In this document: positions 1 through 33,881 of the stretch, piece after piece
How the letters are laid out: each line of letters opens with the position of its first letter
Position numbering within the stretch: position 1 is the first letter of the stretch
Origin: Candidatus Yanofskybacteria bacterium RIFCSPLOWO2_02_FULL_41_13
Lineage (GTDB): Bacteria > Patescibacteriota > Minisyncoccia > 2-02-FULL-40-12 > GWA2-44-9
Reading direction: 5' to 3'
DNA: 33,881 nucleotides
Assembly (NCBI GenBank): GCA_001795735.1
Contig: MGKQ01000014.1
Span: 58,789-92,669, forward strand
Notes under the pieces: generated by a model
Database searches by the model: none
What the model was told of the DNA's origin: nothing
What the model saw: only the letters and a program-made list of their open reading frames with translations
Position numbers and translations under genes: made by a program

Positions 1-22
1 ACCGGGCGATTCTCTTGTCGAC

Positions 23-592
23 ATGAATTTAACTCAAAAAGTAGCCGATCTTGCCTTAGGCGGACTTGTTGAGGGTTCACTAAAACTTTCGAATGCCAAT
101 TTCGAAAGTTCAGTAGACAATCTGACTGCTTCCGTCATGGATGAAGGCCTTGCCTCTTTTTTCCCCAATATTGACCTGTCTCAAATTAAAACGAGTCAGT
201 CAATAAAAGAAAACGAGGATGCTTATTTTCAACAAATAGATGTTGTTCTAGAAAAATTTGTTAAGGCTTTGCGCCAAGAGGCAGATGAGATTAACTCTAA
301 ACTTGGCCTTATAGATAACGGGGGTATGGCCAACCCTAAATTCATAGCATACTTTATTTCTCAAAAGGAATTATTCGACTCTATTGCCGAAGAGGGAATG
401 CAGATAGTAGTACCGGCAGATTGGTCAAACGAACATCTTGCCCTCATAGGCTACATCTTGCAGCTTTCAGAAGTTAACGAAGCTCTTGCCCAAGGGAAGG
501 ACGATCCCGTCCGAGCGGCTATGGGCTTTAATTTATTTGTTTCTATGTTGGGAGACCTGCCTAAAGTTATTGAATCTTTTTTAAAAAATTAG
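23..592 (+). CDS. hypothetical protein, first gene of T4SS-like locus
   Basis: 189-aa ORF from the track, ATG start, co-directional and closely followed by the next CDS; no family recognised. Confidence 0.7.
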   Translation: MNLTQKVADLALGGLVEGSLKLSNANFESSVDNLTASVMDEGLASFFPNIDLSQIKTSQSIKENEDAYFQQIDVVLEKFVKALRQEADEINSKLGLIDNGGMANPKFIAYFISQKELFDSIAEEGMQIVVPADWSNEHLALIGYILQLSEVNEALAQGKDDPVRAAMGFNLFVSMLGDLPKVIESFLKN

Positions 593-616
593 GAATTTAA
601 AGTCAAATAATAAAGA

Positions 617-3109
617 ATGGCCAACAAAATAAAAATTCCGGTAGCCATAGTAGTTATTTTATCTATTATTTCTTTTAGCTTGCCTTCTTCTCAAGTTGCC
701 AACGCCCAGGGCATATCTGAAACTCTCATCGGTGGGCTTAGTTGTACAACCGGTAGAGTCTTAGCTAATGTGTTAGTCAACAAGATAGTCAGTGGAATTA
801 AGCATGTAGCCAGCGAATTTATGAAACAGGCTGGTACTAGGTTCCGGTTCGGAAGTTGGCTTTATGATCAAGTTGTACCGATAGGCGACAACCCAAACGA
901 CACACGAGAAGGTTTTTTGGATATTGCCGCCCGTTGTTTTGCCAGACAGATATTGAATGACATAACCGCTAGAATGATCGGCACTGCCAGAACAAGTGGC
1001 AGAGATGCAAGAGATTGCAGTGACAGAACTCCTGCTTGGCAGAGGGGGGCTTGCCCTTCATTCGTTCGCGACTGGAGAAGATTTTTGACTAATGCCCAGC
1101 ATAGAGGAGAAAATATTTTCCGATCAATGATCGGATCGGCATCTCTTTGCAATAATATTCTTAACCTAAAGAATGTATTTAATGCCACAAATGAACCTGA
1201 CTTGAGAAGCACGTCAGTTCGAGGCCAAAGCTATTCAATCAATAATTTGAGAGTTGGTAATCTTAATACATTTTACGAAAGATCTAGGTGTACTATGCCT
1301 CAAGGCTGGACGCTTCAAAAATACACGAATGATTTTGCCGGTAATGGAAGCTGGAGCGCATTAACAAGATTAGCCGAACCCCAAAACAATTACTATGGGG
1401 CATTAATTATGTCTTTGGGGGAGTTAGCCGCACAGAGAGTTCACGAAGAAAAAAGTGACTCCCAAGAAGCTGGGCCGACAGGATTTACAGCTAGGAGAGG
1501 TAAGCCCGGTAACACATGTTTAATTAAATCAAATATTGGCCAGTGTGTTATTTATAAAGATATCCTCACTCCCGGTAGTGTTATAAGCAACGCTGTATAC
1601 GCCACCATACAAGAAGAGTTGGCTTGGATAACAAATGTAGACGAGTGGCAAGAGCTTATTAGCCGTATGATGGCTAGGGTAATGACCAGAATTCTTAACT
1701 TATCTGAGCCAAGCAACTATGATCAAGAGGATTTTGCGCGAGAGAATACGAAATATGATTCATTCTACGACGGTGACGATTTTGATTCTATTGATTTTGG
1801 ACCAAGTACACCTCCGATGCCTCCGGTCGGCTCAGTAACAGTCTGCGCGGATGCCAATTACCAGGGATTTTGCGAAACATTCTCATTTAGCGATCCCGAT
1901 CTAAGAAATAACCCAATCCTAAATGATTCGGTTTCATCAATCTTAGTGCCGGCCAATACAGTAGTAGCCCTTTATGAGCATATAAACTATGGAGGAGTAG
2001 TGGTATATACCGGTTCTGACGACGACCTCTCGTCTATCCCATCCATCCCAGGATTTGGATCTTTCGACAATGAAACGTCCTCAATAAAAATCTCTCTCTC
2101 GACAAGTGCAACCTGCCAAGACAGGGGTCAAAGTGATAATTATTCAACTCAAGTTCAAACTGCAATCAATACTGTCGTAAATACTACAACTCTTGATGAC
2201 GGCCAAACCGGACCGGGGAATGAAGATGATATGGGAACGTTTCTTGATGCGGTAGTTCTTGAATTAAGGGGAGCGGGACTTAGGGCCGGCCGAGTTAATA
2301 ACGGCCGACTGAGCATAGACTCTATAATCGTAGGTCAATCGAGCGATTCCGACGGAACAGTATACATAATAATAGCCGATGCTTTCTCATCTTCTACTAG
2401 AATAGGGGATAAAACTCAGGTTTTGTGCTCCGATCATGGAAGCTGGTCATGGCTACAGGATCCCGGAGGAATTCCGGTTGGATCAATACCCTACGGCATA
2501 AATCTTCAGACTTCTGGCGGTCAAGTCGTTTCTTCAATAGATGACGGCAATACTTCTAGCTACGGTTACCTCGCTGTTGTCGGCTATCCTTACGGTTCAA
2601 ATGATTTTGTTCTCCTTGATTTAAACGGCGGCATCCTTGAAAGCGGAGATAAGGTTGCGATCAAAAACCAGGCCGCTTATTACTTCAGCGCCCGAAACGG
2701 CGGAGGATCGAGGTTAAGCGCCGATGCCGGCAGTGTCGGCCAGTCTGAAGAACTTGCCATTATTAAATCAGACGGTTCGGCCGGACAAATAACCAGCGGG
2801 ATAACAGTTAACTTTGCCGGTTCGGCATGCTGTTACATGGTCGCCGAAAATGGCGGTGGCGATTTAGTTAATTTCGACCGCCCATTAGCCGGAGCATGGG
2901 AGGCATTCATTCTTACAATAACCGGAAATAGTCCGCCGCCCTTGCCCCAGCCTGGGAACCTTCCCCCTCCACCGACCCCTCAGACCGCTCAATGTGACGA
3001 CGGTGCAGATAACGACAGCGACGGTCAGATAGACTATGTCAGTCCGTATATTAACACGCCGCCAGATTCGGATTGCAGTAGCGTGTCCGACAACGATGAA
3101 AGTCAATAA
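617..3109 (+). CDS. secreted multidomain protein with betagamma-crystallin-like and fascin-like beta-trefoil segments and an acidic CDDGxDNDxDGxxD tail
   Basis: N-terminal hydrophobic signal (VAIVVILSIISFSLPSSQVANAQ); VTVCADANYQGFCETF...VVALYEHINYGGVVVYTG (crystallin-like); YFSARNGGGSRLSADA...YMVAENGGGDLVNFDRPLAGAWEAFIL (fascin-like); CDDGADNDSDGQID tail. Confidence 0.75.
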   Translation: MANKIKIPVAIVVILSIISFSLPSSQVANAQGISETLIGGLSCTTGRVLANVLVNKIVSGIKHVASEFMKQAGTRFRFGSWLYDQVVPIGDNPNDTREGFLDIAARCFARQILNDITARMIGTARTSGRDARDCSDRTPAWQRGACPSFVRDWRRFLTNAQHRGENIFRSMIGSASLCNNILNLKNVFNATNEPDLRSTSVRGQSYSINNLRVGNLNTFYERSRCTMPQGWTLQKYTNDFAGNGSWSALTRLAEPQNNYYGALIMSLGELAAQRVHEEKSDSQEAGPTGFTARRGKPGNTCLIKSNIGQCVIYKDILTPGSVISNAVYATIQEELAWITNVDEWQELISRMMARVMTRILNLSEPSNYDQEDFARENTKYDSFYDGDDFDSIDFGPSTPPMPPVGSVTVCADANYQGFCETFSFSDPDLRNNPILNDSVSSILVPANTVVALYEHINYGGVVVYTGSDDDLSSIPSIPGFGSFDNETSSIKISLSTSATCQDRGQSDNYSTQVQTAINTVVNTTTLDDGQTGPGNEDDMGTFLDAVVLELRGAGLRAGRVNNGRLSIDSIIVGQSSDSDGTVYIIIADAFSSSTRIGDKTQVLCSDHGSWSWLQDPGGIPVGSIPYGINLQTSGGQVVSSIDDGNTSSYGYLAVVGYPYGSNDFVLLDLNGGILESGDKVAIKNQAAYYFSARNGGGSRLSADAGSVGQSEELAIIKSDGSAGQITSGITVNFAGSACCYMVAENGGGDLVNFDRPLAGAWEAFILTITGNSPPPLPQPGNLPPPPTPQTAQCDDGADNDSDGQIDYVSPYINTPPDSDCSSVSDNDESQ

Positions 3110-3118
3110 TAAAACCTA

Positions 3119-5785
3119 ATGTCAAGGCATAGAACAAAAGTCAGTTCTTTACTGTTAACAGTTGCAATAGCTATTATAGTTTTTATTCCCTTGCATTCTG
3201 CACAGGCAGGTTTGGCAGACCTAGCCGTTGATGCTTTTGCTTTTGGCACTGTCGGTTGGATGCTCTCTTTAGCCCGGGGAATTTTGACTTTCTTTATAAG
3301 CCTACTCGGGTCTGGCATAAACTGGGTATTGAGCGTGCCCATAACCGATTCTCAAGTTGTAAAAAGTGTCTGGGAATTAGTCAGGAACTTTACTAATATG
3401 TTCTTCATTATCGCCCTGATTGTTATGGCTTTTGGCACAATATTTAATATCCGGGGATATGATTTGAGATCATTAATCCTAAGGTTCCTTATAGCCGCCC
3501 TTCTTATTAACTTCAGTTTGGTAATCGGGGGAGTAATTATAGACTGGACTCAATCCCTGAGTAATGTTTTTTTGACGGCAATCGGCGATGTCGGCAACAG
3601 ACTGGGCCAAATATTTGTTTTTGGCAATAGGTTCGCTCCGCCCATTAATACAAGCGGTGCCCTGCAAGCCAATACTGTTGATCTAAACACATGGCAGCAA
3701 ACAATTGCAGTTTTTGGCGATATAGTAATGCTGGGAATTGTATTCTTCGCTATGGCCGTATTGTTCGTAATGGTACTGATACGCGTGCCTATTCTTTGGG
3801 CTCTACTCATATTTTCTCCCATAGCCTGGCTCACGAATATACTTCCCAAAACTCAGCATATCCATAGACTGTGGTGGAAATATTTTATTGCATGGAATAT
3901 TTTTCTCCCAATGTATCTTTTCTTTATCTATATCGGCCTTTATATCGGCGACCCGGCAAAACGAACTCAACTATTGGGAACTGCGCAAGGGTCTCAACAA
4001 ATTTTAGGCTCCATCAGGATTGAGGATATATTTTTCTATATCTTAATTTCAATGGTATTGATTTACGGGGCTAAACTCTCCCTCAGCGGATCAATGGCCG
4101 GAAGTGATTTCGGAATAGCCTCGAGTACATGGGCCAAAGGAAAAGCTGCGGCAAGATTTACCGGCATTGGCCTAGCAAGACGCACACCAGGAGTAAGGGA
4201 ACTCGAGCCGATGTACCAAGGTGCAAAAAATTGGTTTGATCAATTTCAGCGAAAATCAAAAGAAAAAGTCGAAGAGAGAGCAGATGCCTGGTCTAAACGT
4301 TTTGGCGTTGAGGGAACCGATGTTAAGCGATTTATGAAAAACGTTGAGGAGGCACTGAAGAAAATGAGAGACAATGGAGATGTCAACAAAAAGACGAAGC
4401 TGGAAGATATAATGATTAACCCTAATAGTTCTCCGGCACAAATCGTAGCAGCCGGAAAGTTACTTAAAGAATTCCACGTAGATGAACTTAACAAAGATCA
4501 GGTGGCAAAAATGAGCGGAGCCTACAGTAGGGCCGGAATTGCAGAACAAAGCAAGTATCTGGCTAGTGTGAACTATGATAAACAGTCTGCGGAAGATTTA
4601 ACTGCCATGCTATCTGATGGATACATTAACAATGTTGACCCCGCCTTTAGAGATAAGTTCAAATCAAGAGTTACTGATGCTCTGATTAAGAAACGTAAAT
4701 ATGGAGATATGGACTCCTACATGAAGTTACTAAATAACTACGGGAATAACGAAGATGATGTCGTTGATGCACTTGGTAAGACCGACAAGGATTTCCTAGA
4801 TGAGATGTCGAGAGATGAGGCATTTACCCTTTTCAATGGACTTAAAAAGAAAGATGGTACAGACATGCAGCGCGCTAAGAAGCTGATTGCTGAAAAAATG
4901 CTAAAGAAGGGATACTTTGCTAAAGAAGGGAAAATAGGAGCAGACGGTAAACTGGAGAGGGCTGGGCTCGAAAATATAATGAAGCTTGCTAAAAACGGCG
5001 GTATTTATGATTCAGACCTTGAGATAAGTAGAGCTCTGAAAGTAGCGGAAGAAAAACGCCTGATATCTGCCTTAGAAATACGCAGACAGTTGCACCTATT
5101 AGATAAAGATGAGGAGGGAAATGAAAAATCATATGACCGAGTTCTCAAAGATCGTGTTCAAAAGCTCAACGCTGAAGGCTTGCTAAAGGTAAGGGTTGAT
5201 GAAATTAGCAAGGATAGTGGTATAACCCTAACTGAAGATGGTGGGAATTTTATGAACGAAGTGCGATCTGTGTTAACAAAAAATCCCGGGAGAATCAAGG
5301 CGATAACCAACCACAACAATTATACGGGCGAGTATCAGAATCTATATGAAAAGATATTTGAAAAAATTAGGGAAGAAACTAAAGAAAGAATACGGGAAAA
5401 AAACAGAGAGAGAATTAGAGCCCAAAATAAAAAGGGCTCGGAATCTAGCACAGAAGTATCTACACTACCGCAACCGCCCCAGCATCTTGGCGGTCCGACA
5501 ATAATGGGTAGGCCAGAGGAAAAACCAACACCAATAAAAAAAGAGGGTGGGAGCCAGAGCCAGATTATTCTGCCTCCTGAAGCCCAATTTAAGCTCGAAC
5601 AAGAGCATGAACAAGCAAGAAATCCAGAAGAAGAAAGAATCAAAAGCCAGATAGCGAAACAAGGATATATGGGTTTTATAATAAAAGAGTCGGCTGATGC
5701 ATTTAGAGACAAACATTTAGACTGGATTGAATCCAGGGTGGGTAGCGAATGGCAGTTCAGGCCACCAAATAAAAAATCTTCCTAA
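3119..5785 (+). CDS. VirB6/TrbL-like polytopic membrane protein with ~500-aa charged C-terminal extension
   Basis: signal-like N-terminus, several TM helices (FTNMFFIIALIVMAFGTIFNI; LILRFLIAALLINFSLVIGGVIIDW; WALLIFSPIAWL), position upstream of PrgI/VirB4. Confidence 0.75.
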   Translation: MSRHRTKVSSLLLTVAIAIIVFIPLHSAQAGLADLAVDAFAFGTVGWMLSLARGILTFFISLLGSGINWVLSVPITDSQVVKSVWELVRNFTNMFFIIALIVMAFGTIFNIRGYDLRSLILRFLIAALLINFSLVIGGVIIDWTQSLSNVFLTAIGDVGNRLGQIFVFGNRFAPPINTSGALQANTVDLNTWQQTIAVFGDIVMLGIVFFAMAVLFVMVLIRVPILWALLIFSPIAWLTNILPKTQHIHRLWWKYFIAWNIFLPMYLFFIYIGLYIGDPAKRTQLLGTAQGSQQILGSIRIEDIFFYILISMVLIYGAKLSLSGSMAGSDFGIASSTWAKGKAAARFTGIGLARRTPGVRELEPMYQGAKNWFDQFQRKSKEKVEERADAWSKRFGVEGTDVKRFMKNVEEALKKMRDNGDVNKKTKLEDIMINPNSSPAQIVAAGKLLKEFHVDELNKDQVAKMSGAYSRAGIAEQSKYLASVNYDKQSAEDLTAMLSDGYINNVDPAFRDKFKSRVTDALIKKRKYGDMDSYMKLLNNYGNNEDDVVDALGKTDKDFLDEMSRDEAFTLFNGLKKKDGTDMQRAKKLIAEKMLKKGYFAKEGKIGADGKLERAGLENIMKLAKNGGIYDSDLEISRALKVAEEKRLISALEIRRQLHLLDKDEEGNEKSYDRVLKDRVQKLNAEGLLKVRVDEISKDSGITLTEDGGNFMNEVRSVLTKNPGRIKAITNHNNYTGEYQNLYEKIFEKIREETKERIREKNRERIRAQNKKGSESSTEVSTLPQPPQHLGGPTIMGRPEEKPTPIKKEGGSQSQIILPPEAQFKLEQEHEQARNPEEERIKSQIAKQGYMGFIIKESADAFRDKHLDWIESRVGSEWQFRPPNKKSS

Positions 5786-5802
5786 CAAAAATAAGTAAGC
5801 AC

Positions 5803-6633
5803 ATGGACGAACAAATAACATCACAACAGAATATTTCACTAAGTGGCATCTCCGGCGGAGGCGAGATTGATATTTACACATACTTCACGGCAAGTCCTTA
5901 TTTTGCCGGCTTTGATAGTTATGAGAGCCCGGAAAGAAAAATATTTTTATCGTCTTTCCGAAGCTTATCTCCTTCACTGCGCGAGTTTTTATCTTCAGAT
6001 ACAACTGCATCAACCATATTTACAACCGGGCAGTCATACAATTTAGATGACAACCAGATCTTTACTCTCGCTAAATCAGTCAGAGAACTTCTGACCGGCA
6101 AGATATTTATAAAAGATTTCCCGATAACTCTATCTTCTAAACTGGGTATAGACGACATAAAAGCGGGGGAGATAGCCGATAAGCTGATTTCCAAATCTTT
6201 CGGACCGATAATTGAGGACTTGAAACGCATACAGCGAAACAAGTTCCCGGACAGAATCTCGCAGATGCAGAAAGAAACCGTGCCTGAAAAGTTAACCCAG
6301 CCGACGGCCAGACCGGTTACATCAAGAGAGGCTCCGACTCCGGCGCAAGCGTTACAAGAGACGAGCGACAAGAAACAAACGATAAGTGCTGAGCCCCGAC
6401 AGCCTTTCGCCTCAAGCTTTAGGCCACCGCCGTCACCTCCGCCCGATTTAAAAGCTAAATCAAGCTTCCAGACAAAACCAGAACCCGTAAAAGCTCCTGC
6501 CCAAAATGTGTTTAAAATTCCAGATTTGGGTCAGTCAGTCAGTCCGGAGAGTAAAGACAAGGATAAAAAATCAATCAATGACGAGCTTGAGAAGATAGCG
6601 AATGTTATTGATCTACGAAGCCAAGAGAAATAA
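5803..6633 (+). CDS. hypothetical protein with proline-rich C-terminal half
   Basis: 276-aa ORF, 17 nt after the VirB6-like gene, same strand; PPPSPPPDLKAK segment. Confidence 0.65.
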   Translation: MDEQITSQQNISLSGISGGGEIDIYTYFTASPYFAGFDSYESPERKIFLSSFRSLSPSLREFLSSDTTASTIFTTGQSYNLDDNQIFTLAKSVRELLTGKIFIKDFPITLSSKLGIDDIKAGEIADKLISKSFGPIIEDLKRIQRNKFPDRISQMQKETVPEKLTQPTARPVTSREAPTPAQALQETSDKKQTISAEPRQPFASSFRPPPSPPPDLKAKSSFQTKPEPVKAPAQNVFKIPDLGQSVSPESKDKDKKSINDELEKIANVIDLRSQEK

Positions 6634-6738
6634 AGATACCAATATACTAATCGGTACTAATGATACGAATATATACTAATCTTTTATTCGAATAATTAGT
6701 ATCATTCGCATGTATTCGTATATTAGTATCTCGTATTA

Positions 6739-7089
6739 GTGAAGTTCCAAGTCCCACAATTTATTGCAACGGAAACAAGACTGATCGGGCCATTTACACT
6801 AAAACAGTTCCTCTGGCTTGCCGGCGGGGGAATGGTTATTTTTCTGCTTTTCATAACTCTCAACCAGCTGGTATTTTTTATAGCCGCAATCCCGGTTGCA
6901 GCTATTTTTATCTCTCTGGCCTTCGTTAAAATAAACGAAACACCGCTCATGAATTATGCTTTGTACGGTATTATGTACCTGACTAATCCCAAACGTTATG
7001 TTTTCAAGAAAGAAGAAAGTGAACTACAAGAAATAGTGCTTTCGGATAGAGTATCAAATGAAGTAGTCATTTCCGATAAGAAAAAGTAA
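6739..7089 (+). CDS. PrgI family protein
   Basis: GTG start; MKFQVPQFIATETRLIGPFTLKQFLWLAGGG plus two TM helices, typical of PrgI-type T4SS proteins; adjacent to VirB4. Confidence 0.8.
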   Translation: MKFQVPQFIATETRLIGPFTLKQFLWLAGGGMVIFLLFITLNQLVFFIAAIPVAAIFISLAFVKINETPLMNYALYGIMYLTNPKRYVFKKEESELQEIVLSDRVSNEVVISDKKK

Positions 7090-7154
7090 ATTCTTGTAAC
7101 TTGTAACGAGAGCCTTGAAATATTCCTCGATACACGATACACGATACACGGTCA

Positions 7155-7793
7155 GTGCCTACCCCGACCCCATCAACCCAACAACTGGTATCAATACGGG
7201 AAATAAGAGACAACATCGTCTTGCTTAAGGACGGTTCAATCCGGGCAATTATCGAAGTCTCGGCGATTAATTTTGAACTCCGCTCAGAGGACGAGCAGAT
7301 AGCCATCATTCAAAATTTTCAAAAATTCATTAATTCATTGGACTTTCCTCTTCAGATCTGCATCGTTTCCAGAAAACTTTTCATTGACAATTACCTTAAG
7401 CTTGCAGTCGAGGCTTCGGGCCAGCTGGACAACGAGCTCTTGCGGATACAGGCAAGCGAATACATTAAATTTATTACGGAGCTTTCATCACTGACGAATA
7501 TCATGTCGAAGAAGTTTTACATTACCGTTCCTTTTTACATTTTTGAGTCTCCCACAAAAACCGGTCTCTTCCAAAGCGTTAAAAGCGCGATGGGATCAGC
7601 TTCCGGAACAATACAATTGAGCGATGAGAAGTTCGCAATATACCAGAACCAACTTATGCAAAGAGCGGAACTTGTTTTCGGCGGATTGGTCGGCTTGGGC
7701 TTAAGGACTCGGCTGATGGAGAAAGATGAGTTGGTGAAAGTATTTTATGATTTATACAATCCGGCGATAAGGACGGCGGAGGAGAAGAAGTAA
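7155..7793 (+). CDS. VirB4/TraC N-terminal-domain-like protein
   Basis: GTG start; VSIREIRDNIVLLKDGSIRAIIEVSAINFEL resembles the VirB4/TraC N-terminal region; directly upstream of the VirB4 ATPase. Confidence 0.7.
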   Translation: MPTPTPSTQQLVSIREIRDNIVLLKDGSIRAIIEVSAINFELRSEDEQIAIIQNFQKFINSLDFPLQICIVSRKLFIDNYLKLAVEASGQLDNELLRIQASEYIKFITELSSLTNIMSKKFYITVPFYIFESPTKTGLFQSVKSAMGSASGTIQLSDEKFAIYQNQLMQRAELVFGGLVGLGLRTRLMEKDELVKVFYDLYNPAIRTAEEKK

Positions 7794-7831
7794 GTTTTTG
7801 TCCAAGAGCAAAGCAATCGATTAACAAAAAG

Positions 7832-9595
7832 TTGGCAAAACATAAACAAAAAACGAAAGAAGAGGCAAAAAACATTGACGGCTTTCTGGCTCCGTCAGCA
7901 TTTAGCGTTTCTCCAAATCATATTCAAATCGGCAATCAATATGTCCGGACCATACTGTTGGCGACATATCCGCGCTATCTTCATACAAACTGGTTTTCTC
8001 CCATAATAAATCTTGATCGCGTTTTTGACATATCTATTTATATAAACCCAAAAAACACGGCTCAGGTTCTGAGACAGCTTCGCGACCAACTGGCCCGGCT
8101 GGAAGCAGAAGTAATGGAAGAATCAGCTTCGGGAAAAGTCAGAAATCCGATTCTTGAAACGGCCATTCAGGACATTGAGACGCTCCGCGATAAGCTCCAG
8201 CAGGGGACGGATCGTTTTTTCGAACTCGGAATATACATAACCATATATGAGAACTCTCTGCGGGATCTGGATGATGCGGAAAATAAAATCAAGGGCATGC
8301 TTGAATATCAGTTAATCTTCTCGAGACCGGCGACGTTTCGAATGTCGGAAGGTTTTATGTCAACTCTGCCCCTTAATAAAGACCAGCTGAACGTTTACAC
8401 ATCAATGAATACTGAACCTCTCTCCTCTACATTTCCTTTTGTTTCTTTCGATCTTACGTCCAACTCCGGAATATTGTACGGAATTAACACTCACAACAAT
8501 TCTTTGGTTCTTTACGACCGGTTTGAACTTGAGAACGCAAACTCCGTGGTATTCGGAAAATCCGGAGGAGGAAAAAGCTACACCGTAAAACTTGAGATTC
8601 TGCGAAGCATGATTTTTGGAACACAGGTTTTAGTTATAGACCCCGAAGACGAGTATAAATATCTGGCGGAAACCGTCGGCGGGTCAAATATTAAAATCTC
8701 GATTAACTCTCCGCACCACCTTAACCCCCTTGATCTGCCGATCCCTAAAGCTGATGAAACACCGGCTGACGTATTTAAATCCCACCTGCTTGATCTGGCC
8801 GGCCTCCTGAAGCTTATTATGGGCGAGCTGACTCCAGAGGAAGATTCCATACTGGATGAGGCGCTTATCCAGACTTATGCCATAAAAGACATAACTCCGG
8901 AAAGGGACTTTTCGAACACTCCGCCGCCAATACTATCCGATCTTCAAAGCGTTCTTGAAGGACTTACCGGTGCCGAGTCTATGGCAGTTAGGCTGAATAA
9001 ATATACCAAAGGAACTTTTTCAGGATTTTTAAACAATCCGACTAATGTTTCCCTCGAAAACCGTTTTGTCGTTTTCAGCATCAGAGACATGGAAGAAGAA
9101 CTGCGGCCGATCGCTATGTACCTGATTTTAAACCATATCTGGACGCAAGTCCGCCGGAATCTTAAAAAAAGGATTTTGGTAGTTGACGAAGCTTGGTGGC
9201 TGATGAAATACCAGCTCGGCGCAGAATTCTTGTTTAATATCGCTAAGCGGGCCAGAAAATATTATCTGGGCTTAACAACCATAACCCAAGATATCCCGGA
9301 TTTTATAGCTACGCCTCAGGGAAAGGCGATTGTTACCAACTCATCCATGCAAGTACTGATGAAACAGTCTCCGGCCGCCGTTGAAACAGTAAAGCAAACT
9401 TTTAACCTGACTGACGCCGAGAAATATTATCTTCTTGAAGCCCGTGTTGGCTTTGGATTGTTCTTTATAGGTCAGAACCATGTCGGTATTAGGGTTGTCG
9501 CTTCTTATGCCGAAGACCAGATAATTACTTCCGACCCAAGACAGATACTTGAAGTAGAGAAGGCGAAGGCAGAGTGGGCAAAGGAGCAGAGCTAG
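7832..9595 (+). CDS. virB4: VirB4-like conjugation/T4SS ATPase
   Basis: TTG start; Walker A FGKSGGGKSYTVK, VLVIDPEDEYKYL, Walker B RILVVDEAWWLM, TITQDIPDF motif. Confidence 0.9.
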   Translation: MAKHKQKTKEEAKNIDGFLAPSAFSVSPNHIQIGNQYVRTILLATYPRYLHTNWFSPIINLDRVFDISIYINPKNTAQVLRQLRDQLARLEAEVMEESASGKVRNPILETAIQDIETLRDKLQQGTDRFFELGIYITIYENSLRDLDDAENKIKGMLEYQLIFSRPATFRMSEGFMSTLPLNKDQLNVYTSMNTEPLSSTFPFVSFDLTSNSGILYGINTHNNSLVLYDRFELENANSVVFGKSGGGKSYTVKLEILRSMIFGTQVLVIDPEDEYKYLAETVGGSNIKISINSPHHLNPLDLPIPKADETPADVFKSHLLDLAGLLKLIMGELTPEEDSILDEALIQTYAIKDITPERDFSNTPPPILSDLQSVLEGLTGAESMAVRLNKYTKGTFSGFLNNPTNVSLENRFVVFSIRDMEEELRPIAMYLILNHIWTQVRRNLKKRILVVDEAWWLMKYQLGAEFLFNIAKRARKYYLGLTTITQDIPDFIATPQGKAIVTNSSMQVLMKQSPAAVETVKQTFNLTDAEKYYLLEARVGFGLFFIGQNHVGIRVVASYAEDQIITSDPRQILEVEKAKAEWAKEQS

Positions 9596-9720
9596 AATAA
9601 TTTCTCATTTATCATTTTCCAACTTCCATTGAATTAATATTGTTTCATTTATATATTTTTAGAAAATGGCTCAGTGGTTAAATGGTAAATTATTGGCAAA
9701 TGGTAATTGGTAATTGACTA

Positions 9721-10380
9721 ATGGCAGATACCAACCAACAACTTCTTGAGGGTCAGTTCCAGACCGAAGCAAATCGGAGTGAATTGGAGGCAAAAGAAGA
9801 GTCGCAAGATATCGCCCAAGAGGCCACTGAGATGGAAGAGGTTTATTATGCTAACCAGCTTGCCTTTCAAAGAGAACAAGAAGCTCAAGCAACAACCGCC
9901 TTGGCTAAAGAGGGGAGCTCATTCGGTAAAGCATCTTTGTTTAAATATGCCATCATCCTACTCATTTTTGCCATACCCAATGATATTGTTGACGCCATAG
10001 AGCTAACTGGATTCTTAGTTATACTATCTTGGCTCGTATCACTATTTTTATCTGCATCGCAGATTATAATTATGTGGTTTGCCGACTCTGAACTTAAAAA
10101 TGTCCGAGAGCACGTGGGTAAAGTTAAACAATACCAGAAAACAGCGGCTAAAACACTGACTAAAACCGCTTCCCGTTTAGCTAAATTCGCACCCAGAAAT
10201 CCTATTACTAAAGTCTTAATTGGAGCCTGTCTAGAAATGATCCCACTTATATCAATAATGCCGTGGTCTAGTATTTGCACTGTACTAGCTTACATGGACG
10301 AGCGTAAGACCTTTAAAGAAGCTCGGGCCAGTTCCGAAGAGTTGGCAAATATTTCCCAGCAACCTGTCGAAGTAGTATAA
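9721..10380 (+). CDS. hypothetical membrane protein
   Basis: 219-aa ORF with hydrophobic segments (YAIILLIFAIPNDIVDAI; FLVILSWLVSLFLS), co-directional with T4SS genes. Confidence 0.65.
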   Translation: MADTNQQLLEGQFQTEANRSELEAKEESQDIAQEATEMEEVYYANQLAFQREQEAQATTALAKEGSSFGKASLFKYAIILLIFAIPNDIVDAIELTGFLVILSWLVSLFLSASQIIIMWFADSELKNVREHVGKVKQYQKTAAKTLTKTASRLAKFAPRNPITKVLIGACLEMIPLISIMPWSSICTVLAYMDERKTFKEARASSEELANISQQPVEVV

Positions 10381-10468
10381 TGGGTTAGAATTTATGAATC
10401 CCGCATGAAGTCTCGCTCGCGACAGGGTCGCGAGTCCGGAGGACCTCGGCGGAGCTACTTCGTACGAG

Positions 10469-11578
10469 ATGAAAAAATTTAACTTATTTTTAATCATAGT
10501 AGCCATCTTAACCGTTTCCTTTGCCGGCTATGTTTTTATCAGCGGAGGATTGGGTAACAATACCAGCTCGAAAACTGGTACCCTGTTGGACAAGTTTGAT
10601 ACTGAAACTACGAACGAAAACGGTATAGCTGTTCCCGAAAGATCGGGTCCGATCCTGTTATCTGACAGGCAAGTTTTGTCACCAACCGGCTCTCTTAATC
10701 CGAACAGTATTTTATATTACGACAAAAGCACCGGGGAGCTCTATGAGCTTAACTTAACTGACAGTACCGAGAAACTAGTCTCGAACAAGCCACTTCCTGA
10801 TCTTATAGGGGCTGTGTGGTCTCCGCTGAAAAGATCGGTAATAAACCTGGTAAGAATCGAAAATACTCTAAAATTCAAACATCTGGACCTCACCTCGGGC
10901 AATGAAACCGATTTTAACGCCAACATCCGTTCAGTAGCATTCTCTCCGGATGCCAATCTAATCGCATACTATTACCTTGATGAAACCATTAAACTTGATG
11001 AGAACGGCTTACCTATTGAACAGGCCGGCAAGATAGTCCTGTCCCAGCCCAGCGGAGTTAACGGTAAAAAAATACTGGACACTCGCCTCAAAAACCTTGA
11101 AATCAGCTGGCCGGTAGCCGATAAAATTGCCCTGAAAATTAATTCTTCTGACATGTTCCTTTTGACAGAGACCGGACAGTTCACAAAATTATTTGAACAA
11201 AAAATAGAATTAAGAGAAAGGTGGTCGCCAAGCGGTAAAAAACTGCTGTTCTCTTCTCTCACCACTGATGAGAACGGCTTGGTCAAGCCAGTGCTTTGGT
11301 TAAAAGATATTGAGTCAAAAGAAGAAACGCCCCTTGATCTTGAAGGCGATGCTTCCTTATGTGCTTGGAGTAAGGACGATATTACTATTATATGTGCGCT
11401 GTCAAAATCTCCTTCAATCCATGAGATATATAAGATCAACAGTCTCGATAAATCTAGGAAATTAGCCGCCGAACCTAATATGCTTATAAAAGAGCTACTT
11501 ATGTCCGCCGCTGAATATAACCTGCTTATGATCAGCGCCGTCGATGAGAAACTGTACTCAATAAAAATCTCAGATTAA
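10469..11578 (+). CDS. membrane-anchored TolB/PD40-like beta-propeller protein
   Basis: single N-terminal TM; repeated blades such as VAFSPDANLIAYYYL and WSPSGKKLLFSS. Confidence 0.65.
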   Translation: MKKFNLFLIIVAILTVSFAGYVFISGGLGNNTSSKTGTLLDKFDTETTNENGIAVPERSGPILLSDRQVLSPTGSLNPNSILYYDKSTGELYELNLTDSTEKLVSNKPLPDLIGAVWSPLKRSVINLVRIENTLKFKHLDLTSGNETDFNANIRSVAFSPDANLIAYYYLDETIKLDENGLPIEQAGKIVLSQPSGVNGKKILDTRLKNLEISWPVADKIALKINSSDMFLLTETGQFTKLFEQKIELRERWSPSGKKLLFSSLTTDENGLVKPVLWLKDIESKEETPLDLEGDASLCAWSKDDITIICALSKSPSIHEIYKINSLDKSRKLAAEPNMLIKELLMSAAEYNLLMISAVDEKLYSIKISD

Positions 11579-11610
11579 ACAAAAAATTCTCCGACGGAGA
11601 ATTTTTTGTT
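11578..11610. terminator. bidirectional intrinsic terminator between convergent genes
   Basis: aacaaaaaattctcc-gac-ggagaattttttgtt, 15-bp perfect stem between the ends of the 369-aa ORF and jag. Confidence 0.85.
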
Positions 11611-12094
11611 ATGGATACGGTTTTACAACTATCCTTCTGTTCGGATCTTCTCCGATGCTCTCCGTTGCAATATCCGGACATGAGGCCAGCTCCATATGGA
11701 CGATCCTTCTCTCATATGCTGACATGGGTAAAAGAGCTTCAGCTTTTTGAGTACTCCTAACCCGAGTTACGGCTTGCCGGGCCAAATCGGCAACATACAT
11801 TTTCCTCGACTTACGGTAATCATTGACGTCTATGATTAAGTTGCCCACGTCAGTCATTCTTTTTACGAACATTGCTCTTAGCACATGTTCTAAAGATTTT
11901 AGGTTCTGGCCGTTCTTGCCGATAAGAAATTTTGCGTTTTCCGGAGTATAAATTGAAAAAACGATTGATTTACTGTTTCTGTCGTCTATTTCTTCTCTTG
12001 CCTCAATACTGCAGTCAACGTTCATAAAACCCACCATCTTCTGCATGGTCTCGGCTATTTGTTCTTTTATTTCGTTTGTGCTTGTCTTGTCCAT
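11609..12094 (-). CDS. jag: Jag/KhpB-like RNA-binding protein (KH + R3H)
   Basis: FLIGKNGQNLKSLEHVLRAMF (KH), LPMSAYERRIVHMELASCPDIATESIGEDPNRRIVVKP (R3H); next to yidC. Confidence 0.9.
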   Translation of the reverse strand: MDKTSTNEIKEQIAETMQKMVGFMNVDCSIEAREEIDDRNSKSIVFSIYTPENAKFLIGKNGQNLKSLEHVLRAMFVKRMTDVGNLIIDVNDYRKSRKMYVADLARQAVTRVRSTQKAEALLPMSAYERRIVHMELASCPDIATESIGEDPNRRIVVKPYP

Positions 12095-12155
12095 AATTTG
12101 AACTTAGGCAATGTAAAATGACAATTGAAAATCTTAAAAATTTTTTAATTTTCAA

Positions 12156-12869
12156 TTAATCTTTATATCTTGTCCTAATATACGTCTGCTCGGCCATTGA
12201 AAAAAGTGTTGTAGTAAGCCAATAAACCAGTAGCCCGGCCGGTAAGTTCCAACCAATAATTATAATCATTACCGGAAAAAAATACAACATCTGAGTATTC
12301 AGAGCTTGCATCTCTTTTTGCGGACCTAAGCCGGCTGAATTACTGCCCTGAGTTAGCTTCTGGTTTTGTTTAAGCTGGAAGTATTGGAAAAAACCGGTTA
12401 TAAGAGCCAGAATAACGCTTTTGGTCGTTATATTTAAAAAGCCGAAAGATATTTCATTTATACGGCCGGGATTTTCTACAAAACTATACAGAAAAGCAAG
12501 GCTGTCAGGCTTGAATCCTGCTCCAAACGCCTGGTAAAGAGCTATCAGTATCGGCAACTGAATCAGTAGAGGAAGACAGCCGGAAAGAGGGTTTACTTTA
12601 TGCTCTTTATAAAGCTGCATAATCGCGGCTGACTGAGCCTGGGCGTTATTTTTATATTTATCCTTAATCTCTTTCATTAACGGATTAATCCGGCCCAAAG
12701 CTCTTTGAGACAAGGTTGTTTTTACGGTAAGAGGGAAGAATATCAGCCTGACTAGAACTGTCAGGGCAACTATAGCCATACCGAAATCATTGCCGGGCAG
12801 TATGTTATACAAAAATATAACAGCATTAAATAAAGGCTCATATAGGATTGTATTGTACAGTTCGATCAC
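12156..12869 (-). CDS. yidC: YidC/Oxa1 membrane insertase
   Basis: FGMAIVALTVLVRLIFFPLTVKTT, GCLPLLIQLPILIALYQAF, LPAGLLVYWLTTTLFSMAEQ. Confidence 0.95.
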   Translation of the reverse strand: MIELYNTILYEPLFNAVIFLYNILPGNDFGMAIVALTVLVRLIFFPLTVKTTLSQRALGRINPLMKEIKDKYKNNAQAQSAAIMQLYKEHKVNPLSGCLPLLIQLPILIALYQAFGAGFKPDSLAFLYSFVENPGRINEISFGFLNITTKSVILALITGFFQYFQLKQNQKLTQGSNSAGLGPQKEMQALNTQMLYFFPVMIIIIGWNLPAGLLVYWLTTTLFSMAEQTYIRTRYKD

Positions 12870-12892
12870 GGTTTCTAGAATCTTATTTTAAA

Positions 12893-13126
12893 CTACGGCA
12901 TATCTACCCCGGCCGAAGAAAGGGGATTACATCGGCAGATCCTGCTTAATGCCCTTAACGACCCCCGCCCAAGACCGTACTTTTTTATTGCTTCTACGGC
13001 ATAATCTGAGCACGTGGGATAGAATTTACAGTCCGGCAAGAGCAAGGTCGGCAGAATATTATGCCTGACAATGGGCCGAAAAATCTTCTGGTAATATCGA
13101 ATTGCTTTAATTATAACTTTTGTCAT
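12893..13126 (-). CDS. yidD: YidD membrane protein insertion efficiency factor
   Basis: CKFYPTCSDYAVEAIKKYG and RICRCNPLSSAGVD signatures. Confidence 0.93.
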   Translation of the reverse strand: MTKVIIKAIRYYQKIFRPIVRHNILPTLLLPDCKFYPTCSDYAVEAIKKYGLGRGSLRALSRICRCNPLSSAGVDMP

Positions 13127-13452
13127 CTATTAATACTACCCAGTAGTTTAACTAATTCCGTTAAAATATCCTTAGTTTCTCCCTTCTTATTTGCGGTAAT
13201 TACTATATCGTAATTATTGATATCTTGTAACCAGTCGGTTCTAACGCACTCAGAGAGTTTTCTTTTTACCTTGTTTCTGTCCACTGCTTTTTTAAAAACT
13301 TTTGCCGGTATTATAAACCCGAAACGTGGCTTATTCAGGGTGTTTTTAACATGCCTAATAAACAAAAAATTGCCCCTTACGGCATTCCCTTTCCTAAAAA
13401 CCCAATCAAAATCTTTTTTCTTGGTAAGCCTGTTCTCTGCCGATAAAGCCAT
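13123..13452 (-). CDS. rnpA: ribonuclease P protein component
   Basis: RLTKKKDFDWVFRKG, RFGFIIPAKVFKKAVDRNKVKRKL. Confidence 0.93.
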   Translation of the reverse strand: MALSAENRLTKKKDFDWVFRKGNAVRGNFLFIRHVKNTLNKPRFGFIIPAKVFKKAVDRNKVKRKLSECVRTDWLQDINNYDIVITANKKGETKDILTELVKLLGSINR

Positions 13453-13455
13453 ATC

Positions 13456-13602
13456 TTATACGCTTAATTTATATCTTCCTTTTCTTCTTCTCCGAGTTAA
13501 AACTCTTCTGCCATATCTTGAGCTTGATCGGGCAAAAAAACCATGTTTTACTTTTCTTTTTCTCTTTTTCGGCTTATACGTCTGGGCTTTGGGGATAGTC
13601 AT
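13456..13602 (-). CDS. rpmH: 50S ribosomal protein L34 (absent from supplied track)
   Basis: Reverse-strand translation [48 protein letters not shown] (48 aa), directly upstream of rnpA. Confidence 0.95.
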
Positions 13603-13639
13603 GGTAAGCAGTATAGAATTTTTTTAAAAACTGGTCAAT

Positions 13640-13750
13640 CCCGCCCTTGAGAAGCAGAGTTGCTAAATTTACTGACTATAAATATTTTTAATTGCGACAT
13701 TGACATGAAGTTACTAGCATACTTTGATTAAACTGCTTTTCAAGGGCGGG
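13640..13750. repeat. inverted repeat in rpmH-dnaA intergenic (origin region)
   Basis: cccgcccttgagaagcag (13640-13657) vs ctgcttttcaagggcggg (13733-13750): 18 bp, one mismatch. Confidence 0.9.
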
Positions 13751-13755
13751 GTCAA
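13716..13755 (-). promoter_or_regulatory. candidate tandem promoters for the rpmH operon
   Basis: minus strand: TTGACC(13755-13750)-N17-TTTAAT(13732-13727) and TTGAAA(13743-13738)-N16-TATGCT(13721-13716). Confidence 0.5.
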
Positions 13756-13831
13756 TATTGCACGTATTTTTCCACTTGTTATAAACAAGCTATAAACTTT
13801 TGGGCTGGTGTAGTCTGAATTTATATTGGTG

Positions 13832-13837
13832 TATAAT
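13832..13837 (+). promoter_or_regulatory. candidate -10 element upstream of dnaA
   Basis: perfect TATAAT hexamer ~100 nt upstream of dnaA; no clear -35. Confidence 0.35.
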
Positions 13838-13941
13838 TAAAAATACGTTCTTAGCACTGTTTGTTTTTATTTGTTAGTCTCTAGTTTTTAGTCTCTAGTT
13901 TAACTCAACTAGCTCCTATTCACTAGTCACTAGTCCCTAGA

Positions 13942-15312
13942 TTGACCAACGAAGAATTATGGAAAGCTGTTCTTGGGGAAATGGAGCTTGCCCTCTCACG
14001 GGCAAATTTTACTACTTGGTTTAAAAGCACCTCTATCCTTTCTAAAGAGAGCCAGTCAATTGTTGTCAGCGTGCCTAACGGTTTTATTAAAGAATGGCTG
14101 GAGAACAAGTTTAACAGAAAAATTCTTGATTCCATCAGAACTTATACCCCCGAGGTACGGGAAGTAAAGTATGTAATAGGCATTCCTAAACTAACTCCCA
14201 AGATAGATCTCTCAAAGACTATACTTGACAGAGATTTTGAAGAGAAAACCCCCATCGAATCTGACAAAGATATTGATAGGATAACGAACCTGAATAAGAA
14301 ATACTCTTTTGAGTCTTATATCGTGGGATCTAATAATGAGCTCGCTCATGCCGCTTCACTGGCTATAACGAAAAATTTAGGCAGGCTTTATAACCCGCTT
14401 TTTGTTTACGGCGGGGTAGGTCTGGGTAAAACACACCTTCTTGAAGCCATAGGTAATAAAGTATTGTCGGATTATAAAGATAGTCGGGTTCTTTATGTCT
14501 CGGCCGAAAAACTTACAGCCGACCTTGTCGAGTCTATTAGGAACAGAACTATTGAGGACCTTAAATCTCAGTACTCCAAACTTGATTTACTTATTATTGA
14601 TGACGTCCAATTCATCGCCGGTAAAGAGAAGACTCAGGACATCGTTTTCTCTATATTTAATGAACTTCATGGCAAGAATAAACAAGTAGTTTTGTCATCA
14701 GACCGCCCTCCAAAGGCCATTCCGGCTTTGGAGGAGAGGTTAAGATCACGATTTGAAGGCGGAATGATAGCCGATATAGGCACTCCTGATTTTGAAACAA
14801 GGCTAGCTATCCTTAAACTTAAAGCTACCGAGAAGAAGCATGATTTAGATAATGAAACTTTATCTTATATAGCAACCAATATTCAAAAAAATGTCCGGGA
14901 ACTTGAAGGAGCTTTAAATAGAGTAATAGCTTTTAGCCAAATATATAATAAACCTCCCGGAATAAAAGAAGTTAAAAATATTTTAACAACTTATTTAAGC
15001 AGTCCTTATCGAAAAACATCTCCCCAAGTTGTACTTAAAAGTGTTGCTGATTTTTACAATATATCTTCTGCTGACCTGGTAAAAAGGAGCCGTAAAAAAG
15101 AAGTTGTCAGACCAAGACAAGTAGCTATGTTTCTTCTGCGCGAAGAAACTAAACTTTCTTTTCCTGAGATAGGCCAAAAGCTTGGCGGACGAGACCATTC
15201 AACAGTTATTCACGCCTGTGAAAAAATTAAAAAAGAGGAGTCTATTGATGAAGTTATTAAACAAGACTTGGTTTTAATAAGAGAGCGTGTTTATAACTCT
15301 TTTGATAAGTAG
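13942..15312 (+). CDS. dnaA: chromosomal replication initiator DnaA
   Basis: TTG start; [52 protein letters not shown]. Confidence 0.97.
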
Positions 15313-15532
15313 TTGATAATTTTTGATAACTTAAGTAAAAGTTAAGATTATAGATTGTTATCCTATTTTTATCCCTGATACTTAAATAGGATATAAACAA
15401 AATAGTTTTAAAACACTTTTATATATTTTATATATTTTATCTTTATTACTTTAATTAATATACTTTGTTATAAACATATACTAGTCTATAATAATAGTAA
15501 TAAGTAATATTAACTAAATATTAATTATAATT

Positions 15533-16624
15533 ATGAAAGTAACCACTAATCATAAAAATTTATCTAAAGCAGTCTTAATGGTAGAGAAAATAGTTTCCAG
15601 GAATCATTCCCTCCCTATTCTAAGTAATATTTTATTAAAAACTGAAAATGGAAGGTTAAAAATTTCGGCAACTAATCTTGAATTAGGGATAAACTATTTA
15701 CTTGGTTCAAAAATAGATGAAACAGGAGAAATTACCGTACCGGCAAGGTTATTTTCGGAATTTATAAATAATTTAAATGAGGAGAAGATTACTTTAACCA
15801 CTAAAAATAATATATTAAATATTAATACTGATAAGTATAAAACCCAAATACTAGGCTTTGATCCTAAGGATTTTCCAATCATACCCAAAATTAAATCAGA
15901 TCAATATTTAAATATCCCTGCTAAAATTTTAAAAACTGGTTTAAGCACAATAATTGATTCAATGGCTATCTCAGAAGCAAGACCGGAACTTGCCGGTGTT
16001 TTTATTCAGTTTACGTCAAAACAATTAATATTAGCCTCGACTGACAGTTTTAGATTAACGGAAAAAATAATTGAATTAAAAAATAAAGAAAATAACTCAT
16101 TTATTTTACCCAGGGTAACAGTACTAGAATTGATAAGATTATTAGGAGATTTAAATGATGATATTTTAGTAAAATACAGCGATAACCAAATCTCTTTTTC
16201 TACTGACGATATAGAGATAGTATCAAGGTTAGTTGACGGAAATTATCCAGATTATAAAAAAGTAATTCCTGAAAAATATATTTCAAGACTCTTGGTAAGA
16301 AAAAATGATTTAGAAAAAAATGTGCGTCTAGCAGGAATATTCACCTCAAATATTGCAGATATTAAGCTTAGTTGTAGTGAAAAAAATATTAGTATTAATG
16401 TAAAAAATTCTGACAAAGGGGAATTTCAGGTCGTTACCGAGGCAGTATTAAAAAACGAACCTTTTGATATATCTCTTAATTATTACTATCTTCTGGACGG
16501 ATTAAAAATTATGCCGACAGAAAACATTATTATAGAATATACAGGTCAAGGAAGTCCCTTAGTTCTTAGACCCGAACATGACAATAAAGACCTCACCTAC
16601 ATAATAATGCCTCTTAGAAAATAG
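15533..16624 (+). CDS. dnaN: DNA polymerase III beta sliding clamp
   Basis: MKVTTNHKNLSKAVLMVEKIVSRNHSLPILSNILLK; follows dnaA; C-terminal YIIMPLRK. Confidence 0.95.
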   Translation: MKVTTNHKNLSKAVLMVEKIVSRNHSLPILSNILLKTENGRLKISATNLELGINYLLGSKIDETGEITVPARLFSEFINNLNEEKITLTTKNNILNINTDKYKTQILGFDPKDFPIIPKIKSDQYLNIPAKILKTGLSTIIDSMAISEARPELAGVFIQFTSKQLILASTDSFRLTEKIIELKNKENNSFILPRVTVLELIRLLGDLNDDILVKYSDNQISFSTDDIEIVSRLVDGNYPDYKKVIPEKYISRLLVRKNDLEKNVRLAGIFTSNIADIKLSCSEKNISINVKNSDKGEFQVVTEAVLKNEPFDISLNYYYLLDGLKIMPTENIIIEYTGQGSPLVLRPEHDNKDLTYIIMPLRK

Positions 16625-16691
16625 CCTAGCTTAAATAATGTCAAAACTAACTAGCTAGCAGATTCTAATAAGGCTAGCAACCGGCATCAAA

Positions 16692-16979
16692 GTGCTTAAA
16701 AGTCTTGAAAAAAAATTTGAGAATAAAAAGAACGCTATTAAAATATCAGAGGATAGAACGGGTCAAATAAAATATATTCTCCAAAATTTTTTGAAAGAAA
16801 AATTCGGAGATAAATTAAAAGGAATTTCTATAGGTATTAGTTATAACTCCAAGAATAATAGTCTGGTAGTTAACACTATAAGTAAAGTTTTGGCTAACGA
16901 AATCGCAGTAAGACTCTCGGAGTTTAATGATTTTCTAAAAAAGAACGATATTAGACTGTCAAAAATTATTGTAAAGTAG
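16692..16979 (+). CDS. small protein, possibly DciA/DUF721-like
   Basis: GTG start; SLVVNTISKVLANEIAVRLSEFNDFLKKNDIRLSKIIV resembles the DUF721/DciA core; downstream of dnaN. Confidence 0.5.
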   Translation: MLKSLEKKFENKKNAIKISEDRTGQIKYILQNFLKEKFGDKLKGISIGISYNSKNNSLVVNTISKVLANEIAVRLSEFNDFLKKNDIRLSKIIVK

Positions 16980-19128
16980 CCTGAGAAGGCAAACCAAAGT
17001 AGTTTCTTACCGACCACTCCCAATTTTTGTATTGAGGATCATCTAATGGATTAATAGGATAAGGACCTAAGGGATCTAACCGATTAATATAGTGAAGTAT
17101 ATTATGAATATCTTGAGACGAGCCGTTGTTTGGATAGTACCGGCCGTTTAGCATAGTCTTGTCTACAAAAATTGGATCAGGCCGGTTAAAAGTCTCAACA
17201 GGAAATTTTTCTAAAGACTTGACCATAAATTCATGCCACATAGGACCTGAAGCACTAATACCTGCTCCTTCTCTCGTCATTGACTGGTTGTTATTATTGC
17301 CGGTCCAAACGCCGGTAGCTAAAGAAGGGGAATAGCCTATAACCCATGCATCTCTGTTCTCTTGAGTGGTACCGGTTTTAGCCGCAACTTCTCTGCCCGG
17401 TATATTTAAGGAGCTGGAATATCCAAACACAGGAGCACGGGCATTGTTATCAGATAGAATATCAGTAACAAGACGTACAACGGACGACTCAAGGACTCTT
17501 TTAGGCTCAGCCAGAGCCTCTTCCAATACTTCTCCATCGGCAGATTCTATTTTTTTAATAATAAACCAGGGATTTCTTATGCCATTATTTGCAAAGACTC
17601 CGTAAGCTGAAGTTATATCTATCAGTCTAACCTCAGCTCCTCCCAAAACAAGAGATAAACCGAAACGAGAACGGTCTTGCAAGGTTGTAATACCAAGAGA
17701 TTCGGCAGTTTGTATGGTATCTTCTATCCCGGCCAAGTATAAAGTTTTTACAGAGGGCACATTGAGCGATTGACCGAGGGCATTTCTTAATGTAACAGCC
17801 CCTCTAAACCGGCCATCATAATTTTCCGGATGATAGCACTCAAGACCAAATTCATCTTTTTCTGAAGTTGCATCAGGAGAACAGTTCGGGCTAAATTCCG
17901 TTTTAACGTCAAAAACAATAGTTCCGTCAGGGTAACCCTTTTTAAATGCGGTAGTATAAGCAAAAGGCTTAAAAGCTGATCCGGGTTGTCGTTTTGCCGT
18001 GGCAACATTAAAATTCCCCTCATTCTCAACGTCAAAATAGTTTTGAGAACCGACAAGAGCGACAACCTCTCCCGTTTTTGGATTTAAAGCAACAAGCGCG
18101 GCGTTATTAGCCTTATATTTTTCTTCATTAATTTCTGAATATTTAGAGACGGCTTCTTCGGCTATAATCTGCAAGTCTGAATTCAAAGTAGTTGTTACTT
18201 TCAAGCCGTTGTTTTCAATTGCAGACTCACCGTATTTTGAGACAAGGTATTCTTTAACCATAATCACAAAGTGAGGAGCAGAGATCTTGTCGTTTCCGGC
18301 CTGAAACTTGACCTCCCCACTCTTTGCTTTATCTGCTTCTTCCCGGCTGATAAGGCTTAAACTAACCATACGGTCAAGAGTACTGTTCTTTCTTGCCAGT
18401 AAGTCCTCAAGATGACTGCCGTAGGGTGAATAGTATGTTGGGGCTTTTGGAAGTGAAGCTATAATAACGGCTTCATTTAGGGTCAAATCCCGGGCGCTTT
18501 TATTGAAAAAGGTTTTACTGGCGGCCTCAATCCCATAGGCATTGGAGCCGTAAGGTATTTGGTTAAGATACATCCAGAGAATCTCATCTTTGGTAAAACG
18601 ACGCTCGACTTCGATGGCCAGAATAGCCTCTCTTATTTTACGGCCGATAGTTTGCTGACGGCCAACCAGGGCATTGCCGACAAGCTGCTGGGTTATCGTA
18701 GATCCCCCCTGGGCCAGCTCGATATTCTGAATGTCTCGTATAAAGGCCCGTGCGATGCCCTTGATGTCAAGTCCGCGATGACTGTAAAAATCATCATCTT
18801 CCGTGGCAAGGGTGGCATTTTTGACGTAATCAGAGATCTGATCCCACGGTATAACTGTTCTCTTTTCTTCCCCGTGAATATCATAGAGTAGGACTTTTCC
18901 ACTAGAGTCGTATATTTTTGTTGATTCGCCGACTTTGCGGGCGATTAGGGTTTCCGGATCAGGAATGGTTCTCTGCAGGTATATAAAGTAAGACAGGAAA
19001 ATTATTAAGCCCAAAACAAAAAACCACACCAGTAAGGCGAGGACCAGTTTGGAGAGTTTTCTCAGGATATTCTTTTTAGCTTTCTTCCCTCTTTTTTTAA
19101 GTTTTTCGACGGTAAATTCAGGCGGCAT
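16966..19128 (-). CDS. penicillin-binding protein 1A family (transglycosylase/transpeptidase)
   Basis: [82 protein letters not shown]-like. Confidence 0.95.
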   Translation of the reverse strand: [720 protein letters not shown]

Positions 19129-19224
19129 ATTACGTATAGGATCAGCTCAATATAAAATCAATTAGTATAGTGCCATAAAAATCTAACATTTACAAGAATT
19201 TTAATAAGAGATAATATTATCATT

Positions 19225-20358
19225 ATGAACATTGCTGCTGATGAGAATAAAATAGCTAAATTGTTGGATAGAAGAGTTGCTCCGGATGGCTTTTTCCCCT
19301 CCAGAGATGAAATTAAAAAACGCCTGTTATCGGGTCAGAAATTAAGTTTTTATTATGGGATAGATCCCACCGGCAGAGATCTCCATCTGGGCCACTTGGT
19401 TCAGCTGTTGTTGCTGAAAGGCTTGGCCGGTCTAGGGCATAAGATAACTCTCTTGGTGGGCGATTTTACGGCACGTGTAGGAGATCCTAGTGGAAAAGAC
19501 AAAAGCAGAAAGGCTTTATCAGAGGAAGAGATAAAATATAATATGCAGAACTATATTGAGCAGGCCGAGAAGATTCTGGCCAGAGGATCATTTGATGTCC
19601 GGTATAATAGCCAGTGGTTAAGCAAGATGAAGCTGGAAGATGTGTTGTTTTTGACTGAGCAAGCAACGGTCCAGCAGATGATAGCTCGAGAGATGTTTCA
19701 GCAGAGAATAAAACAAGAGAAACCAATAAGTATCAGTGAGTTTGTCTATCCTCTAATGCAGGGGTATGATTCTGTGGCAATGAAAATTGATGGAGAGATA
19801 GGAGGGCATGATCAGATATTTAACATGCTTGTCGGCAGGGATCTTGTTAAAAAGTATCTTAATAAAGATAAAATAGTCTTGGCGACAAAGCTCATTACCG
19901 GACCTGAGGGTAAAAAAATGAGCAAGAGCGAGGGTGAAATAATCGCGTTTAACGACGAACCTAGCGAGATAAGAAGAAAGATACTAGCCGTAAACGACGA
20001 GGTAATAAGAGACATTTTCGAATTATGCACTATCGAGGAAGAAAATTGGATAGCCGGGAAGCTTAAAGAACTACCGCCGAGGGAGCTGAAAGAACTGCTC
20101 GCCGATAAATTAATAGAGATGTTCTATGGTAAGGAAAAAATAAAAGAAGCCCACAAGCCCAAGGAAGGCCGATCTACTGGAAATTTGGCGGTGACGATTA
20201 AAGATTTTGGATTTGCTTCGTCTATCTCGGAAGCTAAAAAATTAATTTCTAATAATGCTGTTGAAGTTAACGGAGCAGTAAAAACCGACTGGAGTTATAT
20301 GCCCCAGAAAGGGGATAGGCTAAGAGTCGGCAAGGGAAAATTCGGACTCATCAAATAA
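19225..20358 (+). CDS. tyrS: tyrosyl-tRNA synthetase
   Basis: YYGIDPTGRDLHLGHLVQLLLL (HIGH), KMSKSEGEII (KMSKS), C-terminal S4-like domain. Confidence 0.93.
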   Translation: MNIAADENKIAKLLDRRVAPDGFFPSRDEIKKRLLSGQKLSFYYGIDPTGRDLHLGHLVQLLLLKGLAGLGHKITLLVGDFTARVGDPSGKDKSRKALSEEEIKYNMQNYIEQAEKILARGSFDVRYNSQWLSKMKLEDVLFLTEQATVQQMIAREMFQQRIKQEKPISISEFVYPLMQGYDSVAMKIDGEIGGHDQIFNMLVGRDLVKKYLNKDKIVLATKLITGPEGKKMSKSEGEIIAFNDEPSEIRRKILAVNDEVIRDIFELCTIEEENWIAGKLKELPPRELKELLADKLIEMFYGKEKIKEAHKPKEGRSTGNLAVTIKDFGFASSISEAKKLISNNAVEVNGAVKTDWSYMPQKGDRLRVGKGKFGLIK

Positions 20359-20395
20359 CCATAAAACCCGCCAGTCGGCGGGTTTTATGGTTATT
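20354..20395. terminator. bidirectional intrinsic terminator
   Basis: aataaccataaaacccgcc-agtc-ggcgggttttatggttatt perfect stem, overlapping the tyrS stop. Confidence 0.9.
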
Positions 20396-20558
20396 AGTTC
20401 TCAAAGTCACCTTCGTCTTTCTCATCCTCTTCCTCATCCTCCTCGTCATCCTCATCATCGTCATCCTCATCATCTTTCTCGCTGTCCTCTTCCGCCGGGT
20501 CTTCTTCCGGCTTATCCTCAAAAGATCCAAAAAGAAGAAGATCTTTATCGGTTAGCAT
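20394..20558 (-). CDS. 54-aa hyperacidic small protein (absent from track)
   Basis: Reverse-strand translation MLTDKDLLLFGSFEDKPEEDPAEEDSEKDDEDDDDEDDEEDEEEDEKDEGDFEN*; abuts a terminator at its 3' end. Confidence 0.65.
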   Translation of the reverse strand: MLTDKDLLLFGSFEDKPEEDPAEEDSEKDDEDDDDEDDEEDEEEDEKDEGDFEN

Positions 20559-20571
20559 ATTAGTAGGTAAG

Positions 20572-20630
20572 CTATCTTGCTTGAATTATCGGGGTCTCCG
20601 AAGGTTACCCCAGCTAATAAAAGCAAGGTA
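20572..20630 (-). promoter_or_regulatory. structured leader candidate upstream of the acidic ORF
   Basis: minus strand TACCTTGCTT...AAGCAAGATA outer arms and GGGGT...CTTCGG...ACCCC inner hairpin. Confidence 0.45.
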
Positions 20631-20694
20631 TTAATTTAAGGTAATAATAAATATTTGTATATTAAAATCAAGAGCCAGTATTAAACAGGTATGG

Positions 20695-21168
20695 CTACTC
20701 TACTGAGCGGGTGTTAGCACAGCAAATTGCGATAGCTAGGCCATCTGCAGCGTCGTCCGGCTTTATATTCTCTTTTAAGCCCAGAATGATTTTAACCATT
20801 CGTTGAACCTGATTCTTCTCGGCTCTTCCGTAGCCAGATACAGCCTGTTTTATCTGCAGGGGAGTGTATTCTTGCATAGGAATGTTGTTTAAGGCCAGTA
20901 ATGTCATAATAACCCCCCTCATCTCACTTACCGGAATAATTGTTCTCTGGTTTTTGAAAAAAAATATTTTCTCAATTCCAAATATTTGAGGCTTGTGCTT
21001 CTTTATCAGATTAGAGATACTTTCGCCTACCCTGCGTATTTGTTCGGACCGGTCTTTCTCAAAGTGAGCTATAATTCCGTAATCAAGGCACTCTAATTTA
21101 CCAGAAGTCTTTTTAATAACTCCGTAACCTATGCGTGTTGTGCCGGGGTCAATACCTAGTATTATCAA
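20695..21168 (-). CDS. ruvC: Holliday junction resolvase RuvC
   Basis: TTG start; IILGIDPGTTRIGYGVI, FGIEKIFFFKNQRT, DDAADGLAIAICC. Confidence 0.95.
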   Translation of the reverse strand: MIILGIDPGTTRIGYGVIKKTSGKLECLDYGIIAHFEKDRSEQIRRVGESISNLIKKHKPQIFGIEKIFFFKNQRTIIPVSEMRGVIMTLLALNNIPMQEYTPLQIKQAVSGYGRAEKNQVQRMVKIILGLKENIKPDDAADGLAIAICCANTRSVE

Positions 21169-21224
21169 TTTTAGAATTGCGAATTGCGAATTTTTGTAAT
21201 CCGTAATACGTAGTTCGTAATAAA

Positions 21225-21731
21225 TTAATTCAGATTCGAAATAACATCTTCAATATCATCATGATCACCAAGTTCTTCCAACAGGGCATCAATTTCCTTA
21301 TTGATTGCAGGGTCGTTAACTTGGACAGGAGGTTGATTGAACATCCAGGATATGCTTCCGGGTGAAACCAGCTTAGATGAGTGGTCATTAAGTATTTTTC
21401 TAATCTCAGAGATTGTCCGGTTTCGGTTAGCGGTTATGGCTCTTATTCTTAACGCGATACTGCCAGGACCGATTGCTTCAATCAGCAACTCTTCAAGCTG
21501 GGATGATTTATCAGAGACTCTATCTATGGCTCGCTTAATATTCTCGGTAGGCATATTAAGGGCTCGGGCGTTCTCTATGGCATTTCTAAGTTCCTGATTT
21601 GTTTCAGGGCTGGTTCCTTTTCTTGCAGCCAGCGAGATTAGTTTCGAGGCTTTGGAAAAAAATTGACCCCTCTTACGGTCGGTAAGCTCCTTCTTATGCT
21701 TGATTTGTGACCAGCGACTGTGCCCGGACAT
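21225..21731 (-). CDS. yebC: YebC/PmpR family protein, internally shortened
   Basis: MSGHSRWSQIKHKKELTDRKRGQFFSKASKLI, INFE-like ENIKRAIDR, PGSISWMF then LLEELGDHDDIEDVISNLN. Confidence 0.9.
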   Translation of the reverse strand: MSGHSRWSQIKHKKELTDRKRGQFFSKASKLISLAARKGTSPETNQELRNAIENARALNMPTENIKRAIDRVSDKSSQLEELLIEAIGPGSIALRIRAITANRNRTISEIRKILNDHSSKLVSPGSISWMFNQPPVQVNDPAINKEIDALLEELGDHDDIEDVISNLN

Positions 21732-21732
21732 G

Positions 21733-22770
21733 TTAGAAGTCTAGTAAAGATTTATCCAACCCTAAATGTTTCTTGCCTTCTCGTGTTATAACTCGGCCTT
21801 TGGGAGTTCTGGTCAACATTCCGATCTGAATCAGATACGGCTCGTAAACATCCTCGATAGTATTTTCTTCTTCGGAAATAGATGCGGCAATAGCTTTTAA
21901 GCCGACTGGGCCGCCGTCGAAAGTTTCAACTATGGTTTTTAATATTTTACGGTCAGTCTCTTCAAGGCCTCTTTCATCTATCTCAAGCATTTTCAAGGCC
22001 TCTTCTGCCGCCTTCAGGCCTATAGTTTTCTGATCATTCATCTGCGCGTAATCTCTGACTCTTTTTAACAGGCGGTTGGCTATTCTAGGAGTAAATCTGG
22101 AAGCATTGGCGATAGCCCGTATACCCTCCTTGTCAACTTTTATCTGGAGAAGATCGGCGGAACGGTTGATTATCTTTTCAATTTCTTCCTGGCTGTAAAA
22201 GTCAAGTCTAAAGTTAACTCCGAATCTTGACCGAAAAGGACTGGATAGCATGGATATTCTTGTTGTTGCAGCGATTAAGGTAAACTTGGGAAGATCAATC
22301 TGAAGAGTTTTGGCAGAATTTCCCTTGCCTATGACAATATCCAGTTTAAAGTTCTCCATCGCCGGATAAATTACTTCTTCGACAGCTCGATTAAGCCGGT
22401 GAACCTCGTCTATAAACAGAACATCACCGTCGTTAAGGCCGGTTAATATGGAGCCAACATCGCCAGCCTTTTCAAGGGCAGTGCCAGACGTTATTTTTAT
22501 ACTTGATCCAAGCTCCTTAGCGATTAAGTAGGCAAGGGTTGTTTTACCGAGGCCGGACGGGCCGTGAAGCAACAGGTGATCAACTGTTTCTTTCCTTTTT
22601 TTAGCTGCGCCAAGGATTATTCTCAGGTTATTTTTAACTTTTGACTGGCCAATATAGTCGTCAAAAGTTTTAGGCCGTAAAGCCTGATCAAGAACCTGGT
22701 CGTCCAATATGCCGGTGGGGGCTAGAATCGTTTCTTTTTTGGAAGTAAGTCCGGTTTTAGCTATTGACAT
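21733..22770 (-). CDS. ruvB: Holliday junction branch migration helicase RuvB
   Basis: LRPKTFDDYIGQSKVKNNL, LLHGPSGLGKTTLA, DGDVLFIDEVHRLN, AATTRISMLSSPFRSRFG. Confidence 0.97.
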   Translation of the reverse strand: MSIAKTGLTSKKETILAPTGILDDQVLDQALRPKTFDDYIGQSKVKNNLRIILGAAKKRKETVDHLLLHGPSGLGKTTLAYLIAKELGSSIKITSGTALEKAGDVGSILTGLNDGDVLFIDEVHRLNRAVEEVIYPAMENFKLDIVIGKGNSAKTLQIDLPKFTLIAATTRISMLSSPFRSRFGVNFRLDFYSQEEIEKIINRSADLLQIKVDKEGIRAIANASRFTPRIANRLLKRVRDYAQMNDQKTIGLKAAEEALKMLEIDERGLEETDRKILKTIVETFDGGPVGLKAIAASISEEENTIEDVYEPYLIQIGMLTRTPKGRVITREGKKHLGLDKSLLDF

Positions 22771-22792
22771 AGGGCGTAATTTAGATTAAAAT
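22764..22792 (+). promoter_or_regulatory. candidate sigma70-type promoter for plus-strand ncRNA
   Basis: TTGACA (22764-22769)-N17-TAAAAT (22787-22792). Confidence 0.5.
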
Positions 22793-22824
22793 ATAAAAAC
22801 TTAAGGATCGGTCCTTTTTACTGC

Positions 22825-22988
22825 TTGACCCCTCTAATCTGTAGGCAATTGGGTCGGGGATTTATCACAGGCCCAATCGGGATACCATCTTAGCTGGATA
22901 GTTTGGTTTCGACTGGACTACTCCTCAGAACTATCCTGCCCCGCCCGCCCTAGGCGGACGGACCTTGCCTACAGGTTACAGTGGTCAA
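22825..22988 (+). ncRNA. structured RNA candidate, cloverleaf-like (strand provisional)
   Basis: closing arms TTGACC/GGTCAA and TAATCTGTAGGCAA/TTGCCTACAGGTTA; internal hairpins ATTGGGTC/GGCCCAAT, GGATAGTT/AACTATCC, CCGCCCGCC-cta-GGCGGACGG. Confidence 0.55.
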
Positions 22989-23074
22989 TCTCTGGCGTTC
23001 AAGTTTAAATTTAAAAAATTAAAAATCAAAATTAATTAAGCCAAGTATTATATTTTCATCTTTGAATTTTGAAT

Positions 23075-24769
23075 TTACAATGCTCTTTCTATCTCTTCAA
23101 AAGACGTAATACCTCTTAAAAGCTTCAAGTAAGCATCTTGAATAATTGTTACCATACCTTCCTTAACAGACGTTTCTTCAATTGCCGACATCGAAGGCGA
23201 GCTTAAGATTAGTCTCTCAATATCCTTTGAAACAGTAAATAGTTCAAATACTCCAATTCTGTCCCGATAGCCAGAAAAGTTACAGGCCGTGCATTTACCG
23301 GCTACAGACAGCTTCAACGAGCTAAAAGACTTTATATTAAAACGGTCCTTGACTGGGCCTAGAACTTTTTTTATTTTCTCGACCTCGTTACTTGTTGCCG
23401 ACACCTCCTTCTTGCAGCTCAGACATAACTTTCTTACGAGACGCTGAGCCAGAGTCAGGTTAATTGCAGGAGCTATTATCTGGGGCTTTATCCCGAGATC
23501 TATCAAACGAGGGACAACTCCGGCTGAATTATTGGCGTGAATAGTAGAAAGTAAAAGATGTCCGGTCAAGGAAGCGTGCAAAGATATTTCGGCCGTTTCA
23601 AAGTCCCTAATTTCTCCGACCAGGATAATGTCCGGATCTTGCCTGACGATAGCTCTGAGTCCGTTAGAAAATGTGTAGCCTTTCTTCGGATCAACCTGCG
23701 TTTGAGAAATATTCTTTAGGTGGTACTCGATAGGGTCCTCTATAGTGATAATTTTGGTACCCGGCTCGTTTAAGTAGTTTACAAAGGCATAAAGGGTAGT
23801 TGTCTTGCCGGCACCTGTTGGTCCACTGACCATAATTGCTCCAGCCTTCTTCTTTAACTGGCCGTAGATTATCTCCAGAAGATCTTTCCTCATTCCAAGG
23901 TCTTCAAGCTTCACTTTTATAGTGCGGGGATCTAGTAAGCGCATAACGATAGTTTCTCCAAACTCACTGGGAATTATAGAAACCCTGACTTCTATGTCGA
24001 CATTTCTTTGCTTAATCGTAAATCTTCCGTCCTGGGGGGAGTCGTGTATGTTTAGTTTCATCTTGGACAGGATCTTTACTCGATTAAGAATCTTATCGTA
24101 GTATTCAAGATCTAAGTTGGTTATATCATGCAGTATCCCGTCAAGACGGTAACGAAGGCGGGTGTCACCGGACTCGGGTTCAAAGTGGATATCAGACGCT
24201 TTTGTTTTTAAAGCGCCGGCAATCAGGATCTCAAGCAGTTTGGTAACAGATATTGTTTGAAGCTTGTTTTTTAGGTCGCCGATATCTTTAATTTGTTCTT
24301 GCAGATGAGTTAATTCTTCTTCGTTTATCTCTATTGCTCCAACTCGAAAAACCTTCTGTTTTACTATTCTGTATCTTTCCCAAACAGAGCTGAGAACCTC
24401 AGGCGTGGTTAGAAGCAAATCAACATTAAAACCGTCTTTTTTAAGAGATTCAATGGTTTTTTTCGTTTCTGATTTTTGCGGATCAATAGCGGCAACAACA
24501 AGTTTCGATTCAGTTTTGTAAAGAACAGCAAGGTCTGAGTTTCTAGATTCTTCTTCGGTAAGAATGTTCAAAGCCTCCATATCTATGGGGACGCCCTTGA
24601 GAGTCGAAAAAGGAAGCCCGAATTTTTCGGCTAGGGCGGAATATTTTTCTTCGTTTCCTTTTCTTTGAATCTCTTTGAGCTTCTTGTCCAGCTCTTCTTC
24701 TCTTTTTTGAGTCGGGGACTGTAAAGGCATGTCAGGTAGTAAAATTTCCGATTGATTTAAAAAATACAA
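23075..24769 (-). CDS. pilB: PilB/GspE-type secretion/pilus assembly ATPase (ATG at 24730 is a plausible alternative start)
   Basis: MVSGPTGAGKTTTLYAFVNYL, TIEDPIEYHLKNISQTQVD, LRQDPD-like VRQDPDIILVGEIRDFETAEISLHASLTGHLLLSTIHAN, CxxC pairs. Confidence 0.93.
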   Translation of the reverse strand: MYFLNQSEILLPDMPLQSPTQKREEELDKKLKEIQRKGNEEKYSALAEKFGLPFSTLKGVPIDMEALNILTEEESRNSDLAVLYKTESKLVVAAIDPQKSETKKTIESLKKDGFNVDLLLTTPEVLSSVWERYRIVKQKVFRVGAIEINEEELTHLQEQIKDIGDLKNKLQTISVTKLLEILIAGALKTKASDIHFEPESGDTRLRYRLDGILHDITNLDLEYYDKILNRVKILSKMKLNIHDSPQDGRFTIKQRNVDIEVRVSIIPSEFGETIVMRLLDPRTIKVKLEDLGMRKDLLEIIYGQLKKKAGAIMVSGPTGAGKTTTLYAFVNYLNEPGTKIITIEDPIEYHLKNISQTQVDPKKGYTFSNGLRAIVRQDPDIILVGEIRDFETAEISLHASLTGHLLLSTIHANNSAGVVPRLIDLGIKPQIIAPAINLTLAQRLVRKLCLSCKKEVSATSNEVEKIKKVLGPVKDRFNIKSFSSLKLSVAGKCTACNFSGYRDRIGVFELFTVSKDIERLILSSPSMSAIEETSVKEGMVTIIQDAYLKLLRGITSFEEIERAL

Positions 24770-25086
24770 TCTGGCATGTCAAGCCGTAGTCGGAAGTTCC
24801 ATGACTCGACACGTGCCGGGGCTATAAATTTAAAGTATTGGTGAACTTTGCTCTTGTACTGATTTGTCCCTTTAGATTAAAAGCCAACTAATCTCTTCTA
24901 ACTCTTTTCAGGGGCGGGGTAAAGTTATTTTATGTGGATATCTATTACTTATTATACTATATACTTCCTGATTCCGTCATTTAGATGGTACACACTAGAA
25001 CAGGCATTTAACTAAGCAATCTATATTATTGGTATGTGAATTAAGCATTAAACCTTGAAGCATATAGAGCCTCGTTTTTCTAAGTA

Positions 25087-25115
25087 TTGACTTATATTGA
25101 GCCGTTTGCTAGTAT
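25087..25115 (+). promoter_or_regulatory. candidate promoter for nusA
   Basis: TTGACT (25087-25092)-N17-TAGTAT (25110-25115), with TGC extended -10. Confidence 0.55.
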
Positions 25116-25139
25116 ATAGGAGTAGTTTAATCAGATAAG

Positions 25140-25165
25140 GTCCGCGAGAGCGGGCTTCTATTTTT
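25140..25165 (+). terminator. hairpin plus T-tract in nusA leader (candidate attenuator)
   Basis: GTCCGC-gaga-GCGGGC then ttctattttt. Confidence 0.45.
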
Positions 25166-25307
25166 AAAATCCGAAGCACGAAATCAGAAACAACGTATTT
25201 CCATATATTTCGCGAAGCGTATTTCAATTCATTTCAGAAATACAATAGAAATAAGGTTGAAATACAGTAGAAATAAATTGTTTTGGATATTCGAATTTCG
25301 AGTTAAA

Positions 25308-26561
25308 ATGCTGGACATTAAACAATTTATTTCTGCTATTAAGCAGATATCAGAAGAAAAAGGAATATCAGAGCAAAGTGTTCTGGAAACAATCGAAGCG
25401 GCTATAGCCGCAGCTTACAAGAGAGATTATGGCAAGAAGGGGCAGATTATAAAAGCAAAGCTGGATCTTGATACGGGCAAGTTAAATATGACTCAAATCT
25501 TTTACGTTGTTGAAGGTGCCGACGAGGAAGGTAATATAGTCGGCCCACTACCCCTAAAAGCAGTTGAAGACAGGCAGGATTTCCAAGAGGACAAGCCAAG
25601 AAAGAGAAACAGAGGAGAGGAGCTGACAGAGGTAATTGGTGAAGGCGAAGAGCTAAAAATTAAATTTAATCCAGAAAAGCACATTCTTCTTGAAGATGCA
25701 AAAAGCAAGAAAAAGAAGGTAAGAGTAGGCGATGAATTGGTTATCCAACTGGAAAGTCATAATGATTTTGGCCGGATTGCCGCCCAAACAGCGAAACAGG
25801 TTGTTATCCAACGGCTCAGAGAAGCCGAGAGAGAGGCAATATTTTCTGAGTTTAAAAAACGTGAAGGAGAGATCATCAGTGGCGTTGTCCAAAGGAAAGA
25901 AGGCCCATTGGTATTTATTGATCTTGGTAAAACAAACGGACTTTTAATTCCGGCTGAGCAAGTTTATGGCGATAACTATAGAATAGGCCAGCGCTTCAGG
26001 TTAGTTATTCTTAAAGTAGATGAGACTTCTCGGGGCCCGGTAGTTTTACTGTCTCGCTCGCATCCGAGGTTAGTCTCAGAGCTTTTCAGAATGGAAGTTC
26101 CAGAGATCGACAGCGGAACTGTTCAGGTTAGAGCCATTGCCCGTGAGGCCGGATCAAGAACAAAAATAGCGGTAAGCTCTCAAGAAGACGGCGTTGACCC
26201 GATCGGATCGCTGGTCGGCCAGAAAGGAGTGCGCGTTCAAACTGTCATAAACGAACTTTCGGGAGAGAAAATAGACATTATCCTATGGAGCGACAAGGCT
26301 AAAGAGTTTATTTCCAACTCTTTATCGCCGGCAAAGATACTGGATGTGCAGGTACTTGACGAGAAAAGGAAGCATGCACTTGTTGAAGTCTCAGATGACC
26401 AGTTCTCTTTGGCTATAGGCAAAAGAGGCCAGAATGTCAGATTAGCGGCTAAGCTGACTGGCTGGAAGATCGATGTACGGGCGCCAAAAGAATCTCTGGC
26501 CTTCAAAGAAGTTGAGATACCAGAGAAGGCAGAGGACGAAGATGCTGCAGAGAAAAAATAA
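25308..26561 (+). CDS. nusA: transcription termination/antitermination factor NusA (track ORF begins 25257; ATG at 25308 preferred)
   Basis: VLETIEAAIAAAYKRDYG, S1 segment, DPIGSLVGQKGVRVQTVINELSGEKIDIILWS, ALVEVSDDQFSLAIGKRGQNVRLAAKLTGWKIDV. Confidence 0.95.
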   Translation: MLDIKQFISAIKQISEEKGISEQSVLETIEAAIAAAYKRDYGKKGQIIKAKLDLDTGKLNMTQIFYVVEGADEEGNIVGPLPLKAVEDRQDFQEDKPRKRNRGEELTEVIGEGEELKIKFNPEKHILLEDAKSKKKKVRVGDELVIQLESHNDFGRIAAQTAKQVVIQRLREAEREAIFSEFKKREGEIISGVVQRKEGPLVFIDLGKTNGLLIPAEQVYGDNYRIGQRFRLVILKVDETSRGPVVLLSRSHPRLVSELFRMEVPEIDSGTVQVRAIAREAGSRTKIAVSSQEDGVDPIGSLVGQKGVRVQTVINELSGEKIDIILWSDKAKEFISNSLSPAKILDVQVLDEKRKHALVEVSDDQFSLAIGKRGQNVRLAAKLTGWKIDVRAPKESLAFKEVEIPEKAEDEDAAEKK

Positions 26562-26671
26562 GAAAAAACTAAATAAAACTAACTTAGATATCCTTTGCTA
26601 AAGCTACGGAAGAGCACTTCTTCACTCAACGAAGAAATGCTCGCACTTCGTAGCTCCGAAGGAGCGAAGAA

Positions 26672-27958
26672 GTGGAGTCATCTCTTAGAAAGGTAGAGCA
26701 AAATAAATACGAACTAACCGTTGACCTTGGCCGGGAAGAGCTAGCCGGTTACGTTAAGCAAGTCGAATCAGATATTTCTCAGCAGGTAAAACTAAAGGGT
26801 TTTCGCAAGGGCAAGGCTCCTAAAAATCTGATTCGTGATGAAGTCGGGGATAGACATATCCTAGAAGAAGCTCTAGATCTTGCTTTGCGTGACAGTTTAG
26901 CTAGAACGATAGAAAAAGAAAAAATTGAGGTGTTAAGGGTAGCCGACCTCAATATTAAAGAAAATTCAGCTAAAAGGCTTCTTTATCAGGTTAATCTTAC
27001 ACTTTTTCCTAAAGTATTTTTGGGAGACCTCGGAGGAATAAGAGTCAAGAGAAAAAGCATCGCCGTTGATCGTAAAGAGATTGACAGTGCCCTTGAATCG
27101 TTAGTGGCTTCACGATCGGAGTTTATTCCTAAGGATAAGCCGGTAGAGGCCGGGGATAGGGTAGAGATTGACTTTGAAGTTACATCTCAGGGATTGCCCG
27201 TAGAAGGCGGAATCAGTAAGAGTCACCCGCTCATTGTCGGTGACAATAAGTTTATTCCTGGCTTCGAAGATCAACTTATAACTATGAATAAAGGAGAAGA
27301 GAAAAGCTTCTCTCTGAGTGCTCCCAAGGACTATTTTCATAAAACTATTGCCGGGAAAAGTCTGGACTTTAAGGTTAGGGTAGTGGACATAAAAAAGGTT
27401 AAAAAGCCAGATCTGAACGACGAATTTGCCAGAAGCTTAGGCCGGTTCAAGAATCTAAATGACCTGGAGCATAATATAAGCGAAGGCATACTTGAGGAGA
27501 AGAAACTAAAAGAACGACAACGCCTTAGATTAGAGATCCTTTCTGCCATTAGCAGTAGGTCAAAAATCGATTTGCCGGAAGGTATGGTAAAGGAGAGGCT
27601 CGATGAGATGGTCACCGGATTTGACAGTGACCTTCATATGAAGGGCATGGAGTTAGCGATGTACCTGGCTCACCTGAACAAGACGGAAGATGACCTAAGA
27701 AAAGATTGGAGGGAGGAAGCCAAAAAACAGGTATCTTTTGCTCTTATACTCAAGAAAATAGCCAAAGACAACAGCATAGAACCAAGCGAGGAGGAGATTA
27801 ACGAAAGTGTTGAAAAAATGGCGCAGGCCATGGTTCTAAAAGGTGAAACAGATCCGGCCAACATCAACCTGGATAAGCTTAAAGAAGTGGTTGCCACTGA
27901 TCTTACTAATGAAAAAGTATTCAACTTTTTAGAGAACAACTGCGCTCTTCCTGTGTAG
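26672..27958 (+). CDS. tig: trigger factor
   Basis: GTG start; VKLKGFRKGKAPKNLI, PPIase-like GDRVEIDFEV...FIPGFEDQLITMNKGEEKSF, trigger factor C-terminal region. Confidence 0.92.
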   Translation: MESSLRKVEQNKYELTVDLGREELAGYVKQVESDISQQVKLKGFRKGKAPKNLIRDEVGDRHILEEALDLALRDSLARTIEKEKIEVLRVADLNIKENSAKRLLYQVNLTLFPKVFLGDLGGIRVKRKSIAVDRKEIDSALESLVASRSEFIPKDKPVEAGDRVEIDFEVTSQGLPVEGGISKSHPLIVGDNKFIPGFEDQLITMNKGEEKSFSLSAPKDYFHKTIAGKSLDFKVRVVDIKKVKKPDLNDEFARSLGRFKNLNDLEHNISEGILEEKKLKERQRLRLEILSAISSRSKIDLPEGMVKERLDEMVTGFDSDLHMKGMELAMYLAHLNKTEDDLRKDWREEAKKQVSFALILKKIAKDNSIEPSEEEINESVEKMAQAMVLKGETDPANINLDKLKEVVATDLTNEKVFNFLENNCALPV

Positions 27959-27974
27959 TTATGGGATTAAGCAA

Positions 27975-28023
27975 AGATAAAACATAAAGCGGTCGCCTTA
28001 GGCGACCGCTTTATGTTTTATCT
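27975..28023. terminator. bidirectional intrinsic terminator after tig
   Basis: agataaaacataaagcggtcgcc-tta-ggcgaccgctttatgttttatct perfect stem. Confidence 0.9.
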
Positions 28024-28094
28024 GGAATTTCGCCTGCTCGAACGAATAGTTCATTCAGGCGGGCGGGCGAAACCCCCGATCCGATAGGCATAAG

Positions 28095-28123
28095 TTGCGT
28101 TTACGATAGATTCCCTGTATAAT
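28095..28123 (+). promoter_or_regulatory. candidate promoter of ncRNA
   Basis: TTGCGT (28095-28100)-N17-TATAAT (28118-28123). Confidence 0.6.
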
Positions 28124-28129
28124 AGAGAA

Positions 28130-28277
28130 TAAGTTTTTGTCGAGCACTCATTTAGCACTTGCGGCTCAGTTGTCGTCAGCAATTTTTACTAAACTGGTTT
28201 ACTCAAAAACCCTGTTTAATTTATGTTTTTTGCAATCCCAGACCAGGCATGTGCTAAATGAGCGCTCGATTGTAAAC
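28130..28277 (+). ncRNA. 6S-like structured RNA candidate
   Basis: closing stem CGAGCACTCATTTAGCAC (28141-28158)/GTGCTAAATGAGCGCTCG (28251-28268), 17 of 18 paired; central bubble; apical stem GCAA/TTGC and TAAAC-t-GGTTT-actcaa-AAACC-ct-GTTTA; consensus promoter immediately upstream. Confidence 0.5.
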
Positions 28278-28335
28278 ACGAACCTACGAAATCAGGAGTA
28301 TCACTGTAGCTATATAATATCATATTTTAACATAA

Positions 28336-29529
28336 ATGTCAAGAGTATCAAAAAAACAGGTATATCTGGATAATGCCGCCTCTACGCCCGTAGACCCGAC
28401 CGTTTTAAAAGAAATAAATAAAACCGTCGGTTTTTATGGCAATCCCTCATCTTACAATGATTGCGGGAGAGAGGCGCGAAAAAAACTGGAACGATCAAGG
28501 CTGACCGTAGCCCGTTTTTTGGGCGCTCACCCCGAGGAAATTATCTTTACATCTTCCGGATCAGAATCTAATAACCTAGCTATTCTTGGTTCGACTAGGG
28601 CCTACTCTGGACGAAGTGGAAAGGAAATTTTAACCTCGCCAATAGAACATCCTTCAGTTTTGGAACCGCTTAGGGCGCTGGAAGGGGAGGGTTGGAAAGT
28701 TACATACCTAAAGGTTGACAAGGAGGGGAGGGTAATTCTACAGGATCTTGAAAAGAAACTTAACCCAAGGGTTGCTTTGGTTTCGGTTATGTACGCCAAC
28801 AACGAAATCGGCACTATCCAACCAATCACTAAAATTTCTAAAGTGATTAGAGATTTTAAGGCTACTGCGCTACTGCGCTATAAAACCACTAGCTACCCGT
28901 TGTTTCATGTTGATGCTTGCCAGGCGACCGGATACCTGGATATGAATGCAAATAATTTGGGAGTCGATCTCATGACTCTAAATGGTTCAAAAATATATGG
29001 GCCAAAGGGTATAGGCGTTCTGTATGTAAAAAGAGGGATACCGATCAAACCGTTGATTTATGGCGGAAATCAGGAGCACGGTCTAAGGGCCGGAACGGAA
29101 AGTCTGCCGGCGATTGCCGGATTGGCAAAGGCAGTTTCTTTAATTAGCAAAAAAGAGGCGGAAGAGACCAAGAAGTTAAGAGATTATTTTATAGAAAAAA
29201 TAGAAAAAATTATTCCGGAAATAAGATTAAACGGCCCAAGGGGAGACGGCCGTCTGGCTAACAATGTTAATGTTTCAATTCCAAATTTAGACAGCGAGAA
29301 CTTACTGCTTGAGCTGGATAAATACGGTATTTATGCCAGCGCCGGTTCAGCCTGTACTGCGCACTCGGTTGAGCTATCACATGTTTTAAGAGCAATCGGT
29401 TCGGATAAAAAACATCTTGGCAGAGCTTTGAGGTTCAGCCTCGGCAAGCAGACAACAAAAAAAGACATTGATTATCTTCTGGAGATTTTACCGAAAGTAA
29501 TCGGCGATTTAAAGAAGAGATATTCTTGA
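28336..29529 (+). CDS. cysteine desulfurase (NifS/IscS family)
   Basis: VYLDNAASTPVDPTVL, FTSSGSESNNLAI, FHVDACQATG, NGSKIYGPKGIGVLYV, SAGSACTAHSVELSHVL. Confidence 0.93.
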   Translation: MSRVSKKQVYLDNAASTPVDPTVLKEINKTVGFYGNPSSYNDCGREARKKLERSRLTVARFLGAHPEEIIFTSSGSESNNLAILGSTRAYSGRSGKEILTSPIEHPSVLEPLRALEGEGWKVTYLKVDKEGRVILQDLEKKLNPRVALVSVMYANNEIGTIQPITKISKVIRDFKATALLRYKTTSYPLFHVDACQATGYLDMNANNLGVDLMTLNGSKIYGPKGIGVLYVKRGIPIKPLIYGGNQEHGLRAGTESLPAIAGLAKAVSLISKKEAEETKKLRDYFIEKIEKIIPEIRLNGPRGDGRLANNVNVSIPNLDSENLLLELDKYGIYASAGSACTAHSVELSHVLRAIGSDKKHLGRALRFSLGKQTTKKDIDYLLEILPKVIGDLKKRYS

Positions 29530-29578
29530 CTAATAAATTGAAAAAATGTCAATTTTTTGGTAAGATTTCGGAGTAAAT

Positions 29579-29650
29579 GTCCCCGTAGCTTAACGGATAA
29601 AGTAGCTGCCTTCGAAGCAGTTGATGGGGGTTCGATTCCCTCCGGGGACA
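29579..29650 (+). tRNA. tRNA-Arg(TCG)
   Basis: acceptor GTCCCCG/CGGGGAC, anticodon loop CTTCGAA, T arm GGGTTCGATTCCC; CCA not encoded. Confidence 0.93.
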
Positions 29651-29712
29651 CAAGGTAAATCGTTGATAGTTCACTATTGAACTGAGAGCGATCTTTATGT
29701 AGGATATGTTCA

Positions 29713-30393
29713 ATGGTCCAATCACCAAGAAAAAGATTTGAATATGAAAAAGCTCAATCCCTACGTCAGAAGGGTAAGAGCTACGGTGAGATTAAGAAAG
29801 AGCTGGGCCTTTCAAAAAGTACGATTAGTTTATGGTGTCGAGATGTTAAATTGACTGACCAACAAAGGTTTGTCTTGCTCCATAGTTCAAAAAGGATGGC
29901 TACCCAAAAACTTGGAGCCTTAGCAAATAAGGAGAAAAGAGCAAGAGAGGTTTTACAAATTAAAAACTTAGCTAAAGAAGAAATTAAGGAAATAAGCCCA
30001 GAAATTTTTAAGGTAGCTGGAACTATCCTTTATTGGGCAGAAGGGACAAAAACTAAGAATACATCTATTTCGAATTCTGATCCAAGAGTAGTTAAGTTTA
30101 TGGTCAATTGGTGGGAGCAAATATTTGGTATCGGTCCAGCTAATTTAAAAGCCCATGTCCATATTCATTATGCTAATGATGAAAAAAAGATTAAAAAATT
30201 CTGGTCTGAACTAACAAGAATACCTTTAGTAAATTTTGGGAAAAGTTTTGTAAAACCCAAAGGTACAGGACATAGAACCCACATACTTCCAAATGGAATT
30301 ATACAAATAAGAGTCAAGGGGAAGGGGACAGTAAATGTGAAACACCGTATTATGGCATGGGTTGAAAAAATATATGAATTAAGCGTTAGTTAG
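29713..30393 (+). CDS. HTH protein with possible LAGLIDADG-like C-terminal region
   Basis: N-terminal HTH KGKSYGEIKKELGLSKSTISLWCRDV; LYWAEGTKTKNTSISNSDPRVVKFMVNWW...HVHIHYANDEKKIKKFWSEL. Confidence 0.65.
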   Translation: MVQSPRKRFEYEKAQSLRQKGKSYGEIKKELGLSKSTISLWCRDVKLTDQQRFVLLHSSKRMATQKLGALANKEKRAREVLQIKNLAKEEIKEISPEIFKVAGTILYWAEGTKTKNTSISNSDPRVVKFMVNWWEQIFGIGPANLKAHVHIHYANDEKKIKKFWSELTRIPLVNFGKSFVKPKGTGHRTHILPNGIIQIRVKGKGTVNVKHRIMAWVEKIYELSVS

Positions 30394-30399
30394 TAGTGC

Positions 30400-30475
30400 G
30401 CGCCCGTAGCTCAGTTGGTAGAGCAGCGCCCTCTTAAGGCGATTGTCGTAGGTTCGAGCCCTACCGGGCGCACCA
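30400..30475 (+). tRNA. tRNA-Lys(CTT)
   Basis: acceptor GCGCCCG/CGGGCGC, anticodon loop CTCTTAA, T arm AGGTTCGAGCCCT, encoded CCA. Confidence 0.95.
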
Positions 30476-30588
30476 CGTTGGAAAAGTCAAGGATTCAGAT
30501 GTCGCCTCGCTTCGCTCGGCCACCAAATCGTACGGATTTTTCGGGGCAAAAAGAAATTCCCGATTCCGCAAAATATGGTTCGAACGCA

Positions 30589-30663
30589 TTTCGCCCCTCG
30601 ACTGGCTCGGGGCGAGGAAGTCCCCCCCGCGAAAATCCGGAAAGGCGGCGGAGCCGCACGAAT
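30589..30663 (+). repeat. left copy of ~75-bp inverted repeat
   Basis: tttcgcccctcgactggctcggggcgaggaagtcccccccgcgaaaatccggaaaggcggcggagccgcacgaat; reverse complement at 31554-31629. Confidence 0.95.
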
Positions 30664-30801
30664 CAAAACCGCAAAAGAACCCGTTAAAAACATCGGCTCG
30701 AACCATATTTTGTAGAAGCAGAAAAGAAAAATTTTAATCATTTGGTTTAGGAGTGATAAATGGCCTGAAATAGGGCTATTTTGTTTTTTGCGGCTGTGAG
30801 C

Positions 30802-30830
30802 TTGACTTTTATTGGAACTTACAGTATACT
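30802..30830 (+). promoter_or_regulatory. candidate promoter of cassette gene
   Basis: TTGACT (30802-30807)-N17-TATACT (30825-30830). Confidence 0.65.
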
Positions 30831-30873
30831 TGCTACGATGCTTGGGTAAGGTGCTCGAGCTAGAAATCGTACC

Positions 30874-31398
30874 TTGAAAGGGGCAAAAACTATGTTTGGC
30901 ATTCTGAAGAGACGGCGGGCGGCGAAAAGCATTCCCCGAGACGTTTATGAGCTCATCGCGAGCATTTACTCGCGGTATCTCAGGCTCGATCTCGGAAGTG
31001 GCAGGTTCGAGGGCCTCTCCGAACGGGAGAAGTTGCAGGCGATGATCGAGTACGTAAACAACGATGCTGATCTGTTGCGGCTTGAATCGCGCTCCATGAT
31101 CGGTTCCCTCATCGTTGTCAATCAAGTGCGAGGTAACGGCACAGTGACAGGTGCCGGTTCCGGGAGCGGACTAAACGTGTGTTTCGGCCACGAAGGACTC
31201 TACATCTACGACTGGAATGACTTCGCAGACAAATGGCACAACATTCCCCTCACTTCCGTCGATGCTCTCGATGGAGTGGGTATCCAACTGACCGCCGAGA
31301 AGCTGCGAGATGCGATCGCGGACTATACCGAGAAAAAGGAGTACGTTGATCGTGTCGCTCTCTTCGACAAGACGTTCAGGGAAGCTGTCACGGCGTAA
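30874..31398 (+). CDS. hypothetical protein, cargo of inverted-repeat cassette; first ~18 codons with KRRR basic segment
   Basis: own promoter, Shine-Dalgarno-like gaaagggg 12 nt before the ATG region, downstream intrinsic terminator; in-frame GC-rich codon use; real start could be ATG at 30892. Confidence 0.7.
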   Translation: MKGAKTMFGILKRRRAAKSIPRDVYELIASIYSRYLRLDLGSGRFEGLSEREKLQAMIEYVNNDADLLRLESRSMIGSLIVVNQVRGNGTVTGAGSGSGLNVCFGHEGLYIYDWNDFADKWHNIPLTSVDALDGVGIQLTAEKLRDAIADYTEKKEYVDRVALFDKTFREAVTA

Positions 31399-31419
31399 AC
31401 ATTCGCCACACTCATAACG

Positions 31420-31460
31420 ACCTGCCTAGTAGCAAATGCGAACGGCAGGTTTTTCTTTTT
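31420..31460 (+). terminator. intrinsic terminator of cassette gene
   Basis: ACCTGCC...GGCAGGT followed by ttttcttttt. Confidence 0.85.
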
Positions 31461-31553
31461 GATAATTTGAAAGAACAAAGAATTTGCCGCCAAGACTGAA
31501 ATTCGCTAGAATTTCAGTAATCCGAACTCCGCCAAAGAAAACTTGAAATTGTC

Positions 31554-31629
31554 ATTCGTGCGGCTCCGCCGCCTTTCCGGATTTTCGCGGGGGGGGACTT
31601 CCTCGCCCCGAGCCAGTCGAGGGGCGAAA
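31554..31629 (-). repeat. right copy of ~75-bp inverted repeat
   Basis: reverse complement of 30589-30663 apart from an 8 vs 7 homopolymer (G/C) difference. Confidence 0.95.
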
Positions 31630-31660
31630 GCGGTTCGGACTAATTCAAGTATTCTGCACA

Positions 31661-31697
31661 AACACCTAAAATCCCGCTAGGCGGGATTTTAGGTGTT
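31661..31697. terminator. bidirectional intrinsic terminator for 3D-domain gene
   Basis: aacacctaaaatcccgc-tag-gcgggattttaggtgtt perfect stem. Confidence 0.88.
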
Positions 31698-32274
31698 AAG
31701 ATTCTTCAACTATTTCTATTGTTACTTTTTGGCTTCCGAATGCTTTAGCTAAGCTTCTTTCCGGGAACCAGACATCTATATTGTTTGTGTATCTGGCGTT
31801 CATTCTGTCTTCAACGACGAATATTTTTTCTCTGAAGATTTCTGGTATCCTTACCAATGTTCCAAAAGGAACTCTTTTGCCGTTGATATAGAAGTTAGCG
31901 GCTATGACGTTTTTTGTACCAGTACAGACGTTATAATTGGTAGCCGTATGGCAGGGAGTATCATCGGTCTGGTCGGGAGTAGAGGAGTAGCCAGTTGCTC
32001 GGACAGTATATGTTGCCAGAACTTTTATTTGAGGCCCCTCTTCTTCAACGATTATTTTCTTAGTTTCAGCGTTTTGTGGCTGTCTGTTACGCCAAGAAAA
32101 TATTTTTTCAAAAGATAAGCTGGAATTTTCAACTGTAGAAGAGACAAGGGTATTAGCTTGCCCTTCTCTACTCATAAGCCAGTCATAGAAACCTGCCTGA
32201 GTGTTATCTACAAGAACTAGCTGAGCTAAAAGAACAGCGGTCAAAACAGAAAATCTTCCTATAAATTTAACCAC
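31696..32274 (-). CDS. 3D (Asp-Asp-Asp) domain secreted cell-wall-associated protein
   Basis: VRATGYSSTPDQTDDTPCHTA, VIAANFYINGKRVPFGTLVRIP, FVVEDRMNARYTNNIDVWFPERSLAKAFGSQKVTIEIV. Confidence 0.85.
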   Translation of the reverse strand: MVKFIGRFSVLTAVLLAQLVLVDNTQAGFYDWLMSREGQANTLVSSTVENSSLSFEKIFSWRNRQPQNAETKKIIVEEEGPQIKVLATYTVRATGYSSTPDQTDDTPCHTATNYNVCTGTKNVIAANFYINGKRVPFGTLVRIPEIFREKIFVVEDRMNARYTNNIDVWFPERSLAKAFGSQKVTIEIVEES

Positions 32275-32297
32275 TTTTTTAGTCTATTCTGGCCGAT

Positions 32298-32416
32298 ATT
32301 ACCCTTCCGAGGCTTGCCAAATGTGACTTTGGCTTGTGCTAGCTTAATTCTACGCCTCAGCCTAAATTAGACATTATTTTAGGTATCTGGGTAACAAAAA
32401 ACGGCTTACTAAGCCA
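32298..32416 (-). promoter_or_regulatory. structured 5' leader candidate of 3D-domain gene
   Basis: minus strand: GGCTT-agt-AAGCC + GTTTTTTG; then GTTACCC/GGGTAAT closing CCTAAA/TTTAGG and GAGGC[GCCAAA/TTTGGC]GCCTC. Confidence 0.45.
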
Positions 32417-32455
32417 TTCCTTGTATACATAACCATATTTCCAGGTTACATGTTA

Positions 32456-32484
32456 ATTATAGCAGATTCAGGTCAAAAGATCAA
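32456..32484 (-). promoter_or_regulatory. candidate promoter of 3D-domain gene
   Basis: minus strand TTGATC-N17-TATAAT with TGC extended -10. Confidence 0.6.
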
Positions 32485-32966
32485 GGGTCAGGGGTCAGGG
32501 GGTGTTTTATGAAGGGGAGGTGGTTTCTTACGAATCTTATGCCCGATCTGCCGGTTAACAGTATTAGAATTACCCCGGTGATTATTAAAAGGCCGTCATA
32601 ACTCCATCTTGCCGGATCGTCATCGCTTAGATTAAGCCAAATTCCATATTCATCAAAAGCAAGACCAAGGCCGAAGCCATGAAGAAGGGATATAAGGTAC
32701 TTAGCCCGGGGTCCGCTGAATACCAAAGCCAGATAGCCGGCTATGGCCAGAACAAAAAAACCGTAAGCAAAGTGGTGGACATGAATACCGGCCCAGGGGA
32801 TATATATATCAGGCCAGAAGTGGCTTATAATTCTCGCACTGATAAAAGTCAGGATAAAGGCAACAGCGATAGGGAAAACAATGTAAAAGTAGAGGCCCTG
32901 CTCGTGCCTAAGAACTTTTTCTCGTATCTCGCTTTTCATTTTTGAAAAAATAGAAAGTAAAAACAT
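32481..32966 (-). CDS. conserved integral membrane protein
   Basis: 161 aa, multiple TM helices; GIHVHHFAYGFFVLAIAGYLALV and HGFGLGLAFDEYGIWLNLSDDDPARWSYD motifs. Confidence 0.75.
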   Translation of the reverse strand: MFLLSIFSKMKSEIREKVLRHEQGLYFYIVFPIAVAFILTFISARIISHFWPDIYIPWAGIHVHHFAYGFFVLAIAGYLALVFSGPRAKYLISLLHGFGLGLAFDEYGIWLNLSDDDPARWSYDGLLIITGVILILLTGRSGIRFVRNHLPFIKHPLTPDP

Positions 32967-33032
32967 CTTGGAGCGGGATAGTGGATGACGTTAGAACCTA
33001 TTTTCAGTCAGCCACAGATTTATTTTATATGC

Positions 33033-33320
33033 CTAACCTGTCAGCGAACCAGTGTCAATTATAACTGGGATTATGCCGATACTAAACTGGGTCGTAACTG
33101 AAGATTGAAAATTAGAAACCACCAAACGCACTTCTGGTATACCAATATCGTCAACAGCTTTAACCACAACATTAGGGTGAACCACGGGTTCTTTTATGAG
33201 CGAAAGCTGACCTTTTACTATAGCGGTTAAGCCAGCCACCCCCAGAACGATTTTGCCGATATTTTCCTTGTTCATTGGGTTAATCTTATCATTTGAAACC
33301 GTAAGAATCAATTTTTTCAA
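33033..33320 (-). CDS. hypothetical protein
   Basis: 95-aa ORF, one hydrophobic segment (MNKENIGKIVLGVAGLTAIV); actual start may be internal. Confidence 0.45.
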   Translation of the reverse strand: MKKLILTVSNDKINPMNKENIGKIVLGVAGLTAIVKGQLSLIKEPVVHPNVVVKAVDDIGIPEVRLVVSNFQSSVTTQFSIGIIPVIIDTGSLTG

Positions 33321-33386
33321 CTTTTGGCATAATTCCTCACTTTTTTAATAATTCATACCATACGCCAGCATACATAATCCTAAAAA

Positions 33387-33632
33387 ATGGAAAAGATTTA
33401 TAAACGAGAACCTGACCCACAATGGAGATTGAGGACAGACAATAAGAGCTATCAAGCCCTACATTATTGGGTTAAGAAACACCTTGGTAAACCGCAGATT
33501 TGCTGGTGTTGTGGCAGTAAGGACTTACCGCCTAACCGTTATCATTGGGCTAATGTCAGTGGTCAATATAGACAGAAGTTGTGGGATTGGGTTAGGTTAT
33601 GTAATGCTTGCCACTCCGCATTTGATAGATAA
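33387..33632 (+). CDS. small HNH-like zinc-binding protein
   Basis: CWCCGSKD...YHWANVSGQYRQKLWDWVRLCNACHSAFD resembles small phage-type HNH proteins. Confidence 0.7.
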   Translation: MEKIYKREPDPQWRLRTDNKSYQALHYWVKKHLGKPQICWCCGSKDLPPNRYHWANVSGQYRQKLWDWVRLCNACHSAFDR

Positions 33633-33881
33633 GCTTACTTTGGCACGTAGTTTCTCAAACGTTTATTTTGGCTTTAATCGGCAACGGGTTATTAAAAATA
33701 CATAATTCTACCCTCGGTTATTCTCCTGGCTGTTATGGCTCATTTTCGTTCAACCAGGACCATACACGAGGGCTATTCCAATAGGCATATCGGAGAAACG
33801 TTTTAATTAGGCATTCGTCCACAATCTTGATTTTCAAAGGGTTTTTAATGGGATAGGATTTCCCATAACAACATAAACAAC

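Follow-up and report, generated by a model that had tools for sequence, protein, structure and literature searches.

Large serine integrases (A118, Bxb1 and phiC31) share a domain order, a central dinucleotide core and an outer motif that is shifted by 5 bp between attB and attP; for the A118/LI integrase, the zinc-domain (ZD) motif occupies attP positions 16–24 and lies 5 bp further inward in attB (Rutherford et al., PMC3783163). Multi-targeting large serine recombinases are related enzymes found at many genomic targets (Durrant et al. 2022, PMC10083194); the single worked example has an AT-rich motif and a TT core, the others are said to have more complex motifs, and the main text of that study does not mention tRNA. 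The recombinase family analysed here, termed R, has these traits of both groups. Unlike the phage integrases, to which it is only 23–26% identical, R targets the 3′ end of many tRNA isotypes through a common T-arm motif and has attP twice, inverted, with R and the cargo in separate arms; unlike the multi-targeting enzymes, it has as its target a universal tRNA feature. R elements resemble integron cassettes in their single, diverse, promoter-fed cargo genes and in two-gene arrays joined at a conserved stem–loop site, but they have neither a tyrosine IntI nor attC and are bounded by serine-integrase arms at tRNA genes. They are not integron cassettes, as the enzyme is a serine recombinase and the ends are not direct attC-like repeats (attC models were not applied). 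As in SSV-type archaeal elements with a partitioned integrase, integrase gene fragments lie at the element ends by a tRNA gene, but R stays intact when present and the fragments at the cargo ends are short copies rather than halves of a split gene. The predicted circle, like the yeast 2-micron circle, consists of two unique arcs parted by inverted recombination sites, although the recombinase class differs and the R-element circle is inferred.

The window, the whole stretch of 33,881 nucleotides that was analysed, contains two near-identical inverted arms (30581–30663 and 31554–31640) around a single GC-rich gene right behind tRNA-Lys. We conclude that this is very probably the cargo arm of a small integrative element inserted by R at tRNA 3′ ends; its anatomy, its target and its relationship to R are demonstrated by sequence comparison (Table 1). 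The longest exact match between the arms is 42 nt, compared with at most 20 nt in 200 block shuffles of the same stretch, and homology extends to about 30579–30668 and 31549–31640. An earlier note, made from the sequence alone, had described a transposase-less cassette with inverted repeats of about 75 bp, beginning just after tRNA-Lys. The repeats held: 30589–30663 and 31554–31629 are reverse complements apart from one length difference in a C/G run. They proved to be serine-integrase attachment half-sites rather than transposase terminal repeats, and are the portion of an arm of about 98 bp that survives at both sides. The left end held only in part, because the tRNA ends at 30475 but the crossover core lies within that end; the real element ends are the GC cores outside the 75-bp arms. 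The view of a cassette without transposase can be extended: a large serine recombinase can be recognised as the enzyme that mobilises it, and a relic of this enzyme is still in place.

Table 1 Features of the window element, its target and its surroundings (window positions)
Feature	Position	Strand	Basis or remark
Window element	30472–31657		about 1.2 kb
tRNA-Lys(CTT), integration target	30400–30475	+	ARAGORN, sequence
GTTCGA T-loop motif of tRNA-Lys	30452–30457		12 nt ahead of crossover core
GC crossover core at tRNA end (attL), tRNA positions 71–72	30470–30471	+	attL/attP/attR compared over many loci
P′ arm and relic of R C terminus, cut off at CGA (30581–30583)	30470–30583	-	tblastn
Left (A-side) P-arm repeat copy, minus outer ~30 nt	30581–30663	+	
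A and A2 motifs, copies of R codons KTAKEP and KNIGSNHIL fused by internal deletion	30664–30712	+	
Copy of R-gene 5′ untranslated region	30713–30739	+	
Terminator-like hairpin upstream of cargo promoter	30758–30781	+	
Cargo promoter TTGACT-N17-TATACT	30802–30830	+	
Cargo gene, 168 aa, no family assigned	30892–31398	+	
Cargo terminator, CCTGCC/GGCAGG stem and T-rich tail	31421–31460	+	seen in sequence
B motif, copy of R codons AAKEKLEIV	31530–31553	+	
Right (B-side) P-arm repeat, complete	31554–31655	-	
GTTCGG in right P arm	31633–31638		17 nt ahead of core
GC crossover core, far end (attR)	31656–31657	+	
Bidirectional terminator of convergent host gene	31661–31697	.	adjoins tRNA-Lys in element-free relative L178

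Complete loci read, in order, tRNA 3′ end, core, P′ arm (about 100 bp), R, inverted P′ arm, core, P arm (about 98 bp), cargo, inverted P arm, core and flank. The core corresponds to tRNA positions 71–72 and the first flank base is the discriminator base expected for the isotype (core/flank base: GC/A; Ser CC/G; Glu CT/G; Gln CA/G; Ala CC/A). At least ten isotypes are targeted, including Leu, Phe, Arg, Ala, Glu, Gln, Ser, Ile, Met and, in the window, Lys. In most loci the P′ arm begins with ACCA or GCCA, and the tRNA end is therefore restored. In the tRNA, 12 nt separate the T-loop motif GTTCGA from the core, and in the P arm exactly 17 nt separate [TC]CG[AG]AC from it; the former spacing is a general tRNA property, and the fixed position in the P arm is the informative part. 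The resulting 5-bp offset matches the known attB/attP difference of serine integrases (PMC3783163). What marks a serine-integrase site, a 2-bp core with the attP motif 5 bp further out, is present, as are the marks of an integrative element of tRNA genes: a tRNA 3′ end, direct core repeats and element-free sites (in other species). The B′ half-site, the downstream flank of the tRNA, showed no obvious conservation among loci.

R is a large serine recombinase of about 500 aa that adjoins the cargo in about 30 loci, the A end of the cargo always being proximal to R. Its domains are an N-terminal Resolvase, a Recombinase and a zinc ribbon (Pfam matches exceeding the cut-off in three R proteins), the best-matching PDB entry is the A118 serine integrase, and a YARKS motif near the N terminus supplies the expected catalytic serine, by motif only. 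Of 143 relatives, 60 gave matches to R at E ≤ 1e-60; many of these matches are more distant serine recombinases. The 3′ end of R lies at or overlaps the tRNA 3′ end in more than 20 loci covering ten isotypes, including the Lys of the window. There, only the C-terminal relic is left, so this copy lacks a recombinase of its own and is not autonomous. The relic encodes R residues 450–487 (73.7% identity by tblastn; another search gave 65% over residues 448–493), and the R arm was therefore formerly present here. Judging from the sequences, the junction GGTTCGA/ACGCATTT fits a deletion at CGA. In several other loci (for example, L061, L070 and L076), all that remains of the R arm is a short palindrome separating tRNA from cargo; R loss is thus recurrent, and the window copy belongs to a class of cargo elements without R. 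The same genome has an intact R at tRNA-Glu (G000:C19, 1408–2910; L120) with two small overlapping cargo genes, one arm of that element being broken by a run of Ns. It is possible that this R acts in trans on the window element.

The P′/P junction also sets a −35-like hexamer 17 nt from a −10-like hexamer. In 17 internal attP sites the −35 hexamer matched at a mean of 4.35 of 6 positions; the mean for 41 other P-arm junctions, which include a few attP sites missed by the filter, was 1.95. The window is without this junction promoter and has the cargo's own promoter instead.

We propose a model in which the circle, excision and the activity of R are inferred. The circle would comprise R and a cargo gene parted by two inverted copies of attP (P′-core-P). 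Reading the T-arm GTTCGA, R would use the 3′ half of the tRNA as attB and recombine it with one attP, with crossover at positions 71–72 and the P′ arm restoring the tRNA end upon integration. The integrated form would then be tRNA-[attL]-R-[inverted attP]-cargo-[attR], with the internal attP also making a −35/−10 promoter directed into the cargo. The window copy would have arisen by a deletion at the 3-bp microhomology CGA that took out most of R, the internal attP and the attP promoter and left attL, attR and a cargo with its own promoter. Having kept attL and attR but lost R, the element is non-autonomous and, in principle, would be excisable in trans.

Of 95 relatives, 25 have the 75-bp arm, which usually occurs as inverted pairs enclosing unrelated genes; paired arms are about 0.7–2 kb apart and face each other in every pair. 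An exact pattern for one end matched 39 GTDB contigs, nearly all from Paceibacteria/Parcubacteria, together with one Spirochaetia-labelled and one Omnitrophota-labelled MAG that are possibly binning errors. A strict A-motif pattern gave a single match in 380 genomes of the phylum, but its spacing was too strict (it misses even the window copy) and it gives no estimate of frequency. The genes in 41 cargo arms are mostly unrelated and include dihydroorotate dehydrogenase, a sodium symporter, TylF methyltransferase, HIT, SET, DUF218, YdjM, an integrase-core transposase, beta-propeller proteins and many orphans; one cargo was found at two loci (94% identity). A 205-bp end is 99.5% identical in genomes of two different families with different cargo, and the window matches both at 98.4% over 126 bp. 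The end-motif pattern had no match in viral contigs, R is found in phage and plasmid records at less than 60% identity only, and membership of phages or plasmids, taken as presence in viral or plasmid collections, is not supported. As separate observations, the viral contigs L197 and L198 (IMG/VR) end in a partial R-like match (72% identity, residues 1–117), and the cargo proteins of L055, L072, L073, L075, L079, L122, L134, L135 and L136 have similar N-terminal leaders, often like MNQKGFANIILVVV, and are otherwise different.

The order tRNA-Arg(TCG), tRNA-Lys(CTT) and the gene matching 31696–32274 is conserved in five relatives (G001, G003, G017, G021 and G011), all of them other species and not the same strain. 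In G011, only a few bases separate tRNA-Lys from the terminator and that gene, as expected without 30472–31657; G003 and G017 have other short DNA behind tRNA-Lys.

Three rival explanations deserve consideration. A transposon remnant, that is, a MITE-like unit of a DDE transposase with terminal inverted repeats around its cargo, would account for inverted ends around one gene and for the absence of a recombinase within the unit. However, insertions are always at tRNA 3′ ends or adjoin R units, the flanks have only the tRNA-derived core in common, and about 30 loci have a serine recombinase as the partner gene; the core at positions 71–72 contradicts this reading, which we regard as most improbable. 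We give hardly more credence to a phase-variation switch, in which R would invert the cargo between the inverted attachment arms and so turn it on or off. In its favour are the inverted P arms around the cargo, the promoter in the adjacent attP just beyond the cargo arm and the palindromic GC core. Against it, the orientation of the cargo relative to R is constant in all of the roughly 30 loci, the core is non-palindromic in the Ser, Glu, Gln and Ala elements, and in the window copy R is missing and the cargo is served by a promoter of its own.

An ordinary gene, inherited vertically and flanked by symmetrical palindromes with a regulatory role, would explain a single gene with a promoter and terminator. 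This can be virtually ruled out: there is no homologue in the 95 relatives or the GTDB genome pattern scan, five relatives have the same tRNA and gene order without the gene, and the ends are common to unrelated genes elsewhere. An SSV-like layout with a split integrase and attP inside R was dropped, since R, wherever it occurs, is whole and attP separates the R arm from the cargo arm.

Under the preferred reading of an R-inserted cargo arm, the cargo gene itself remains an orphan. Most of what the earlier note had said of it held: the promoter was confirmed, as was the T-tract terminator (read from the sequence, since the scan tool missed it on account of its long loop). The Shine–Dalgarno-like gaaagggg and the open reading frame also held, with a mended length, as the proposed 174-aa version starts at a TTG that overlaps gaaagggg, which fits the ATG at 30892 better. 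The claim that the gene is more GC-rich than its flanks was borne out (GC 0.544 and GC3 0.663, versus GC3 of 0.28–0.45 in four neighbouring genes). Horizontal acquisition, mobility, non-autonomy and an unknown cargo were all supported. The checks that the note had suggested gave the repeat around unrelated genes in many Paceibacteria, relatives of other species with the same gene order and no element behind tRNA-Lys, and no relative of the 174-aa protein. No homologue of the cargo protein was detected by Pfam, in the GTDB genome pattern scan, in the 95 relatives or in phage records, and its donor is therefore not identifiable. A structure prediction without an alignment (pLDDT 37) was set aside, and Rfam found only tRNAs in the window, plus two sub-threshold matches lying on tRNAs. 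GC-rich cargos (L045, L070, L123, L031, L144, L146, L143, L132, L130 and window 30740–30891) have a stereotyped 5′ layout, as if from one donor pool: a terminator-like hairpin in most, a strong promoter, a leader often containing a small hairpin, and a Shine–Dalgarno sequence.

At the ends of the cargo, the A, A2, 5′-UTR and B motifs each duplicate a short piece of R sequence. In many loci they are 90–100% identical to the R of their own locus, even though the R proteins are only 57–66% identical to the query R. Within the R gene, the segment between B and A is a stem–loop. Among its 19 distinct haplotypes, two synonymous position pairs are Watson–Crick in 37 of 38 cases, and none of 20,000 permutations did as well, a figure that overstates independence because the haplotypes share ancestry. 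Codon identity is highest at B of any segment of the R gene (0.949, mean 0.584) and is 0.874 at A2, and a clade with different amino acids forms another stem. Constraint on the stem–loop inside the R gene is clear. In two-gene cargo arms, the genes are separated by B-hairpin-A, whose stems are unrelated. A bolder reading, which we put forward only as a possibility, is an integron-like system for gene capture that relies on a serine recombinase, with B-hairpin-A as the cassette-joining site; if true, R elements would collect, exchange and express foreign genes at tRNA ends. Apart from this, the apical hairpin of the arm (CCCCTCGACTGGCTCGGGG; window 30597–30616 and L120 302–319) is identical in both copies of this genome and different elsewhere; it looks like a small palindromic repeat that was exchanged into the loop.

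No description of the R-element family was found in the open-access literature searched; preprints and most subscription journals were outside its scope. The enzyme class is known, and what is undescribed as far as we found is the generic tRNA target, the duplicated inverted attP, the two-arm layout of R and cargo, and the common hairpin site. Gene gain in the very small genomes of Paceibacteria is poorly understood, and the R family provides a defined vehicle: its enzyme and attachment sites are identified, its target is a generic one found in every tRNA gene, and its cargo genes have been catalogued. Most tRNAs have the T-arm motif, so R could insert in many genomes and might serve as an integration tool. 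How cassettes are built is a question raised by the hairpin site that lies within the R gene and recurs in cargo arms.

Elsewhere in the window, a gene for a helix-turn-helix protein (29713–30393) lies between tRNA-Arg and tRNA-Lys, which are nearly adjacent in relatives; this genome has five matches to its family, which hints at a further insertion or a repeated gene. The region at about 15000–16800 is strongly AT-rich, with a GC content of 0.23–0.30 versus about 0.41 around it.
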